Of a DNA stretch of 64,000 nucleotides, positions 1 through 64,000 are shown piece after piece (within the stretch, counting starts at the first letter, position 1; every line of letters begins with the position of its first letter). The position numbers were made by a program, and so were the translations under genes. Where the stretch lies: contig NC_014376.1 in the NCBI RefSeq assembly GCF_000144625.1, positions 434,001 through 498,000 on the forward strand, in the 5' to 3' direction. The notes below the pieces were generated by a model. The model saw only the letters and a program-made list of their open reading frames with translations. It made no database searches and was not told the DNA's origin. The DNA comes from [Clostridium] saccharolyticum WM1. Lineage in GTDB: Bacteria > Bacillota > Clostridia > Lachnospirales > Lachnospiraceae.

Positions 1-636
1 GGCGGGCTGATCTGCCCGCCATGCGTGGCAAAGCTGTCATTTGTCAGGGATCCTGTGTGCAAAAAATGCGGAAAGGAGATTATTAGTCCGCATATGGAGT
101 ATTGCCTTGACTGTATCAGGCATAAGCGCACCTTTGAGTATGGCAGGGCTCTTATGAATTATGATGATAAAGCCGGAAATTCCATAGCAAGGATTAAATA
201 TAAGAATAAGCGGGAATACCTGGATTTTTATGGGGAGGCAATTTGCGTGCGGTATGAGAACGTGATCCGGCGTATGGAGGCAGACATCCTTGTTCCCGTT
301 CCGATCCATCCTTCCAGGAGGAGGGAAAGAGGGTTTAACCAGGCAGAGCTTTTAGCCCACAGGATCGGCGATTACATGAAAATCCCTGTCTGCCCTGAAA
401 TGCTGGCCAGAAATAAAAAAACCATGCCCCAGAAAGGACTTGATCCGGCTGGAAGACTTAAGAATCTGGAGGAGGCATTTGCTGCGGGAAACGTTAAAAA
501 TAGGGTGGAAGGGGTGATTCTCGTGGATGACATTTATACCACGGGAAGCACCATTGAGGCCTGTACACGGGCGCTGAAAAAGGCGGGAATAAAAAGGGTA
601 TATTTTCTTGCGATTTGTATTGGACGGGGACAGTAG
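1..636 (+). CDS. comF: ComF family phosphoribosyltransferase-like protein (5' end outside window)
   Basis: The reading frame is open to base 1 and encodes GGLICPPC before the first possible start (GTG at 25), so the gene begins upstream of the window. The visible part has the second half of a zinc-ribbon (CKKCG near codon 20 of the visible frame, then CLDC) followed by a type I phosphoribosyltransferase fold with the PRPP-loop motif VDDIYTTGST near the C-terminus. ComF proteins are linked to DNA uptake in transformable bacteria, but in Clostridia the actual role is unclear. It is followed 51 bp later by an acetyltransferase gene on the same strand. Family assignment is firm; function in this host is not. 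Confidence 0.9.
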   Translation, partial: GGLICPPCVAKLSFVRDPVCKKCGKEIISPHMEYCLDCIRHKRTFEYGRALMNYDDKAGNSIARIKYKNKREYLDFYGEAICVRYENVIRRMEADILVPVPIHPSRRRERGFNQAELLAHRIGDYMKIPVCPEMLARNKKTMPQKGLDPAGRLKNLEEAFAAGNVKNRVEGVILVDDIYTTGSTIEACTRALKKAGIKRVYFLAICIGRGQ

Positions 637-687
637 ATTGATGTATGATATCAATTATTATAGCAATCATGCCTAGGAGGAAATAAT

Positions 688-1179
688 ATGGTGATCAGAA
701 CCGCAGAAGAAAAGGATATGCCGGAGCTTTTGGATATTTATAATTATGAAGTAGAGCATGGGCTGGCCACGTTTGATTTAAATCCTAAAACCATGGAGCA
801 GCGGCTGGCCTGGTTCCGGGAACATAACGTGGGAAATCATCCCTTGATTGTGGCAGAGGAAGACGGAAAAGCAGTGGGCTATGCGAGCCTTTCCTCTTAC
901 CGTCCCAAAGAGGCTTATGCAGCTACCGTGGAACTGTCCGTATACATTCATAAGGATTACCGCCGCAGAGGGGTGGCCGGGGACTTAACTTCTGCAATTC
1001 TTAAAATTGCTAAGGAACGGGATGATATTCATACGGTAATTTCTGTTATTACCGGAGAAAATGAGGCCAGCATCCGGCTCCATGAAAGGCTTGGATTTAT
1101 TCATTGCGGAACCATAAGGGAAGTGGGAGAGAAATTCGGGAAGATGCTGGATATTGAGAATTATCAGATGATGGTTTAG
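688..1179 (+). CDS. GNAT family N-acetyltransferase (phosphinothricin acetyltransferase-like)
   Basis: A 163-residue single-domain GNAT protein. The N-terminal VIRTAEEKDMPELLDIYNYE block, the acetyl-CoA loop YRRRGVAGDL (about residues 92-101) and the NEASIRLHERLGFIHCGTI block match the Pat/Bar-like subgroup that acetylates small amines such as phosphinothricin or methionine sulfone. The true substrate cannot be read from sequence. The ATG at 688 follows an AGGAGG site at 675-680 with good spacing. It stands between comF and a probable terminator at 1224-1268, so it may be transcribed with comF. Confidence 0.88.
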   Translation: MVIRTAEEKDMPELLDIYNYEVEHGLATFDLNPKTMEQRLAWFREHNVGNHPLIVAEEDGKAVGYASLSSYRPKEAYAATVELSVYIHKDYRRRGVAGDLTSAILKIAKERDDIHTVISVITGENEASIRLHERLGFIHCGTIREVGEKFGKMLDIENYQMMV

Positions 1180-1223
1180 AACAGGTTTTATGGCTTGAAC
1201 CATTTGATAAAATGTTAGAAAAG

Positions 1224-1268
1224 AGCCTTGCTCCATGACGGAAGCCAGTCATTTTGCGGGCTTTTTTT
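1224..1268 (+). terminator. Probable intrinsic terminator after the acetyltransferase gene
   Basis: A two-part hairpin (AGCC paired with GGCT at the base, ATGAC paired with GTCAT inside) is followed by a run of seven T. The stem has internal mismatches, so efficiency is uncertain. Confidence 0.5.
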
Positions 1269-1309
1269 ATTTAAACAGAACCTGTTTTCTAGGAACTTTT
1301 AAAATCCGC

Positions 1310-1340
1310 TTGACCATGACCATACGTCACCCTTTATAAT
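1310..1340 (+). promoter_or_regulatory. MerR-type promoter with 19-bp spacer and dyad operator (autoregulatory site)
   Basis: The -35 TTGACC (1310-1315) and -10 TATAAT (1335-1340) are 19 bp apart, the lengthened spacer typical of promoters remodelled by MerR-family activators. Inside the spacer is the dyad TGAC-CATAC-GTCA (1317-1329). The gene directly downstream encodes a MerR-family protein, so autoregulation is the natural reading. The 17-base block TGACCWTACGTCACCCT recurs at the promoter upstream of rfbA. Confidence 0.8.
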
Positions 1341-1378
1341 ACATACATGAGAACTCAGGAAAAAAGGAGGTGATGCCG

Positions 1379-2560
1379 GTGAACCAATACTATACCTCGG
1401 GACAGTTTGCCAAAAAGGCCAATGTTTCCATTCGCACCGTCCGGTATTACGACAAACAGGGATTGTTAAAACCCTCGGGAATGAGTGAGGGAGGATACCG
1501 GCTTTATACGGATTCCGATTTTGCAAAGCTTCAGAAAATTCTTTCTTTAAAATATCTGGGCTTTTCCTTGGATGAGATCCGTTCTATTACCATTAATGAC
1601 AAAGACAATGATTACGTGGAAGGGTCTCTCCGGCTTCAGTTAAATCTTATCAGAAAGAGAATTGAGCACTTAAAGCTGGTGGAGCAGACTCTTACGGAAA
1701 CGTCAAAGCTGGTGACGGAAAACCAGTCTGTGGATTGGAATAAAATCCTACACTTAATCCATATTACCAATATGGAACGGTCTCTTGTGGAGCAGTATAA
1801 GGATGCAGCCAATATCAGCATCCGCATCGGACTTCACAAAAAATATACAAAGAATCCCATGGGATGGTTCCAGTGGCTGTACGGTCTTATGGAGCCTATG
1901 GATGGAAAAAGCATCCTGGAACTGGGCTGCGGCAACGGGGAACTGTGGCGTGCAAACAAAGACAGGCTGCCCGCGGATGCAAACATCTGCCTGTCTGATG
2001 TATCCGAAGGGATGATCCGGGATGTGGAAGAAGGCCTGAAAAATGTTACCGGCGCCTTTTGCTTTGAAGTGTTTGACTGCCGGCAGATTCCAAAGCCTGA
2101 GGAAAGCTTCCATGTTGTGGCAGCCAATCATGTCCTGTTTTATTTAACGAATCTGGATGGGGCGCTGGATCAGGTACAAAGGGTTTTAAAGCCGGGGGGC
2201 GTTTTTTACTGCAGCACCTATGGCTCGGACCACATGAAGGAAATCAGCCAGCTGGTAAAGGAATTTGATTCCAGAATTGCCCTTTCCGAAGTAAATTTAT
2301 ACGATGTGTTTGGTCTTGAAAACGGAGAGGAAATTTTAAAAAGCCATTTTCATTCCGTTGAGAAGAAAGAGTATAAGGATTACCTGGAAGTCAGCGACCC
2401 GGGAGCGCTTATGGAGTACATTCTTTCCTGCCATGGAAACCAGCAGGAGTATTTAAGCGACCGTTATGAGGAGTTCCGGGAATTTTTAAAGAAAAAGATG
2501 GAAAAGAAGGGGTTTATCCATATTACGAAGCGGGCCGGAGCATTTATCTGCAGAAAGTAA
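1379..2560 (+). CDS. MerR-family regulator fused to a SAM-dependent methyltransferase
   Basis: The N-terminal 75 residues form a MerR winged helix-turn-helix (YYTSGQFAKKANVSIRTVRYY, GGYRLYTDSD, LKYLGFSLDEI). A helical linker follows to about residue 120. The C-terminal part is a class I SAM-dependent methyltransferase with motif I ILELGCGNGE near residues 179-188 and a post-motif block RVLKPGGVFYCSTYG. In MerR activators the C-terminal domain normally senses the inducer, so here the methyltransferase domain may bind or modify the inducer. I prefer the GTG at 1379: the AAGGAGG site at 1364-1370 is 8 nt from it, whereas the ATG at 1373 is too close. The gene has its own MerR-type promoter, and a near-identical one follows it in front of rfbA. 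The methyl acceptor is unknown. Confidence 0.85.
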   Translation: MNQYYTSGQFAKKANVSIRTVRYYDKQGLLKPSGMSEGGYRLYTDSDFAKLQKILSLKYLGFSLDEIRSITINDKDNDYVEGSLRLQLNLIRKRIEHLKLVEQTLTETSKLVTENQSVDWNKILHLIHITNMERSLVEQYKDAANISIRIGLHKKYTKNPMGWFQWLYGLMEPMDGKSILELGCGNGELWRANKDRLPADANICLSDVSEGMIRDVEEGLKNVTGAFCFEVFDCRQIPKPEESFHVVAANHVLFYLTNLDGALDQVQRVLKPGGVFYCSTYGSDHMKEISQLVKEFDSRIALSEVNLYDVFGLENGEEILKSHFHSVEKKEYKDYLEVSDPGALMEYILSCHGNQQEYLSDRYEEFREFLKKKMEKKGFIHITKRAGAFICRK

Positions 2561-2582
2561 TGAAATATTAATGGAAAAGGAC

Positions 2583-2613
2583 TTGACAGTGACCTTACGT
2601 CACCCTGTATGAT
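2583..2613 (+). promoter_or_regulatory. MerR-type promoter with 19-bp spacer upstream of the rfb operon
   Basis: TTGACA (2583-2588) and TATGAT (2608-2613) are separated by 19 bp. The spacer contains a perfect dyad GTGAC-CTTAC-GTCAC (2589-2603), nearly the same as the operator in front of the MerR-methyltransferase gene. This ties expression of rfbA and its followers to that regulator. The -10 box overlaps an upstream in-frame ATG at 2609, which therefore cannot be the rfbA start. Confidence 0.8.
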
Positions 2614-2644
2614 GATATCACAAATTAATACGGAGGAAAAACGA

Positions 2645-3535
2645 ATGAAGGGAATTATACTTGCCGGAGGCTCCGGCACCAGACTATATCCGCTGACCAT
2701 GGTAACTTCCAAACAGTTACTGCCTATTTATGATAAGCCGATGATTTATTATCCCCTGTCTGTTTTAATGAATGCGGGGATCCGGGATATCCTGATTATT
2801 TCAACACCTGATGATACACCCAGGTTTGAAGCACTTTTAGGAGACGGAAGCCAATTCGGGATGAGCCTGTCCTATGCGGTTCAGCCTTCCCCCGATGGCC
2901 TTGCCCAGGCATTTATCATTGGAGAGGAATTCATCGGAGACGACAGTGTGGCTATGATCCTTGGAGATAATATTTTTGCCGGTCACGGACTGAATAAGCG
3001 CCTGCTGCATGCGGCCAATAAAAAGGATGGGGCCACTGTATTCGGCTATTATGTCGATGATCCGGAGCGTTTTGGCATTGTGGAATTTGATTCCGACGGG
3101 AAAGCAGTATCCATTGAAGAAAAACCAGAGAAGCCAAAGAGCAATTACTGCGTGACAGGCCTTTATTTCTATGATAACAAGGTAGTGGAATACGCCAAAA
3201 AATTAAAGCCGTCTGCCAGGGGCGAGCTGGAGATCACAGATTTAAACCGCATTTATCTGGAAGACGGAAAGCTTGATGTGGAGCTTTTGGGACAGGGTTT
3301 TACCTGGCTTGATACGGGAACCCACGAATCGCTGGTAGATGCCACCAATTTTGTCCGGACGATGGAGACACACCAGCACAGGAAGATCGCCTGTCTGGAG
3401 GAAATCGCTTATTTGAACCACTGGATCACAAAAGATCAGCTTTTGACGAGCATTGAGCCTTTGAAAAAGAACCAGTATGGACAATATCTGATGGATGTCC
3501 TTGCAGGGAAATACATTGACAAATTACATGGTTAA
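2645..3535 (+). CDS. rfbA: Glucose-1-phosphate thymidylyltransferase
   Basis: A 296-residue nucleotidyltransferase that makes dTDP-glucose from dTTP and glucose 1-phosphate, the first step of dTDP-deoxysugar synthesis. It starts [18 protein letters not shown], the nucleotide-binding signature of RmlA, and contains GDNIF and the [21 protein letters not shown] block, with the [10 protein letters not shown] segment near residue 220. The length is typical of the family. The ATG at 2645 is preceded by GGAGG at 2632-2636; a longer in-frame start at 2609 is excluded because it lies in the promoter -10 box. It is the first gene of rfbA-rfbB-rfbD-araC. No rfbC epimerase is present in the cluster. Confidence 0.96.
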
Positions 3536-3596
3536 CGGGTCGGGGTTTGCTTTCATTAAGAAAATCATGTCAATAAAAAGCAGGAGGAATATATAA

Positions 3597-4619
3597 ATGA
3601 AAATTATTGTTACCGGAGGAGCCGGTTTTATCGGTGGAAATTTTGTTCATCATATGGTAAATAAGTACCCGGATTATCAGATCATCAACCTTGATCTTCT
3701 GACCTATGCAGGAAACTTAGAGACATTAAAGCCTGTGGAGGATAAGCCTAATTATAAATTTGTTAAAGGGGATATTGCGGACAGGAGCTTTGTCTTTGAC
3801 CTCTTTGAAAAGGAAAAACCTGATGTGGTGGTAAACTTTGCGGCAGAGAGTCATGTGGACCGTTCCATTACGGATCCTGAGGCTTTTGTAAGAACAAATG
3901 TGATGGGGACTACAACTCTCCTTGATGCGTGCCGCACGTACGGCATCAAGCGTTATCATCAGGTTTCTACGGATGAAGTATACGGCGACCTGCCTTTGGA
4001 CCGCCCGGATCTGTTCTTTACAGAAGAAACACCCCTTCATACCTCGAGTCCCTATTCCTCGTCCAAGGCCAGTGCAGACCTTTTCGTACTGGCATACCAG
4101 AGGACATTTGGACTTCCGGTGACCATTTCCAGATGCTCCAATAACTACGGGCCGTATCATTTCCCGGAGAAGCTGATTCCTCTTATTATCAGCCGCGCCC
4201 TGGCAGATGAAGAACTTCCGGTTTACGGAACAGGAGAAAATGTAAGAGACTGGCTCCATGTATCCGATCACTGTGAGGCCATTGACCTGATCATACACAA
4301 GGGAATAGCCGGTGAAGTGTATAATGTGGGCGGACATAATGAGCGCACCAACCTAGAAGTGGTTAAGACTATTTTAAAGGCCCTTGATAAGCCGGAGAGC
4401 CTGATCAAATTCGTTACGGACCGTCCGGGCCATGACAGACGCTATGCCATTGATCCGAAGAAGCTGGAAACCGAGCTTGGCTGGAAACCGAAATATAACT
4501 TTGACACCGGGATCCGTCAGACCATTCAGTGGTATCTGGATAATGAGGATTGGTGGAAGCACATCATCAACGGGGAATACCAGAATTATTTTGACAATAT
4601 GTACGGCAACCGCTTATAA
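3597..4619 (+). CDS. rfbB: dTDP-glucose 4,6-dehydratase
   Basis: A 340-residue extended short-chain dehydrogenase/reductase that converts dTDP-glucose to dTDP-4-keto-6-deoxyglucose with bound NAD. The N-terminal GGAGFIGGNF Rossmann motif, the STDEVYGD segment carrying the catalytic Thr-Asp-Glu, and the YSSSKAS YxxxK motif (residues about 152-158) are all visible. AGGAGG precedes the ATG at 3597. It lies 61 bp after rfbA and 111 bp before rfbD; the second gap holds a copy of a recurrent hairpin element. Confidence 0.97.
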   Translation: MKIIVTGGAGFIGGNFVHHMVNKYPDYQIINLDLLTYAGNLETLKPVEDKPNYKFVKGDIADRSFVFDLFEKEKPDVVVNFAAESHVDRSITDPEAFVRTNVMGTTTLLDACRTYGIKRYHQVSTDEVYGDLPLDRPDLFFTEETPLHTSSPYSSSKASADLFVLAYQRTFGLPVTISRCSNNYGPYHFPEKLIPLIISRALADEELPVYGTGENVRDWLHVSDHCEAIDLIIHKGIAGEVYNVGGHNERTNLEVVKTILKALDKPESLIKFVTDRPGHDRRYAIDPKKLETELGWKPKYNFDTGIRQTIQWYLDNEDWWKHIINGEYQNYFDNMYGNRL

Positions 4620-4715
4620 TTTTTCCGGCATGATTTCCTTTATGAAGGCTGTTTGCACTGCCTGTATTCAGGAAATCTGCCTTTTAAGGAGCCAAAGGCG
4701 AATGAAACTTTCTTA
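4618..4715 (+). repeat. Recurrent post-stop hairpin element, divergent copy (rfbB-rfbD gap)
   Basis: The sequence after the rfbB stop resembles the elements found after rplK, rplJ and rpmE: a T-rich stretch after the stop, a first hairpin (GGC/GCC outer pairs around GTTTGCAC, about 4646-4661), a GGAAATCTGCC segment, then GGAGCCAAAGGCGAATGAAAC. The last part matches the rplJ-rplL copy at most positions, but the outer stem is weaker. It lies inside the operon, just before the rfbD ribosome binding site. Confidence 0.5.
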
Positions 4716-4730
4716 AGAAAAGAGGTATCT

Positions 4731-5579
4731 ATGAAAGTATTTGTTACTGGCGTGAAAGGCCAGCTTGGATTTGATGTGGTAAATGAACTGAAAAAGCGGG
4801 GACATGAAGCGGTTGGAGTAGACATTGATGAAATGGACATCACCGACAGAGACAGTGTGAACCTGGTCATTCAGGCGGCAGCTCCCGATGCAGTCATCCA
4901 CTGTGCCGCTTATACGGCTGTGGATGCGGCGGAAGAGAATGAGGAAGTGTGCCGGAATGTGAATGCAAAAGGAACAGAGTCCATTGCGAAGGTATGCCGG
5001 GAGCTGGATATCCCGATGATGTACATCAGCACAGACTATGTGTTCAATGGACAGGGAACCCGCCCATGGGAGCCTGATGATCCAAGGGAGCCGTTAAATG
5101 TTTATGGTCAGACCAAATATGAGGGAGAACTGGCAGTGGAAGAAAACCTCACCAAATATTTCATCGTCAGAATTGCCTGGGTATTTGGCGTGAATGGAAA
5201 GAACTTCATAAAGACCATGCTGAATCTTGGAAAGACCCATGATAAATTAACGGTGGTGGCTGACCAGACAGGTTCTCCTACCTATACCTTTGATCTTGCC
5301 CGTCTTCTGGTGGACATGATAGAAACTGAGAAATACGGGCGTTACCATGCTACAAACGAAGGCATGTGCACCTGGCATGAATTTGCCTGCGAAATCTTTA
5401 AACAGGCCGGAATGGATGTAAAAGTGGAGCCTGTCAGCTCCGACCAGTATCCGGCAAAAGCGAAACGGCCTGCCAACAGCCGCATGAACAAGGATAAGCT
5501 GGAGGAAAACGGTTTTCTCCGTCTGCCTTCCTGGCAGGATGCCTTAAAACGGTATCTGGAGGTCGTTTTTCCAGGTTAA
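4731..5579 (+). CDS. rfbD: dTDP-4-dehydrorhamnose reductase
   Basis: A 282-residue short-chain reductase that catalyses the last, NAD(P)H-dependent step to dTDP-L-rhamnose. It begins MKVFVTGVKGQLGFDVV and contains STDYVFNG and the YGQTKYEGE YxxxK catalytic motif, followed by the VADQTGSPTYTFDLA segment typical of RmlD. I chose the ATG at 4731, which follows AAGAGGT; an earlier in-frame start at 4653 would place the recurrent intergenic element inside the protein. The downstream AraC gene starts 15 bp after its stop, so the two are cotranscribed. Confidence 0.95.
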   Translation: MKVFVTGVKGQLGFDVVNELKKRGHEAVGVDIDEMDITDRDSVNLVIQAAAPDAVIHCAAYTAVDAAEENEEVCRNVNAKGTESIAKVCRELDIPMMYISTDYVFNGQGTRPWEPDDPREPLNVYGQTKYEGELAVEENLTKYFIVRIAWVFGVNGKNFIKTMLNLGKTHDKLTVVADQTGSPTYTFDLARLLVDMIETEKYGRYHATNEGMCTWHEFACEIFKQAGMDVKVEPVSSDQYPAKAKRPANSRMNKDKLEENGFLRLPSWQDALKRYLEVVFPG

Positions 5580-5594
5580 GCAGCAGGAGGGGAT

Positions 5595-6500
5595 ATGGAA
5601 ATCAAAATCAATGATTACTGGGAACCGGATCATTTCCGCGCCTTAAGCGAAGACAATTATAATGTCTCAAGATCCTGTGAGTACGAAAAAAACGGGATGC
5701 ATCATATTCATACTGCCAGTGAGCTTTTGTTTGTAGAAGAAGGTTCTGCGGAATATTATGTAGTCGGAAAGAAGTATCTTTTGGAAAAAGGTGATATCAT
5801 GGTGATCGGAGGGCAGGAGCACCATCAGCGAAGACTTTTGGGACTTCCGTTCCTTCGGTACGGACTTTCCGTCCGCCCCTCCTATTATGAGAGCTTAAAC
5901 CTTGGGGAAGACTTAAAAAAGGTTTTTTCCACACCTACCCAGCAGGCATTTCAGCAGCATTATAAGCATGTGGATGAACAGGTATTCCGCCGTGTGACCG
6001 GTCTGATAAAGGAATTGTATGAAGAGCAGGAGATTCATAAGCCGTTCCGGTCCATGATGGAGCGGTCCATCATCACGGAGATTACCGTGTTGCTGTTCCG
6101 GGCATTCGGATTGGTGCGGACGGAAAGCGAATTGTCTGAGATGAACTTAAGAATGATAGGGATCAAGGAATATATTGACCTTCATTATCAGGAAAATCTG
6201 GACTTAAAGATGCTAAGTGAACTTTTTTACCTCCATCCAGCTACCATCAGTAAGGAGTTTAACAAATATTTTGGAAAAACGCTGATAAAGTATATCAACA
6301 TCGTCCGGGTGTGTGAGGCTGCAAAACTCCTGGAAAACACCAATGAGAGCGTTACCGCTATCGCTGCAAAATGCGGCTATGACAGCGTGAACACATTTTT
6401 AAGACAGTTTAAAGCAGTAATGGAAACAACTCCCCTGCAGTACCGGAAAGCCATCAAAGAGCTGTTTAAAAGGAATAAGGAAGAAGTCCAAAGGCCGTAA
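5595..6500 (+). CDS. AraC-family transcriptional regulator with N-terminal cupin domain
   Basis: A 301-residue regulator. The N-terminal half is a cupin-like sensing domain (HHIHTASELLFVEEGSAEYYV and KGDIMVIGGQEHHQRR), and the C-terminal 100 residues are a double helix-turn-helix (LDLKMLSELFYLHPATISKEF; then TAIAAKCGYDSVNTFLRQFK). Such regulators usually answer to a sugar or sugar acid. It follows rfbD by 15 bp behind AGGAGGGG and ends in a terminator, so it belongs to the rfb transcript. Its target could equally be the ABC importer operon that starts 250 bp downstream; sequence alone does not decide. Confidence 0.9.
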   Translation: MEIKINDYWEPDHFRALSEDNYNVSRSCEYEKNGMHHIHTASELLFVEEGSAEYYVVGKKYLLEKGDIMVIGGQEHHQRRLLGLPFLRYGLSVRPSYYESLNLGEDLKKVFSTPTQQAFQQHYKHVDEQVFRRVTGLIKELYEEQEIHKPFRSMMERSIITEITVLLFRAFGLVRTESELSEMNLRMIGIKEYIDLHYQENLDLKMLSELFYLHPATISKEFNKYFGKTLIKYINIVRVCEAAKLLENTNESVTAIAAKCGYDSVNTFLRQFKAVMETTPLQYRKAIKELFKRNKEEVQRP

Positions 6501-6519
6501 GAAATTACGGTCTTTTTTT
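6493..6519 (+). terminator. Intrinsic terminator of the rfb operon
   Basis: An 8-bp stem (GGCCGTAA with TTACGGTC, one G-T pair), GAAA loop and seven T. It overlaps the end of the AraC coding region. Confidence 0.9.
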
Positions 6520-6749
6520 CATTTATGGGAGATTCCGTCATAGAAATTGGAAACAATCTTCCTATGGTCTTAGCGCCTGTTTTACAGGATTTTTGTTTTT
6601 GAAAGATAACAGGGACGGAAAAGCTTTGAAAGTGTAATTAAAAAATGGTGATTATTGACTAAAATCTATACAGAATAAACAAAAGGAATAAGATATGATA
6701 ATAGCAGTTAAAAGAAACCAATGAATCATTACCAATGGAGGAGTTTACT

Positions 6750-8111
6750 ATGAGAAAAAGAGTTCTTGCATTATTCTTTTCTGCTGTTATGGCAATGTCG
6801 CTGATGACAGGCTGCGGCGGAAACAGCCAGAATGAAACTACGGCGGCAGAAAAAGAGACTGAAAAAGTACAAACAAGTGCTGCAGGAAAAGAAACAGAAG
6901 GTGAGAAGGTACTGCTTACCATTTTTGACGGCTATGCAGGAGAGGATCCTCATGGAACGTTTATTTATCAGTATGCGGAAGAGTATATGGCCAAGAACCC
7001 CAATGTGGTCATCGATGTACAGGCCGTCAGCACCAATGACATTTACACAAAGCTTTCAGCTATGGCTGCCACCCCAAAAGATGTGCCGACCATTTTCTTC
7101 ACATCAGCAGATGCAGTTGCCACCCTTCGTGATCTGGGGCTGACAGCGGATATAAGCGGACTTGTGCCGGAAGACGTAAAAGCCAAATTTGCCAATGGAG
7201 TTGTGGATTCCTGTATGCTGGGAGATGAGATGTCCTATTTCCCGGTTGCCGTTCAGCCGCTGGCAGTAATTTACCGTACAGACAGGTTTAAGGAAGCTGG
7301 TTTAGAGGTTCCAAAGACATGGGATGAGTTTGCAGCAGCCGCAAAGGTCCTTACAAAGGATACCAACAATGACGGGCAGATGGATCAGTGGGGATTTGAT
7401 ATGGTTGGTTCCAATAACTCCTCCGGACAGAGCCGTTTCATGGCGTATTTATGGTCCAACGGAATTGACTGCGTAAAAGAAGAAAACGGCAAGTGGATCA
7501 CTGATATTTCTGAAGACCAGAAATTAATGGATGCATTTTCTAGATGGACCAACATGAATGCAGACGGAATCGTTCCAACGGGAATCACAGAAGTGGATTA
7601 TCCTACTGCCGCCAATTATTTTGCCATGGGGTATACCAGCATGTTCCTTACCGGACCCAATGCTCTTGGTGTGGCCTATGCCAATAACCCTGACTTAAAG
7701 GGAAATCTTGGATCCTTTAAGATGCCTGGAGATTATCCGGGAACCATGCTTGGAACCGAAGGGTATGCCATCAGCGCCTATGCAACCGATGCGGAGAAGG
7801 CAGCCGCCATTGATTACCTGAAGTTTTTTGTAGAGCATGACAAGGACATGCAGTTCTGGCAAAGCAGCGGAAAGATTCCGGCAACAGCAGAAGGACAGAA
7901 GGCAGAATATATATCCGGAGAAGATTATGCGGGATTTTTACAGCAGATTGCAGACGGCTGCCGCCCTACCGTTAAGTTTGCAGGTGTCAGCGGCTTAAAG
8001 AGCGCTTTGGGAAATGCCTATGCTTCTGTATTCTCCAATGAAAAGACGAACCAGGAAGCTGTTCAATCCCTGGTAAGTGATATTGATGAACTGTTAGAAG
8101 ATTATAACTGA
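6750..8111 (+). CDS. Sugar ABC transporter substrate-binding lipoprotein
   Basis: A 453-residue family 1 extracellular solute-binding protein. The signal peptide MRKRVLALFFSAVMAMSL is followed by the lipobox LMTGC, so the mature protein is lipid-anchored at Cys22. A Gly/Thr/Glu-rich spacer leads into a maltose-binding-like fold (for example PLAVIYRTDRFKEAGLEVPKT and GTEGYAISAYATDAEKA). The GGAGGAG at 6737-6743 precedes the ATG at 6750; an in-frame ATG at 6735 overlaps that site and is rejected. Two permease genes and a ManD-family dehydratase follow, suggesting that the ligand is a sugar acid or a glycoside of one. No clear promoter was recognised in the 230 bp upstream. Confidence 0.93.
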   Translation: MRKRVLALFFSAVMAMSLMTGCGGNSQNETTAAEKETEKVQTSAAGKETEGEKVLLTIFDGYAGEDPHGTFIYQYAEEYMAKNPNVVIDVQAVSTNDIYTKLSAMAATPKDVPTIFFTSADAVATLRDLGLTADISGLVPEDVKAKFANGVVDSCMLGDEMSYFPVAVQPLAVIYRTDRFKEAGLEVPKTWDEFAAAAKVLTKDTNNDGQMDQWGFDMVGSNNSSGQSRFMAYLWSNGIDCVKEENGKWITDISEDQKLMDAFSRWTNMNADGIVPTGITEVDYPTAANYFAMGYTSMFLTGPNALGVAYANNPDLKGNLGSFKMPGDYPGTMLGTEGYAISAYATDAEKAAAIDYLKFFVEHDKDMQFWQSSGKIPATAEGQKAEYISGEDYAGFLQQIADGCRPTVKFAGVSGLKSALGNAYASVFSNEKTNQEAVQSLVSDIDELLEDYN

Positions 8112-8120
8112 TCATAAAAC

Positions 8121-8142
8121 GAGGGAGGAATCATCCTCCCTC
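8121..8142 (+). other. Strong intercistronic hairpin between binding-protein and permease genes
   Basis: A perfect 9-bp stem (GAGGGAGGA with TCCTCCCTC) with a four-base loop and no T-run. Hairpins in this place often protect the upstream binding-protein mRNA from 3' decay and so raise its level over the permeases; that role is inferred. Confidence 0.7.
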
Positions 8143-8164
8143 AATAAATTGAGAAGGGAGTAAG

Positions 8165-9064
8165 ATGAATTTCATGAACAAAAATGGAACTGCCGGAATA
8201 ACAGTGAAGTCCCAGAGGCAAGGCTACTACTTTACTCTGCCGATTGCCGTCATGTTGGCTGCCCTTATCATTTATCCTATGGTTTATGGGTTCTATATCA
8301 GCTTTTTCAACACAAACCTGGTGACCAAATGGAATTTTGTAGGCTTGAAATATTATGCAGCAGCATTCAAAGAAGCAGCCTTTTACCAGTCGGTTCTGCT
8401 GACCACCATGTTTATGGTCCTGGTCGTGGGAGGACATTTTATTCTGGGATTTATTCTGGCATCGCTGCTTAACCGGGAATTTAAAGGGAGAACCGTTTTC
8501 CGGGTCATTTTCATGCTTCCCTGGTTTTTCCCAGAGGCTGTGGTGGCCCTTTTATTTACCTGGATCATGAACCCTATGTATGGGATCCTAAACAGTGCTT
8601 TAAAAGGACTCGGGCTCATATCCACCAATATCTCCTGGCTGGGAAGTAAGGAGCTGGCTTTTCCGGCAGTGGTATTTGTCTGCATCTGGAAGGGATTTCC
8701 CCTGGTCATGACCATGATCCTGGCAGGCTTACAGAGTATATCCAGGGACTATTATGAGGCGGCGGAAATCGACGGCGCCAGCAAATGGAATCAATTCCGG
8801 TATATTACCGTTCCATCCTTAAGGCCCATTCTGACAACGGTTCTGATCCTGGACTGCGTCTGGTGGTTTAAGCAGTATACCCTGGTTTATACCATGACAG
8901 CAGGCGGACCGGGAACTGCAACGAATTTAATCAGCTTAAGCATCTATGGAACGGCCTTTCATGATTTAAGATTCGGAAAAGCTTCTGCCTGGGGAATTCT
9001 GGTGTTTTTCATATGCTATTTGATCAGTCTGGTAAGTAAGGTGGTGACTAAGGAGAATGAGTAG
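8165..9064 (+). CDS. Sugar ABC transporter permease, MalF-like
   Basis: A 299-residue inner permease with six predicted membrane segments, the first at about residues 22-44. The cytoplasmic EAA loop reads YEAAEIDGASKWNQFRYITV (about residues 198-217), which docks the ATPase. A GAAGGGAG site precedes the ATG. The 3' end overlaps the next permease gene by 8 bp, a sign of translational coupling. No ATP-binding subunit is encoded nearby, so a shared MsmK/UgpC-type ATPase from elsewhere probably powers it, as is common for Firmicute sugar importers. Confidence 0.93.
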   Translation: MNFMNKNGTAGITVKSQRQGYYFTLPIAVMLAALIIYPMVYGFYISFFNTNLVTKWNFVGLKYYAAAFKEAAFYQSVLLTTMFMVLVVGGHFILGFILASLLNREFKGRTVFRVIFMLPWFFPEAVVALLFTWIMNPMYGILNSALKGLGLISTNISWLGSKELAFPAVVFVCIWKGFPLVMTMILAGLQSISRDYYEAAEIDGASKWNQFRYITVPSLRPILTTVLILDCVWWFKQYTLVYTMTAGGPGTATNLISLSIYGTAFHDLRFGKASAWGILVFFICYLISLVSKVVTKENE

Positions 9065-9896
9065 ATCAAAAAAGAAAAGAAACAGCTTGTTTTCAACTTA
9101 TGCCATATTGGTTTTCATGGCTTCTTTTATTGTGGTCCCGGTTTTATGGATGATATCCACCGCTTTTAAGACCGAACCACAGACGTATTATCCTCAGCCA
9201 AAGTGGATTCCGGATCCGTTTTCCCTGGATTCCTTCCGGAAATTTTTCAATACTTATAACTTTGGGCGCATGACCCTAAACAGTCTGGTGGTCTGCCTAT
9301 CTGCCATGATCATCTGCGTGGCCTGTGCCTGCCTTGCCGGATACGGAGTGACCAGATTCCGGTTTAAGGGAAGAAAACAGCTGATGAGCTTTCTTCTTAT
9401 TACACAGATGTTTCCGGGAGTTATGCTGGTGGTGCCGTTTTACGCAGTGCTCTCCAAGTATCATCTTGTCAACTCCCTTCTTGGACTGGTCATTGTATAT
9501 GCGGCCACAAATATCGCCTTCAGCACATGGATGATCGTTTCCTATTTTAAGACCATTCCCCTGGAGCTTGATGAGGCGGCACGGGTGGATGGAGCATCCA
9601 GCTTCCGCATCTTCTGGAATATTATCCTTCCCCTGATCGTTCCCGGAATAGCAGCGGTAGCCATGTTTGTGCTGTTTAACGGTTGGAATGAATATATGTT
9701 TTCTTCTGTTCTGGTATCCAAGGATGAATTAAAGACGCTCACCGTTGGGATCATTTCCTTAAATTCCCAATATCAAATTAAATGGAATGACTTAATGGCA
9801 GCATCCAGCATATCCAGTCTTCCTTTGGTAATTCTGTTTGTAAGCTTTCAGAAGTATTTTATCGCTGGAATGACCGGAGGGGCTGTAAAGAGCTGA
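9057..9896 (+). CDS. Sugar ABC transporter permease, MalG-like
   Basis: A 279-residue partner permease with six predicted membrane segments. The EAA loop reads ELDEAARVDGASSFRIFWNI (about residues 170-189) and the LPLIVPG that follows is typical of the MalG subfamily. Its start overlaps the end of the first permease gene. With the lipoprotein and the MalF-like protein it forms a carbohydrate uptake type 1 importer. Confidence 0.93.
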   Translation: MSRSKKKRNSLFSTYAILVFMASFIVVPVLWMISTAFKTEPQTYYPQPKWIPDPFSLDSFRKFFNTYNFGRMTLNSLVVCLSAMIICVACACLAGYGVTRFRFKGRKQLMSFLLITQMFPGVMLVVPFYAVLSKYHLVNSLLGLVIVYAATNIAFSTWMIVSYFKTIPLELDEAARVDGASSFRIFWNIILPLIVPGIAAVAMFVLFNGWNEYMFSSVLVSKDELKTLTVGIISLNSQYQIKWNDLMAASSISSLPLVILFVSFQKYFIAGMTGGAVKS

Positions 9897-9930
9897 TTTG
9901 CAGAGAATATGACTTACGGAGGTAATCAAA

Positions 9931-11145
9931 ATGGATCATATAAAAATCCATGACATTAAAGTTTTTGTAACAGCTCCAAGAAAAATCAACCTGGTTGTGG
10001 TAAAGGTAGAAACAACAGAGCCGGAGCTATACGGATATGGCTGTGCCACCTTTACATGGAGGCATAAGGCGGTGGTCACAGCCATTGAAGAATACCTTCG
10101 GCCAATGCTCAAGGGAAAGCCTGCTGACGACATCGAAGGAATCTGGCAGACGATGATGGGTAGCTCCTACTGGAGAAACGGGCCGGTCTTAAATAATGCC
10201 ATCTCCGGTGTGGACGAGGCCTTGTGGGACATTAAGGCAAAACGGGCGGGTATGCCCCTTCATAGCCTGCTTGGCGGAAAATGCCGGGAAGGAATTGCGG
10301 TTTACCGTCATGCGGACGGAAGCTCTATGGAAGAGGTGGAAGAGTGCATCCGTGGCTACATGGAAGAAGGATACCGTTACATCAGATGCCATATGGGTAC
10401 CTATGGCGGAAACTTTGACGGAAAGATCCAAAGAATTGTAAAGCCAGCCAATGCCCCGGAAGGAGCATATTTCCATCCCAGAATGTACATGAACAGTGTT
10501 TATAAGCTGTTTGACCGGGTCCGGAGGGACATTGGCTGGGATATAGAGCTTATGCATGATGTCCACGAGCGCTTAAGCTTTGCCGAAACCCTGGAGTTTG
10601 CCCGGGAAATGGAGCAGTACAAGCTGTTCTTCTTAGAGGATTCTCTCTCCCCGGAGCACGTGGAGTTCTTTAAGACCCTGCGGCACCATACCATCCTTCC
10701 TCTGGCCATGGGAGAGCTGTTTACCAATCCCAATGAATGGAAGTCCATCGTACAAAATCAATGGATTGATTATATGAGAGTACATTTAAGTGATATCGGA
10801 GGATTGACCCCTGCCAGAAAGCTGGCTCATTTTTGTGAGGCCTATGGGGTACGGACTGCATGGCACGGACCAAATGACTTATCTCCTATTGGAATGGCGG
10901 TACAGATGCATCTGGATTTAAACAGCCATAATTTCGGCATACAGGAATTTTCCGGCTTCAGCAATGAAGAGCAGGAGGTATTTCCAGGCTGCCCGGTGAT
11001 CAGGGAAGGGTATGCCTATGTAAATGATAATCCGGGAATCGGAGTGGGATTTGACGAAAATGCGGCAAGGAAATATCCGGAAGTGGATATGGATCACGGC
11101 TGGCTGTTTTCCAGGCTTCCTGATGGAACACCGGTCCGGCCTTAA
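9931..11145 (+). CDS. Enolase-superfamily sugar acid dehydratase, ManD/RspA subgroup
   Basis: A 404-residue member of the D-mannonate dehydratase subgroup, which dehydrates D-mannonate or D-gluconate to 2-keto-3-deoxygluconate. The expected metal ligands Asp210, Glu236 and Glu262 and the acid/base His212 (MHDVHERL) are all present at the subgroup's usual numbers, as are the TAWHGPNDLSP segment (His312) and Glu339. Residue 314 is proline. From memory, this position separates high-efficiency (Ala) from low-efficiency or promiscuous (Pro) members, so strict mannonate specificity should not be assumed. It is 34 bp after the permease gene, behind a GGAGG site, and so belongs to the importer operon. 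Confidence 0.9.
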   Translation: MDHIKIHDIKVFVTAPRKINLVVVKVETTEPELYGYGCATFTWRHKAVVTAIEEYLRPMLKGKPADDIEGIWQTMMGSSYWRNGPVLNNAISGVDEALWDIKAKRAGMPLHSLLGGKCREGIAVYRHADGSSMEEVEECIRGYMEEGYRYIRCHMGTYGGNFDGKIQRIVKPANAPEGAYFHPRMYMNSVYKLFDRVRRDIGWDIELMHDVHERLSFAETLEFAREMEQYKLFFLEDSLSPEHVEFFKTLRHHTILPLAMGELFTNPNEWKSIVQNQWIDYMRVHLSDIGGLTPARKLAHFCEAYGVRTAWHGPNDLSPIGMAVQMHLDLNSHNFGIQEFSGFSNEEQEVFPGCPVIREGYAYVNDNPGIGVGFDENAARKYPEVDMDHGWLFSRLPDGTPVRP

Positions 11146-11299
11146 TAATAAAGTACGGATTACATACGACAGAGGAAGCACTTCCGGCAGGGAATGGTCA
11201 ATTAGTTTCTTTGATCCTCCCGGCCGGACTTGCAATTTCTCTCCATACGTGATATAATGACCAAATACCGTAAATACCATTGTTTTTCATAAAAAAAGA

Positions 11300-11328
11300 T
11301 TGACGAATCCTGCCTCATATGTTATAGT
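11300..11328 (+). promoter_or_regulatory. Sigma-A-type promoter of the rpmG-secE-nusG-rplKA transcript
   Basis: TTGACG (11300-11305), a 17-bp spacer, and TATAGT (11323-11328). It precedes rpmG by about 110 bp. The 290-bp gap after the dehydratase gene holds no other recognisable feature. Confidence 0.7.
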
Positions 11329-11435
11329 AATTGGGCGAATGGAAGAGCTTAGGTCTTTTTTTTATGCTCAAAATTACTTGCAGCAGATGAAGAGACTGAA
11401 ACACAACAACGAAAATTTAAGTGGAGGTGGAAGTC

Positions 11436-11585
11436 GTGCGCACAAAAATCACACTGGCATGTACTGAATGCAAACAGCGTAATTACAACATGACCAAGGA
11501 TAAGAAGACTCATCCTGACAGAATGGAAACCAAGAAGTACTGCAGATTCTGTAAGAGCCATACGATGCACAAGGAAACAAAGTAA
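11436..11585 (+). CDS. rpmG: 50S ribosomal protein L33
   Basis: A 49-residue protein starting at GTG 11436 behind GGAGGTGG. The CTEC and CRFC pairs are the zinc-binding cysteines of the C+ form of L33, and [18 protein letters not shown] is characteristic. Its place directly before secE and nusG is the usual Firmicute order. Confidence 0.95.
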
Positions 11586-11604
11586 TCAGTTTGTAAAGGA
11601 CGTG

Positions 11605-11669
11605 AAGGTTGAAAGAAAGACGTCTTCCAACCTTGAATTTGTGAAGTGACTGGATATGCAAGCATATCC
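11605..11669 (+). other. Two intercistronic hairpins between rpmG and secE
   Basis: The first pairs AAGGTTG (11605-11611) with CAACCTT (11628-11634). The second pairs GGATATGC (11652-11659) with GCATATCC (11662-11669) across two bases. No T-run follows either, so they are more likely processing or stability elements than terminators. In many Firmicutes a tRNA-Trp gene sits near here; I see none. Confidence 0.5.
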
Positions 11670-11693
11670 GTTTCCTTCATTAGGAGGCAAATT

Positions 11694-11897
11694 ATGGGAG
11701 ATACAGTGAACAACGAGGGTGCACAGAAGAGGAACTTTTTTAAGGGTCTGAAAGCTGAGTTTGCGAAAATCGTTTGGCCTGACAAAGAAACCGTAACGAA
11801 ACAGACGATCGCTGTTATGTCATCAGCGATTGCTTTAGGATTGATTATTGCGATTATTGATCTGATCATCAAGTTTGGTCTCAGTTTTGTCTTATAA
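11694..11897 (+). CDS. secE: Preprotein translocase subunit SecE
   Basis: A 67-residue membrane protein of the SecYEG channel. The amphipathic KGLKAEFAKIVWPDKETV block is the SecE signature and is followed by one membrane span (about residues 40-62). TAGGAGG lies just before the ATG at 11694; a longer in-frame start at 11646 lacks a site. nusG follows 23 bp later. Confidence 0.95.
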   Translation: MGDTVNNEGAQKRNFFKGLKAEFAKIVWPDKETVTKQTIAVMSSAIALGLIIAIIDLIIKFGLSFVL

Positions 11898-11920
11898 TTC
11901 GTAAGGGTTAAGGTGAGTTT

Positions 11921-12436
11921 ATGTCAGAAGCACATTGGTATGTAGTCCATACCTATTCAGGTTATGAGAACAAAGTAAAAGTTGACATTGAGAAAACAAT
12001 CGAAAACAGAAACTTGCAGGATCAGATTCTGGAAGTATCGGTTCCGTTGGAATCCGTCATTGAACTGAAAAATGGCGTTGAGAAGAAGGCCGATAAAAAG
12101 ATGTTTCCCGGCTACGTACTGATTCACATGGTCATGAATGACGACACATGGTATGTGGTGCGTAACACCCGTGGAGTGACAGGCTTTGTAGGTCCTGGAT
12201 CAAAACCGGTTCCTCTGACAGAAGAAGAGATGGAGAAACTTGGGTTCAAGAACGAAGAGATTATCGTTGGCTTTGAAGAGGGAGATACTGTTGTGGTAAC
12301 TTCCGGTGCATGGAAAGATACCGTTGGTGCTATCAAGTCCATCAATGAAGGTAAGAAAACCATCACCATGAGCGTTGAGATGTTCGGCCGGGAAACTCCG
12401 GTGGAATTAAATTTCAGCGAAGTAAAAAAGATGTAA
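11921..12436 (+). CDS. nusG: Transcription termination/antitermination protein NusG
   Basis: A 171-residue NusG with an N-terminal NGN domain (HWYVVHTYSGYENKVK; MFPGYVLIHMVMND; RNTRGVTGFVGPG) and a C-terminal KOW domain (GDTVVVTSGAWKDTVGAIKS). It binds RNA polymerase and couples it to ribosomes or Rho; rho is also present in this window. Confidence 0.97.
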   Translation: MSEAHWYVVHTYSGYENKVKVDIEKTIENRNLQDQILEVSVPLESVIELKNGVEKKADKKMFPGYVLIHMVMNDDTWYVVRNTRGVTGFVGPGSKPVPLTEEEMEKLGFKNEEIIVGFEEGDTVVVTSGAWKDTVGAIKSINEGKKTITMSVEMFGRETPVELNFSEVKKM

Positions 12437-12470
12437 CAAGTAAAAGCGGCTTATACCGGTGTATAGGCTC

Positions 12471-12498
12471 GTGGGAGGGAAATCCCCGACAATACCAC
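12471..12498 (+). promoter_or_regulatory. Ribosomal protein L1 binding site in the rplK leader (23S rRNA mimic)
   Basis: The leader contains GTGGGAG, a short GGG/CCC stem, and AATACCAC, closing as a GTGG/CCAC helix. This copies the L1 site of 23S rRNA, where GUGGGAG faces AAUACCAC. It lies 22 nt before the rplK start. L1 is known to repress its own operon by binding such a site. An almost identical copy precedes rplA. Confidence 0.75.
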
Positions 12499-12520
12499 AT
12501 TTATTAGGAGGTGCCTAATT

Positions 12521-12949
12521 ATGGCAAAGAAAGTAACGGGATATATCAAATTGCAGATTCCAGCAGGAAAGGCTACACCAGCTCCTCCTGTAGGTCCGGC
12601 ACTTGGACAGCATGGTGTAAACATTGTACAGTTTACAAAGGAATTTAACGCTAGAACGGCTGATCAGGGAGACTTAATCATTCCGGTTGTTATCACTGTT
12701 TATGCTGACAGAAGCTTTAGCTTCATAACCAAGACTCCGCCTGCTGCTGTATTATTGAAGAAGGCCTGCAAGATCAAATCCGGATCTGCGGTTCCCAATA
12801 AGACAAAGGTAGCTACAATTACCAAGGCTGAATTACAGAAGATTGCTGAGCTGAAGATGCCAGACTTAAATGCTGCATCCGTTGAGACAGCTATGAGCAT
12901 GATCGCCGGTACCGCAAGAAGTATGGGTATCACGGTAGTAGAGGCATAA
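12521..12949 (+). CDS. rplK: 50S ribosomal protein L11
   Basis: A 142-residue L11 of usual length. The N-terminal [20 protein letters not shown] and the C-terminal RNA-binding part ([19 protein letters not shown]) are clear. An AGGAGG site precedes the ATG. An L1-binding mimic lies in its leader, and a recurrent hairpin element follows its stop. Confidence 0.97.
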
Positions 12950-13037
12950 TTTTCTTATTAAAAGCGGGCGCAAGCGCAGCTTGAATTTAGAAAACAGCCG
13001 TTCGAAGAGCCGTAAGGCCAATCGGACTTCCTTATAA
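12944..13037 (+). repeat. Recurrent post-stop hairpin element, copy 1 (rplK-rplA gap)
   Basis: It begins at the last codons of rplK. After TAATTTTCTTATTAAA comes hairpin 1 (AGC, CGC, AA loop, GCG, GCT), then ATTTAGAAAACAGCC, then hairpin 2: GTTCGA with TCGGAC outside, GCC-GTAA-GGC inside, and ending ACTTCCTTAT. The order and conserved blocks recur after rplJ and rpmE. There is no T-run, so it is not a plain terminator. Confidence 0.7.
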
Positions 13038-13063
13038 TATAGCAGTGATGATGTTTTAAGAAC

Positions 13064-13092
13064 GTGGGAGGGAAAATCCCCGACAATACCAC
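13064..13092 (+). promoter_or_regulatory. Second L1 binding-site mimic, upstream of rplA
   Basis: It repeats the rplK-leader site with one extra A in the loop: GTGGGAG, a GGG/CCC stem, then AATACCAC. It ends one base before the TAGGAGG of rplA, so bound L1 would directly block ribosome entry on its own gene. Confidence 0.75.
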
Positions 13093-13108
13093 TAGGAGGT
13101 TATTTAGA

Positions 13109-13804
13109 ATGAAAAGAGGAAAAAGATACGCAGAGGCAGCTAAAACAGTAGATCGTTCTGTTCTCTACGATGCACCGGCAGCAATCTCTTTAGTTAAGCA
13201 GAATGCAAGTGCTAAATTTGATGAAACCATTGAAGCTCATATCAGAACCGGTTGTGACGGACGTCACGCAGACCAGCAGATCCGTGGCGCAGTTGTACTT
13301 CCCCACGGTACAGGTAAGACCGTTCGTATTTTAGTTTTCGCTAAAGGCCCGAAAGCTGATGAAGCACAGGCTGCAGGCGCAGATTACGTTGGAGCTGAGG
13401 AACTGATTCCGAAGATCCAGAACGAAGGCTGGCTGGATTTTGATGTAGTTGTTGCTACACCAGATATGATGGGTGTTGTTGGACGTCTGGGACGTGTCCT
13501 GGGACCAAAGGGCTTAATGCCGAACCCAAAAGCTGGTACAGTTACCATGGATGTAACAAAAGCAATCAACGATATCAAAGCTGGTAAGGTTGAGTACAGA
13601 CTTGATAAGACAAATATTATCCACGTGCCAGTTGGAAAAGCTTCTTTCGCAGAAGAACAGTTAGCGGACAACTTCCAGACGCTTGTTGATGCAATCATCA
13701 AAGCAAGACCAAGTACAGTTAAAGGTGCTTACTTAAAGAGTGTTACACTGGCTTCCACTATGGGACCCGGCGTAAAGCTGAACGTAGCAAAGTTAATGAG
13801 CTAA
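13109..13804 (+). CDS. rplA: 50S ribosomal protein L1
   Basis: A 231-residue L1 of normal length with the signature [20 protein letters not shown] and the [20 protein letters not shown] segment. The ATG at 13109 follows AGGAGGT at 13094-13100. A longer in-frame start at 13064 is a GTG inside the L1-binding site and is rejected. L1 is also the likely repressor of rplK-rplA. Confidence 0.97.
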
Positions 13805-13817
13805 TTTTGTTTTGTGG

Positions 13818-13846
13818 TTGACATTAATTATAAATAATGTTATAAT
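13818..13846 (+). promoter_or_regulatory. Strong promoter of the rplJ-rplL transcript
   Basis: TTGACA (13818-13823), 17-bp spacer, TATAAT (13841-13846): a perfect consensus. It feeds the L10 leader, so rplJL can be transcribed separately from rplKA. Confidence 0.9.
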
Positions 13847-13854
13847 ATTTCAGT

Positions 13855-13983
13855 ATTAACTGCCGAAGACAGCAGGTGCCGTAAGGCATAAGGTGCAAAC
13901 GCCTGCCGAGGAATGTACAAGAATCATTTTTTATAAATGAATTGTAGACCTCTCTGTCCATATGGCGGAGAGGTTTTTCTTTG
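13855..13983 (+). ncRNA. L10 (rplJ) leader RNA with attenuator
   Basis: The conserved CTGCCGAAGACAGCAGG...GCCTGCCGAGG core (13860-13912) is the known L10 leader bound by the L10-(L12)4 complex. It is followed by an intrinsic terminator hairpin (ACCTCTCT 13948-13955 with GGAGAGGT 13967-13974, then T-rich). Excess L10/L12 is expected to favour termination before rplJ. A further hairpin (about 13999-14023) lies just before the rplJ ribosome binding site. Confidence 0.9.
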
Positions 13984-14048
13984 CGGTTTATACGAGCGGA
14001 CCTTTTCGGGCAACCGGAAGGTTCAGACTAAACAGGAGGTAAACCATA

Positions 14049-14552
14049 ATGGCAAAAGTTGAATTAAAACAGCCAGTTGTAAGCGAGATCAAGGAATTAC
14101 TCGACGGCGCTGAGTCAGCGGTAGTTGTAGATTACCGTGGTATCACAGTTGCTCAGGATACAGCGCTTCGTAAGAAATTAAGAGAGGCCGGTGTTTCCTA
14201 CAAAGTATATAAGAATACTATGATCCGTTTTGCAGCTAAGGGTACAGCATTTGAAGCACTGGATCCAAATCTGGAAGGACCTACAGCAATCGCTGTATCC
14301 AAGACAGATGCAACCGCTCCGGCTAGAATCCTGGCTGAATTTGCTAAGACAGCTCCGGCTCTTGAAATCAAGGGCGGCGTTGTAGAAGGCAATTACTACG
14401 ATGCAAAGGGTATGGAGAAGATCTCCGGCATTCCTTCCAGAGAGATCCTTCTTGGAAAGCTGCTTGGAAGCATGCAGTCTCCTATCGCAAACATTGCCCG
14501 CGTTCTCAAGCAGATTGCAGATGCTCAGGGCGGAGAAGCGGCAGAGGCTTAA
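14049..14552 (+). CDS. rplJ: 50S ribosomal protein L10
   Basis: A 167-residue L10, the base of the L7/L12 stalk. The N-terminal KQPVVSEIKELLDGAESAVV and YRGITVAQDTALRKKLREAG segments are typical, and the C-terminal helix (PIANIARVLKQIADAQ) is the dock for L12 dimers. CAGGAGG precedes the ATG. It is controlled by its leader RNA. Confidence 0.97.
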   Translation: MAKVELKQPVVSEIKELLDGAESAVVVDYRGITVAQDTALRKKLREAGVSYKVYKNTMIRFAAKGTAFEALDPNLEGPTAIAVSKTDATAPARILAEFAKTAPALEIKGGVVEGNYYDAKGMEKISGIPSREILLGKLLGSMQSPIANIARVLKQIADAQGGEAAEA

Positions 14553-14637
14553 TTTTCTTAATAAAAGCATGCTGAGAGCTGCTTAAGATTAGAAAATCAG
14601 CCGTTCGAGAAGCCAAAGGCGAATCGAACTTCCTAAA
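14547..14637 (+). repeat. Recurrent post-stop hairpin element, copy 2 (rplJ-rplL gap)
   Basis: Starting at the rplJ stop: TAATTTTCTTAATAAA, hairpin 1 (AAGC/GCTT outer, GCT/AGC inner), GATTAGAAAATCAGCC, then hairpin 2 with GTTCGA pairing TCGAAC around GAA-GCC-AAA-GGC-GAA. It is the most regular of the four copies and ends shortly before the rplL ribosome binding site. Confidence 0.75.
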
Positions 14638-14670
14638 AAATAAACATATTAAATACGGAGGTATATTATC

Positions 14671-15042
14671 ATGGCAAAGTTAACAACAGCTGAATTTATC
14701 GAAGCGATCAAAGAATTATCTGTATTAGAATTAAACGAATTAGTAAAGGCATGTGAGGAAGAATTTGGTGTATCTGCAGCAGCAGGCGTGGTAGTTGCAG
14801 CAGCAGGCCCAGCAGCAGCTGAGGAAGAGAAGACTGAATTCGACGTAGAATTAACAGAAGTTGGCCCTAACAAGGTTAAGGTTATCAAGGTTGTTCGTGA
14901 AGCTACCGGCTTAGGCTTAAAGGAAGCAAAAGACGTAGTTGACGGCGCTCCTAAGGTATTAAAGGCTGGCGCTTCCAAGGAAGAGGCTGAGCAGATCAAG
15001 GCTTCCTTAGAGGCTGAAGGCGCAAAAGTAACCTTAAAGTAA
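14671..15042 (+). CDS. rplL: 50S ribosomal protein L7/L12
   Basis: A 123-residue stalk protein: an N-terminal dimerisation domain (residues 1-33), an Ala/Glu hinge ([19 protein letters not shown]), and a C-terminal factor-binding domain ([20 protein letters not shown]). It recruits translation GTPases. A terminator and a cold-shock gene follow, rather than rpoB as in many Firmicutes. Confidence 0.97.
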
Positions 15043-15062
15043 TTATATTTTATGGTTGTTTT

Positions 15063-15110
15063 GGACAGGGATTGTCTCCTTTCAACAGGGACAGGACCCT
15101 GTCCTTTCTC
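15063..15110 (+). terminator. Probable terminator after rplL
   Basis: GGACAGGG (15063-15070) can pair with CCCTGTCC (15097-15104), followed by TTTCTC. An alternative shorter hairpin is possible in the same stretch. Confidence 0.55.
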
Positions 15111-15131
15111 ATGTAAAATAACACAATAGTC

Positions 15132-15160
15132 TTGACAATTTTGCAAATTCGGGGTAGAAT
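15132..15160 (+). promoter_or_regulatory. Promoter of the cold-shock gene
   Basis: TTGACA (15132-15137), 17-bp spacer, TAGAAT (15155-15160). The start codon is about 135 nt downstream, giving a long 5' leader as is usual for cold-shock genes. Confidence 0.85.
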
Positions 15161-15190
15161 GTATCTGTATTATCGAATGGAGTTATGATT

Positions 15191-15250
15191 TCACATATTT
15201 TTGTAAGTCATTATTTTCGGATGATGATTTACAAAAATATGTGATTTTTT
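15191..15250 (+). promoter_or_regulatory. Terminator-like hairpin in the cold-shock 5' leader (attenuator or RNA thermosensor candidate)
   Basis: A perfect 16-bp inverted repeat (TCACATATTTTTGTAA at 15191-15206 with its complement at 15229-15244), a loop with a further TCAT/ATGA pairing, and six T. It lies between the promoter and the ribosome binding site, so it could end transcription early or change shape with temperature. Confidence 0.65.
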
Positions 15251-15299
15251 GTTTCAGGCGATATATCAAATATTTTTTATTTTATAGGAGGTACACGTT

Positions 15300-15503
15300 A
15301 TGAACAACGGTACAGTAAAATGGTTTAATGGTGCTAAGGGATATGGTTTCATCGTAAATGACGCAACAGGCGAGGAAGTTTTCGTACATTTCTCCGGCAT
15401 CGTTGCTGATGGTTACAAGACTCTGGAAGAAGGCCAGAAAGTAACTTATGAAACAACAGAAGGAAACCGTGGTCTGCAGGCAGTTAACGTTTGCATGGCT
15501 TAA
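15300..15503 (+). CDS. Cold-shock domain protein (CspA family)
   Basis: A 67-residue single-domain protein with the RNP1 motif GYGFIV (KGYGFI) and RNP2-like VFVHFSGI, which bind single-stranded RNA or DNA and melt mRNA structure. TAGGAGG precedes the ATG. It has its own promoter, structured leader and terminator, so it is a single-gene unit. Confidence 0.95.
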
Positions 15504-15530
15504 GTAAAACTTCCGCTTATAGGTAGGCTT

Positions 15531-15570
15531 AAGGGCTGTTCTCATTTCGAATGGGAGCAGCCCTTTTCTT
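15531..15570 (+). terminator. Intrinsic terminator of the cold-shock gene
   Basis: AAGGGCTG pairs with CAGCCCTT and CTCATT with AATGGG around a TTCG-type loop, followed by TTTCTTT. Confidence 0.9.
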
Positions 15571-15823
15571 TCCTGTTGGTAGAATAATTGTATCACGGTC
15601 CATTGATTTATCTTAAGAGATGACCGCAGTTTTTCATAAGGGGCTATGGTCTGCTGCATCAGAGCAATATTAGATCGTGTATATTTTTTTAGTACAGTTA
15701 TATCCTGGTATAGGGGCATTTAAGAGAAAAGATAGAAAAAGCCAGAAATGTTTTGGTATTATTTTACTGTAATACTCCATAGATTTATTAATAATGATGA
15801 CAGAAAGCTGAGCTTATGGGATT
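15571..15823. other. Intergenic stretch before the deacetylase gene, nothing recognised
   Basis: About 250 bp with no gene, RNA or repeat that I can recognise. The ribosome binding site of the following gene is weak. Confidence 0.4.
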
Positions 15824-16543
15824 ATGAAAATAAGATGGAAGACGGCCTGTTTCCTGGTTGTTTTTATTTTGGATATCATTTTTGCAAAAACCATGTATCT
15901 ATCATATATGGATGTAAAAAATTCTTTGTTTCTTCCTGCAGGTGCGGATGAGGAAGCAGTCGATGAGGTCAGGCGTCAGTTTTCCGGAGATAAGCAGATT
16001 GCCCTGACTTTTGATGATGGTCCTCATTCCGTTTATACCCCAAGGCTTCTAGACGGGCTTCGTAAAAGAGGGGTTCATGCCACTTTTTTTTTACTTGGTG
16101 AAAATGTGGAGGGGAAAGAGGCCATCGTGAAACAGATGGATGAGGATGGACATTTAATTGGGAACCACGGATACTCCCATGTTCAGATGAGCAAAGAACT
16201 GGTAGGAACCGCCTGCCAGCAGATTGAACAAAATAACCGGAAGATTGAGGAGATTACCGGAGTGAGACCTCAGTATCTGCGCCCGCCTTATGGTTCCTGG
16301 AATGAGGAATTGGAGTGTACGACCAACATGACGGTTGTGCTTTGGAACTTAGATCCTCTCGACTGGAAATCAAAGAATACCAAAAAAGTAGCGCGCTATA
16401 TTGTAAAGCATGTAGAACCCGGAGATATCATTCTTCTTCACGATGTATATCCGTCATCGGTGGAAGCAGCATTGGAGGTAATCGATACTTTAACAAAGCA
16501 GGGGTATACCTTTGTTACGGTAGATGAGCTGCTGATCGATTGA
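15824..16543 (+). CDS. Membrane-anchored polysaccharide deacetylase (NodB/PdaA-like)
   Basis: A 239-residue protein with an N-terminal signal anchor (about residues 8-22) and a carbohydrate esterase 4 domain outside the cell. The motifs are complete: TFDDGPH (62-68, catalytic base and metal Asp), HGYSH (115-119, metal histidines), RPPYGS (153-158), DPLDW (177-181) and LLHD. Members remove N-acetyl groups from peptidoglycan sugars or chitin oligomers. The lack of wall-binding repeats and the short size fit a peptidoglycan deacetylase, but a substrate cannot be fixed. There is no obvious AGGAGG before the ATG. Confidence 0.88.
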   Translation: MKIRWKTACFLVVFILDIIFAKTMYLSYMDVKNSLFLPAGADEEAVDEVRRQFSGDKQIALTFDDGPHSVYTPRLLDGLRKRGVHATFFLLGENVEGKEAIVKQMDEDGHLIGNHGYSHVQMSKELVGTACQQIEQNNRKIEEITGVRPQYLRPPYGSWNEELECTTNMTVVLWNLDPLDWKSKNTKKVARYIVKHVEPGDIILLHDVYPSSVEAALEVIDTLTKQGYTFVTVDELLID

Positions 16544-16814
16544 TTGGAATCGGATATCATACCAATAATATGTGATAAATTGTTTCCATTGCATATTCAA
16601 CCCGGGGATTGGAATTTTGCTGCGCAAAAAGTCTGTTGTTCCTATTATGTATCTGGTACATATTCCCAATGAGTCTGTTGATTTTCTCCCAGGTTTGTTG
16701 TATACTGTTACGGTAAGCTGGAATTTTCTTTGAGACATTTGAAGCAGGTGCAAAAGATAAGCAATCCGGGTGATCCCTTTTACCGTTTGATGTGATAAGC
16801 GTACGGTTAGAAGG

Positions 16815-16839
16815 CTCCTTGCATTGCAGGGAGTTTTTT
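16815..16839 (+). terminator. Intrinsic terminator downstream of the deacetylase gene
   Basis: CTCCTT pairs with AGGGAG around GCATTGC, followed by six T. It is 270 bp past the deacetylase stop; no gene was recognised between them. Confidence 0.6.
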
Positions 16840-17870
16840 CTTTCCAAGAGCCGCTTAATGGAAAAGGAGTATTTTTTACAGGACAGGAATCGGCCCGATT
16901 AGGGAATCGGAGATAATTGTTCTGTCATCTAGAGTAAGGAATCATGTTTATTGAAAAAAAGGCGGTCAGTTCTTTTTTTATCTTCAAGTTAAATGATCTA
17001 AATGGAATTCGTTAAGTACATTTCTAGTTATGAATTAATTTTTCAGGTCATCATCGGCCAATTATCCATTTCTAAAGGTTTTAAGTCCATATGTTCATAA
17101 GGCGTATGAGACCTATTTTTTATTTTATTATAGACAAATTATTTTTCTACGTCATATCTCTATTGATATGATTCTGACAATTACTTATTGTATATTCTCA
17201 ATCCCTAGGTATTTTCTAAATAAAACTCTTTTAATCCCAGGATTTTTTCTGTTTCAGGAAGTTTTTTTGGAATATCATTAAGACTGCCTCTGGTATTATC
17301 ATAGTGAAATGCGTCCATGGCTGGAAGAATTAACGGAAGGCCGCCGGTAATGTGATGCAAGGCTATTTGCGGAATAGTCCTAAAAATAGCGATGAATTGA
17401 AATTCCTGAAAGTTGCCGATAAGTTTTATGGTGCCATTGGCTTTGTTAAGTTTTATGTGATTGCATCATGTATTATCTTCTGATCTGGAATTCTGATTTC
17501 TTAATTATATCTTCCCATTCCATATTCTGCTGTTAGCCTATTGTTTTATTTGATGCCCTATGGCGCATTAATCTGCCAGTCTGTGAAGTAAGATCTAATA
17601 TTTACTTCATCGTTTGTTTCCGTTACGTCTGTTAATTTGAAATAAAATTGTCATAAAACTTTTCTCCAGAAGACCGTTTTAAAATTTCATCAAGTCAATA
17701 TTCCTTTTCTTGTACTGACAGCCGGCAGAGCTTGCTGCATTGGTTCTGCACCGTTAAATTTGGGGATTCCCGTCGGTCAGAAACGGTTAAGTGTTTACTT
17801 GCAAGTTTTAATAAAAAAATTGGTTTGACGGGAGAAAGAACAATTATAGAAGGAGTGATGAAGGTTCGTA
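16840..17870. other. AT-rich gene-poor region
   Basis: About 1 kb without an intact gene. Apart from the decayed frame at 17355-17591 I recognise no RNA gene, repeat or clear promoter. Composition is more AT-rich than the flanking genes, which fits decayed or acquired DNA. Confidence 0.5.
17355..17591 (+). pseudogene. Decayed small membrane-protein gene with two in-frame stops
   Basis: One frame reads through plausible protein (LRNSPKNSDELKFLKVADK, then hydrophobic GAIGFVKFYVIASCIIF), meets a stop at 17481-17483 and another a few codons later, and continues in the same frame with LYLPIPYSAVSLLFYLMPYG before a final stop. Two hydrophobic blocks in one interrupted frame suggest a dead membrane protein. 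The family is not recognised. Confidence 0.35.
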
Positions 17871-20162
17871 ATGAAAAAAAGAAGATGTTTTGTTTTAATG
17901 AGCGCAGTCATAGGGGCATTAAGTATTTCTACGCCAAGCTACGGTGCATGGGTACAAAAGGAAGGTCACTGGCTGTATGAATCGAAGGGGATCTTTGAGA
18001 AGAATATCTGGAAGCTGATTGACGGGGCCTGGTATTACTTTGATGATACCGGCTTTATGGCTACCGGTTGGCAGATGATCGGAGACAAATGGTATTTCCT
18101 TAATACCATTTCCGATGGATCAAAAGGGAAAATGCTCACCGGCTGGCAATGGATTGACGGATATTGTTATTATTTTGCGGATCAGTCAGGAAATAAATAT
18201 CCTAAAGGAGTCATGTACAAAAGTGAAAGGACTCCGGATGGATATTTGGTAGATTCTTATGGAGCATGGATTGATGAAAACGGATCCGCACATTACATGG
18301 CTGGTAAAGGGATCCGTTCATTCATTGCTGAAAAGATATCATCGGCGGGTAAATTGTCAGGGAAAGGAGGTGGATCCGGAGTGCGTGGAGGCGGTTCCAG
18401 GCCCGAGAGAGGATTAAAAAGTCCTGAGCCTGATGAACAGGAGCCAGAGGCTAAGCCAGAAATTTCTATACCGGAGGAATCGAAGGAGGAGGTTAAGGAA
18501 ACAGATGCAAAAGAAAAGCAGTACAGGTATATGGTACAGTATCTGAATATTCATGATAAGTCAATTCTTTATATGACGGCAGGAGTGGGAGAGGAGGGAA
18601 GAACGATTGGTATCATACAACCGGTTATTGACGGCTATAAGATATGCAGGGGACAGAAGGAAAGCTTTAAGCTGATCAATGACTCCATGATTCTAAATAT
18701 TTATTATGAGAAGGAAAACCTGGCCTCCCCTTCGCAAGCCCGGAGGGTTGACTGGAGTCTCTATTTTGTGGAAAGGGGGAATCACAGCAACGAGATATTA
18801 AAACCCCAGCAGGGGCAGACCGATGAGGGGACACCCCTTGTCATTGATTTTCCGGATACAATCCTTGGGACAGACCGGTATTATTATTATTCTCTTGTAT
18901 CAAGTCCTTGGAAAGTCTTCGTAAATGGCAATGGGGTTCAGAAATATTACATCGAGTATGAGAAAGGGGATCGCCTACCTGAAGAGCCTGATCCGGATCA
19001 GGAAGCTAAAGACAAGTTGGAAAAATGGCTGGATGTTTCAAAGGCAGCTGATATTAGGCTAAGCGGTCTGGAGCCATCATACCAGCAGCTCATTACTACG
19101 AGTATAGAAGGAAGTAATGAAAGGCTGCTTAATCTGGTATCAATGGCGGATGGTACAGAGCGAGAGGAAATTTATCTTATTGCAAAACGGCATGTGCCCA
19201 ATACGGTGATCGTAAGTCAGACCTTTCAAACTATTAAGAACTTATCTGAATTGGTCATGGATGAATTCACGATAGCCTATGAGAAATACACGGTTGTGAA
19301 AGTAGGATTTGAGAAAACCTATGATGAAAGCACCTGCAGCCACAATTATAAGATTACGGATAAAGTCAATGCCACATGTATGGGGAACGGCCATGAAACG
19401 GTACGGTGCCGGAAATGCGGAAAGGATGAAACTGTAATATTGCCGGCAGCCGGCCATGTGGATGCGGATCATGACGGAATCTGTGAAATCTGCGATAGAC
19501 CAGCCAATGAAACACCGGAAGCCGTACATTACAGCATTGGAGATGTACAGGCCCGTATTATAGGAAACAAGGTTTATCTATTCCGCTGCATCGATGAGGA
19601 TTATGAGGATGCTATGGGAAACATCCAGCGGACGGCACTATTCCTTTGCGACAGTGTGATTCGGTCTGATATTGATGGAGCAGCAAATAAACTGAGGTTT
19701 GGATATAACAACAATTACAAATATTCAGATATCCGGGAATGGCTTCAGGATCAAGCGTCTGATGATTTTGTCCATGAAACCTATATTGGGACCACCAGGT
19801 CATACATAGGAGCAACGTGGAAGGGAATGTATGAACAGATGAATGACAACCGTCTGATGGCGATGAAAGAGATATTTCAGCTTTTACAGGACAGGGTATT
19901 TATTTTATCAGTAGAGGAAGCACTTAAATACCGGGATGTTCTTTGGAAGTTTTCCGGTAGTGAAATCAACAATCCGGGATCAGAGGTTTCCGCTTATTCA
20001 AAAGGATATTATCTCCGGACTCCACAGGATGGAGGGGTGGATGATTTCTGGTATGGAGATGGGATTTATGCAGTCAGCCTGGTAGACGGGAATATCCAAC
20101 CAGTAAGTGTGAAAGAGACAAGCTATGGTATCCGGCCAGCCATGGCAATTCCCCAGGGTTAG
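17871..20162 (+). CDS. Secreted protein with N-terminal cell-wall-binding repeats and C-terminal DUF6273-like domain
   Basis: A 763-residue exported protein. The signal peptide (1-25) ends SYGA. Residues 26-140 hold choline-binding-type repeats (DGAWYYFDDTGFMATGWQ, GDKWYFLNT, MLTGWQWIDGYCYYF) ending in MYKSERTPDGYLVD, a module that also ends the next large protein. A Gly/Ser then Pro/Glu linker follows, then two unrecognised regions. Near residues 485-545 is a Cys/His segment (CSHNYKITDKVNATC, CRKCGKDE, CEICDRP) like those of clostridial surface proteins. The C-terminal part resembles DUF6273 (GYYLRTPQDGG ... GIRPAMAI). Function unknown; wall attachment is inferred. AAGG six bases before the ATG is a modest ribosome binding site. 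Confidence 0.8.
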   Translation: MKKRRCFVLMSAVIGALSISTPSYGAWVQKEGHWLYESKGIFEKNIWKLIDGAWYYFDDTGFMATGWQMIGDKWYFLNTISDGSKGKMLTGWQWIDGYCYYFADQSGNKYPKGVMYKSERTPDGYLVDSYGAWIDENGSAHYMAGKGIRSFIAEKISSAGKLSGKGGGSGVRGGGSRPERGLKSPEPDEQEPEAKPEISIPEESKEEVKETDAKEKQYRYMVQYLNIHDKSILYMTAGVGEEGRTIGIIQPVIDGYKICRGQKESFKLINDSMILNIYYEKENLASPSQARRVDWSLYFVERGNHSNEILKPQQGQTDEGTPLVIDFPDTILGTDRYYYYSLVSSPWKVFVNGNGVQKYYIEYEKGDRLPEEPDPDQEAKDKLEKWLDVSKAADIRLSGLEPSYQQLITTSIEGSNERLLNLVSMADGTEREEIYLIAKRHVPNTVIVSQTFQTIKNLSELVMDEFTIAYEKYTVVKVGFEKTYDESTCSHNYKITDKVNATCMGNGHETVRCRKCGKDETVILPAAGHVDADHDGICEICDRPANETPEAVHYSIGDVQARIIGNKVYLFRCIDEDYEDAMGNIQRTALFLCDSVIRSDIDGAANKLRFGYNNNYKYSDIREWLQDQASDDFVHETYIGTTRSYIGATWKGMYEQMNDNRLMAMKEIFQLLQDRVFILSVEEALKYRDVLWKFSGSEINNPGSEVSAYSKGYYLRTPQDGGVDDFWYGDGIYAVSLVDGNIQPVSVKETSYGIRPAMAIPQG

Positions 20163-20171
20163 GAGAAATAT

Positions 20172-20294
20172 ATGGGAATCATCATTTTTATGTTTGGAGT
20201 TACCCTATTGGCATTATTGGTTTTCTTCTTTCACCGTGTACTTTTGGTAAATCCAGAACATAAGGAATGGAATGATATAGAGCAGAAGGAATAA
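20172..20294 (+). CDS. Small single-span membrane protein, hypothetical
   Basis: A 40-residue frame, MGIIIFMFGVTLLALLVFFF then a charged tail (NPEHKEWNDIEQKE). AGGAG at the preceding gene's stop gives a good start. One membrane segment fills residues 2-20. It lies between two large surface-protein genes and may be cotranscribed. No family recognised. Confidence 0.5.
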   Translation: MGIIIFMFGVTLLALLVFFFHRVLLVNPEHKEWNDIEQKE

Positions 20295-20347
20295 AGTGAT
20301 TACCAGGATACAACGTTTACGGGGATTAAAAGGCAGGAGAAAGGAAT

Positions 20348-23300
20348 ATGAGAATGAAAGCAAAGAGAATTATAAGCTTATTTCTTGCAGTTGCGATTAT
20401 AGCAACATCCATAGGATATGGACCGCCAGCGGTGGGAGCCCAGTATATGCCCTACATAGAACTTGAGGAGGATGCAAGCATAGCTACGCCATCAGAGGCT
20501 GTGCGGCCTGATAATAAGGCCACGTCATCAGAGGCTGTGCGGCCTGATAATAAGGCCACGCCATCAGGGGCTGTGCGGCGGGATAATAAGGCCACGCCAT
20601 CAGGGGCAGTACCGTCGGAAGAAAAGGAAGCACCTTCTGAGGCAGAAAAGAAATTTGTAAGAGTAGAGCCGGAGGAAATCCCGGAATATTACAATAAAAC
20701 ATCTCAATCGGGCAAATACTTCTGGAAGTTTGAGGACCGTTATGGAAACGAACAATACAGGAATTATGGTTTTGTCCAGGGAGAGGCGGAATTTCCTCTC
20801 TGGTATGAGTCAGATTCTAAGGGAATGGTAGAAGTACATTCTGTTTCCATAAATCTTGACGAGGAATTTTATGATTTGGCTCCATATATTTATGAGAGCA
20901 TTCCTCCGACCGATTCAAACTGGTCCAATCTATCTTTCCAGGTATGGAATGATACAAAGACGATATTAAAGTATGGGAAGAAATCTCACAGTTTTAAAAA
21001 CTGGGATCTCAGCAATTACGATATCTGGATGATTGAAGAAACAGAGACAGGGGAAACCGGCTATTATTTTTATGGCAGGATTAAAAACCAAAGTAGAAAC
21101 GAAACTGGAGCAGAGTGGTATCGTGCAGACACGGACGGAAACGTATTAAGCAAAATCAGGCAGTTTAGAATGAGCTTATACTCCACCTTTACACAAATTA
21201 CGGTATCCTATCGGAACACATACCCTAATAATCCGCAGCCGCCAGATGGAAAGACTTATGATGAATATTTTGTGGATTCAAAGCAGAATTACAATGAACA
21301 GGGTGCATGGGAATCTGATCAAAATAATAAAGTTTACACGGTAAAATCGAATAGTTACGGAGGGTACACATTCCTGGGATGGGGGGATTCTACACAGTAC
21401 TATGGTACAAGCAGCCATGGAAATTACATAGGTTTTGATGCCTATAGCAATCCACAAAAATATGAATATTACTCTTATGGAGGAAGATTCATAAGGCCCG
21501 GAACATCTGGTACTTACAATTCGTTTACCGACTTATCCCTTTCCGGTTTATGGATACCCAACGGTTACTCCTATCTTATATTTGTAGATAAGATCGATGA
21601 TGTTGGCTCATACGGATACTCATACAAAAATGGGTATCAGGAGCGGGTATATGCATTATTCCAGGAAGATACGATATGGATGAGGCATATTGTAGTCAGA
21701 AACGCTGGTGAAAAACTGAATTTGGAGTATTATTCAAGAAATTTAAGCAAAGACGGTTATCAGTTTGACGGATGGATTGATGATAATGGTACAAAGTATG
21801 GGGCAGCTGATGATTTCACCTTTGGCCCCGGAGAAAACAGATTATATCCATGCTGGGCGCCTAACAGTAACACGGTTACCTTCAAAGACTGGGATGGAAC
21901 TGTACTGAGTGAGCAAACAGTGCCATCCGGAAGTTCCGCAGCGGCTCCGGAAGTGCTGCCAAGAGAAGGGTATCGGTTTACCGGCTGGGATAATGCCTTT
22001 GATAAGATAACTTCAAGTTTAGTTGTAACTGCAACATATGAAAAGGTATTTAATATCACCTTTCATGGAAACACTGGAAGCATTTATGGACAGCCATCTT
22101 ATCATGCTGTTCTATCCGGAGAAAAACAGCTTGGGACATGGAGTGACTGGACATCTTTTGAAAGCAGTGTGATAAAAACCGGTTACACACTTACCGGATG
22201 GAATACTGATCCAGATGGTAAGGGAACAGCTTATACAGGATATAGCATTCCAAGCAGTGATTTAGAACTTTATGCTCAATGGAAGCAGAACCTATATACG
22301 CTGTTTATGTACCGTAATCTTGATGGCACTGATACATCGTATACTACGAATACAGTTGGCTATGGAGAACCATTAGGTGAAGTTCTGTACCTGGCCCCTC
22401 AAAAAGGAAAGAAGGTGGTAAGATGGAATACTTCTGCCAATGGAGCAGGAGAAGACATCGCAAGTGCCACTCTCATGGGAGAAGCTTCCATAAAAGCATA
22501 TGCCCAATGGGGATATTTTGACAGCAAGCTTTTATTTGATTATGAAGATTTTCCTTCAGATGGCTGGACAAAGGAGCTATCATTCAACTCTAGCTTAAGC
22601 GGGGATAAGGTAGGTAAATTGCCTCAATATCCCAAAACAGCGGATGTAATGAAATCATTCAAAAAGCCTGGGTATTATAATGTCGGCTGGTATGAATATG
22701 ATCTTACTTCCGTGGATTCCACCGCTTGGTGGGCGGATAAAGAGGAAATACCAGTATTTATTAAGTGGGTGCCTAAAAGTGTATACGTAAATGCTTATTT
22801 GAATAGAACCCCTACTGATGCAATGGTATTTCAAAATCATGGTATGGATAGTTATGGCCAGACGATGAAAAATATACCAAATGCAACATCATACGCACCC
22901 ACAGGAAAGGTTTTTGCTTATTGGTCAACGATTCGGGATGGCAGTGGGGAACATATAGATTTTACTCAGCCATTATCCCCTTACGATGATGGAAACTCCA
23001 ATTCGATAATCATATATGCTTATGCCCAGTATGCAAATCAACAAAGTACCATAACTTTCAAGGACGCAGATGGAACCGTACTGGCCTCTCCAAAGGTTAA
23101 GTATGGAGATCCTATCCCTTATCCAGCAGTCATACCGCCGGCCGGTTATCAATTTAAAGGCTGGGATAAGGATTTAGGTGCAGTAAGCAATGTATTGGCT
23201 GATACCGTTATAACGGCTCAATACGAAACAGAAATTTATAGTCTGACTTTACAATCAAATGGTGGAACGTACAAAGATAGCGGAGATACCGTAAAGATTT

Positions 23301-26300
23301 TTGATTTTCCAGCGAATATGGAAGCGGATGGATCTGTCAATGCTGCTATGAATACAGCAAAAGGCCAATTAGAGAATCAATTTCATATCTTTAAGGGGTG
23401 GTATACGTTACCTGTAGGCGGAATCAAGATAGATGCCATAGATCGGCTGGCTGAAGATCGGACACTCTACGCTCAGTGGGACAGAGCAGTCAGCGAAGTC
23501 ATTTATAAAGACTGGGATGGAACGATCATTGACTGTCAGGAGGTAGCGGTTGGAGGAAATGCAACGCCGCCAGTAAATCCTAACAGGACGGGGTATACCT
23601 TCACTGGCTGGGATAAGGAGTCTACCAATATCCAGGCTGACACAACGATTACGGCTGAGTACAGTAAAAACAGTTATAAGCTGACTCTGGACGGAAACGG
23701 AGGAACCCTGAACGGAAAGGATACCAGGGAACAGCAGCTTGCTTATGGAGATTCTTTTGACCAGATCCTTACAGAAGGAGGAGCTGAAGCGAGCCAGAAG
23801 TATTATACCTTTGCCGGGTGGTATACCGACAAGACCAGGGGAAGCAAATACCCTGGAAGTGGAAACACCATGCCAGCATCAAATGTTACGGTGTATGCCC
23901 ACTGGACCCGCACTTCCAACGAGGTTATCTATAAGGACTGGGATGGAACGATTATCAAACGTCAGGATGTAGCGGTTGGAGGAAATGCAACACCTCCTTC
24001 AGATCCGGCAAGACCGGGATATACTTTCACCGGCTGGGACAAACCCTCCACCAATATCCAGGCTGACACAACGATTACGGCTGAGTACAGTAAAAACAGT
24101 TATAAGCTGACTTTGGACGGAAACGGAGGGACCCTGAACGGGAAGGATACCAGGGAACAGCAGCTTGCCTATGGAGATTCATTTGACCAGATCCTTACAG
24201 AAGGAGGAACTGAAGCGAGCCAGAAGTATTATACCTTTGCCGGGTGGTATACCGACAAGACAGGGGGAAGCAAATATCCTGGAAGTGGAAACACCATGCC
24301 GGCATCAAATGTAACGGTATATGCCCGCTGGACCCGAAGTTCCAACGAAGTGGTTTATAAGGATTGGGATGGAACGATCATTGATCGTCAGGAGGTGGCG
24401 ATTGGAGGGAATGCAACATCACCGGCAGATCCGGCCAGACCGGGATATACCTTTACCGGATGGGACAAACCCTCCACCAATATCCAGGCTGACACAACGA
24501 TTACGGCTGAGTACAGTAAAAACAGTTATAAGCTGACTCTGGACGGAAACGGAGGGACCCTGAACGGGAAGGATACCAGGGAACACCAGCTTGTCTATGG
24601 AGATTCATTTGACCAGATCCTTACAGAAGGAGGAACTGAAGCGAGCCAGAAGTATTATACCTTTGCCGGCTGGTATACCGACAAGACCGGGGGAAGCAAA
24701 TACCCTGGAAGTGGAAACACCATGCCAGCATCAAATGTTACGGTGTATGCCCACTGGACCCGCACTTCCAACGAGGTTATTTATCAGGATTGGGATGGAA
24801 CGATTATTAAGCGTCAGGAGGTGGCGATTGGAGGAAATGCAGCGCCACCGGCAGATCCGGCCAGACCGGGATATACTTTTTCCGGATGGGACAAACCCTC
24901 CACCAATATCCAGACCCATACAACCATCACGGCTCAGTACAGTAAAAACAGTTATCAGCTGATCCTGGATGGAAACGGTGGAAGTCTGGAGGGAGAAGAT
25001 ACCAGAGAGCAGACGCTTTTCTACGGAGATTCCATTGACCAGATCCTTACAGACTGGGCAGGAAAGGTAAGATGGAAATACTATACCTTTGACGGATGGT
25101 ATACCGAAAAGGCCGGGGGAAGCAAATACCCTGGAAGTGGAAATACCATGCCGGCATCAAATGTTACGGTGTATGCCCACTGGACCCGAAGTTCCAACGA
25201 GGTTATCTATAAGGACTGGGATGGAACAATCATCAAACGTCAGGATGTAGCGATCGGAAGAAATGCAATACCCCCGACAGATCCGGCCAGACCGGGATAT
25301 ACCTTTACCGGTTGGGATAAGGAGTCTACTAATATCCAGGCTAATACAACGATTACAGCTCAGTATAGTAAAAACAGTTACAAGCTGACCTTAGATGGAA
25401 ACGGGGGCAGTATGGAAGGAAGCAAGGGGAAGGAATGGACCGTAACCTATAAGGATTCATTCGACCAGATCCTTACCGATGGAAAAAAGGAAGTCAGTCT
25501 GCCGGGATACACCTTTGACGGCTGGTATACTTCTCCAACCGGAGGGGATAAATACACCTATAGTGGAAACCAGATGCCGGCATCAGATATCACCGTATAT
25601 GCACACTGGAAAGAGAAATCTTACACAGTAAACTTTGATCCTGACCATGAAAAATGGAAAGGAGGTTTAATCCAGAGAATATACACTTTTGGCACAGAAC
25701 TTGGAAGCCTTCCTGCACCTGAAATCTACGGATGGGAATTCCTTGGCTGGTGGACAGGAAGAAATGGGACCGGAGAGAGAATAACAGAAAACACCAAAAC
25801 CGGAACGCAGGATTTGACCTACTATGGAAACTGGAAAATATTGCAGTGTTTCATTCATTTTGATAAGAACCTGAGTGCGATCGAAAAAAATCCAGAGGAT
25901 AAGATCGTCACTTATGGTGAGGTGGTAGGAGATCTACCAGTCATAAATGCAGAGGGATATACCTTCTTAGGCTGGCACACAGATCCAACCGGAGGGGAAA
26001 AGGCAATAGAAACAACGCCAGCACCACTTGGCGAGACCACCTATTACGCACATTGGGATATCGTGCAGAAGCCTACGGAACCTAAACCCACGGAACCGCA
26101 ACCATCAAAGCCAGAGAGCAGGGGTAAGGAAGAGATCATAGCCGTCCCTGCCCCACCAAGCATTGACAGCAAAGCTAAGCCAAATGTACCGGATACTGGT
26201 GGTAATTTTATCGTAAATCCGGACAATTTATATGACGTTACCTACACCAAACCAGACGGTACGGCAGCAAGGGATGAGTGGGTTGGTGACGGTATGGACT

Positions 26301-26674
26301 GGTATCATGTTGATGAAGACGGAAAGTTAAGTTATGACTGGTACCTGGAAGGGGAAAAGACCTGGTATAAGCTTAATAGGGAACCGGGAGATAAGTTTGG
26401 AGCTGCTTTGATCGGCTGGAATTACGAGTCAATGGATGATAAGAGGTATTTCTTTGCCCCGTCCACAACAGAGATGCTTACAGGCTGGCAGAAAATTGAT
26501 AACAAATGGTATTACTTCACCAAACAGAATGAGGCCCAGACTTATTACGGAAGTAACCGCTCCGGTTGGCACTATGATCCAACGAAACCCGGAAAACCAT
26601 ATGGTTCCATGTACCGGAATGAGATGACTCCAGATGGGTATCTGGTAGATGAAAATGGTGTTTGGGTCAATTAA
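20348..26674 (+). CDS. Giant secreted protein with Listeria-Bacteroides (InlB B-type) repeats and C-terminal wall-binding repeats
   Basis: A 2,108-residue exported protein. The signal peptide ends about residue 31 (AVGA). Residues 46-89 are short repeats ATPSEAVRPDNK. The middle holds many Flg_new/InlB B-type repeats, recognisable by GYTFTGWD, TTITAEYS and WYTDKTGGSKYPGSGN, ending VTVYAHWT. Five of these units (residues about 1049-1758) are nearly identical 142-residue blocks. A Pro-rich linker (KPTEPQPSKPE) precedes C-terminal choline-binding-type repeats (MLTGWQKIDNKWYYF, MYRNEMTPDGYLVDENG). In InlB the repeat is a small beta-grasp spacer or receptor-binding fold; an adhesin or stalk role is inferred. 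AGGAG lies 8 bp before the ATG. Confidence 0.85.
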   Translation: MRMKAKRIISLFLAVAIIATSIGYGPPAVGAQYMPYIELEEDASIATPSEAVRPDNKATSSEAVRPDNKATPSGAVRRDNKATPSGAVPSEEKEAPSEAEKKFVRVEPEEIPEYYNKTSQSGKYFWKFEDRYGNEQYRNYGFVQGEAEFPLWYESDSKGMVEVHSVSINLDEEFYDLAPYIYESIPPTDSNWSNLSFQVWNDTKTILKYGKKSHSFKNWDLSNYDIWMIEETETGETGYYFYGRIKNQSRNETGAEWYRADTDGNVLSKIRQFRMSLYSTFTQITVSYRNTYPNNPQPPDGKTYDEYFVDSKQNYNEQGAWESDQNNKVYTVKSNSYGGYTFLGWGDSTQYYGTSSHGNYIGFDAYSNPQKYEYYSYGGRFIRPGTSGTYNSFTDLSLSGLWIPNGYSYLIFVDKIDDVGSYGYSYKNGYQERVYALFQEDTIWMRHIVVRNAGEKLNLEYYSRNLSKDGYQFDGWIDDNGTKYGAADDFTFGPGENRLYPCWAPNSNTVTFKDWDGTVLSEQTVPSGSSAAAPEVLPREGYRFTGWDNAFDKITSSLVVTATYEKVFNITFHGNTGSIYGQPSYHAVLSGEKQLGTWSDWTSFESSVIKTGYTLTGWNTDPDGKGTAYTGYSIPSSDLELYAQWKQNLYTLFMYRNLDGTDTSYTTNTVGYGEPLGEVLYLAPQKGKKVVRWNTSANGAGEDIASATLMGEASIKAYAQWGYFDSKLLFDYEDFPSDGWTKELSFNSSLSGDKVGKLPQYPKTADVMKSFKKPGYYNVGWYEYDLTSVDSTAWWADKEEIPVFIKWVPKSVYVNAYLNRTPTDAMVFQNHGMDSYGQTMKNIPNATSYAPTGKVFAYWSTIRDGSGEHIDFTQPLSPYDDGNSNSIIIYAYAQYANQQSTITFKDADGTVLASPKVKYGDPIPYPAVIPPAGYQFKGWDKDLGAVSNVLADTVITAQYETEIYSLTLQSNGGTYKDSGDTVKIFDFPANMEADGSVNAAMNTAKGQLENQFHIFKGWYTLPVGGIKIDAIDRLAEDRTLYAQWDRAVSEVIYKDWDGTIIDCQEVAVGGNATPPVNPNRTGYTFTGWDKESTNIQADTTITAEYSKNSYKLTLDGNGGTLNGKDTREQQLAYGDSFDQILTEGGAEASQKYYTFAGWYTDKTRGSKYPGSGNTMPASNVTVYAHWTRTSNEVIYKDWDGTIIKRQDVAVGGNATPPSDPARPGYTFTGWDKPSTNIQADTTITAEYSKNSYKLTLDGNGGTLNGKDTREQQLAYGDSFDQILTEGGTEASQKYYTFAGWYTDKTGGSKYPGSGNTMPASNVTVYARWTRSSNEVVYKDWDGTIIDRQEVAIGGNATSPADPARPGYTFTGWDKPSTNIQADTTITAEYSKNSYKLTLDGNGGTLNGKDTREHQLVYGDSFDQILTEGGTEASQKYYTFAGWYTDKTGGSKYPGSGNTMPASNVTVYAHWTRTSNEVIYQDWDGTIIKRQEVAIGGNAAPPADPARPGYTFSGWDKPSTNIQTHTTITAQYSKNSYQLILDGNGGSLEGEDTREQTLFYGDSIDQILTDWAGKVRWKYYTFDGWYTEKAGGSKYPGSGNTMPASNVTVYAHWTRSSNEVIYKDWDGTIIKRQDVAIGRNAIPPTDPARPGYTFTGWDKESTNIQANTTITAQYSKNSYKLTLDGNGGSMEGSKGKEWTVTYKDSFDQILTDGKKEVSLPGYTFDGWYTSPTGGDKYTYSGNQMPASDITVYAHWKEKSYTVNFDPDHEKWKGGLIQRIYTFGTELGSLPAPEIYGWEFLGWWTGRNGTGERITENTKTGTQDLTYYGNWKILQCFIHFDKNLSAIEKNPEDKIVTYGEVVGDLPVINAEGYTFLGWHTDPTGGEKAIETTPAPLGETTYYAHWDIVQKPTEPKPTEPQPSKPESRGKEEIIAVPAPPSIDSKAKPNVPDTGGNFIVNPDNLYDVTYTKPDGTAARDEWVGDGMDWYHVDEDGKLSYDWYLEGEKTWYKLNREPGDKFGAALIGWNYESMDDKRYFFAPSTTEMLTGWQKIDNKWYYFTKQNEAQTYYGSNRSGWHYDPTKPGKPYGSMYRNEMTPDGYLVDENGVWVN
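20483..20614 (+). repeat. 36-bp in-frame tandem repeat (ATPSEAVRPDNK)
   Basis: Three full 36-bp units (20483, 20519, 20555) and a partial fourth (20591) encode ATPSEAVRPDNK variants just after the signal peptide. There are no spacers and the frame is kept, so this is a coding minisatellite, not a CRISPR array. Confidence 0.9.
23492..25621 (+). repeat. Five 426-bp tandem coding repeats
   Basis: Units start at 23492, 23918, 24344, 24770 and 25196, exactly 426 bp (142 codons) apart. The middle ones are nearly identical at DNA level; the fourth and fifth have diverged in their second halves. This indicates recent duplication or gene conversion and likely length variation between strains. Confidence 0.93.
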
Positions 26675-26686
26675 GCAGGAGGAAGA

Positions 26687-29600
26687 ATGAGAAAAAGATT
26701 AGTAAGGGGGCTGGCATACATCATGTGTGCCGCCCTGGCAATAACAGCAGTTCCGCCCTGGGCGGTATATGCAGAAAATGGACAAACCATTGAAAAAACG
26801 ATACATACAGCTACCCCCTCCGAGGCGGACCGGGATACAGGAGACAATGAGGCGGTAGAGGAAGAGAAAGAAACCAGCGGGGAACCGGAATCTGGTTTAG
26901 AAACAGAGGAAAGAGAGGAAGAGGACATAAGAGAAGCCACTCCTTCTGAAGCAGAAGAGCGACCAAAAGAACTTCCGGTAACAGTCCTCCCCGCTAAAAT
27001 GGCAGTAACGACTGGAGCTTCCAGTTCCCTGGGGGATATCTGGGATGCCTGGGCAGGAAAAACCAGCTTTGAATTTTTAAGCGGAAACCAGGGAGAGGGA
27101 ACGGAGGAAAAACCCTATCTCATCAAAAACCGGGAACAGCTCATGGGTCTTTCGGAGCTGACCGCCATGGGAATGATGGTCCCGGATGCCGAGGGAGCGA
27201 AATATGCCGGAGATTATTCCGGATGCTATTTTGCCCTTGGAGGAAACATTGATTTACAGGGAGTGGACTGGATACCCATTGGCTTTTACCGGGATTCCTC
27301 AGAAAACTCCAGTGCGGTCCCTTATCCCTTTAGCGGTGAGTTTGATGGAAAAGGCTATACCATCAAGAACTTAAAGCTTACCTCCTTTGCCAGCTATAAC
27401 AATGTCGGGCTGTTCGGAGCAGTCAAGGATGCAAGAATCCATGACTTTACTATCATACCGGACAGTAGCGAGATTAAAGGAAAAGATAGGACCGGAGCTG
27501 TGGCCGGATATGCAGAGGATTCCCAGATCCGGAACGTGACCGTGAAAAATGCCTATATTCGTTCCTCTGGCATTGCCGGGGGAATCGCAGGAGAGATCAG
27601 CGGTACTGTTATTGAAAATGTTACCTGTGAAAAGGTGATGATTGATGCCACAGGCGGGACAGATGTGATTTATGCCGGAGGAATTGCCGGGATTGCATCG
27701 AATTCTTATATCGTAGACTCAAATGTTTCTACCGGGGACGGTACCACGGCCAGGATCCAGGGAACAGGCTACATTGGTGGGATCGTTGGATACCAGAACG
27801 CAGCTTATATTTACAATACCCGTGTCAGCGGAACCATCGGCGGCTATCATTCAACGGCCATCGGAGGAATTACCGGAAGATATGCTGCCGGAAAGATAAA
27901 AGTGGCACGGTTTGAGGGGACTATCGGAAACTCCCAGCTTGGGTCCTTGGCAAGAGAGGGGACCTTCATTGGAACCAGACAGGGAGCTGCAACAAACTTT
28001 AATTACGTAGAAGATGTGGCCTATCTGTTTGCTGATTCCGAGAGCAAGATCAGCGCCAATGTATGCGGATCAGAGATCAGTGATGATAATGATTACACCT
28101 ATGCTGCCCATGTAGGATACTGGCATACGGGAGACCTGTACTACACCCTGGTGCAGGGCGGAGCAAAAAAGACCATCTCAGATCGGTACTTCTACGAGGA
28201 ATTAGAGAACGGCATCTTGACCGTCACTGACAAAGAAAGCGGGGATTATACCCTGGATCATTTTGCCCCCAATTCCCTGGGCCGACCCGTGAGAGGATAT
28301 TTGTTAAACGTAAACCAGATCGACACGGTGGCAAATGGCCAGAGCTATTATGATATCGCAACTCTGGAGGTAAGGGGAAACTCCCAGTACTCCAGGCCCC
28401 TTGATAAAGAACACCGGGGAGCTATTGCAGCCGGGACAACGGTCAGCGTGGCAACGGCCCCGAAAAATACGGATACAGAAAAGTTCCAGATGGAAGGAAC
28501 ACCAATCTATACCAACGGAAAAGGGGTAAAGAAAAGTACCACTTATTCAGACGGGAGCCATGCCTACACCTTTACCATGCCGCAGGAAGATATAACCGTA
28601 TCAGCGGTCTATAAAAAGGTGGCTGTATCCATCAAGGTAGAGCCGGAAAACTATACCTTTGCAGTAACACAGACCAGAAACGGAGACCGGAAAAATCCGG
28701 TAAAGATTAAGGAGATTCGGGACAAAGAAGGGAAGCTCCTTGCACGTTTTATTAACGGGGTGTTAGAGCAGGGAACCGAAGTACAGCCGGTGAACATTAA
28801 AGCTACCATTGATGCCAATAATGATGTGGTCGATGGCCGGGTGAAATGGAGTATTGATGATCCCCAGCTTATCAGCCTGGCAAAAAACGATGATGAGGGA
28901 ACTGATGGCTATTCTGCCAAATCTGCCAGTCTTTCCGTAAATCTTTCCTCCTCCTTTTTTACAAGCATTATTGAGGAGGCAGAGAGAATCCAGGTAGAAG
29001 GGAATTACCAGTATAAGATCCCCAATACGATTTATGGAGCTGGCCATCAGAACGGCGGCATTGCGGTCCTTACAGCACAAACCAGGCCCTCCGCTTCCTT
29101 TGAAGGTAAGCCCTGTACGGCAAACAGCCGGATCAATGTTACATTCCAGATCCTGGATAATACCTTAGTAGCAACGGAGGGAGCCGCCCTTGATAAACGA
29201 GCTCTTACCTATACCGTAACAAGAACCTTAACCGGGGACCGTTCTAATCCGCAAGAAACGGTTATTGTAACGGCTCCTCAGTCATTAACCGCAACTTTTA
29301 CACCGGACTTTTTCTCCAGAGATGAAGTGACCTGGACAAGTTCGGACACGGCGGTGATCTCAGTATCTCAGGATAACCAAGCTTACCGAGAGGCATCAGT
29401 TTCAGCTTTAAAGGATTCCGCTTGGATCAGGAATATCATGGCAACGGATAACGGAATCCGGGAGAACGATAAGTACGCTAAGATATCCGGGGCAGGAAGC
29501 CGGAAAGTGACTGTTACCGTAAACGGCAGGGATAAGCTGGGAAATCAGGCAGCGGCGGTCTGCCAGGTAACGGTGAATTTCGTAACCGATGACCGGACCA

Positions 29601-30928
29601 GAATCGTTCCGGAAGGAATTACCTTAGATCAGACAGCAATTTCCTATAACCTTGGCTATCAGATGACAGGAGATATTCAGTCTCAGGTGGTGATGAAAAC
29701 CGGATTTGAGACAAAGAAGCTTTCGGCAGCTGTTCTTCCGGATGTGGAAGAAACAGAGGAACATAAGCCATATGATCAGACCGTTACATGGAACTCTTCC
29801 GATCCGGAAGCGGTAACGGTGGATCCGGAAGGAAATGTTACCCCGGTTGACGGAGCAGACTGGATAAAGGAAGCTCTTGCAAAGGCACCTTACCGGGCAG
29901 AAAAGAACGTGGAGATCACAGCCGTCACAAAGGACGGCCAGAAAGCCGCTTCCTGTATGGTATCCTTAACCTTCCAGGCAGAATGCATTGAGGCGGACCG
30001 GGAAAGTGAAAGTTTTAACCTAGTGCTTACAAAAACCGGGAGACGAAGCAATCCGGTTCTTACCTGGACTGGGCTTGAAAGTAAGAAATTCAGTGCTTCC
30101 GTTTACGCCCGGTGGAGTGGGGCGGACTCTTCCGGAAGCCAGGGTAAAAAGAGTGTTACATGGCGATCCTCTGATGCGGGGATTCTCACAGCAGACAATG
30201 GGAATGTGACTCCGGTGGTCTTAAATGAGAAACAGGAGGTCATGGCCAGCTGGATCAAGGAGGCTATGGCGAGGTCCCCGTATACCGGAACCGTGACGGC
30301 CACAATTTATGCGGCCACAGGTGACGGAAAGCAATCGGATCCGATTACTGTAACCCTTAATTTTAAAGTGATAGATAACACGACCTCCAGCAATTCTTCG
30401 GGAGGAGGAGGCGGTGGCGGTTCTTCAGGCGGCGGAGGCGGCGTTGGGCGGTCTGTGGGAGTGACAACCGCAGGAAGCACCCAGGGACCGGCAGCTTCAA
30501 CTGAAGCCGTGACGGGAACCTGGACGCAGACGGCAAATGGGAAATGGATCTTTGCATCAAACCGGACGTACACCAATGAATGGGCATATATCAGTAACCC
30601 ATATGCAACGGGAAGTCAGGAAAAAGCTTCCTGGTTCCTATTTAATAAGGACGGCTTCATGATGACCGGCTGGCACACGGATGCAGAGGGGAACACGTAT
30701 TATTTAAAAGCTGCCTCCGATGGAACCCAGGGACAGATGCTTACCGGCTGGCAGTACTTACCCGGTGAAGTGGGGGATGCTGCAGAGGGAGCCTGGTATT
30801 ATTTTAATCTGGTTTCTGATGGAACAAGAGGAAAGTTGATGACCGGTACGGTCATTGATGGAAAGTATGAAGTGAATGAGAAAGGCCAGTGGGTACAGGG
30901 CGGGAAAGTGGTTACTGCATTGCAGTAG
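26687..30928 (+). CDS. Giant secreted protein with GLUG motifs, Big-like repeats and C-terminal wall-binding repeats
   Basis: A 1,413-residue exported protein 12 bp after the previous gene, behind AGGAGGA. The signal peptide ends VYA (residue 29). An acidic segment with two ATPSEA motifs follows. Residues about 120-440 form a GLUG-type beta-helix (GTEEKPYLIKNREQL, FDGKGYTIKNLKL, NVGLFGAV, GGIAGEISGTVIENV). Then come four Big-like units near residues 657, 840, 985 and 1107, three carrying GDR/GRRSNP-type motifs, a Gly/Ser linker (about 1238-1250), and choline-binding-type repeats to the end (GFMMTGWHTDAEG, MLTGWQYLPGE, GAWYYFN). Similar clostridial proteins are surface adhesins or polysaccharide binders; no enzyme domain is visible. 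Confidence 0.83.
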   Translation: MRKRLVRGLAYIMCAALAITAVPPWAVYAENGQTIEKTIHTATPSEADRDTGDNEAVEEEKETSGEPESGLETEEREEEDIREATPSEAEERPKELPVTVLPAKMAVTTGASSSLGDIWDAWAGKTSFEFLSGNQGEGTEEKPYLIKNREQLMGLSELTAMGMMVPDAEGAKYAGDYSGCYFALGGNIDLQGVDWIPIGFYRDSSENSSAVPYPFSGEFDGKGYTIKNLKLTSFASYNNVGLFGAVKDARIHDFTIIPDSSEIKGKDRTGAVAGYAEDSQIRNVTVKNAYIRSSGIAGGIAGEISGTVIENVTCEKVMIDATGGTDVIYAGGIAGIASNSYIVDSNVSTGDGTTARIQGTGYIGGIVGYQNAAYIYNTRVSGTIGGYHSTAIGGITGRYAAGKIKVARFEGTIGNSQLGSLAREGTFIGTRQGAATNFNYVEDVAYLFADSESKISANVCGSEISDDNDYTYAAHVGYWHTGDLYYTLVQGGAKKTISDRYFYEELENGILTVTDKESGDYTLDHFAPNSLGRPVRGYLLNVNQIDTVANGQSYYDIATLEVRGNSQYSRPLDKEHRGAIAAGTTVSVATAPKNTDTEKFQMEGTPIYTNGKGVKKSTTYSDGSHAYTFTMPQEDITVSAVYKKVAVSIKVEPENYTFAVTQTRNGDRKNPVKIKEIRDKEGKLLARFINGVLEQGTEVQPVNIKATIDANNDVVDGRVKWSIDDPQLISLAKNDDEGTDGYSAKSASLSVNLSSSFFTSIIEEAERIQVEGNYQYKIPNTIYGAGHQNGGIAVLTAQTRPSASFEGKPCTANSRINVTFQILDNTLVATEGAALDKRALTYTVTRTLTGDRSNPQETVIVTAPQSLTATFTPDFFSRDEVTWTSSDTAVISVSQDNQAYREASVSALKDSAWIRNIMATDNGIRENDKYAKISGAGSRKVTVTVNGRDKLGNQAAAVCQVTVNFVTDDRTRIVPEGITLDQTAISYNLGYQMTGDIQSQVVMKTGFETKKLSAAVLPDVEETEEHKPYDQTVTWNSSDPEAVTVDPEGNVTPVDGADWIKEALAKAPYRAEKNVEITAVTKDGQKAASCMVSLTFQAECIEADRESESFNLVLTKTGRRSNPVLTWTGLESKKFSASVYARWSGADSSGSQGKKSVTWRSSDAGILTADNGNVTPVVLNEKQEVMASWIKEAMARSPYTGTVTATIYAATGDGKQSDPITVTLNFKVIDNTTSSNSSGGGGGGGSSGGGGGVGRSVGVTTAGSTQGPAASTEAVTGTWTQTANGKWIFASNRTYTNEWAYISNPYATGSQEKASWFLFNKDGFMMTGWHTDAEGNTYYLKAASDGTQGQMLTGWQYLPGEVGDAAEGAWYYFNLVSDGTRGKLMTGTVIDGKYEVNEKGQWVQGGKVVTALQ

Positions 30929-31005
30929 CCACCCGTGTGGCCAATATCACAGCACCTTGATAACTGAATATGAACCGATAGAAAAAATATGTGATGAATG
31001 AAATA

Positions 31006-31032
31006 AAAGAGATTCTTATTCAGAATCTCTTT
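31006..31032 (-). terminator. Terminator of the ribbon-helix-helix gene, possibly bidirectional
   Basis: AAAGAGATTCT and AGAATCTCTTT form an 11-bp stem with a five-base loop. The A-rich left side gives the minus strand a T-rich tail, and TTGCATTTTTT on the right serves the plus strand, so it can also stop the convergent large-protein transcript. It overlaps the end of the minus-strand gene. Confidence 0.8.
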
Positions 31033-31204
31033 GCATTTTTTCTTCCATTGCAGCAATGATAAAACCTCTCATACTCATGCCTCTTGATTCAGAAAAAGAT
31101 TTGTATTTTTCATACTCTGCTTTTTTGAGGTCAAGAGGAACACGCTTCAACTTTTCCTTGGCATATTTAATTGTTGCTTTAATTTGACTTTCAGACGCAG
31201 ACAT
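31016..31204 (-). CDS. Small ribbon-helix-helix-type DNA-binding protein
   Basis: A 62-residue basic protein on the minus strand with PLDLKKAEYEKYKSFSESRG followed by SMRGFIIAAMEEKMQ, the strand-helix-helix pattern of Arc/MetJ-like proteins found in clostridial mobile elements and toxin-antitoxin loci. On its strand AGAGGTGA precedes the ATG. It is the only minus-strand gene in the surface island and diverges from two small genes, so it may repress them; no toxin partner is recognised. Confidence 0.7.
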   Translation of the reverse strand: MSASESQIKATIKYAKEKLKRVPLDLKKAEYEKYKSFSESRGMSMRGFIIAAMEEKMQRDSE

Positions 31205-31312
31205 ATAATCACCTCTGATCAGATTATATCACATAATTATAAACGTACGTATATATTATAGTTATATTATAAAAATTATTATTTCCCGGCGTACAGGGAG
31301 GAAGGTGGATTT

Positions 31313-31486
31313 ATGAAAATTGGAGATAGAGTTGTCATGAATGATAATTACAGAGTATCTGAAGGTAACAAGGGAAAGGTCTTTGTAGTTCGCAGTGAGC
31401 CATGGGATCTGTGCGGTACAGAGTGCGTGTTGTTGGAAGAATATCGGGGTGGCTATGCAGTAGATGGACTTACCCTTGTAGAATAG
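31313..31486 (+). CDS. Small hypothetical protein (KOW/SH3-like)
   Basis: A 57-residue frame behind GGGAGGAAGG, beginning MKIGDRVVMNDNYRVSEGNKG and ending GGYAVDGLTLVE. The GDRV...GNKGKVFVV pattern resembles short beta-barrel cargo proteins of conjugative elements (DUF4314-like), but the match is loose. Confidence 0.6.
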   Translation: MKIGDRVVMNDNYRVSEGNKGKVFVVRSEPWDLCGTECVLLEEYRGGYAVDGLTLVE

Positions 31487-31576
31487 TATTCATTAATAGA
31501 ATTATAAAGAAAGAATGGAATGAGCATTGTTTAATTCCAGGCTAAGAATAAACACAATTTGAGAAGGGGAGATAAG

Positions 31577-31759
31577 ATGAAACTTATAATGAGAGAAAAG
31601 AGCAGAGATATACCGGTTATGGTGATTTCAGAAAGTAAAGAGAGGTACGGTGTTGTCATAGGCACAAGTAATGATATTGTTGGGATACTGTTAAATACAG
31701 GAGAATACATAGATGCTCCAGCGACTGCGGTTAGAAGAATCCGCAAGTTAAAAAAGTGA
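31577..31759 (+). CDS. Small hypothetical protein
   Basis: A 60-residue basic protein, MKLIMREKSRDIPVMVISES through AVRRIRKLKK. AGGGGAG lies 9 nt before the ATG at 31577; an upstream in-frame ATG at 31559 overlaps no site. No family recognised. It may be expressed with the 57-residue gene 90 bp upstream. Confidence 0.55.
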   Translation: MKLIMREKSRDIPVMVISESKERYGVVIGTSNDIVGILLNTGEYIDAPATAVRRIRKLKK

Positions 31760-31813
31760 GATTTTAATAGTCTTAAATAGATGATAGCATATATTAGGGC
31801 ATTTCCCAGCGCC

Positions 31814-31842
31814 TTGATAAGTGGATTAATATATGTTATCAT
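31814..31842 (+). promoter_or_regulatory. Promoter of the transglutaminase-like gene
   Basis: TTGATA (31814-31819), 17-bp spacer, TATCAT (31837-31842) with an upstream TG extension. The start codon follows 27 nt later. Confidence 0.65.
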
Positions 31843-31868
31843 CATAGTAAGTGATAGGAGGGCGATGT

Positions 31869-32702
31869 ATGAAAAAGAATTTATTAGTGGCAGCGATGTC
31901 AGCTATGTTATTGATTGGAACAGCAATAACATCCTTTGCGGATACGTATGATCCGCAATATCCATTAAAAGGCTATATTGAACCATGGCTTATAAATAGC
32001 CCAGTGACTGGAGAAACAGCTTGGAAGAGTGATCCAAATAACTTTATTTATTTGTCTAATAATCATAGACAATATGCATTTGATCTTGCAGTTAAAAACA
32101 GAGATCCACTTTCCCTAAATTATTTCAGAGGAGAAGAGTTGGCTTCTATTGCAGAGTTAGCCAATTATCAAACTACTGGTTTAAGTCCAGATCAGGGGAA
32201 TGTTGATCGTCTGGCAACAGAGGTGCGAAACTTTTTAAACAGCTTTGATTGGAGAAATGCTTCAGATTATGAGAAAGCAGTTCAGATTGCAAAGAGAATT
32301 ACGAAAGCAGATTATCTGGATCAGGAAGGAACACAGTATCCCTATAGTTGCTTGGTGGAAGGAAAGGCTAACTGCAATGGCTATACTTGGGCAGCGAATT
32401 TACTGGCAGCTTGTGTTGGGTTACCTAATGATAGTCTTGGCTCTGTAAGCCACGCTTACCCAGTGTTTTTAGTAGATGGTGTATGGTTGTCTTATGAACC
32501 AACAAGTAAGGATAATTACTTTAATATTGCAGAGGTTTATACCCCTGTATATTATCTGGCAGGAGAACCTCATTTAACTCCGTTAGGAGAATACTGTAAA
32601 GTAACTGGCTATCAAATTCCAGAGAGTGTAGAAGGAAAGTTCCCCAACATTTCCTATGGTATTATTTATGGAAAACAAGCACCATTTATAAAGTTTAATT
32701 AA
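31869..32702 (+). CDS. Secreted transglutaminase-like protein
   Basis: A 277-residue exported protein. The signal peptide (residues 1-24) ends TSFA. The core has the transglutaminase-like pattern: Cys169 in KANCNGYTWAANLL, His195 in SHAYPVFLVDGVW, and an acidic third residue at SYEPTS, where Glu210 stands in place of the usual Asp. Such domains are cysteine peptidases or cross-linking enzymes on peptides and glycoproteins. AGGAGG precedes the ATG at 31869. It has its own promoter and terminator and lies 100 bp before the giant SpaA protein, so it may act on that protein or the wall; this is inference. Confidence 0.75.
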   Translation: MKKNLLVAAMSAMLLIGTAITSFADTYDPQYPLKGYIEPWLINSPVTGETAWKSDPNNFIYLSNNHRQYAFDLAVKNRDPLSLNYFRGEELASIAELANYQTTGLSPDQGNVDRLATEVRNFLNSFDWRNASDYEKAVQIAKRITKADYLDQEGTQYPYSCLVEGKANCNGYTWAANLLAACVGLPNDSLGSVSHAYPVFLVDGVWLSYEPTSKDNYFNIAEVYTPVYYLAGEPHLTPLGEYCKVTGYQIPESVEGKFPNISYGIIYGKQAPFIKFN

Positions 32703-32726
32703 ATATTGAATCTTACATCATAAAGA

Positions 32727-32762
32727 AAAGCTATCGGTTAAATATAATCGGTAGCTTTTTTG
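32727..32762 (+). terminator. Intrinsic terminator after the transglutaminase-like gene
   Basis: AAAGCTATCG pairs with CGGTAGCTTT (one wobble), followed by a T-run. Confidence 0.85.
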
Positions 32763-32803
32763 TATTCAAAATCAAGTGTAATAGATAGAAATAAGGAGAA
32801 TCA

Positions 32804-35800
32804 ATGATTAGATACTGGAAGAAAGGTACAAAACTAAATCAAAGAATTGCAGCAATGCTTGTAGCGGTTTTATTACTAACACCTGTATTTACCTACTTAC
32901 CACCTAGTATGTTTGATTCCTGGGGGTTTGGACTAAAGTTTGTCAGTTCCGGTCAGGCAGGACATCCATATCTGATGGGGAAGGCACCTGGTGATAAAGA
33001 AGAGACCTACTTCTTTTGTATGAACAAAGGTGCTTCTGCTCATAGCAATTATGACTATTCCAAAGTTAATGCAAACATTGATTATAATAATGGAACCATT
33101 GAGCAGAAACGGATGTTTTGGGCTTATATTGGAGCATTTGGGAGTCACGATGGAAACCCTCAGCTTGATCGATTTGGGAAGATTTCAAGAGAAGAAGCGA
33201 GAGAAGTTGCATGGTCTAAAGGGAAAAGCAATGGTGGATCAGCCTGGATTGAAAACATGGCCAATGATGGATTTATGTCATTGGAGAACGTACCGGAAGG
33301 CTGTAAAAGCCCAAAGGAAATCCTTGACCTTATTAGTAAACACAATACCTCTGGACAGGCTATGTATATTAATGATCTAAGAAGTGGTCCCGGTCAAATA
33401 GATACGAAAAAACTTTATGAATTAACGGGGCTTAAAGATTGGGAAACCTTTAAAAGGTATTGCAAGATTACAGAAGTAACCTCTGGAATGGTCATTAATA
33501 CAGAAGGTCAGAATCTTTCATGGAGTTTCCCCAATGCCCCGGCTGGTCAGAAACCAACGGAAGCAGTGATGAAGATCAGTTATGATCCAACTGCTTTTAG
33601 AGTATTGGAAGTCACAGGTAGCCTGGAGTATTTCCAGTGTAATGTACCAGGCTCCCAGCAGTTATATCGGGCGAAAGGAAGACTGAAAGAATTGACTTGT
33701 GAGTTTTACCTCACTACAAAATATAGTGCAAATGCTCCAACCCCGACTCTGGGAGATGAAGAAGTGTCATTAAAAGTATATCAGCACAATGAAACCTTTG
33801 AATCCAATTACAACGTTGGACTGGAAAAAATGGATTATGAAACGGGTAATCCTTTACCGGGTTCCACATGGCAGGTATTGGAGCAATTTGATGATAGTCA
33901 ATTAAGCGATGATGAAACTGATGGTGGAATCATTGAAGATAACATGAGAGAAGAACCCACAACGTGGCAAGACTGGATGGTGTTTGATGATGATCTGGTT
34001 ACAGATGCCAGTGGACGTATTTCACATAAAGATACCCGCTATTATGACTTTGGACATGCTTATTGCAATGGTCATCCGATTCCTCCGGAACCGGAAATTG
34101 ATGAATCTGAAGAAGGCGAAGAGGGGGAAGGAAGCGATGAAGCGGACGAAGCTGCAGAAGAGTATGAAAGACTGATGGAGGAATGGCAGGCAGGGGTAGA
34201 TGATTGTGAAGCCCGTGCTGCAGCCAGTGGCGGAACCTTTCATCATTGGGAATGCGGAAACGAGGAAGAACCATCTGAAGAAGAGGCTTTTGAAGCGTCA
34301 GGATGTAAGGCAGCTAGAGACGCAGCATATGAAACTTTCATCAATCTTGAATATGATTATACCTTTAGGGAAACAAAGCCAAGAGATGGTTATATCATTC
34401 ATGATCCGGGCCATCCAGATGATGTTCCCATAGAAATTATCACAACAGCGGCTTCTGAAGCCGAAAGATCTGCAAAATGGAAAAGTTCCAGTAATGCAGA
34501 TATTAGAGTTACAGGATATGTGCGCAACATGACAAAAGATAGTTCGGATAATGAAGATCTCCAAGGATTTGCTGTACAGAGTTTAGCAAACAGGGCAGAT
34601 CTTGAATCAGAGGATTATGATCTTATCAGTGAAAACAAAATGTTACTTTCTGACAGTGACAATCTTTTAGCAAGTCCTTCCGAAAGTTTTGAAGATCCGG
34701 ATCAAAGCGGAGATTTAATCCTGAAAGAAACCTATGATCTTCCGCTGGGAGAAAGAATTATTAATAAATTACTTAAATTTATCGGGCTTCCTACTGCTTT
34801 TGCGGAAGAGAAGGAAATAACCGTAAAGCTGGTTGCAAAAGATGATGAAGAGCTATTAGATGATGAGTTTGAGGAATACGAATTTGAAGAGGATGATGAA
34901 TTTCTGGATGAATCTATAGATGATGATGAATCAACCCCCTCACAGGCGAAAAAGAACTTTATCAATTATTCATTGAGATCTAGCCTGGCAACTAATTCGA
35001 TAGCGTCTAAATCTGAAGAAAAAAGAGCCACAAGGCAAATCAGTTTATTTGCGGCTGAAGACACAGATGAAGAACCAGTTATGACAACAGCACTTAGTTT
35101 AAAGACTCTTAGTGGTGATTTTGAAGGAGGAGAGGTAGACAGTCAGCCAGAAGTGGATAAAGGACCAGGTAATCATACGGCTCATACCTTTAAAGTGTAC
35201 GATCATCGTGTACCTGGGCAGGTTCATTTTAATAAAAGAGATATGGAGCTAAAGGCAGGAGAATCCGAAAACTATGATTCCTTTGGAGATACCCAAGGGG
35301 ATGCCACATTAGAAGGCGCTGTATACGGTTTGTTTGCAGCCGATGATATTTACGGTCCAGACACCCAAAGAGATGAGAATGGAAATGTCTCCTCCGGAAT
35401 TGGAGTGGTATTTGATGCAAATGATCTTGTTGCCGTGGCAACTACAGATAAAAATGGAGACGGTTCCTTCTTAACAATAACAGAAAAACCTCACAGCTTT
35501 TACAATTATAAGACCGGAAAAATTGAATACACCGGAAAGAGCTATCCGGAAAATCTGTATGTGAAAGATGGTTATGAAAAGGCGCAGCCACAAGAAGAGA
35601 GGGGGCGGATCTATAAAGATAATAAGTCCATGAATGGAGACAGCTGGATCGGAAGACCTTTAATCCTTGGCAACTATTATATTAAAGAACTTACCCGTTC
35701 CGAAGGATACGAACTTTCTATCACAGGAAAAGATAGGGAGGTTACAAATGCTGTACCAGGTACCCGTGAGACCTATGGTGAGACCGCTGATTCAAGAACA

Positions 35801-38800
35801 GCTCCGGTGGGATCCGCCTGGATCACAAAGCAGCTTTATCATGCAGTTACCTTTCCAGAGGGAAATGCCGCATATGGAAATAAAGAAAACTTACTTCTTC
35901 TTGAAACAAAATCAAAGGATGCTACCAATGGTTATAATGTAGTGCTTGATGGAATCCCGGAGGGTGCAGATATCTACATAAATAACGTCACATTAAAGCC
36001 GGTAGTAATCCAGCAGGTGGATGGAGGAAAGTGGGTTGATGCAAAAGAATCTCCTTATTATCAGACGACAGAATCTCAATCTGTTTATAAGCGTGATATC
36101 AATGGAAATATGATTGAAAAGCCAGGAGTATCTGCGACTGTAAAAGTTCCTTATGAAGCAGCTGGAATTGAAGCAGATAAACTTCCGACAGAAAGTACTG
36201 CGGTTGCCAGTGATCAGGCAAGGTTTGCCGGTGCATTTACCAATTCAGAAAGCAACGTAAAGTATGTGAAAGCCGAACTGGAGCAGATGATGCGTGATTC
36301 ATTGCAGATGGAAACTCCGAAAGATGGTGATTATTCCACAATCAATACTCCGGTTTATGATGAAAAGAGGACGGTGAATGGAAAAACCGTCTACGGAAAG
36401 CCGGAAATCGTTCTTGAAATTGAAAATGTCACAACCAATAAATCCGTTATCGAAGCCATTTTAAATTATTACATCAACGAAAAGGTATTTACTTATGGGG
36501 GGCTTCAAAAAATAGAATACATTGGTGGAAAAGCAATTGTGACGATTGTGGCAGGCATGACTCCGGCCAGGACTTTACTGTATCAGAAAAATTCCAGTGG
36601 TGATGTGGTAGCCGCATACTTAACAAAACTGAATACAACCTATGGAAGATATGTCATAAGAAAATACACAGGAGATGAGTTAAATGCTGCAAAAGTGGAG
36701 GATACAGGCAAATACATAATCAATGTAACGCCAGATTTTGAAGTCGGTGACGATGGGATTCCAATAGACAAAACTATATATCCAACGGATAGTGAGAGGT
36801 ACCTTCATTACGCTGCAGGTGAAACCCTTTACGATTACTGGTACTTAAATGGTGATACGTATGTTGGCCATGCTCCTGTAACCAGAAAAGTCTGGGAGCC
36901 AAATTACAAGGAAGTTGTTGTATATGAGGAAAATGTAAGTTCCTCAAAGATTCCCAAGGTTGGCTCCATGGAAGAAGTGACAGACCAGACTGGCAGCACT
37001 TATTACTACTATGATCAGGTGGCAAAGCAGTATACCATTCATGTTGGCTCAAACGATATGGATCTTAGAGGTGTAAAATCAGGGAACTTTACAATAGCGC
37101 TTAATAATGGAAAACGTGAAGTAACCAATGAAGATATAAACAGGATCGGCTCCAATAATGTATGGGGTTACGCAGCTGGATCCAGCATATCCAATGCAGA
37201 ATATGTTATTCGAGTTTCCGGTGCCGGAGCTGGGGCATTTACTTCCGCAGACTTTGATAACAACAAAACTTTCATAAAGAATCAGCGATTGATCAGCAAT
37301 GGGTATCACGACTTGAATGAGGACGGAAACACAAGAGACATACCGACTCCGATCCAGGAGCGTATTATTGGGCAACAAATTAAAGTCACTAAGACCATTG
37401 ATGAAAATTCATACGAAAATACCAACACCTATGGCACAGCTCATGAGGACTGGTTCACCAGGACATTTGGCGGGCATTTTGGAAGGAATACGGTGGCCAG
37501 GAAGATGGACAACTTCCGGTTTAAAGTGTACTTAAAATCAAACCTGGAACGCTTGCACCGGGACAACGATGGTAATGTCATATGGCAGGACCGGTTAGGA
37601 AATGAAATAAATGTGACTGACCAAAATGAGAGATTTCCAGCCCTGGTAAATAAGGTTTATACGAAAGTCCAGCACATTACCTCTCCTTTATATAAGAATT
37701 CAGAAGATGCAGTTGTAAGCAACGATTCCTTATACAGCTATTCAGATGGTCTCATAAATGAGAGCCAGAATAACGGCTATACTTCCGTACTGGAAACCAT
37801 ATCTGTAAAGGCAGATAACGGTAGCGAAGCAAGTGTTTATAATTACGATAAGTTTTTTGATGCCATAAATGTGGCCAATGCGGATAAATGGGATCATACA
37901 GAAAACAGCAGCACAGCCTTTAAGCCTTTTGCTCTAATAAAGAAGTTCCTGTTTGGAACTGGAGGGGCAGAAAATCAATATCCAGCGGGTCATAACAATG
38001 CAGAGATTAAGAATAAAATCAACACCTCAGATATAGCTGCAGATAATGCCCTGCGCTCAGACAACGTCCGCCAGTTTGCGATTGCCTGGTATCTGGAAGA
38101 CGAAGTTGCGAAGCTGGTGAAAAAGAATTCGTCTGAGGAAACGCAAAGCGCTGCAGGGAAGAGTGTGTATTCCGATGAAGTTTATGACAAAGCCCTTTCA
38201 GAAGCAATAAAAAAGGCAGAAAACTATTTAAAACCGTTCTTTTCATATGACCTTGACCGGATTTATTCCATTGAATGGGACAGTGCACAGGAAGGCGGGG
38301 CAGATAAAGATATCACAACACTTTCAGCGGATACGCTGTACGGAGACGTTTCCGAAAGTAGCGATGGTTATTATTTCGCCACATCGAAATATCTGCCATA
38401 CGGAACCTATGTAGTGGCAGAACAGCAGCCGAAATTCAGTAACCTGGGGGATTTAAAGAACAAGCATTACCAAATTGATAAGCCAAGAGAAGTCTCTCTC
38501 CCGTCTGTATATACGGATTATGATGGCTCCCAGGCTACACCGGAGGTAACAAATAATTATTACAATTATTCTGCCGGCATAACACAGCCTGAGATGGAGA
38601 GAAAATATAAGATCCGTTTCAATGAGGAGAGTGTGAACGTAATCAAGGGCAGAAATGCGGATGGCGACTTTGAAGTTTACAAGTACGGCATGGACATAGA
38701 CAACATCAGAAATGGCATGACTGGAACTGGATCAGGTGATTATTTTGCACTGAGCCAGAACGAATTCAAGCCATATAAAAACTACTACAATGAGCAGGAT

Positions 38801-41800
38801 GACAGGATGAGTGGAAATGTTCCTTATTATCTGTCAGAGGGCATGAGTGGTAGAGAAGCAGTAGCAAAATACTACCGTTACAGCTCTGTAGCAGAAAACA
38901 AAGGCATCGCAAATGATGTCCCATTCCCAGGGGGAACTGTTACGGAGGGGAATGAAGCTGGAATCCAGTACAAAGACAACGTAACGGCCATGCAGGGCGT
39001 ACAGACTGCTTATGATGGAAAATATGCCCCTATGCTTGTGCCGTGGACGATCGTAGCCTCTGACAATTCAGTTACAGAGGTAGCGGACAGCGCCCTTTCC
39101 GCAAATGGTGAGAGTTCATACAAAGGCTTTGGGTATACGAAGTTTCGAAACAGTTTTTATAAAGCAAAGCTGAGAATCGAAAAACTGGATTCAGAAACAG
39201 GGGAAAACCTTCTTCATGACGGAGCCTTGTTTGCCCTTTATGCAGCGTCCAGGGAGGACGGGGAGAATACGGACGGCCTGGTAAAGTTTTTTGAAACAGA
39301 TACCCGGATCGAAGGATCGAAGGAATTCTTAGTGGCCATGGGAGCCAGAAATATTGCCCTGGAAGGGAATGCCTGGAAGGGAACTGTTCAGGCAGGAACC
39401 CCCATCTGCAAGGAATCGGAACAGGTGATCCTTACCGATCAAGAAGGGAGAAGGACAGGACAGTTTGAAGCCTTTACGATCACCAGGGACGGCCTTCAAG
39501 CTCAGAAAGAAAATCCTGTAAGCCTATCATACCAGGATCAGAATGTTGGCTACCTTACGACCCCCCAGCCCCTTGGGGCAGGAACCTATGTGCTTTGTGA
39601 GGTGAAGCCCCCAGCTGGTTACGTAAGGACAAAGCCGGTAGCCATAGAAATTTACTCTGATCAGACCACCTATTACCTGGAAGGAAACAGGGATAACCGG
39701 GTAGCAGCGGCTATTTACGAAGATAAGACAGGAGAAGGCCCGGAGGAGATTACAAACACTGCAAGGATTTACATAGGAAACACTCCGGTCCGCCTGGAAG
39801 TATCCAAAATCAAGGATACGGAAAACACTGTCACTTACAAAACCAACACCAGACTGGAAGGAACAGAGCTGGAATTAAAACAGAAGTATGGATCCGAAAA
39901 CCTGGAATTTGCCTACAAGAACGGGACTTTCTTAGGTTATGCCTGGTACAAAGGTACCCTGGAATATTTAGAATCCAGAAAGGCCACAGGGGAAGATGCA
40001 GAGCCGGTTTATGTAGATGGCGTATTTGCCGGTTATGGCCTGATATCCAGGCCCTTAGATACCGTAGACGATAACAACCGCTACGTGGCCGGGGCACAGA
40101 TGACTCTTTACGATGCCATAGAGATCAAGGAGAACGGGGACAGCGGAGATTATGGATATGACGGCGTAGAAGTTAACCGGGACCGGAACAACAATTTCCA
40201 GTCCATAAAAGTATTGAAAGGCCAAGCCGGAAGCACTGTAGAGTTTATCCGGGAAGAGGATCCGGAGGGAAGCCTTGCAGGAGAAACCGGAGAGGGAACC
40301 TGGACCTATAAAACCATAGACCGGGAAGATACGGATATCCTGTTTTACTCCCTTGGAAACTTGAAGGTAAGAGAAATTGGGACCGATGGGAAACTGTATG
40401 GCTATGACCGGGAAGGAAATAAGGTACAGGTAAAAAATCAGGAATCCATCTATGTGCTGAAAGCCGGTCAGCCGGTCTTTGAGCTGACCGGAGGGGATTT
40501 AACTGCGGTGAAGTATTCAGCAGCGGATAAAACCTTTTCCTTAAGCTCCGGGACTGTCATGTACCATTTGGACAGTGACGGAAACAGGGATGCATATGTC
40601 AATCCAACAACAGGGATGGCCTTTACGAGGGAAGGGCAAAAGCTCCTGGTATGGCCGGTAAAGATCTCCCGGACAGAAAACGGGGTGGTCATTGCCAGGG
40701 AAAAAATCAAAACCTGGAGAATTGCTTCTGTCAATGCCGATACGGATCAGGAATATGTTACAGGGACTTATGACGGAAACAATCTGGCTAAAAGCGTGAA
40801 TCCGGTTCTGAATGGCCATGGCCTCCCGGAGTATTACCAAAGGTCGGTCGAAACCTATAAAAAAGGGGATCCCATTTATGATATAGACGGGGATTACGTT
40901 CGCTACAGATACGATGATCTTCTTTCCGCTTATAATGATGCTGCCTACAAAATTAATGATAAAACCGGCGTGGAAGATATCGGGGAGGCGGAGGATACCA
41001 CAGACGATAAGAAGCTCTACCACCGCCAGGGCGAAGCCTGGATCATGGAAAACACCTGGATCACCGGAGAAAAGTATCCAAATGATCCGTTTCAAGCGGA
41101 TGCGACTGTGGGACAAGCCGACATGCTGAAAAGAGTAATCCCAGGAACCTACATTATGGAGGAGGTCAAAGCTCCAGCCGGCTACACAAAGGGCTTTCCT
41201 GAAGGGATTACAGTTACTGAAACGACGGAAATCCAGAAGGCCGGTATGGAAGATGAAAAAATCAAGATAGAAATTGTGAAAACCGATGCACCGGATCAGT
41301 ACCGGATCGATGTAATCAGTGATTACCAGGAAGGTCTTGCTGTCACAGAACCGAAAGGAGCTTACAGTTACGAACAGGTCTCCGGAGCGCATTTGGTACT
41401 TTACAAGGCGAAGCGGGTCTATACTACAGACAGCGAAACATATCCAAAAGGATATTATTATGTAAAGGCAGAAAGTACACCGGCAGAATGGACAGTAGAA
41501 AATACCGCTGATAATGCACCGGTGCGAACCGTGGCCGACTGGATCACAGATGGAACCCCGAAATATTTTGAGGGAATTCCTACAGGAGACTATATCCTGG
41601 AAGAGATAGAAGCAGCTGGCGGCTATGTCCGTAGCTCCATGGAACTTACGGTAAAAGCGACTGGAGAGGTACAGACTGTAAACCTAAAGAACGATCATAC
41701 TAAGTTGGAAATTTATAAGTACTATAAGGACAGCAAAAAGAACAAGGTGCAGCTTCCCAATGATCATGCTGCTGGTCTGGCCCTCTATAAAGCAAAGACA

Positions 41801-44800
41801 GACGGTAGTGGATCTATTGTAATGGCGGAAGGAAAGCCGGCTTATGAAGAGGAAGAGAAAATAACAGGATGGCTGACCGATGATCTGAGTGAGTATACAG
41901 AAAAAACAGAAAAAAGTACTGGCATAAAGGATCGCATTAAGGATCTTCTTGGTCTGTCAGAAAATCAGTCCAGTTTTATTACGGACTTTGAAGCTTCTTA
42001 CAGGGAGATAGGGGAAAGCCTTACTACTCTCACCTGGTACACAAAAGATGGGGAGCGGACGGCCGAGCGGATCGAAAGCATTCAGACTGGAAAAGGAGAT
42101 GGAACCGTCCAGACTTGGACCACTGATGCCGGAAAGACAATCCGGATCACTATCTATCGGAATGTGAAAAATGGTTCCCTTGATCCAGATGGAAAGCTTC
42201 CTCTGAACTTTGAGTATCAGTTCAATTATAAAGAGGAAAACGGAGTAAAAAGCTATGACACCATAGAAGGAATGCACAGGATTGATTATTTGCCCTTCCA
42301 TGCAGAGAAAGATGGGAAGAAGGTAGGAAATTACGTCCTGGTGGAAGAAAAGACGCCGGATGGATTTGAAACAGCCGACCCCAAGGCTATTACCTTGACT
42401 GAAACCGGGGCTGTACAGAGATTCAGCCTGGAAAACGAGGAAAAGTATATTAACGTCCTCAAAGTAGTAACGGACGGAACCAATGAGTATGCCGCAGAGG
42501 GCGCAGAACTGGCCCTTTACCGGGCCGATGAAGCCGGGAATTTTGTAGAAGATAAAGCCCACCTAATACAAACCTGGCTATCCGGATCAGATGGAAGATA
42601 TACGGAAAACGATAGATTTAATGGTGACATCCCGGAGGGGTTTTCCGTAGGAGATTTGAAGCCTCACCGGATTGATAAAATCCCCTATGGAACCTTTTAT
42701 ATAGCAGAGCTAACGGCTCCAGCCTACATGCAGAAGATAGAGCCGGTAAAGATCCTTGTAGGGGCAGAAAAAATCCCTGTTTATCGGGTGTTCAATACTC
42801 CAATTGTTGGAAAGCTGGAAATTAAAAAGAAAGCTTCCGATACCGGAAAGGGACTGGAAAACGCCCGGTTTAAGGTGACAAACAAGGATACCGGGGTGGT
42901 CTGGTATATGACAACCGGTACAGATGGAAAGGCAGAAATAACCAGTCTTTCAGTGGGCATAGTTCAGAAAGACGGAAGCATAAAACCCTATAACTATATC
43001 ATAGAAGAAATTTCTCCACCAGATTTATACCGGATCACCCCTGGAATTAGGAAGTTCCAGTTTGATGGAACCGAAAGCGGAAGAGAAGTCCTATATACTT
43101 ATGAAGTTTTGAATGATCCTACAGAGATTCAATTCAAAAAGACAAACTTTGATACCGGGATGGCGGTAGAAGGGGCTGAGATAGCCGTATATGAGGCGGT
43201 GGTCATGGATGGGGAGTACCAAAAGGCTGGAAATGCCATTGAGACTTTTGTTTCTGGACCGGACGGCTTTACTTTAAAAAAGAAGTTATCAGCAAACCGG
43301 GTCTATATCATGGAAGAACGTAAAGCTCCAGCCGGATATACTCTTTCAAAGCCGGTGATCTTTACCTTAAATAAAGCGGGAACGGGAATCAAAAATGTAT
43401 CAAATGATTTTAGTATTTTAAAGCTGGCCAATGATAGCGGTGCTATAGAAAATCTGACTGTAACTGGAAGGGTTCCGGCAAAGGTATATACCGTATTAAA
43501 AGATTTAGACGCAGGAAATGAACTTCCTCCCTTGATTGGAACGGGAAGCGGCCAGGCTGTAACGGCAGAAAATGGTATCATAAACGGTCATACATATGAA
43601 ATCACTGAGTATACCAAGTTTTCTGATGGTAGGACAGAGAAATCATCGAAAGAAATCAAAAGGATTTATATTGACAAAGACGGATCTTACACTATTCCTT
43701 CCAGGACATATCTGGATACCAGGCAGGAGCTGGCCGATGCAGAAGGAAAGGTCCTTGCAAGCTGGACTGTTAATGAGAATAACCATGATTATACAATCAA
43801 AAATCCAGTAACCAGGGAAATCCCTATTGCACAAGTAACAAGCGGCATAGGAGCGGATCACAGTGCAATAAGAACCGGAAGTGTCATAAAATACACGGTT
43901 ACCTATAGCAATCCTTACAATCATCCGGTAGATATCCGTATTAATGCAGTCCTTAAAGATGGGCTTGATTATTTAAGATCTACCGACTATGGTGCAGAGC
44001 AAAACGGAATTATAAACTGGAATCTCACGGATATCGCTGCCCATGATAGTGGTACGGTGGACCTGGTGGCCGTAGTCAGTGGTGAAACGGGAACGCAGGC
44101 AAATGTGTACTTTGAAACAAAGGCGGACTCAGTTACGAAGCGTACTACTCTTACAAATCCTATTGCTCCGGATGGTTCCATTACCATCATAAATAAACTG
44201 ACTGGAACCGGAATGCCCGGTAGTACGGGGCACGCTGAGGATCAGGCAGATGAGTTTAACTTCCATGTAAAACTTTTGGACTCTGCTGATAAAACCTTAA
44301 CCGGGTACCAGGCATACAGCGGATCGGTGGATGGACGGATCAAAGGAGAAGGAACTATCCCGATAACCGGCGACGGATATTTTACCTTTTCAGGACTGCC
44401 CTACGGAACAAGATATGAAATCACACAGGAGCCAAAAGATGGATATGACAATATACTAAGCCCTACGGGGCAAACAGATGGAGGAACGATTACAGGAGAG
44501 GTCACTAAGGCCATACAGAGCGCAGTATTTAAAAACAACCGGAACAATGAAACCATCCGGGAAATCTTAACTGCAGGAGGAAACTACCGCCTCACTGAAA
44601 CCACAACTTACAGTGACGGAAGCAGCCTGATAAGCGGAGTTTACCGCTTTCAGCTAAATACTTCAGGAATGGTTGATAATGTGGATATGGAAGATCGACC
44701 GGTACACTTATATTTCACGAAAGTGGATGCGGAAACAGGAGAGGAACTTACGGGAGGCCGCTATAACCTGATTGATGCAGAAACGGGAAGTATCATATAT

Positions 44801-46906
44801 GAATTTACGAAAGAAGAAGGAAAGGAGGTACTTATTCCAGCAGATCTGATTACTCCTGGGAAAGAATATATCATCTTGGAAGAACAGCCACCAGCGGGAT
44901 ACTCTTATGAAAAAGAGATCCGCTTCATGGCAGAGGAAAGCGGCATACGGTCAACCATCATCATGCAGGATAAAAAAACAGAGGTTGAGATTTTAAAAGT
45001 AGATGCAGAGACTGGAGATATGCTAACAGGTGGCCGCTTCTATATCCGGGAAATGGATACTGGAACATTGATTAAGGAATTCACTGCGAATGGGGGGCCA
45101 ATAGTATTAACAGGACTTCTGATTGCTGGAAAAACTTATGAACTTTCAGAAGAAGAACCACCGGCTGGATATGCCTATAGCGAAAGTGTTATCTTTGCAG
45201 TTCCAGAAGAACCAGGTCTGATCACTGTTGTCATGAAGGACAAAAAAACAGATGTTTTAATAAAAAAATTGAAAGGGTCCCTTCTTATTGGAACACCATC
45301 GGAAGCGGCCAGCCAGTTACCGGGAAGTACGCTTCAGATCTTAAATGAAGATAAAACCCCAGCAAGGGCAATCCGTGATGGAAACGGTTTTAAGGCCGGG
45401 GATGATCTTATCTTTACTACGAGTCAGCAGTTTGAGAAATTCAAGGGCCAGCTGGAGGCCGGAAAAGATTACTGGCTCCATGAAATCCGCCCGGCAGATG
45501 GATATGCCTATGCAGAAGATCTCCCATTTACCGTCAGTATTAATGGTGATGAGGATGTGATTGTTATGATCGACGATCCAACCCATGTGATTCTGTCTAA
45601 AAAAGCTATCACAGGCAGCGAGGAGCTGCCAGGAAATCATATGAGCGTAAAAGACAAAGACGGAAAAATTGTAGAAGAGTGGATATCTGGAGAGCAGCCT
45701 CATGAACTCATTGCAAAATTAAAAGCGGGAGAACGGTACTGGCTCCATGAAATCCGTCCAGTCGATGGATACTCGTATGCGGAAGATGTTTCTTTTATTG
45801 TAAGTAAAAATGGAACGGTTGACATGGTTGAAATGAAAAACGAAGTTACTGCGGTTCGACTTAACAAAGTAAATTCAACCGGTGCATTTCTAAAGGGAGC
45901 TATTTTACAGGTGTTGGATCATCAGAAAAATGTGGTTATTCCAGATTTTGAGACAACAGGTGAGGCTATAGATATCACTGGAAGATTAGAGGCGGGAAAA
46001 ACCTATTACCTTCATGAGGTGAAAGCCCCATCCGGATATCTCCTTTCCTCTGATATCGCATTTACAGTGCCAAAAGGCTCTGAACTATTGGAAGTCACTA
46101 TGACCGATCCCAAGCAGCAAAGCCCTGGCTCCGATAAAATGTATCTCTATAAAACAGATGCCACAACAGGACAAGGGATGAAAGGAGTGGAATTTTCTAT
46201 TTACCGCCATGACGGAAGCTTATACCTGACTGTGAATACTGGAGAGGGTGGATATGCAAAATTTCATATGCCTGAAAACGGAACCTATACCTACAAAGAA
46301 ACAAAAGCAGCTCCCGGCTACCTTGCAACAGATCATACCTACTCCTTTACCATTCAAAACGGTGAGGTATCAGAAAACAGTACAATATCAGTTGTTAATT
46401 ACCTTTCTCCGGAAGTGATAATTCAAAAAGCAGATGCTGAAACAATGGAAAGATTAGCTGGAGCTGAGCTGGAGATCAGAAATGAAGCTGGAGAGCCGGT
46501 ATTCAAAGGAATAACAGATGACAACGGTGTGATTCCATTCTACCCGTTACGCACCGGAACCTATACGGTACATGAAATAAAAGCTCCGAAAGGATATAGA
46601 AGGACTAATTCCTGCCTAACGATATATGTAACGGATGACGGAACCGTAACAGGAGAATTCACGATGTTCAACCGTCCGGAGATCGGTAAGAAGAAAGGAT
46701 ATATTACTGCAAAATATCAATCGAACCTACATGGACTTGGAATTATCCGTTCGAAAGGAAAAGGATTCTGGGGCTGGCTGAACAGTATACCTAAGACAGG
46801 TGACGCAGGCCTGGGCTGGGGATTGTTCTTATGTTTCGGGACGGCTGGAATTGTGATTGGAATTGCCATCGCAAGGAGAAGAAGAGATAAGAAGTATGAA
46901 AATTAA
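32804..46906 (+). CDS. 4,700-residue sortase-anchored surface protein with many SpaA/Cna-B domains
   Basis: One uninterrupted frame behind AAGGAG. The N-terminus is exported (hydrophobic residues 15-33). A unique domain (about 40-330, with Cys72 in FFCMNKG) is followed by repeated SpaA/Cna-B folds. Their E-box motifs (pattern [E]x(K/P)(A/P)PxGY) lie near residues 520, 961, 2265, 2786, 2932, 3179, 3300, 3400, 3503, 3874, 4025, 4115, 4226, 4315, 4403, 4498 and 4590. The last seven are about 90-110 residues apart, as in self-crosslinked pilin stalks. Residues about 425-760 carry very acidic stretches. A DUF11-like block lies near 3690-3780 and a pilin/FctA-like one near 3810-3880. The C-terminus is a sorting signal: IPKTGD (about 4661), a membrane span, then ARRRRDKK. 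The role is probably adhesion or a surface stalk. No sortase is encoded nearby. Confidence 0.88.
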   Translation: MIRYWKKGTKLNQRIAAMLVAVLLLTPVFTYLPPSMFDSWGFGLKFVSSGQAGHPYLMGKAPGDKEETYFFCMNKGASAHSNYDYSKVNANIDYNNGTIEQKRMFWAYIGAFGSHDGNPQLDRFGKISREEAREVAWSKGKSNGGSAWIENMANDGFMSLENVPEGCKSPKEILDLISKHNTSGQAMYINDLRSGPGQIDTKKLYELTGLKDWETFKRYCKITEVTSGMVINTEGQNLSWSFPNAPAGQKPTEAVMKISYDPTAFRVLEVTGSLEYFQCNVPGSQQLYRAKGRLKELTCEFYLTTKYSANAPTPTLGDEEVSLKVYQHNETFESNYNVGLEKMDYETGNPLPGSTWQVLEQFDDSQLSDDETDGGIIEDNMREEPTTWQDWMVFDDDLVTDASGRISHKDTRYYDFGHAYCNGHPIPPEPEIDESEEGEEGEGSDEADEAAEEYERLMEEWQAGVDDCEARAAASGGTFHHWECGNEEEPSEEEAFEASGCKAARDAAYETFINLEYDYTFRETKPRDGYIIHDPGHPDDVPIEIITTAASEAERSAKWKSSSNADIRVTGYVRNMTKDSSDNEDLQGFAVQSLANRADLESEDYDLISENKMLLSDSDNLLASPSESFEDPDQSGDLILKETYDLPLGERIINKLLKFIGLPTAFAEEKEITVKLVAKDDEELLDDEFEEYEFEEDDEFLDESIDDDESTPSQAKKNFINYSLRSSLATNSIASKSEEKRATRQISLFAAEDTDEEPVMTTALSLKTLSGDFEGGEVDSQPEVDKGPGNHTAHTFKVYDHRVPGQVHFNKRDMELKAGESENYDSFGDTQGDATLEGAVYGLFAADDIYGPDTQRDENGNVSSGIGVVFDANDLVAVATTDKNGDGSFLTITEKPHSFYNYKTGKIEYTGKSYPENLYVKDGYEKAQPQEERGRIYKDNKSMNGDSWIGRPLILGNYYIKELTRSEGYELSITGKDREVTNAVPGTRETYGETADSRTAPVGSAWITKQLYHAVTFPEGNAAYGNKENLLLLETKSKDATNGYNVVLDGIPEGADIYINNVTLKPVVIQQVDGGKWVDAKESPYYQTTESQSVYKRDINGNMIEKPGVSATVKVPYEAAGIEADKLPTESTAVASDQARFAGAFTNSESNVKYVKAELEQMMRDSLQMETPKDGDYSTINTPVYDEKRTVNGKTVYGKPEIVLEIENVTTNKSVIEAILNYYINEKVFTYGGLQKIEYIGGKAIVTIVAGMTPARTLLYQKNSSGDVVAAYLTKLNTTYGRYVIRKYTGDELNAAKVEDTGKYIINVTPDFEVGDDGIPIDKTIYPTDSERYLHYAAGETLYDYWYLNGDTYVGHAPVTRKVWEPNYKEVVVYEENVSSSKIPKVGSMEEVTDQTGSTYYYYDQVAKQYTIHVGSNDMDLRGVKSGNFTIALNNGKREVTNEDINRIGSNNVWGYAAGSSISNAEYVIRVSGAGAGAFTSADFDNNKTFIKNQRLISNGYHDLNEDGNTRDIPTPIQERIIGQQIKVTKTIDENSYENTNTYGTAHEDWFTRTFGGHFGRNTVARKMDNFRFKVYLKSNLERLHRDNDGNVIWQDRLGNEINVTDQNERFPALVNKVYTKVQHITSPLYKNSEDAVVSNDSLYSYSDGLINESQNNGYTSVLETISVKADNGSEASVYNYDKFFDAINVANADKWDHTENSSTAFKPFALIKKFLFGTGGAENQYPAGHNNAEIKNKINTSDIAADNALRSDNVRQFAIAWYLEDEVAKLVKKNSSEETQSAAGKSVYSDEVYDKALSEAIKKAENYLKPFFSYDLDRIYSIEWDSAQEGGADKDITTLSADTLYGDVSESSDGYYFATSKYLPYGTYVVAEQQPKFSNLGDLKNKHYQIDKPREVSLPSVYTDYDGSQATPEVTNNYYNYSAGITQPEMERKYKIRFNEESVNVIKGRNADGDFEVYKYGMDIDNIRNGMTGTGSGDYFALSQNEFKPYKNYYNEQDDRMSGNVPYYLSEGMSGREAVAKYYRYSSVAENKGIANDVPFPGGTVTEGNEAGIQYKDNVTAMQGVQTAYDGKYAPMLVPWTIVASDNSVTEVADSALSANGESSYKGFGYTKFRNSFYKAKLRIEKLDSETGENLLHDGALFALYAASREDGENTDGLVKFFETDTRIEGSKEFLVAMGARNIALEGNAWKGTVQAGTPICKESEQVILTDQEGRRTGQFEAFTITRDGLQAQKENPVSLSYQDQNVGYLTTPQPLGAGTYVLCEVKPPAGYVRTKPVAIEIYSDQTTYYLEGNRDNRVAAAIYEDKTGEGPEEITNTARIYIGNTPVRLEVSKIKDTENTVTYKTNTRLEGTELELKQKYGSENLEFAYKNGTFLGYAWYKGTLEYLESRKATGEDAEPVYVDGVFAGYGLISRPLDTVDDNNRYVAGAQMTLYDAIEIKENGDSGDYGYDGVEVNRDRNNNFQSIKVLKGQAGSTVEFIREEDPEGSLAGETGEGTWTYKTIDREDTDILFYSLGNLKVREIGTDGKLYGYDREGNKVQVKNQESIYVLKAGQPVFELTGGDLTAVKYSAADKTFSLSSGTVMYHLDSDGNRDAYVNPTTGMAFTREGQKLLVWPVKISRTENGVVIAREKIKTWRIASVNADTDQEYVTGTYDGNNLAKSVNPVLNGHGLPEYYQRSVETYKKGDPIYDIDGDYVRYRYDDLLSAYNDAAYKINDKTGVEDIGEAEDTTDDKKLYHRQGEAWIMENTWITGEKYPNDPFQADATVGQADMLKRVIPGTYIMEEVKAPAGYTKGFPEGITVTETTEIQKAGMEDEKIKIEIVKTDAPDQYRIDVISDYQEGLAVTEPKGAYSYEQVSGAHLVLYKAKRVYTTDSETYPKGYYYVKAESTPAEWTVENTADNAPVRTVADWITDGTPKYFEGIPTGDYILEEIEAAGGYVRSSMELTVKATGEVQTVNLKNDHTKLEIYKYYKDSKKNKVQLPNDHAAGLALYKAKTDGSGSIVMAEGKPAYEEEEKITGWLTDDLSEYTEKTEKSTGIKDRIKDLLGLSENQSSFITDFEASYREIGESLTTLTWYTKDGERTAERIESIQTGKGDGTVQTWTTDAGKTIRITIYRNVKNGSLDPDGKLPLNFEYQFNYKEENGVKSYDTIEGMHRIDYLPFHAEKDGKKVGNYVLVEEKTPDGFETADPKAITLTETGAVQRFSLENEEKYINVLKVVTDGTNEYAAEGAELALYRADEAGNFVEDKAHLIQTWLSGSDGRYTENDRFNGDIPEGFSVGDLKPHRIDKIPYGTFYIAELTAPAYMQKIEPVKILVGAEKIPVYRVFNTPIVGKLEIKKKASDTGKGLENARFKVTNKDTGVVWYMTTGTDGKAEITSLSVGIVQKDGSIKPYNYIIEEISPPDLYRITPGIRKFQFDGTESGREVLYTYEVLNDPTEIQFKKTNFDTGMAVEGAEIAVYEAVVMDGEYQKAGNAIETFVSGPDGFTLKKKLSANRVYIMEERKAPAGYTLSKPVIFTLNKAGTGIKNVSNDFSILKLANDSGAIENLTVTGRVPAKVYTVLKDLDAGNELPPLIGTGSGQAVTAENGIINGHTYEITEYTKFSDGRTEKSSKEIKRIYIDKDGSYTIPSRTYLDTRQELADAEGKVLASWTVNENNHDYTIKNPVTREIPIAQVTSGIGADHSAIRTGSVIKYTVTYSNPYNHPVDIRINAVLKDGLDYLRSTDYGAEQNGIINWNLTDIAAHDSGTVDLVAVVSGETGTQANVYFETKADSVTKRTTLTNPIAPDGSITIINKLTGTGMPGSTGHAEDQADEFNFHVKLLDSADKTLTGYQAYSGSVDGRIKGEGTIPITGDGYFTFSGLPYGTRYEITQEPKDGYDNILSPTGQTDGGTITGEVTKAIQSAVFKNNRNNETIREILTAGGNYRLTETTTYSDGSSLISGVYRFQLNTSGMVDNVDMEDRPVHLYFTKVDAETGEELTGGRYNLIDAETGSIIYEFTKEEGKEVLIPADLITPGKEYIILEEQPPAGYSYEKEIRFMAEESGIRSTIIMQDKKTEVEILKVDAETGDMLTGGRFYIREMDTGTLIKEFTANGGPIVLTGLLIAGKTYELSEEEPPAGYAYSESVIFAVPEEPGLITVVMKDKKTDVLIKKLKGSLLIGTPSEAASQLPGSTLQILNEDKTPARAIRDGNGFKAGDDLIFTTSQQFEKFKGQLEAGKDYWLHEIRPADGYAYAEDLPFTVSINGDEDVIVMIDDPTHVILSKKAITGSEELPGNHMSVKDKDGKIVEEWISGEQPHELIAKLKAGERYWLHEIRPVDGYSYAEDVSFIVSKNGTVDMVEMKNEVTAVRLNKVNSTGAFLKGAILQVLDHQKNVVIPDFETTGEAIDITGRLEAGKTYYLHEVKAPSGYLLSSDIAFTVPKGSELLEVTMTDPKQQSPGSDKMYLYKTDATTGQGMKGVEFSIYRHDGSLYLTVNTGEGGYAKFHMPENGTYTYKETKAAPGYLATDHTYSFTIQNGEVSENSTISVVNYLSPEVIIQKADAETMERLAGAELEIRNEAGEPVFKGITDDNGVIPFYPLRTGTYTVHEIKAPKGYRRTNSCLTIYVTDDGTVTGEFTMFNRPEIGKKKGYITAKYQSNLHGLGIIRSKGKGFWGWLNSIPKTGDAGLGWGLFLCFGTAGIVIGIAIARRRRDKKYEN

Positions 46907-47981
46907 GCTTATTAAAAATTTTGTTGCTATATTTATTGCCGTACTCAATGTATATGGGTACGCTGGAATAGTACATGCGGAGGAAACGCGGATTGAAATT
47001 AAAAAGGAATATGAGACATCCATAAAAGAGGATGATGGAAGGACGCAGTTTAAGGAAGTATATGAAAAAGACGGAATCCTCTATCGGTTAAAAGCTGTCC
47101 AGATAAATTATGTGGAACAAGTCTATCCAGGAAACATAATCACATATGACTCCGATCCCTTTGTTGGAGATCCGGCGGAATATGCACCAAAAGAATCGGT
47201 TGTAAAGGAAGGGAAGAGGTACCATTTAAAATCCGGTGAACTTAAAAAAGTAATGACAGAAGAAACAATAAAATATACAGAGGCCTCCATATTATATAAA
47301 GGGGTGGAATACATAGATAATCTCCCGGGAGATGCGGAGGTCAAAGTGGTTAATGAGGATTCCAAGCAGGAACAAAAGGTCAGGCTTCCTGCGGTGAATT
47401 ATGAGGAAGAGGGCACTTACTGGGATTATCATTTTACATTTCCCATTACCGTAACCGGTTATGATGCGGATTCATACATGTTGGGTCAGTTGGAAATATC
47501 TAAGAATACACCTTTAATAGACCATGGGGATCAATTCCTGGATTATTTAAATCTTCCCACTCAATATTACAAAATCACCAGAATTCAGTGGGATGGGAAA
47601 CCTGTGGGAGAGGAAGGAGAGATGACACGAAAAGCTACTGCCTATGGCCGGAAGCTGGTAAAGGATATCAGGGGAATCTATGGAGGGGATGTGGTTTTCC
47701 CTTCCATAGAAGCCAATGTTTATCACGGAGTTTATGTGGAAGGAGACCCAGAGAACCAGACAGGCCGGCCAGTTTACAGGATACAGGCTACGGGAGTCTA
47801 CGAACAGAACGGGAGAATGGGATTTTGGAATTTCTTAAAATGGCTGCGGACAAACTCTCTTACCTTAGCTATCCTAAAGCTCCTGCTTCTTACCATTCTT
47901 ATTATCCTGACTGCTGACAGATTAGGAAGGAAAAGAAAGGAAATATGGAAAAACAGGGAGGAAAAGAAAAACATTCCTTAA
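46896..47981 (+). CDS. Membrane-tethered exported protein, partner of the giant surface protein
   Basis: A 361-residue protein whose ATG lies inside the last codons of the giant gene (11-nt overlap), so the two are translationally linked. It has a signal peptide ending IVHA (residue 28), an external domain rich in Lys/Glu/Tyr, and one C-terminal membrane span (LAILKLLLLTILIIL, about residues 329-343) with a basic tail. There is no sorting motif. An upstream in-frame start at 46857 lies deep in the giant gene and lacks a site. No family recognised; a chaperone or assembly role for the giant protein is only suggested by the coupling. Confidence 0.7.
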   Translation: MKIKLIKNFVAIFIAVLNVYGYAGIVHAEETRIEIKKEYETSIKEDDGRTQFKEVYEKDGILYRLKAVQINYVEQVYPGNIITYDSDPFVGDPAEYAPKESVVKEGKRYHLKSGELKKVMTEETIKYTEASILYKGVEYIDNLPGDAEVKVVNEDSKQEQKVRLPAVNYEEEGTYWDYHFTFPITVTGYDADSYMLGQLEISKNTPLIDHGDQFLDYLNLPTQYYKITRIQWDGKPVGEEGEMTRKATAYGRKLVKDIRGIYGGDVVFPSIEANVYHGVYVEGDPENQTGRPVYRIQATGVYEQNGRMGFWNFLKWLRTNSLTLAILKLLLLTILIILTADRLGRKRKEIWKNREEKKNIP

Positions 47982-48275
47982 GAAAGGGCCGGACTTGCTG
48001 AAGGGATGATTCCGCTAAGATGCTTACAATGAGAATATTGTCTATATAAACGAGAAAGGAATGATTGACAACCAGAATAATTCAGGATTAAGCCCCTATT
48101 TGCAGGCAGCCTATCAGCTGAAGCAAATGGGGCCTATGTAATCATGAAACTCCCTTAGATCCCCGTCTGCAGCATTGGCAGCTGCGCTTGACAAAGCGGC
48201 GCTTACTGACCATAATAATCCTATATAGGCAGTTTTAAGCTGCATCATTGAAACTAATTTTAGGAGGACTGAGGG
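47982..48275. other. Gene-poor gap with a possible gene remnant
   Basis: A short frame at 48019-48141 encodes DAYNENIVYINEKGMIDNQ and NSGLSPYLQAAYQLKQMGPM with no ribosome binding site and a stop just upstream. It reads like a fragment of a real protein but the family is not recognised. Nothing else was found before the AGGAGG of the oxidoreductase gene. Confidence 0.3.
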
Positions 48276-49250
48276 ATGAAAGAGTATTGTTGGGCTGCTT
48301 TAGGCTGTGGAGAAATAGCCAGGCAGTTGGCAGAGAACATGAAAAAATGGGGGAAAACCCTATATGGGGTGGGAAACAGAAGCTATGAAAATGCAGTTAA
48401 GTTTGCGGAAACATACGGAGTGGAAAAGGTCTATGATCATGTCCAGGATATGTTTCGTGATGATAAGGTGGACATTATCTACTTATCAACACCTCACAAT
48501 ACCCACATCAAGTATCTAATCGAGGCATTAAACAGCGGAAAGCATGTGCTTTGTGAAAAGTCCATTACATTGAATTCCCATGAGCTTTCTGAGGCCGCTG
48601 GTCTTGCAGATCAAAACAATCTGGTGCTTGCCGAGGCTATGACCGTTTATCATATGCCCCTTTACAAGAAATTAAAAGAAATTATAACAAGCGGTCAGCT
48701 GGGGCCTTTGCGTTTTGTGCAGTTGAATTTTGGAAGCTACAAGGACTACAATATGGAAAACAGGTTTTTCAGCCGGAATCTTGCAGGCGGAGCACTGCTG
48801 GACATCGGGGTATATGCCCTCTCCTTTGCAAGATGGTTTATGACAGAAACACCGGACCAGATCCTGTCACAGGTAAAATTTGCTCCCAGCGGTGTCGATG
48901 AACAGGCTGGAATCCTGTTAATGAACAAACAGCAGGAAATGGCCTCCATTTCTTTGTCCCTGCATGCAAAGCAGCCAAAGCGCGGTACAGTGGCTTTTGA
49001 TAAAGGTCATATTGAAATATATGAATATCCCAGAGCAGACAAGGCAGTGATCACCTATACGGAAGACAACCGCCAGGAGGTGATCGAAGCCGGAAACACG
49101 GACGATGCGCTGCTGTATGAAATATTGGATATGGAGAAGGCGGTTTCCGGGGGATGCAATGAAATGCACCTGGAATATACATCAGATGTCATGAACATGA
49201 TGACAAGGATACGGAATGACTGGAATATGAAATATCCCGAAGAATCCTAG
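48276..49250 (+). CDS. Gfo/Idh/MocA family NAD(P)-dependent oxidoreductase
   Basis: A 324-residue two-domain dehydrogenase. The N-terminal Rossmann fold begins WAALGCGEIARQLAENM and carries STPHNTHIKYLIEALNSGKH and the catalytic-lysine motif CEKSITLN (E-K-P variant with Ser). The C-terminal domain has GGALLDIGVYALSFA. The family oxidises or reduces sugars and trans-dihydrodiols; the substrate is not deducible. AGGAGG precedes the ATG. It stands alone between the surface island and rarA. Confidence 0.9.
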   Translation: MKEYCWAALGCGEIARQLAENMKKWGKTLYGVGNRSYENAVKFAETYGVEKVYDHVQDMFRDDKVDIIYLSTPHNTHIKYLIEALNSGKHVLCEKSITLNSHELSEAAGLADQNNLVLAEAMTVYHMPLYKKLKEIITSGQLGPLRFVQLNFGSYKDYNMENRFFSRNLAGGALLDIGVYALSFARWFMTETPDQILSQVKFAPSGVDEQAGILLMNKQQEMASISLSLHAKQPKRGTVAFDKGHIEIYEYPRADKAVITYTEDNRQEVIEAGNTDDALLYEILDMEKAVSGGCNEMHLEYTSDVMNMMTRIRNDWNMKYPEES

Positions 49251-49286
49251 AATGCTCTCGGGCGATTACAGGAAGTTGGGATGCTG

Positions 49287-49315
49287 TTGACACTTAATGA
49301 AAGCAGGGATATACT
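49287..49315 (+). promoter_or_regulatory. Promoter of rarA
   Basis: TTGACA (49287-49292), 17-bp spacer, TATACT (49310-49315), about 80 nt before the rarA start. Confidence 0.8.
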
Positions 49316-49396
49316 CTTGTTACAACCGGAAGGCTTTTACCGGGTTAACCGGCAGAAGTCCTTTTAAATGGAATTTCAGGATACGGGAGAATAACA

Positions 49397-50716
49397 ATGG
49401 ATTTGTTTGATTATATGAGGGAAAACACCATGAAAAATGAGTCCCCACTTGCATCAAGGCTTCGTCCGGCGTCTCTTGATGAGGTGGTGGGGCAGCAGCA
49501 TATCATTGGCAGGGATAAACTGCTTTACCGGGCCATAAAGGCGGACAAACTGGGATCCGTAATTTTCTACGGCCCGCCAGGAACCGGGAAGACCACTCTG
49601 GCAAGGGTGATCGCCAATACCACTAGTGCAGATTTTAAGCAGATCAATGCCACGGTGGCCGGGAAAAAGGATATGGAGGAGATCGTAAAGGAAGCAAAGG
49701 ATTCTCTTGGAATGTATGGGAAAAAGACCATATTATTCGTAGATGAGATTCATCGTTTCAACAAAGGGCAGCAGGATTATCTTCTTCCGTTTGTGGAGGA
49801 TGGAACGCTGATCCTCATAGGCGCTACCACGGAAAATCCTTTTTTTGAGGTAAACGGTGCCCTTCTTTCCAGGTCCAGGGTATTTGAGCTAAAGCCACTG
49901 GAGAAGGAGGACATCAGAGAACTGATCCGACGGGCAGTTTATGACAGGGACAAGGGTATGGGTTCCTATCACGCAGTGATTGACGAAGATGCGGAAGAAT
50001 TTCTGGCGGATGTTTCCAACGGGGATGCAAGAGCTGCCTTAAATGCGGTGGAGCTTGGAGTGATGACCACGGACCGGGATCAATCCGACGGAAAAATCCA
50101 TATCAATCTTACGGTTGCCCAGGAATGCATCCAGAAGCGAGTGGTGCGCTATGACAAGACCGGAGATAATCATTACGATACCATTTCAGCCTTTATAAAG
50201 AGCATGCGGGGGTCGGATCCGGATGCAGCCGTTTACTATTTGGCTAGGATGCTTTATGCGGGAGAGGATATTAAATTCATTGCCAGAAGGATTATGATCT
50301 GCGCTGCAGAGGATGTGGGAAATGCGGATCCTCAGGCTCTTGTTGTGGCGGTGGCGGCAGCCCAGGCCGCCGAGAGGATCGGGCTTCCGGAAGCCCAGAT
50401 CGTTCTGTCGGAGGCGGTAACCTATGTAGCTTCGGCACCTAAAAGCAACGCAGCCTGTATGGCAGTGTTTGAGGCTCTGGATTCGGTGCGGAACCAGAAA
50501 ACCATGCCGGTACCTGCCCATTTACAGGACTCCCATTATAAGGGAGCATCAAAGCTGGGCCATGGGCAGGGCTATCTTTATGCCCACGATTATCCCGGCA
50601 ATTACGTGAAACAGCAGTATCTGCCGGATGGGATGGAAGGCACTGAGTTTTATCATCCCACAGATAATGGCTATGAACGTAAAATTAAAGAGCGATTAAG
50701 GGAACTGAAAAAATAA
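49397..50716 (+). CDS. rarA: Replication-associated recombination protein A (AAA+ ATPase, RarA/MgsA)
   Basis: A 439-residue AAA+ protein acting at stalled replication forks. Walker A GPPGTGKTT (residues 59-67), Walker B ILFVDEIHRF (about 113-122), sensor 1 GATTENP, and the C-terminal tetramerisation part with SHYKGASKLGHGQGYLYAHD are all present. Length is normal. It has its own promoter, and rho follows 165 bp later. Confidence 0.95.
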   Translation: MDLFDYMRENTMKNESPLASRLRPASLDEVVGQQHIIGRDKLLYRAIKADKLGSVIFYGPPGTGKTTLARVIANTTSADFKQINATVAGKKDMEEIVKEAKDSLGMYGKKTILFVDEIHRFNKGQQDYLLPFVEDGTLILIGATTENPFFEVNGALLSRSRVFELKPLEKEDIRELIRRAVYDRDKGMGSYHAVIDEDAEEFLADVSNGDARAALNAVELGVMTTDRDQSDGKIHINLTVAQECIQKRVVRYDKTGDNHYDTISAFIKSMRGSDPDAAVYYLARMLYAGEDIKFIARRIMICAAEDVGNADPQALVVAVAAAQAAERIGLPEAQIVLSEAVTYVASAPKSNAACMAVFEALDSVRNQKTMPVPAHLQDSHYKGASKLGHGQGYLYAHDYPGNYVKQQYLPDGMEGTEFYHPTDNGYERKIKERLRELKK

Positions 50717-50780
50717 CTTTTCTTTTTCTATATAAAGGTATATAATAGGCGTATCGTACGACCTGATTGAACATGATTTA

Positions 50781-50802
50781 GGCCGGAATGAAACTTCCGG
50801 CC
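50781..50802 (+). other. Perfect hairpin in the rarA-rho gap
   Basis: GGCCGGAA and TTCCGGCC form an 8-bp stem with a six-base loop. No T-run follows, so it is not a standard terminator. It may lie in the rho leader, where rho is often autoregulated; that is inference. Confidence 0.6.
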
Positions 50803-50880
50803 ATCTGTTGCGATATTCTATCGTGAAGCATTCCCAAGATTATGAAACAACTGTTATAAGGAATCATGAAGGAGAATAAT

Positions 50881-52497
50881 ATGCGTGAAAAATTACAGAC
50901 ATTGCCGTTAGCGGAACTAAAGGAGCTTGCCAAAGCCCAGGGGATCAAGGGCTGCAGTTCCATGCGAAAAGCTGAAATCATAGATTTGCTTTGCCAAAAG
51001 GAAGAGGGAGCTTCTCCTATTTCTGTTTCGACAGGGAGTGTACCGGTAGAAAAGGCAGAGGAAGCAAACAAACAGATCACTAAGGCAGCCGCAGCTCAGC
51101 CGGCCGCTCAGGCACAGCCTCAGTCAGAAGTAACAAACCAACAGGCTCAGATGAATATGGATCAGCAGACCTTGTCCCAGGGAAATAACCAAAGAAAGAC
51201 CGTTGTCCGGTCCTACCGTCCGGAAGGGCAGCAAAGGCCTGCCGCATACCGGCCTGCCCAGGGAAACAATGCAGAGCCTTCTCCCAGGAATGAGGCAAGA
51301 ACGGAATTTATTCCCGAGGAACCTAAAGGAGATTTCCAGCCAAGCCCTGAGCTCCAGGAGCTGGACAGCGGCATTGAAGCTCATGGAATTTTAGAGGTCA
51401 TGCCCGATGGCTTTGGCTTTATCCGCTGTGAAAACTATCTTCCAGGTGAAAATGACGTCTACGTGGCTCCTTCCCAGATCCGGCGGTTCAATATGAAGAC
51501 CGGTGACATCATTCACGGAAGCCGAAGGGTGAAGACGGCTGCTGAAAAATTTGCAGCCCTGCTGTACGTAAAGAAAATTAACGGGTATCCCACCAGTATG
51601 GCGGAACGCCGTCCGAACTTTGAAAATATGATTCCCATATTCCCGGATGAAAGACTTCATATGGAGACTCAGGGGGGCAAAAACACTACGGCCATGCGGG
51701 TTCTGGATCTTTTGGCTCCCATTGGAAAGGGCCAGAGAGGAATGATCGTGTCCCCGCCAAAGGCAGGAAAAACCACCCTGCTTAAGGACGTGGCAAAGGC
51801 CATAACCGTAAACCATCCTGAGATCCATCTCATGATCCTGCTGATCGATGAGCGCCCTGAGGAGGTTACCGATATTAAGGAATCCATTTACGGAGATAAT
51901 GTGGAGGTGCTTTATTCCACCTTTGACGAGCTTCCGGAGCGCCATAAGAGAGTGTCAGAAATGGTGATCGAGCGGGCCAAGCGCCTTGTCGAGCATGGCA
52001 GGGATGTAGTGATCCTGCTGGACAGCATTACCCGTCTGGCGAGAGCCTATAACTTAACAGTGGCTCCAAGCGGCCGAACTTTATCCGGAGGTCTGGACCC
52101 GGCAGCTCTTCATATGCCGAAACGGTTTTTCGGAGCAGCAAGAAATATGAGGGAGGGAGGCAGCCTTACCGTTCTTGCCACGGCTCTTGTGGATACGGGC
52201 AGCCGTATGGATGATGTTATATATGAGGAATTTAAAGGCACCGGTAATATGGAACTGGTTCTTGACCGGAAGCTGTCAGAGAAGAGGATTTTCCCTGCCA
52301 TTGATATCCTGAAATCCGGTACCAGAAGAGATGACCTGCTGCTCACCAGAGAAGAGGCGGAGGCCGTTGATATCGTCCGGAAGGCTACCAATACCCTGAA
52401 ACCGGAAGATGCAGTGGAAAAAATACTGGACTTATTTTCAAGGACAAGAAACAACAGGGAATTCGTGGAAACCTCCAAAAAAATGCGCTTTTTCTAG
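50881..52497 (+). CDS. rho: Transcription termination factor Rho with an extended N-terminal linker
   Basis: A 538-residue hexameric RNA helicase. Rho_N (about 1-45) is followed by a low-complexity Ala/Gln/Pro/Asn-rich insert (about 46-155), then the RNA-binding OB domain (GILEVMPDGFGFIR), Walker A (SPPKAGKTTLLKD), Walker B with ILLIDERPEEVTD, and the R-loop SITRLARAYN. The insert makes it over 100 residues longer than E. coli Rho (419). I start at ATG 50881 because AAGGAG lies just upstream; an earlier in-frame ATG at 50866 contains that site. Confidence 0.96.
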   Translation: MREKLQTLPLAELKELAKAQGIKGCSSMRKAEIIDLLCQKEEGASPISVSTGSVPVEKAEEANKQITKAAAAQPAAQAQPQSEVTNQQAQMNMDQQTLSQGNNQRKTVVRSYRPEGQQRPAAYRPAQGNNAEPSPRNEARTEFIPEEPKGDFQPSPELQELDSGIEAHGILEVMPDGFGFIRCENYLPGENDVYVAPSQIRRFNMKTGDIIHGSRRVKTAAEKFAALLYVKKINGYPTSMAERRPNFENMIPIFPDERLHMETQGGKNTTAMRVLDLLAPIGKGQRGMIVSPPKAGKTTLLKDVAKAITVNHPEIHLMILLIDERPEEVTDIKESIYGDNVEVLYSTFDELPERHKRVSEMVIERAKRLVEHGRDVVILLDSITRLARAYNLTVAPSGRTLSGGLDPAALHMPKRFFGAARNMREGGSLTVLATALVDTGSRMDDVIYEEFKGTGNMELVLDRKLSEKRIFPAIDILKSGTRRDDLLLTREEAEAVDIVRKATNTLKPEDAVEKILDLFSRTRNNREFVETSKKMRFF

Positions 52498-52527
52498 GGA
52501 GTGGGAGGTTTTTGTAGAAATAAATGC

Positions 52528-52556
52528 TTGCATTAGAAATTTTTTTATGTTATACT
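52528..52556 (+). promoter_or_regulatory. Extended -10 promoter of rpmE
   Basis: TTGCAT (52528-52533), 17-bp spacer, TATACT (52551-52556) with TG one base upstream. The start codon is about 77 nt further on. Confidence 0.8.
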
Positions 52557-52632
52557 GTGTAAGCTGTTTATTAGACAAAGTCGGTTTACGGACTGCGATT
52601 TAATAGAAATCAGAGTATGCGAGGTGAAAATC

Positions 52633-52842
52633 ATGAAAGAGGGAATCCATCCAAATTACTATCAGGCCAAAGTTGTTTGCAACTGCGGTAATGAATTTGT
52701 AACTGGTTCTACAAAGGAAGATATCCACGTAGAAGTTTGTTCTAAATGCCATTCATTCTACACCGGTCAGCAGAAGGCTGCTTCCGCTCGTGGACGTATT
52801 GATAAATTCAATCGTAAATATGGCGTTAAGGCTGAGGCATAA
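52633..52842 (+). CDS. rpmE: 50S ribosomal protein L31 (zinc-binding form)
   Basis: A 69-residue L31 starting [20 protein letters not shown], with the second pair in [12 protein letters not shown]; the four cysteines mark the zinc-containing form. GAGGTG just upstream supports the ATG at 52633; the in-frame GTG at 52624 is part of that site. A recurrent hairpin element follows its stop. Confidence 0.96.
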
Positions 52843-52931
52843 TTTCTTCAATGAATGCAGTCGAAGCACAGCAGGAATTTGGGAAATCAGCCGTTCTGTA
52901 CGCCCTCATGGCGTATCGAACTTCCTTATTA
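52837..52931 (+). repeat. Recurrent post-stop hairpin element, copy 3 (rpmE-DUF1385 gap)
   Basis: It starts at the last rpmE codons (GAGGCATAATTTCTT), has hairpin 1 (TGC/GCA outer pairs), a GGGAAATCAGCC block, then hairpin 2 with GTTC/GAAC outside and TACGCC/GGCGTA inside, ending ACTTCCTTAT. The inner stem differs in sequence from the rplJ copy but still pairs, which supports a conserved RNA fold. Confidence 0.75.
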
Positions 52932-53041
52932 TATCAGGGGCAAAGAAAAGGTTGAGTTTGGTGGAAACACTTTAGCTCAGCCTTTTTTGGGATTAGAACA
53001 AGTGAAAAGCTTCCATTTTAAACAGAGAGGTGGTTTGGCGT

Positions 53042-53986
53042 ATGAAGTATTCAGGAATCGGCGGTCAGGCCGTGATTGAAGGCGTTATGATGAAAAACGG
53101 GGATGAGTATGCCACAGCGGTCCGCAAGCCGGACGGAACCATTGAAGTGAAAAAGGATACTTATGTGGGCATGGGAGAACGGGTAAAGCTATTTTCCCTG
53201 CCTTTTATCAGAGGGATATTCAGTTTTGTGGACTCTATGGTATTGGGCATGAGAGCCCTGACCTTTTCTGCCAGTTTTTTTGAAGATGATGAAGAGGCAT
53301 CCGAGCCTTCCGGTTTTGAAAAGCTGCTGGAACGGTTGTTTGGGGAAAAGATGGAAAAGGTGCTGATGAGCGTGGTGATGGCCTTTTCTGTAGTAATGGC
53401 CATTCTGATTTTCATGGTATTCCCCATGTTTCTTGCCAATATATTTCAACATTTTATAAAGTCCCAGACGGTTATGGCTGTTTTAGAAGGTGTGATCCGT
53501 ATCGGGATCTTTATCGCTTACATCGGTCTGGTTTCCCGCATGGAGGACATACGCAGGACCTTCATGTATCATGGAGCGGAGCACAAGTGCATCAACTGTC
53601 TGGAACATGGTCTCCCGCTTACTGTGGATAATGTCAGAAACAGCTCCAAGGAACATAAGCGCTGCGGAACAAGCTTTCTTTTGATCGTCATGATCATCAG
53701 CATCCTGTTTTTTATGGTGGTGAGAGTGGATACATTGCCTCTTAGAATCCTCAGCAGGATTCTGCTGATCCCTGTCATAGCCGGAGTATCCTATGAATTT
53801 TTGCGTCTGGCAGGGCGCAGTGATTCAAGGCTGGTGGATTTGTTGAGCCGCCCGGGTATGTGGATGCAGGGAATGACCACCAAGGAGCCGGACGATGACA
53901 TGATCCAGGTGGGAATCGCTTCTGTGGAAGCTGTTTTTGACTGGAAGGCGTTTCTCAACAGGAATTTTCCGGAGAGAAAGGCATGA
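53042..53986 (+). CDS. DUF1385 family membrane protein (YqhQ-like)
   Basis: A 314-residue polytopic protein. It starts KYSGIGGQAVIEGVMMKNGD, the DUF1385 signature, and contains YHGAEHKCINCLEHG and NSSKEHKRCGTSFLL, whose His/Cys residues look like a metal site, between four or so membrane spans. The biochemical role of the family is not established. GAGGTGG precedes the ATG at 53042. It overlaps prmC by four bases (ATGA), and rpmE-DUF1385-prmC-prfA is a common clostridial order. Confidence 0.9.
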   Translation: MKYSGIGGQAVIEGVMMKNGDEYATAVRKPDGTIEVKKDTYVGMGERVKLFSLPFIRGIFSFVDSMVLGMRALTFSASFFEDDEEASEPSGFEKLLERLFGEKMEKVLMSVVMAFSVVMAILIFMVFPMFLANIFQHFIKSQTVMAVLEGVIRIGIFIAYIGLVSRMEDIRRTFMYHGAEHKCINCLEHGLPLTVDNVRNSSKEHKRCGTSFLLIVMIISILFFMVVRVDTLPLRILSRILLIPVIAGVSYEFLRLAGRSDSRLVDLLSRPGMWMQGMTTKEPDDDMIQVGIASVEAVFDWKAFLNRNFPERKA

Positions 53987-54849
53987 ATCTGACATTACAG
54001 CTTCTGATGGAGGAAGGAACACAAGCGTTGTTAAAGGCAGGGGTGGAAGAGGCCTCTCTTGATTCCAGATACCTGCTTTTAGAAGCATTTCACACGGATA
54101 TGACCCATTTTCTCCTGGATAGAAACAAGAGGCTTCCGGAAGAGGACTCTATTTTAGAGTCCCTATCCGTGTACAGGTCCATGATCGGAAAACGATCCTT
54201 AAGGATTCCCCTTCATCAGATCACAGGAAGCCGGGAGTTTATGGGACTTGACTTTGAAGTCAATGAGCATGTGCTGATCCCCAGGCAGGATACGGAAACT
54301 CTGGTAGAACTGGTGTTAAAGGATTATAAGGGGAAAATGCCAAAGATCCTTGATCTGTGCACCGGAAGCGGCTGTATTGCAATCAGCCTTGCAAAGCTTG
54401 GCGGGTTTGACCGTGTGACCGCCGCGGATATTTCCGAAGAAGCCCTTTTGGTGGCAGAACGGAACGCAGGGAAGCATTTGGGAGAGGGAAGGATTACGCT
54501 GGTGAAAAGCGATTTATTTGAAGCTTTTAAGAACCAGAGAACGTTTGACGTGATCGTATCCAATCCTCCATATATTCCAACGAAAATAATAGAAGGCCTT
54601 CAGCCGGAAGTCAGGGATCACGAACCCATGCTGGCCCTTGACGGAAAGGAAGACGGACTGTATTTTTACAGAATCCTTGCTTTGGAAAGCCGTTCCCATA
54701 TGGTTTTAGGAGGAGCGGTTTATTTTGAAATCGGCTATGACCAGGGAGAGGCGGTCAGCGGCTTATTAAAGGATGCCGGCTTTGGACAGATCCGGGTGGT
54801 TCCGGATGCGGCAGGGCTGGACCGAGTGGTATGTGCACGAAAGCAATGA
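53983..54849 (+). CDS. prmC: Peptide chain release factor N5-glutamine methyltransferase
   Basis: A 288-residue SAM-dependent methyltransferase that methylates the Gln of the GGQ motif of release factors. Motif I is ILDLCTGSGCIAISLA and the substrate-binding NPPYIP motif (VSNPPYIPTKII) is present. Its target prfA follows 62 bp later, which supports the assignment. Translation is coupled to the DUF1385 gene by an ATGA overlap. Confidence 0.96.
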   Translation: MNLTLQLLMEEGTQALLKAGVEEASLDSRYLLLEAFHTDMTHFLLDRNKRLPEEDSILESLSVYRSMIGKRSLRIPLHQITGSREFMGLDFEVNEHVLIPRQDTETLVELVLKDYKGKMPKILDLCTGSGCIAISLAKLGGFDRVTAADISEEALLVAERNAGKHLGEGRITLVKSDLFEAFKNQRTFDVIVSNPPYIPTKIIEGLQPEVRDHEPMLALDGKEDGLYFYRILALESRSHMVLGGAVYFEIGYDQGEAVSGLLKDAGFGQIRVVPDAAGLDRVVCARKQ

Positions 54850-54911
54850 GCTGTATTGCGGACTTATTCATGTGAACAACAGTCCTTTGTGGGAAATTCA
54901 GGAGGTTACCA

Positions 54912-55988
54912 ATGTTTGATAAATTAGATGATATATTAATTCATTATGAAGAATTGATGCAGGAGCTTAACAATCCTTCCGTAACGGAGGATCAGAACCG
55001 GTTTCGGAAGCTGATGAAGGAGCAGGCGGATCTGGCGGATCTGGTGGAGACTTATACCCAGTATAAGAAAGCAAAGCAGACGGTAGAGGACAGTCTGGCG
55101 CTTCTGGAGGAAGAAAGCGACGAGGAGATGCGGGAGATGGCAAAGGAAGAATTATCCGAAGCCAAGAAGCAGATTGAAGCGCTGGAGCAGGAGCTTAAGA
55201 TCTTGCTTTTACCGAAGGATCCCAATGATGATAAGAATATTATCCTGGAGATCCGTGCCGGTGCAGGCGGGGACGAAGCAGCCCTGTTTGCTTCCGAGCT
55301 GTACCGTATGTATGTAAACTATGCGGAGGGCCACCACTGGAAGGTGGAACTGATCAGCGTCAATGAAAATGGAATCGGCGGCTTTAAGGAAGTGGTTGCC
55401 ATGATTACCGGCAAGGGCGCCTATTCCAAGATGAAATATGAAAGCGGCGTTCACCGGGTTCAGCGTGTGCCGGAGACTGAAAGCGGAGGAAGGATCCACA
55501 CCTCCACGGCTACGGTAGCCGTCATGCCTGAGGCAGAAGAGTTCGACGTAGTAATCGAGGATAAAGACGTAAGGATCGATGTGATGCGTGCCTCCGGAAA
55601 CGGCGGACAGTGTGTAAACACCACCGACTCAGCCGTTCGTCTGACCCATATGCCCACTGGTATCGTAATTTACAGCCAGACGGAAAAATCACAGCTTCAG
55701 AATAAAGAAAAGGCCTTTCGTCTGCTGCGTTCCAAGCTTTATGACATTGAGCTGGAGAAAAGGCAGAATTCAGAAGCCGAGGAAAGAAGAAGCCAGATCG
55801 GCACCGGAGACCGATCTGAAAAGATCCGTACTTATAATTTCCCTCAGGGACGTGTAACGGATCACAGGATCAAGCTGACCCTTTATAAAATTGATTCCAT
55901 AATGAACGGGGATATTCAGGAGCTACTGGATTCCCTTATTGCTGCAGATCAGGCTGTGCGCTTAAGCAAATTAAATGAAGAGATGTAA
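54912..55988 (+). CDS. prfA: Peptide chain release factor 1
   Basis: A 358-residue RF1 that ends translation at UAA and UAG. The GGQ motif is in [16 protein letters not shown] (about residue 230), and the stop-codon reading PxT tripeptide appears as PET in [10 protein letters not shown], where other RF1 proteins often have PAT or PVT. Length is typical. AGGAGG precedes the ATG, and a strong terminator follows. Confidence 0.96.
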
Positions 55989-56050
55989 CAATACCGGATT
56001 AACGGTATCACTGGTCTGATGCGGAATAAAAAAACAGTTAAGTATTATTA

Positions 56051-56080
56051 CCCTGTTCCGTGGCGGAACGGGGTTTTTTT
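56051..56080 (+). terminator. Intrinsic terminator after prfA
   Basis: A 10-bp stem (CCCTGTTCCG with CGGAACGGGG), three-base loop and seven T. Confidence 0.95.
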
Positions 56081-56415
56081 ATAGGTTCATTCCGCTTATC
56101 TGTGTTATGGATTTTCTGTTTTACCGGAGTATAACTTCTTCGGAATTGCTGTTCTTCTAACAGTGGATCACGAAAAGCCACAGTTACCTGTAAGAAGAGA
56201 TTACCACTTTAAAATTGGAAAAAAGAATCATTTAGTTCCCATGTAAACCGTGTTATTATTAAATATGCATTAAAAAATGCGGTTAAATTATGAAAGAACA
56301 GATAACAAACAAAAACCATTGACCAGTACAGATAAAATATTTTGATTATTAAAATTCTGTTTAGCAATATCATAAATAAATGAAGGCTGGCATGAATCAT
56401 TAGGAGTGAGGATAT
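56081..56415. other. Intergenic region upstream of the PRD activator gene
   Basis: About 335 AT-rich bases with no gene. A small GCATT/AATGC hairpin occurs near 56265-56281. I found no convincing promoter or catabolite (cre) site. Confidence 0.4.
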
Positions 56416-58329
56416 ATGGACAGGCGAAAGCGGCAGATCCTGGATATTTTATCAGACAATGAATACTATACGGCAGAAGCTCTTGCAGGGCGGATCCGTG
56501 TCGGAACCAAGACCATTCGCAATCTTCTGAAAGAAATAAATCAGGAAATGGAGCACCATGGGGCTTCGATTCTTTCGAAATACGGGGTAGGATATTATCT
56601 GAACATATGGGATAAGGAAATGTACAATGCGTTTATCCAGGAATTCTGCACCCATCTTTCTGATCAATATCTGCCAGATTCGTCGGAGGAACGAATACAA
56701 TACCTGCTGGAATATTTGTTTAACAGCCCTTCCTATGTGAAGTTGGATGAATTGAGTGACAGTCTGTATATATCCAAGAGAACACTGACCGCGGATCTAA
56801 AGGAGGTTGAACAGTATCTTAATAAGTTTAACATAAAGGTGGTACGAAAACCAAATTACGGAATCAGACTGGAAGGCGGAGAGTTTGAGTCCAGGCTCTG
56901 TATCGCCTCTTTTTCCGGAAAACGGCTTCATAAGGGCAATGAGAGTATGGATGAGATTGCGGCCTGTGTATCGGAAGTTCTTAAAAAGAATGATTTTATG
57001 ATTCCAGGAACGGCTTATCAGAACCTTGTTGTCCATCTCTACATCGCCATCAGCCGAATCATGGAATGCCATTATGTGCCCATGCCTGAGGAACCTTTAA
57101 AGAATATGAATGGCCGTTATGAGTATCAGATCGCAAAAGAAATTGCTGAGCAGATAGAAATAACATTCCGCATTTCATTTCCTGAAACAGAGATTGTTTA
57201 CATTGCCATACACCTGGCGGGGAAGAAGATGATATATCATGCCGATGAAACAGATCAGAATATCATCATCACCCAGGAAATCAGTGATCTGGTTACTGTT
57301 ATGCTGGAACGGGTGTATGATCTGTTCAAATTTGATTTCCGCAATGATCTGGAGCTTCGCATGCTGCTGTGCCAGCACCTGGTGCCCTTAAGTGTCAGGA
57401 TCAAATATGATATGGATTTAAAGAATCCTCTTCTTCGGGATGTAAAGGAAAAGTTCTTCCTTCCCTATACCATGGCCTGCAATGCGGTCACCGTGATAAA
57501 TGAGCACTTTCATATTCTTTTATCAGAAGATGAGATTGCGTACTTTGCTTTTGCATTCGCGTTTGCCCTTGAGCGGAAGAAGACGGAGATAGAGAAGAAA
57601 AATATACTTCTGGTATGCTCCTCCGGGCGGGGAAGTGCAAAGCTTCTTCAGTATAAATACCAGAATTCCTTTAAGGAATATATCAACGAAATCACAGCCT
57701 GTGATGTGGGAAGCATTTATAAAGTGGATTTTTCAAAATATGATTATATCTTTACAACCGTCCCCATTACGGTTTCCGTACCTCTTCCCATTTTGGAGGT
57801 GCAGTATTTTCTTGATGACAAAGACATTAAGAACGTAAAAAGGGTTCTCACTTCCGAGAAGACCTCTTCCGTGGAGAATTACTATGAACGGGAACTGTTT
57901 CTGCCTCATCTGAAGCTGCGGACAAAGGAAGAGGTTCTTCAGTGTATGTGCCAGTTTGTTATGGAAAAGAAGAATCTTCCAAAAGAATTTTATGAATCAG
58001 TGTGGAAGAGGGAAAGGTTAGCCAGGACGTCTTTTGGAAACATGGTGGCAATGCCTCACGTTTACAAGGCCATCAGCGAGGAGACGTTTGTATGTGTGGG
58101 GATCCTCGATGAACCGGTGGACTGGGAAGGGCAAAAAGTACGTGCTGTTTTCCTGGTTTCCATAGCCAATAAGGATCATACCAGTGATGAACTGCAGCGT
58201 TTCTATCAGATGACGGCGGCCTTCCTTTTAAGCCAGAAACAAATCCAGGACCTGGTCAAGAGACAGGATTATGATGCGTTCATAGAAGCCATGAGCAGTA
58301 TAGAAGCCCAGATTCCCAAGGAAGTATAG
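56416..58329 (+). CDS. LicR-like PRD/PTS-domain transcriptional activator
   Basis: A 637-residue regulator. Domains in order: an N-terminal winged HTH (KRQILDILSDNEYYTAEALA) and a second HTH (VKLDELSDSLYISKRTLTADL), two PRD modules (about residues 190-290 and 295-395, with IAIHLAGKK and LCQHLVPLS), an EIIB-like domain with LLVCSSGRGSAKLL (Cys401), and a C-terminal EIIA-like domain with MPHVYKAIS (His548). Phosphorylation of these sites by the PTS reports sugar flux. It precedes the PTS operon on the same strand, separated by a terminator, and is its likely activator. Confidence 0.93.
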   Translation: MDRRKRQILDILSDNEYYTAEALAGRIRVGTKTIRNLLKEINQEMEHHGASILSKYGVGYYLNIWDKEMYNAFIQEFCTHLSDQYLPDSSEERIQYLLEYLFNSPSYVKLDELSDSLYISKRTLTADLKEVEQYLNKFNIKVVRKPNYGIRLEGGEFESRLCIASFSGKRLHKGNESMDEIAACVSEVLKKNDFMIPGTAYQNLVVHLYIAISRIMECHYVPMPEEPLKNMNGRYEYQIAKEIAEQIEITFRISFPETEIVYIAIHLAGKKMIYHADETDQNIIITQEISDLVTVMLERVYDLFKFDFRNDLELRMLLCQHLVPLSVRIKYDMDLKNPLLRDVKEKFFLPYTMACNAVTVINEHFHILLSEDEIAYFAFAFAFALERKKTEIEKKNILLVCSSGRGSAKLLQYKYQNSFKEYINEITACDVGSIYKVDFSKYDYIFTTVPITVSVPLPILEVQYFLDDKDIKNVKRVLTSEKTSSVENYYERELFLPHLKLRTKEEVLQCMCQFVMEKKNLPKEFYESVWKRERLARTSFGNMVAMPHVYKAISEETFVCVGILDEPVDWEGQKVRAVFLVSIANKDHTSDELQRFYQMTAAFLLSQKQIQDLVKRQDYDAFIEAMSSIEAQIPKEV

Positions 58330-58340
58330 GGGATGTAAGA

Positions 58341-58396
58341 AAGAACAAGACGTGTGCAAAACCATAACCATTTTGCCCGCGTCTTGTTCTTTTTCT
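58341..58396 (+). terminator. Strong terminator after the PRD activator gene
   Basis: AAGAACAAGACG pairs with CGTCTTGTTCTT and GCAAAA with TTTTGC across a small internal loop; T-rich tail. It separates the regulator from the PTS genes. Confidence 0.9.
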
Positions 58397-58760
58397 TGGT
58401 TATGGCCCCTGACCTCATTTGTGAGCAGCACTATTTGAGGAAAAAGATAGGAAAGGGGTGCCATTATGAAAATGGAAAAAGGCAGCGTGGAGTTGTGGAA
58501 AAAAGTATGATAGTATGGGAATGTGCAAGAAGTAAGCGTTGTTCATTTTTTCCTGATTTCATGTTCCGCCGGGAGAGGGGGACAGAAGAACCGGTATATT
58601 ACAGATAATACTTCTACATGAGGCAATTAAGAGATAAAGAACTAAAAAGCATGGAAGTCAAAAAGTCATTGCCCGATTTGGATGGGACCATGATATCTGC
58701 ATCTACGTAATTGCCTTTATGAAACACATAATCACAGGTTAAAAGAGAGGCAGTGTGGGA
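58397..58760. other. Control region upstream of the PTS operon
   Basis: About 360 bp without a clear gene. A 14-codon frame (MKMEKGSVELWKKV, from 58466) follows GAAAGGGG and could be a leader peptide, but support is thin. A weak -35/-10 pair (TTGCCC and TGATAT) lies near 58671-58698. The PRD activator would be expected to bind in this region. Confidence 0.35.
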
Positions 58761-59072
58761 ATGGATATTGAAATGATTGTTATGAAGCTTGTGGTCTGCG
58801 GAGGGAATGCCAGAAGCAGTGCTATTGAAGCACTGCGTTCGGCAAAAAACGGCGATTTTAAACATGCAGACGAACGGATGGAGGATGCGGAAAAGACGAT
58901 TCAGGAAGCCCATGAGGTCCAGACGGAAATGATCCAGAATGAGTTAAACGGAGAAAAGGTAGAAGTAGGACTTTTAATGGTTCATGCTCAGGATCATCTG
59001 ATGAATGCCATGACGGTCATGGATTTATGTAAGGAAATGATTGATATTTTAAAAAAAAATAATTCACGATAG
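58761..59072 (+). CDS. PTS lactose/cellobiose-family EIIA component
   Basis: A 103-residue all-helical EIIA. The phosphorylated histidine lies in MVHAQDHLMNAMT, and NARSSAIEALRSAKNGDF is the family's conserved start. I use ATG 58761 because AGAGAGG is 10 nt upstream; a GTG at 58755 is too close. With the next two genes it makes a lactose/chitobiose-type permease. Confidence 0.93.
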   Translation: MDIEMIVMKLVVCGGNARSSAIEALRSAKNGDFKHADERMEDAEKTIQEAHEVQTEMIQNELNGEKVEVGLLMVHAQDHLMNAMTVMDLCKEMIDILKKNNSR

Positions 59073-59086
59073 AAAGGAAGCTGTTT

Positions 59087-59389
59087 ATGAGAAACATTGT
59101 TTTGTTTTGTGCGGCAGGAATGTCTACCAGTCTCTTGGTCCATAAGATGAAAGAGGCTGCAGCCAAAGAAAATTATGACTGCAAAATCAGTGCCTATGCG
59201 CTTGCAAGCACCAAGGACAAAGGACCGGAGGCAGATATGATTCTGTTAGGGCCACAGGTTCGCTTCAGCAAGGATAAGGTAGAGAAGGATTGCCCGGGCA
59301 AAATCATTGAATGCATCGATATGCAGGTCTACGGCACTATGAACGGGGCCAAGGTCATCGCCCAGGTAAAAAAGGCTTTGGGTGATTAG
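59087..59389 (+). CDS. PTS lactose/cellobiose-family EIIB component
   Basis: A 100-residue protein with the phosphorylated cysteine in VLFCAAGMSTSLLVHKM (Cys8). It passes phosphate from EIIA to the incoming disaccharide. It begins 15 bp after the EIIA gene behind AAAGGAAG. Confidence 0.95.
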   Translation: MRNIVLFCAAGMSTSLLVHKMKEAAAKENYDCKISAYALASTKDKGPEADMILLGPQVRFSKDKVEKDCPGKIIECIDMQVYGTMNGAKVIAQVKKALGD

Positions 59390-59419
59390 GGCCGGCACAA
59401 ATTTAAGGGGGAAGTAAAG

Positions 59420-60694
59420 ATGGATAAATTGATGAATTGGTTGCAAGACACAATTATACCGCCGCTGACAAAATTAGGAAGTCAAAGGCATCTGGTAGCA
59501 GTGCGTAATGGTTTGACCTTAACGTTACCTGCCATCATAAGCGGAAGTATATTTCTGATTATCGGAAATATCCCAATAGAAAGCTGGACTAATTTTTTAG
59601 CACCTTATGAAAATATGATCAATGCTGCTGTGGGAGTTTCCTTTGGGATTATTTCCCTTTTAGCCGCAATTGGAATTGGTTATGAGCTAAGTAAAAGTTA
59701 TGAGCTTGATGCAGTATCAGGTGCAGCCTTATCGGTAATGGCTTTTGTCACCACACAGCTTTCCGATGGTTTTGTCATTGATCCTGCGGGCTTTGATTCT
59801 ACCGGGTTGTTTACGGCAATTATTGCGGGGATTGTTACTACTGAAATTTATAATTTCTGTATTAAAAAGAACTGGGTCTTTAAGCTGCCGGAGGGCGTAC
59901 CGCCTGCAGTAAGCAATTCCTTTGTTTCTTTGATACCTGCTATGCTGATTTTACTGTTGTTCTGGACCGTTCGTGTACCGCTGAATTTTGATATTACTAC
60001 ATTTATTGCCAGTGTATTTTCGCCTTTGCTGCATGCATTAAACAGTTTACCAGGAATATTGCTTTACACATTTTTGGTGAGTTTGCTGTGGTGTGCAGGC
60101 ATTCATGGGGATATGACCCTGGAGGGGGTTGCAGATCCCATATTTTTAGCTTTCGTTGCAGCAAATGCATCCGCTTATGCAAAAGGAGAAGCACTTCCTT
60201 ATATCACAGCTTCTGGTTTTTCCAGCTTATTTGTCAATGTAGGCGGGACGGGAGCTACCTTAACGCTGGTCCTCCTGATGATTTTCTCAAGATCAAAAAC
60301 GTATAAGGAATTAGGAAAAGTGGCATTGCCAGGTTCCATTTTTGAAATTAATGAACCGGTTATTTTCGGGTTTCCAATTATCATGAATCCTTTGATGATG
60401 ATTCCTTTTATCCTGATCCCACTGGTATTGGCTTCCAGCAGTTATTTCCTGATGTCTGTCGGATTAGTGGGTAGACCCATGATGATGGTACCCTGGACGA
60501 TGCCCCCGATCATTGGACCTTTAATGGCCACCGGCTGGGATATAAGAGCCGCAATCTGGTCTGCTATTGAAATCGTCATTGCTATCGCCATTTATATGCC
60601 ATTTTTCAAAATTGCTGAGAAACAAATGCTGGAGAAAGAAAATCAATCCTTTGAAACAGTGGAAAATGAAGTGGCGGCAGCGGTTGAAGATTAA
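59420..60694 (+). CDS. PTS lactose/cellobiose-family EIIC permease
   Basis: A 424-residue membrane permease of about ten spans. Family blocks include LVAVRNGLTLTLPAIISGS, LLWCAGIHGDMTLEG, GGTGATLTLVLLM and FEINEPVIFGFPIIMNP, the last being the sugar-binding region. It imports and phosphorylates a beta-linked disaccharide. The neighbouring chitosanase suggests chitobiose-type substrates. Confidence 0.95.
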   Translation: MDKLMNWLQDTIIPPLTKLGSQRHLVAVRNGLTLTLPAIISGSIFLIIGNIPIESWTNFLAPYENMINAAVGVSFGIISLLAAIGIGYELSKSYELDAVSGAALSVMAFVTTQLSDGFVIDPAGFDSTGLFTAIIAGIVTTEIYNFCIKKNWVFKLPEGVPPAVSNSFVSLIPAMLILLLFWTVRVPLNFDITTFIASVFSPLLHALNSLPGILLYTFLVSLLWCAGIHGDMTLEGVADPIFLAFVAANASAYAKGEALPYITASGFSSLFVNVGGTGATLTLVLLMIFSRSKTYKELGKVALPGSIFEINEPVIFGFPIIMNPLMMIPFILIPLVLASSSYFLMSVGLVGRPMMMVPWTMPPIIGPLMATGWDIRAAIWSAIEIVIAIAIYMPFFKIAEKQMLEKENQSFETVENEVAAAVED

Positions 60695-60711
60695 GGAGGG
60701 AGGAATTTGTT

Positions 60712-62031
60712 ATGTCAAAAAAACTGAAAGTTGTAACAATTGGCGGGGGATCCAGCTATACACCGGAATTAGTGGAGGGATTTATAAAAAGATACCATGA
60801 ATTTCCCATTAATGAATTATGGTTAGTGGATATCGAAGAGGGCAGACACAAGTTAGAGATTGTGGGAGCATTGGCGAAACGCATGGTAAAGGCAGCAGGA
60901 ATTGATTGCCAGGTATACTTAACTTTGGACCGGCGGGAAGCCTTAAAAGACGCGGATTTTGTAACCACTCAGCTGCGGGTTGGATTATTGGATGCACGCA
61001 TTCTGGATGAACGCATTCCATTAAGCCATGGGTTAATTGGTCAGGAAACCAACGGTGCAGGAGGTATTTTTAAAGCATTGCGAACCATTCCGGTAATTTT
61101 GAACATTGTCGATGAAATGAAAGAACTGTGTCCCAATGCCTGGCTGATCAACTTTACAAATCCTTCCGGTATGATTACTGAGGCTGTTTTAAGATATGGA
61201 AATTGGAACAAGGTGGTTGGTTTATGTAACATTCCGGTTAATGCTGTTTATGAAGAAGCTGCAATTCTTGATGAAGATCCATCGGACCTGTTCTTCCAGT
61301 TTGCGGGTATTAACCATCTCCACTGGCACACTGTATTTGATAAAAAAGGGGTTGACCGGACCGATGAACTCATTAAAAAGATGTATGGAAGCGGAGAAAC
61401 AAATTCCATTGTTGCAAATATCAAGGATAACCGGTTGATTTTTGAGCAGGTAGAGAATCTGCATATGGTTCCATGCCCCTATCATAATTATTATTACTAT
61501 ACGGATAAAATGCTTGCGGAGGAATTGGAAGATTTTAAAAACAATGGAACCCGTGGGGAAAAGGTTAAAGGAATTGAAGCGGAATTGTATGAATTATATA
61601 AAGATCCGGATTTAAATGATAAGCCTAAACAGTTAGAAAAACGGGGCGGAGCCAGATACAGTGATGCTGCTTGTGAAACAATTACTTCGATCTATAATGA
61701 TAAAAGGACTACCATGGCCGTCAGTACCAGAAATAACGGTACGATTACGGATTTGCCTGATGATTGTGCGGTTGAAGTTACTTGTACTTTAACAGGAAAA
61801 GGACCGGTTCCTTATCATTTCGGAAGCTTTAAGCCTCAGGAAAGAGGATTGCTGCAATTAATGAAATCCATGGAGGAATTGACCATTGAAGCGGCTGTTA
61901 CAGGGGATCGGGGCACATTGCTGCAGGCCTTTATGATGAACCCTCTGATTACCAGCGGAGATGTAGCAAAACAGGTAATGGAGGAATTATTGGAAGCACA
62001 TAAAAAATATCTTCCAAATTTCTTTCAATAG
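60712..62031 (+). CDS. GH4 6-phospho-beta-glycosidase (ChbF/LicH-like)
   Basis: A 439-residue NAD- and Mn-dependent glycosidase of family GH4. It opens KVVTIGGGSSYTPELVEGF (NAD binding), and carries the metal ligands Cys172 (GLCNIP) and His202 (GINHLHW). GH4 enzymes of this branch split 6-phospho-beta-glucosides, and ChbF uses chitobiose 6-phosphate. It follows the permease by 17 bp behind AAGGAGGGAGG and acts on the imported phosphorylated sugar. Confidence 0.94.
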   Translation: MSKKLKVVTIGGGSSYTPELVEGFIKRYHEFPINELWLVDIEEGRHKLEIVGALAKRMVKAAGIDCQVYLTLDRREALKDADFVTTQLRVGLLDARILDERIPLSHGLIGQETNGAGGIFKALRTIPVILNIVDEMKELCPNAWLINFTNPSGMITEAVLRYGNWNKVVGLCNIPVNAVYEEAAILDEDPSDLFFQFAGINHLHWHTVFDKKGVDRTDELIKKMYGSGETNSIVANIKDNRLIFEQVENLHMVPCPYHNYYYYTDKMLAEELEDFKNNGTRGEKVKGIEAELYELYKDPDLNDKPKQLEKRGGARYSDAACETITSIYNDKRTTMAVSTRNNGTITDLPDDCAVEVTCTLTGKGPVPYHFGSFKPQERGLLQLMKSMEELTIEAAVTGDRGTLLQAFMMNPLITSGDVAKQVMEELLEAHKKYLPNFFQ

Positions 62032-62072
62032 GTGAAAGCATTCTTTTATTTGAGGAAGGGGGATAAATCTTC

Positions 62073-62909
62073 TTGATTAACAAAACAGGGAAAGGGACAA
62101 TCATTGTACTGCTCATAGGGGCATTGTTTTTGTCAGGCTGTACGGTAAACCAGGCCAACTGTCAATCTAAAAAAGAGATGGAAAGCAGTATTTCTTTGAA
62201 AGACCCGGAAAAGAAAGAAACAGCCATGGAACTGGTCTCCAGTGCGGAAAATTCATCTCTGGATTGGAAAGCCCAATACAGCTATATAGAAGATATTCAT
62301 GATGGGCGGGGGTATACCGCCGGAATCATCGGTTTTTGTTCCGGGACCGGAGATATGCTGCAATTAGTAAGGGACTATACAGAAGCCGAACCAGAGAATC
62401 TGTTAGGGAAATACATAGAGGCTCTTGAAAAGGTAAACGGCACGGATTCCCATGAAGGATTAGGGGAAGCTTTTGAAAATGACTGGAAGGCGGCCAGTGA
62501 AGATATGGGATTTCAAAATGCCCAGAATAAAATCCGGGATGATATGTATTTTAATCCGTCTGTGGACCAGGCACTGAACGATGGATTATCCGTTTTAGGC
62601 CAGTTTATTTACTATGATGCCATAGTAATGCATGGCCCCGGAGATGGATCTGTCCCTTATGAAGAAAGCTTTCCGGGCATAAGGGAGGCCGCAGGAAAGA
62701 AAGCGAAGCCTCCGGCGGCTGGAGGAGATGAAACAGAGTATCTGACGGCGTTTCTTGATGAAAGAGATAAGGTGATGGGACTGGAAGATGCTCATGAAGA
62801 CTTAAGCAGAACGATTGCTCAGCGGAAATTTTTAAAAGAAAAGAATTTCTCATTAACAAAACCTCTTGAGTGGGAAATGTATGGAGATCCCTTCAGAATC
62901 GATAAATAA
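62073..62909 (+). CDS. GH46 chitosanase lipoprotein
   Basis: A 278-residue exported enzyme. The lipobox LFLSGC (Cys23) marks a lipoprotein. The GH46 core is clear: ELVSSAENSSLDWKAQYSYI then EDIHDGRGYTAGIIGFCSG, and TGDMLQLV. The catalytic acid Glu59 and base Asp77 are 18 residues apart, as are Glu22 and Asp40 of the Streptomyces N174 enzyme. It would cut chitosan (poly-glucosamine) at the cell surface. The start is TTG at 62073, 10 nt after AGGAAGGGGG; no ATG start is available. It ends the PTS-GH4 operon, so the products probably feed that permease. Confidence 0.88.
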   Translation: MINKTGKGTIIVLLIGALFLSGCTVNQANCQSKKEMESSISLKDPEKKETAMELVSSAENSSLDWKAQYSYIEDIHDGRGYTAGIIGFCSGTGDMLQLVRDYTEAEPENLLGKYIEALEKVNGTDSHEGLGEAFENDWKAASEDMGFQNAQNKIRDDMYFNPSVDQALNDGLSVLGQFIYYDAIVMHGPGDGSVPYEESFPGIREAAGKKAKPPAAGGDETEYLTAFLDERDKVMGLEDAHEDLSRTIAQRKFLKEKNFSLTKPLEWEMYGDPFRIDK

Positions 62910-62940
62910 GATGGTACCCGCAGCATAAAACACCTATTCA

Positions 62941-62988
62941 TAGAAAGGCAGCAGCTTTTAGATAATCTGGAGCTGCTGTCTTTTCTAT
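62941..62988. terminator. Bidirectional terminator between convergent genes
   Basis: A 10-bp stem (GGCAGCAGCT with AGCTGCTGTC) is extended by ATAGAAA on the left and TTTTCTAT on the right, giving T-rich tails on both strands. It serves the chitosanase gene and the minus-strand gene. Confidence 0.9.
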
Positions 62989-63004
62989 GGAAACGGATCC
63001 TGTT

Positions 63005-64000
63005 CTATTGCCCTATCATGATCCGGATGATCTCCTTATTGGTTTCCCTCATCCCTTCTTTCCCCAATCTGCCTACGTTTCGAATGGTGGCTTCCACTCC
63101 TTTTGTAACGATTCCGTCTCCGTCCATAAATTGTTGTCCCTGAACGTACATGTTATAGCCCAGTATACCGGCTTCTATGGATGAGGCGATTTTTGCCGCA
63201 CAGGAGGATTTGGCACCATCGCAGACAATGCCGGATACAATCGCAAGGGCATTGACAATGGTATGGATGACTTCTTCATATCCCCCTCCGCAAAGATAGG
63301 CGATCCCGGCGCCTGCACCGGCCCCTGCATTGACTGCTCCGCAGTAGGCGGATAATCTGCCGATGGGGGTTTTCTGGTGAATGGCGGCCAGGTTGGATAA
63401 GGCTAAGGCCCGGTACATTTTTTCATCGCTGACTTGTAAGGCTTTTGCATATACGATGACAGGCACGGAAACGGTAATCCCCTGATTTCCGCTTCCTGAA
63501 TTGATAACTACAGGCAGGCTGCATCCGTTCATTCTGGCGTCAGAGCCAGCCGCTGCCATGGCCCTCGCCTTTATGGACAGATCATTCCCGGAATTTTTTA
63601 AGAGCACCTTGCCAATATTGGCCCCATAGCTTTCCTTAAGCCCTTCTTCGGCAATGGCCCAGTTATAACGGATCTGGCGGTCCAGGATCTCCCGGATGTG
63701 GTCGATGTCCACGGTGTTGATGAAGTCCCAGATATCCTCCATATTCAGCAGGCTCCGGTCGGTGGGAGTCTCTTCGTTTAAAGCATCCATCTGCTGGATT
63801 ATGGTTCCGTCTTTTTCAATGTGAACAATGTTTGTGTGATAACCGGCAATGCGCACCCTGCTGTAGGAATCGCCTTTATACAGAGTCATCAGGATGTCAA
63901 AACTGATGCCGCTGTCTAAATGTTCCACCGTGACCGTCCTTTCGTCCAAAAAGGTTCTCATTGCCATAATCTGCTCCGGCGTGGCCCCTGCAAGCACCTC
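63005..64000 (-). CDS. UPF0597 / L-cysteine desulfidase family protein (5' end outside window)
   Basis: A minus-strand gene whose frame is open to the window edge (EVLAGATPEQ before the first possible start), so about 100 residues of the N-terminus are missing. The visible 330 residues have the serine dehydratase alpha-like signature: GSDARMNGCSLPVVINSGSGNQG, RLSAYCGAVNAGAGAGAG and GIVCDGAKSSCAAK, whose cysteines are expected to hold an iron-sulfur cluster. Family members degrade L-cysteine to pyruvate, ammonia and sulfide (CyuA/CdsB) or are uncharacterised. Confidence 0.9.
   Translation of the reverse strand, partial: EVLAGATPEQIMAMRTFLDERTVTVEHLDSGISFDILMTLYKGDSYSRVRIAGYHTNIVHIEKDGTIIQQMDALNEETPTDRSLLNMEDIWDFINTVDIDHIREILDRQIRYNWAIAEEGLKESYGANIGKVLLKNSGNDLSIKARAMAAAGSDARMNGCSLPVVINSGSGNQGITVSVPVIVYAKALQVSDEKMYRALALSNLAAIHQKTPIGRLSAYCGAVNAGAGAGAGIAYLCGGGYEEVIHTIVNALAIVSGIVCDGAKSSCAAKIASSIEAGILGYNMYVQGQQFMDGDGIVTKGVEATIRNVGRLGKEGMRETNKEIIRIMIGQ

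Follow-up and report, generated by a model that had tools for sequence, protein, structure and literature searches.

A dispersed two-hairpin RNA element at the 3' ends of genes and stable RNAs in Lachnospiraceae

REP/BOX-type interspersed RNA repeats have long been known, and it is still debated whether to regard them as parasites or as punctuation. The question is raised by a short repeat that follows stop codons of ribosomal protein genes in the stretch of DNA analyzed here (64,000 nt, the window), part of a 4.66 Mb, single-contig genome (G000) probably belonging to the genus Lacrimispora. The repeat matched no named family in a preliminary description made from the sequence, and this holds: no Rfam 15 family overlaps any copy scanned at gathering score (whole window and sets of loci of other genomes) or at weaker thresholds (three loci at E<=5, ten at E<=2). 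Searches covering open-access PubMed Central found no description of it. The element thus fits no Rfam 15 family, and may correspond to a published motif outside Rfam.

Copies in the window and their fold

A covariance model matches four copies of an element of ~91 nt in the window, after rplK, rplJ, rpmE and, diverged, after rfbB, the very sites previously described. Hairpin 1, an abutting hairpin 2 and an unpaired tail follow each other in this order.

4627..4715, + strand: diverged copy between rfbB (dTDP-glucose dehydratase, end at 4619) and rmlD (start at 4731), both by NCBIfam; 81 bits; fold z -2.8
12943..13034, + strand: copy after rplK (L11); hairpin 1 12943-12999, hairpin 2 13000-13027, tail 13028-13034; 83.4 bits; fold -28.4 kcal/mol, z -2.8
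12947-12949: rplK stop codon TAA, within the base of hairpin 1
14546..14636, + strand: copy after rplJ (L10), in the rplJ/rplL gap; hairpin 1 14546-14602, hairpin 2 14603-14629, tail 14630-14636; 95.1 bits; fold -30.3 kcal/mol, z -4.9
14550-14552: rplJ stop codon TAA, within the base of hairpin 1
52836..52928, + strand: copy at the 3' end of rpmE (L31); 81.3 bits; fold z -3.0
52840-52842: rpmE stop codon TAA, within the base of the copy

Neighboring genes were identified by NCBIfam as L11, L1, L10, L7/L12, L31, dTDP-glucose dehydratase and dTDP-dehydrorhamnose reductase, with a NusG gene upstream of rplK. The two-hairpin fold already proposed is found in all four copies; shuffled sequences folding as well were 2 out of 200 for the rfbB copy, whose hairpin 2 is weak in the centroid fold, and none out of 200 for each of the others. 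The rplJ copy is the top model match of the window's genome, and two occurrences of TTAGAAAANCAGCCGTTCGA, a block taken from it, are found in the window when up to 3 mismatches are allowed, against 0.01 expected. The ATTAGAAAA(T)CAGCC block, previously regarded as a separate part, really belongs to hairpin 1, which is larger than described; it forms the 3' arm and pairs with GGC..(A)TTTTCT; the outer stem of this hairpin, holding the stop codon in its base after rplK, rplJ and rpmE, had been overlooked.

Hairpin 1 is made up by GGC/GCC, a small internal loop, AUUUUCU/AGAAAAU, CUUARYGA...GARYUUAG and an apical stem. Within CUUARYGA...GARYUUAG, a U-U mismatch is in register with A-U and Y-R pairs and with two G-A mismatches. 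Hairpin 2 follows with no spacer, and is formed by GUUCGAU-GA/GA-AUCGAAC closed by GCC/GGC. The U-U and tandem G-A mismatches are conserved, the mismatch-bearing module being CUUAGCGA/GAGCUUAG. The two G-A mismatches of hairpin 2 are replaced by Watson-Crick pairs in copies residing directly before rplJ (position checked in L074 and L080). The commonest tail, ACUUCCUUA, is found in 21 of 136 copies outside Lacrimispora.

The first model was built on 13 copies from the window's genome; widened alignments include 94 copies (80 distinct), 64 copies (57 distinct) and, across genera, 73 copies (69 distinct). Two-sided compensatory cells are 150 in the 94-copy alignment (42.4±5.1 in shuffled ones), 115 in the 64-copy (34.6±4.5) and 306 in the cross-genus alignment (79.6±8.5), numbers reached by 0/500 shuffles in each, all three alignments being fitted to models and hence biased toward structure. 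Two-sided changes involve 22 of the 23 modelled pairs (94-copy alignment), in line with the earlier remark that stems vary yet still pair. About 92% of cells are paired, and the figure drops to 21–51% when partners are slid by 1–3 columns (91.8% vs. 27–46% in the cross-genus alignment). A model-free MAFFT alignment of 13 rows has 14 two-sided cells vs. 5.4±2.0 in shuffles, with a covariation score equalled by 1 shuffle out of 500; in these rows neither the pairs with two-sided change (5 vs. 3.6) nor the pair types (20 vs. 19.4) exceed shuffles. G-U outnumber A-C combinations in the stems (96:31), which agrees with a function of the modelled strand as RNA, and part of the excess may be accounted for by the fitting of alignments to the model. 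In the window's genome sense copies have a ratio of 28:5, and antisense copies one of 14:11 (p 0.02), a small sign hinting that antisense copies may escape RNA-level selection.

In several cases the end of the host unit itself serves as the 5' arm, with a 3' arm complementary to this end. At the rpsL site the coding end AAAAGUAA.. provides the 5' arm and ..UUAUUUU the 3' arm; at the rpsM site GAAGAAAUAAC pairs with GUAUUUCUUC; at the 23S site the terminal GACC pairs with GGUC. The 3' arm may be rebuilt at each site either by selection or by the copying process, and pairing matters either way. The data support the element as a real structured RNA.

Other features were noted in the window. Rfam L10_leader RF00557 resides at 13845-13988 between rplA and rplJ (88.9 bits); the same gap hosts in copy-poor species, such as G004 and G017, an additional copy of the element directly before rplJ (L074, L080). 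Two near-identical GTGGGAGGGAAA(A)TCCCCGACAATACCAC motifs are located at 12471-12498, just before rplK, and 13064-13092, just before rplA; they presumably resemble the ribosomal protein L1 binding site, and Rfam at gathering score reports nothing at either motif. Three very long open frames (2108, 1413 and 4700 aa) span 20348-46906, and their size suggests a candidate peptide or polyketide synthase cluster.

Distribution and turnover

The family extends well beyond the four copies first noticed: the window's genome contains 27 matches at E<0.01, a number rising to 32 at E<1. The element is carried by all 25 genomes of the genus, its own included, in 1–27 copies (model R1). Copy number is bimodal, 16–27 in eight species and 1–6 in the other 17, and in a tree of 23 rows drawn from the minC/minD region the eight copy-rich species fall on one side of a branch (92/90). 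No match was found in 16 genomes from other families of the order (model R1). The covariance-model search of Lachnospiraceae genomes, suggested earlier, yielded many copies with strong covariation. Within this family the element was detected in 17 of 40 genomes, its own included (model R3, 108 candidates scored), and in at least 51 of 397 at E<=1e-3 (model R2, about 10 candidates scored per genome). In a class-wide draw, at least 7 of 391 genomes match at E<=1e-5, two of the seven, among the matches scored, being outside Lachnospiraceae (model R3); the 11 candidates scored per genome set a loose bound on false matches, and true ones were also missed. At this loose bound, chance was rejected as the source of the matches. 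The only non-Lachnospiraceae matches among those scored are L213 and L219 (G699) and L214 (G793), not beside ribosomal genes as called, which may reflect either transfer or chance. An exact pattern monitored in named genome contigs was found in 10 stretches, all from records labelled Lacrimispora, Clostridium or Hungatella; viral contigs gave 0 matches.

Beyond the preliminary description, the element is dispersed as a repeat, its copies can be tandem or nested, some copies are antisense in Lacrimispora, and species differ in presence or absence. Head-to-tail arrays with a period of about 86–93 nt occur in G001, G012 and G321, and one element lies within another at L103:933-1077. The nearest relative of 112 copies from multi-copy genomes is in the same genome at another site for 34 and at the same site for 30, in another genome at another site for 39 and at the same site for 9, same-genome figures being inflated by repeated genes (G091) and rRNA operons (G139, G272).

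Two Lacrimispora sites were compared, and copies differ between species at both (the flanking gene names minC, minD, atpG and atpD, like other gene names of the window's genome outside the window, are tentative). The minC/minD gap hosts an antisense copy in 2 of 24 relatives and a scar joining the two ends of the element in 4, and is empty in 18; copies and scars may stem from one gain or from separate ones, as the tree fits either. As to a target site duplication, TTTTTA is present on both sides of the G000 copy, in a region which is T-rich and otherwise changed. Among 18 atpG/atpD regions, the window's genome has a complete copy followed by part of another, G009 a shifted copy, G012 three in tandem, 14 partial remnants, and G010 little or nothing, a mix denoting an old copy that has both decayed and expanded, and no clean gain. 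The element is dispersed as a repeat, and differs between species.

Reading 30 of the 32 matches in the window's genome, 17 are sense to both neighbors, 9 antisense to both, 3 convergent and 1 divergent; orientation bias is not significant in this genome (17/26, p 0.17).

Position, orientation and known repeats

Position was analyzed in 136 model matches from 48 genomes, all outside Lacrimispora. Duplicate loci of one place, L223 (Lacrimispora) and weak or partial matches (L160:436, L159:6728, L159:1795, L175:1641, L211:1402, L102:1534(+), L110:1362) were left out; L159:6649 was counted, though nested within L103:933. Genes were called by a simple script which misses short ones, and the ends of rRNAs and tRNAs were taken from Rfam, save for four 23S ends.

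Relative to the upstream unit, as called, 122 copies are sense and 8 antisense, the unit being uncalled for 6, so that 122 of 130 called copies are sense to it (p about 3e-27); 107 of the 136 have sense units on both sides. The 8 were kept as called, though L204 and L211 begin at a sense-frame stop codon, and L190 is sense upstream of 16S. As many as 75 of the 122 sense copies begin -10 to +12 nt from the end of the upstream unit (64 of 107 coding, 11 of 15 rRNA/tRNA). The commonest phases of coding copies are -1 (22), -7 (17) and -2 (10), which set the stop codon at the very start of the element; it falls within the first 8 nt (-8 to 0) in most anchored coding copies. Coding anchors correspond to 63 genome-site combinations in 35 genomes, and anchoring ends include the stop codons of rpsH, rpsN, rplJ, rpsM, pgk and others, and the 3' ends of 23S, 5S and tRNA. 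The next sense unit downstream is at a median distance of 106 nt (quartiles 57 and 223), only one lying within 12 nt (n=113). Since the ribosome-binding site also bars elements from the vicinity of start codons, the telling fact is the sharp upstream phase. The remaining 47 sense copies are not at a called upstream end, some being second copies of arrays or following genes missed by the caller.

Copies follow rpsH (18 in 15 genomes), rpsN (12 in 8), rplJ (10 in 7), 23S (9 in 6), rpsM (7 in 7), pgk (6 in 6), rpsL and rplW (4 in 4 each), tRNA (4 in 1), rplK, infA and rplP (3 in 3 each), 5S, rpsG and ssb (2 in 1 each), gap and grpE (2 in 2 each), rpsK (1), and others. Names of upstream genes rest on start motifs; in an NCBIfam check of ten, eight were above cut-off as named (S8, S14, S13, S12, L10, L11, L23, S7), and the pgk and rumA-type genes matched below cut-off. 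The earlier statement that copies always lie in operons between translation genes is correct for rplK and rplJ, and fails for rfbB and genome-wide. Among the nine 23S copies, the start lies at -4 to -6 in seven and near +50 in two; at the contig ends L124, L131, L152 and L191 the 23S end was placed by eye from its terminal sequence, and these four distances (-4 to -6) are partly chosen. Of the four tRNA copies, two start 2 nt past the tRNA and two follow in array. Three copies, all in G426, lie 57–122 nt upstream of 16S. Three copies in a single genome, G272 (L117, L185, L186), are antisense beside 5S, residing between 16S and 5S and starting exactly at the 5S 5' end, in rRNA operons ordered 16S-5S-23S.

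G091 hosts near-identical copies (L134, L140, L163, L165) within a repeated gene, whose long open frames continue through the element; judging from its start, the gene seems to encode an AAA-ATPase-like protein. Copies in L110, L113, L215, L216, L221 and L226 overlap rRNA methyltransferase-like genes at their 3' end, and the stop codon of these genes is 31–124 nt inside the element span or beyond it; the one gene checked of the six, in L110, is RlmD-type, below the NCBIfam cut-off.

Between -8 and +12 relative to the 3' end, TTTTT was seen in just 3 of the 136 copies. The element is therefore no intrinsic terminator, as the lack of T-runs had already suggested.

The element seems to behave like a REP/BOX repeat without the REP marks that were monitored, a tag and a linked transposase. 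According to PMC3733652, GTAG- or CGTC-tagged REP/BIME are short, hairpin-forming, interspersed and mostly intergenic, often downstream of coding regions, plausibly transcribed and at times intragenic, and in all this the element is similar. In contrast, REPs are there given as 20–40 bp single palindromes with a GTAG/CGTC tag, while the element is ~91 nt long and has two different hairpins with strong covariation; the words 'Firmicutes' and 'Clostridi' do not occur in the main text of that paper. The consensus has neither GTAG nor CGTC; 19 of 136 copies carry one of them no farther than 8 nt from the 5' end, and GTAG in rpsH and rpsN copies arises from the codons TGG TAG. No element was detected (E<=1) in 30 loci around Y1_Tnp genes, out of 78 matches. 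PF01797 is found in 10 of 14 genomes and missing in G009, G014, G097 and G272, all of which carry the element. With the tag in 19/136 copies only and no linked Y1 transposase in the loci scanned, the element lacks these marks of RAYT-associated REPs.

Streptococcal BOX, likened here by description, is modular, with repeatable inner units, transcribed stem-loops and mutual insertion, and has been proposed to impede 3'-5' exonucleases, as we propose for the element; unlike it, BOX is over-represented between convergent genes (PMC3049150), the element being sense and at the end of the upstream gene. ERIC, Correia and Rickettsia palindromic elements (RPEs) are, by description, similarly miniature mobile elements folding in RNA, and in-frame insertion into genes, apparently the case for the G091 copies, is described for RPEs; all of these elements differ in host, and are defined by terminal inverted repeats (PMC10969869, PMC3049150). 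The ends of the element, GGCAUAA.. and ..ACUUCCUUA, are no mutual inverted repeats (consensus, by inspection), and the mark of MITEs with terminal inverted repeats is thus missing. The L17 downstream element RF01708 is also a structured RNA just downstream of a ribosomal protein gene, but is described for one gene in Lactobacillales and Listeria (PMC2864571); no Rfam match to it was found at the copies scanned.

Possible roles

We regard as about evenly balanced the proposal that the element is a dispersing repeat which separates the upstream unit by 3'-end processing and protection. The short repeat, whose transcribed strand folds into two abutting hairpins and an unpaired tail, has been copied around genomes, by a putative mobilising enzyme, and would be retained above all where its RNA directly adjoins the 3' end of an upstream mRNA cistron, 23S, 5S or tRNA, in polycistronic transcripts of translation machinery and central metabolism. 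An endonuclease would cut at or beside the element, the hairpins would then block 3'-5' exonucleases, and each unit would acquire its own stability, set apart from what comes next; a candidate protein may read the G-A/U-U motif. The 3'-end role is favored because the sites share the 3' end of an RNA unit, and because folds of this kind have published roles in protection and cleavage: the folded RNA of BIME, ERIC, Correia and BOX is said to shield from 3'-5' exonucleases or to create endonuclease sites, those of RNase E or RNase III for ERIC and Correia (PMC3049150, PMC10969869), and REPs to stabilise or destabilise mRNA (PMC3733652). The preliminary description had suggested RNA processing, mRNA stability or protein-binding regulation; the former two fit the 3'-end anchoring, a fit and no proof. 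Against such a role, the copies inside open frames of G091 and the antisense copies beside 5S in G272 do not fit, and, 9 of 30 copies in the window's genome being antisense to both neighbors, a role at the RNA level cannot cover all copies there. Both the family-wide sense copies and the loosely oriented, copy-rich Lacrimispora clade would be accounted for by a dispersing element which benefits the host at some sites and has no effect at others.

The element may also be, in a tentative and rather doubtful reading, a Lachnospiraceae RNA punctuation, one fold served by one reader protein or nuclease at the 3' ends of 23S, 5S, tRNA and ribosomal protein genes, a spreading mark that would write 3' ends and sometimes the stop codon.

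No host role at all would be needed if the element were purely selfish miniature mobile DNA, its hairpins serving transposition, surviving in intercistronic gaps while other insertions are purged. We hold this possible, if unlikely. In line with it are gain with empty sites at minC/minD, arrays and nesting of copies, the occurrence of both orientations in the window's genome, the burst to 16–27 copies in eight related species and nearest relatives often in the same genome. Yet 122 sense vs. 8 antisense copies outside Lacrimispora and the sharp stop-codon phase are not, nor are compensatory changes keeping pairing over deep divergence; no common target sequence is evident at stop codons and 23S, 5S and tRNA ends, and the G-U:A-C ratios of sense and antisense copies hint at RNA-level selection.

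Phage put sites are hairpins that act on RNA polymerase. Two abutting hairpins, frequent in long ribosomal protein and rRNA operons and devoid of a terminator, might likewise act on the polymerase, or keep Rho off the untranslated gap, long operons being fully transcribed; this is quite improbable, as position tracks the end of the upstream unit and not promoters, several copies lie within one operon, and short gaps such as rplJ/rplL host the element too. The stop codon in the first 8 nt of most anchored coding copies would agree with a terminating ribosome melting hairpin 1 and setting re-initiation on the next gene, but the element is also at the untranslated 3' ends of 23S and 5S and after tRNAs, and the next start codon lies at no fixed distance from it, which makes such coupling very unlikely. 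Many copies reside in ribosomal protein operons, but a feedback leader bound by a ribosomal protein is hardly credible, and regulation by one such protein was rejected, the same architecture following many unrelated genes (pgk, gap, grpE, a rumA-type gene) and stable RNAs, and a separate L10 leader being already present in the same operon.

The element combines very strong covariation, sharp 3'-end anchoring, use in both stable RNA and mRNA, and recent turnover in one clade, features which together make the parasite-or-punctuation question directly testable. If the punctuation reading is true, rRNA maturation and ribosomal protein mRNA stability would share the same machinery. Operons hosting the element are as a rule strongly expressed, and in Lachnospiraceae, a dominant gut family, annotation misses an RNA element which is common in the operons expressed most.
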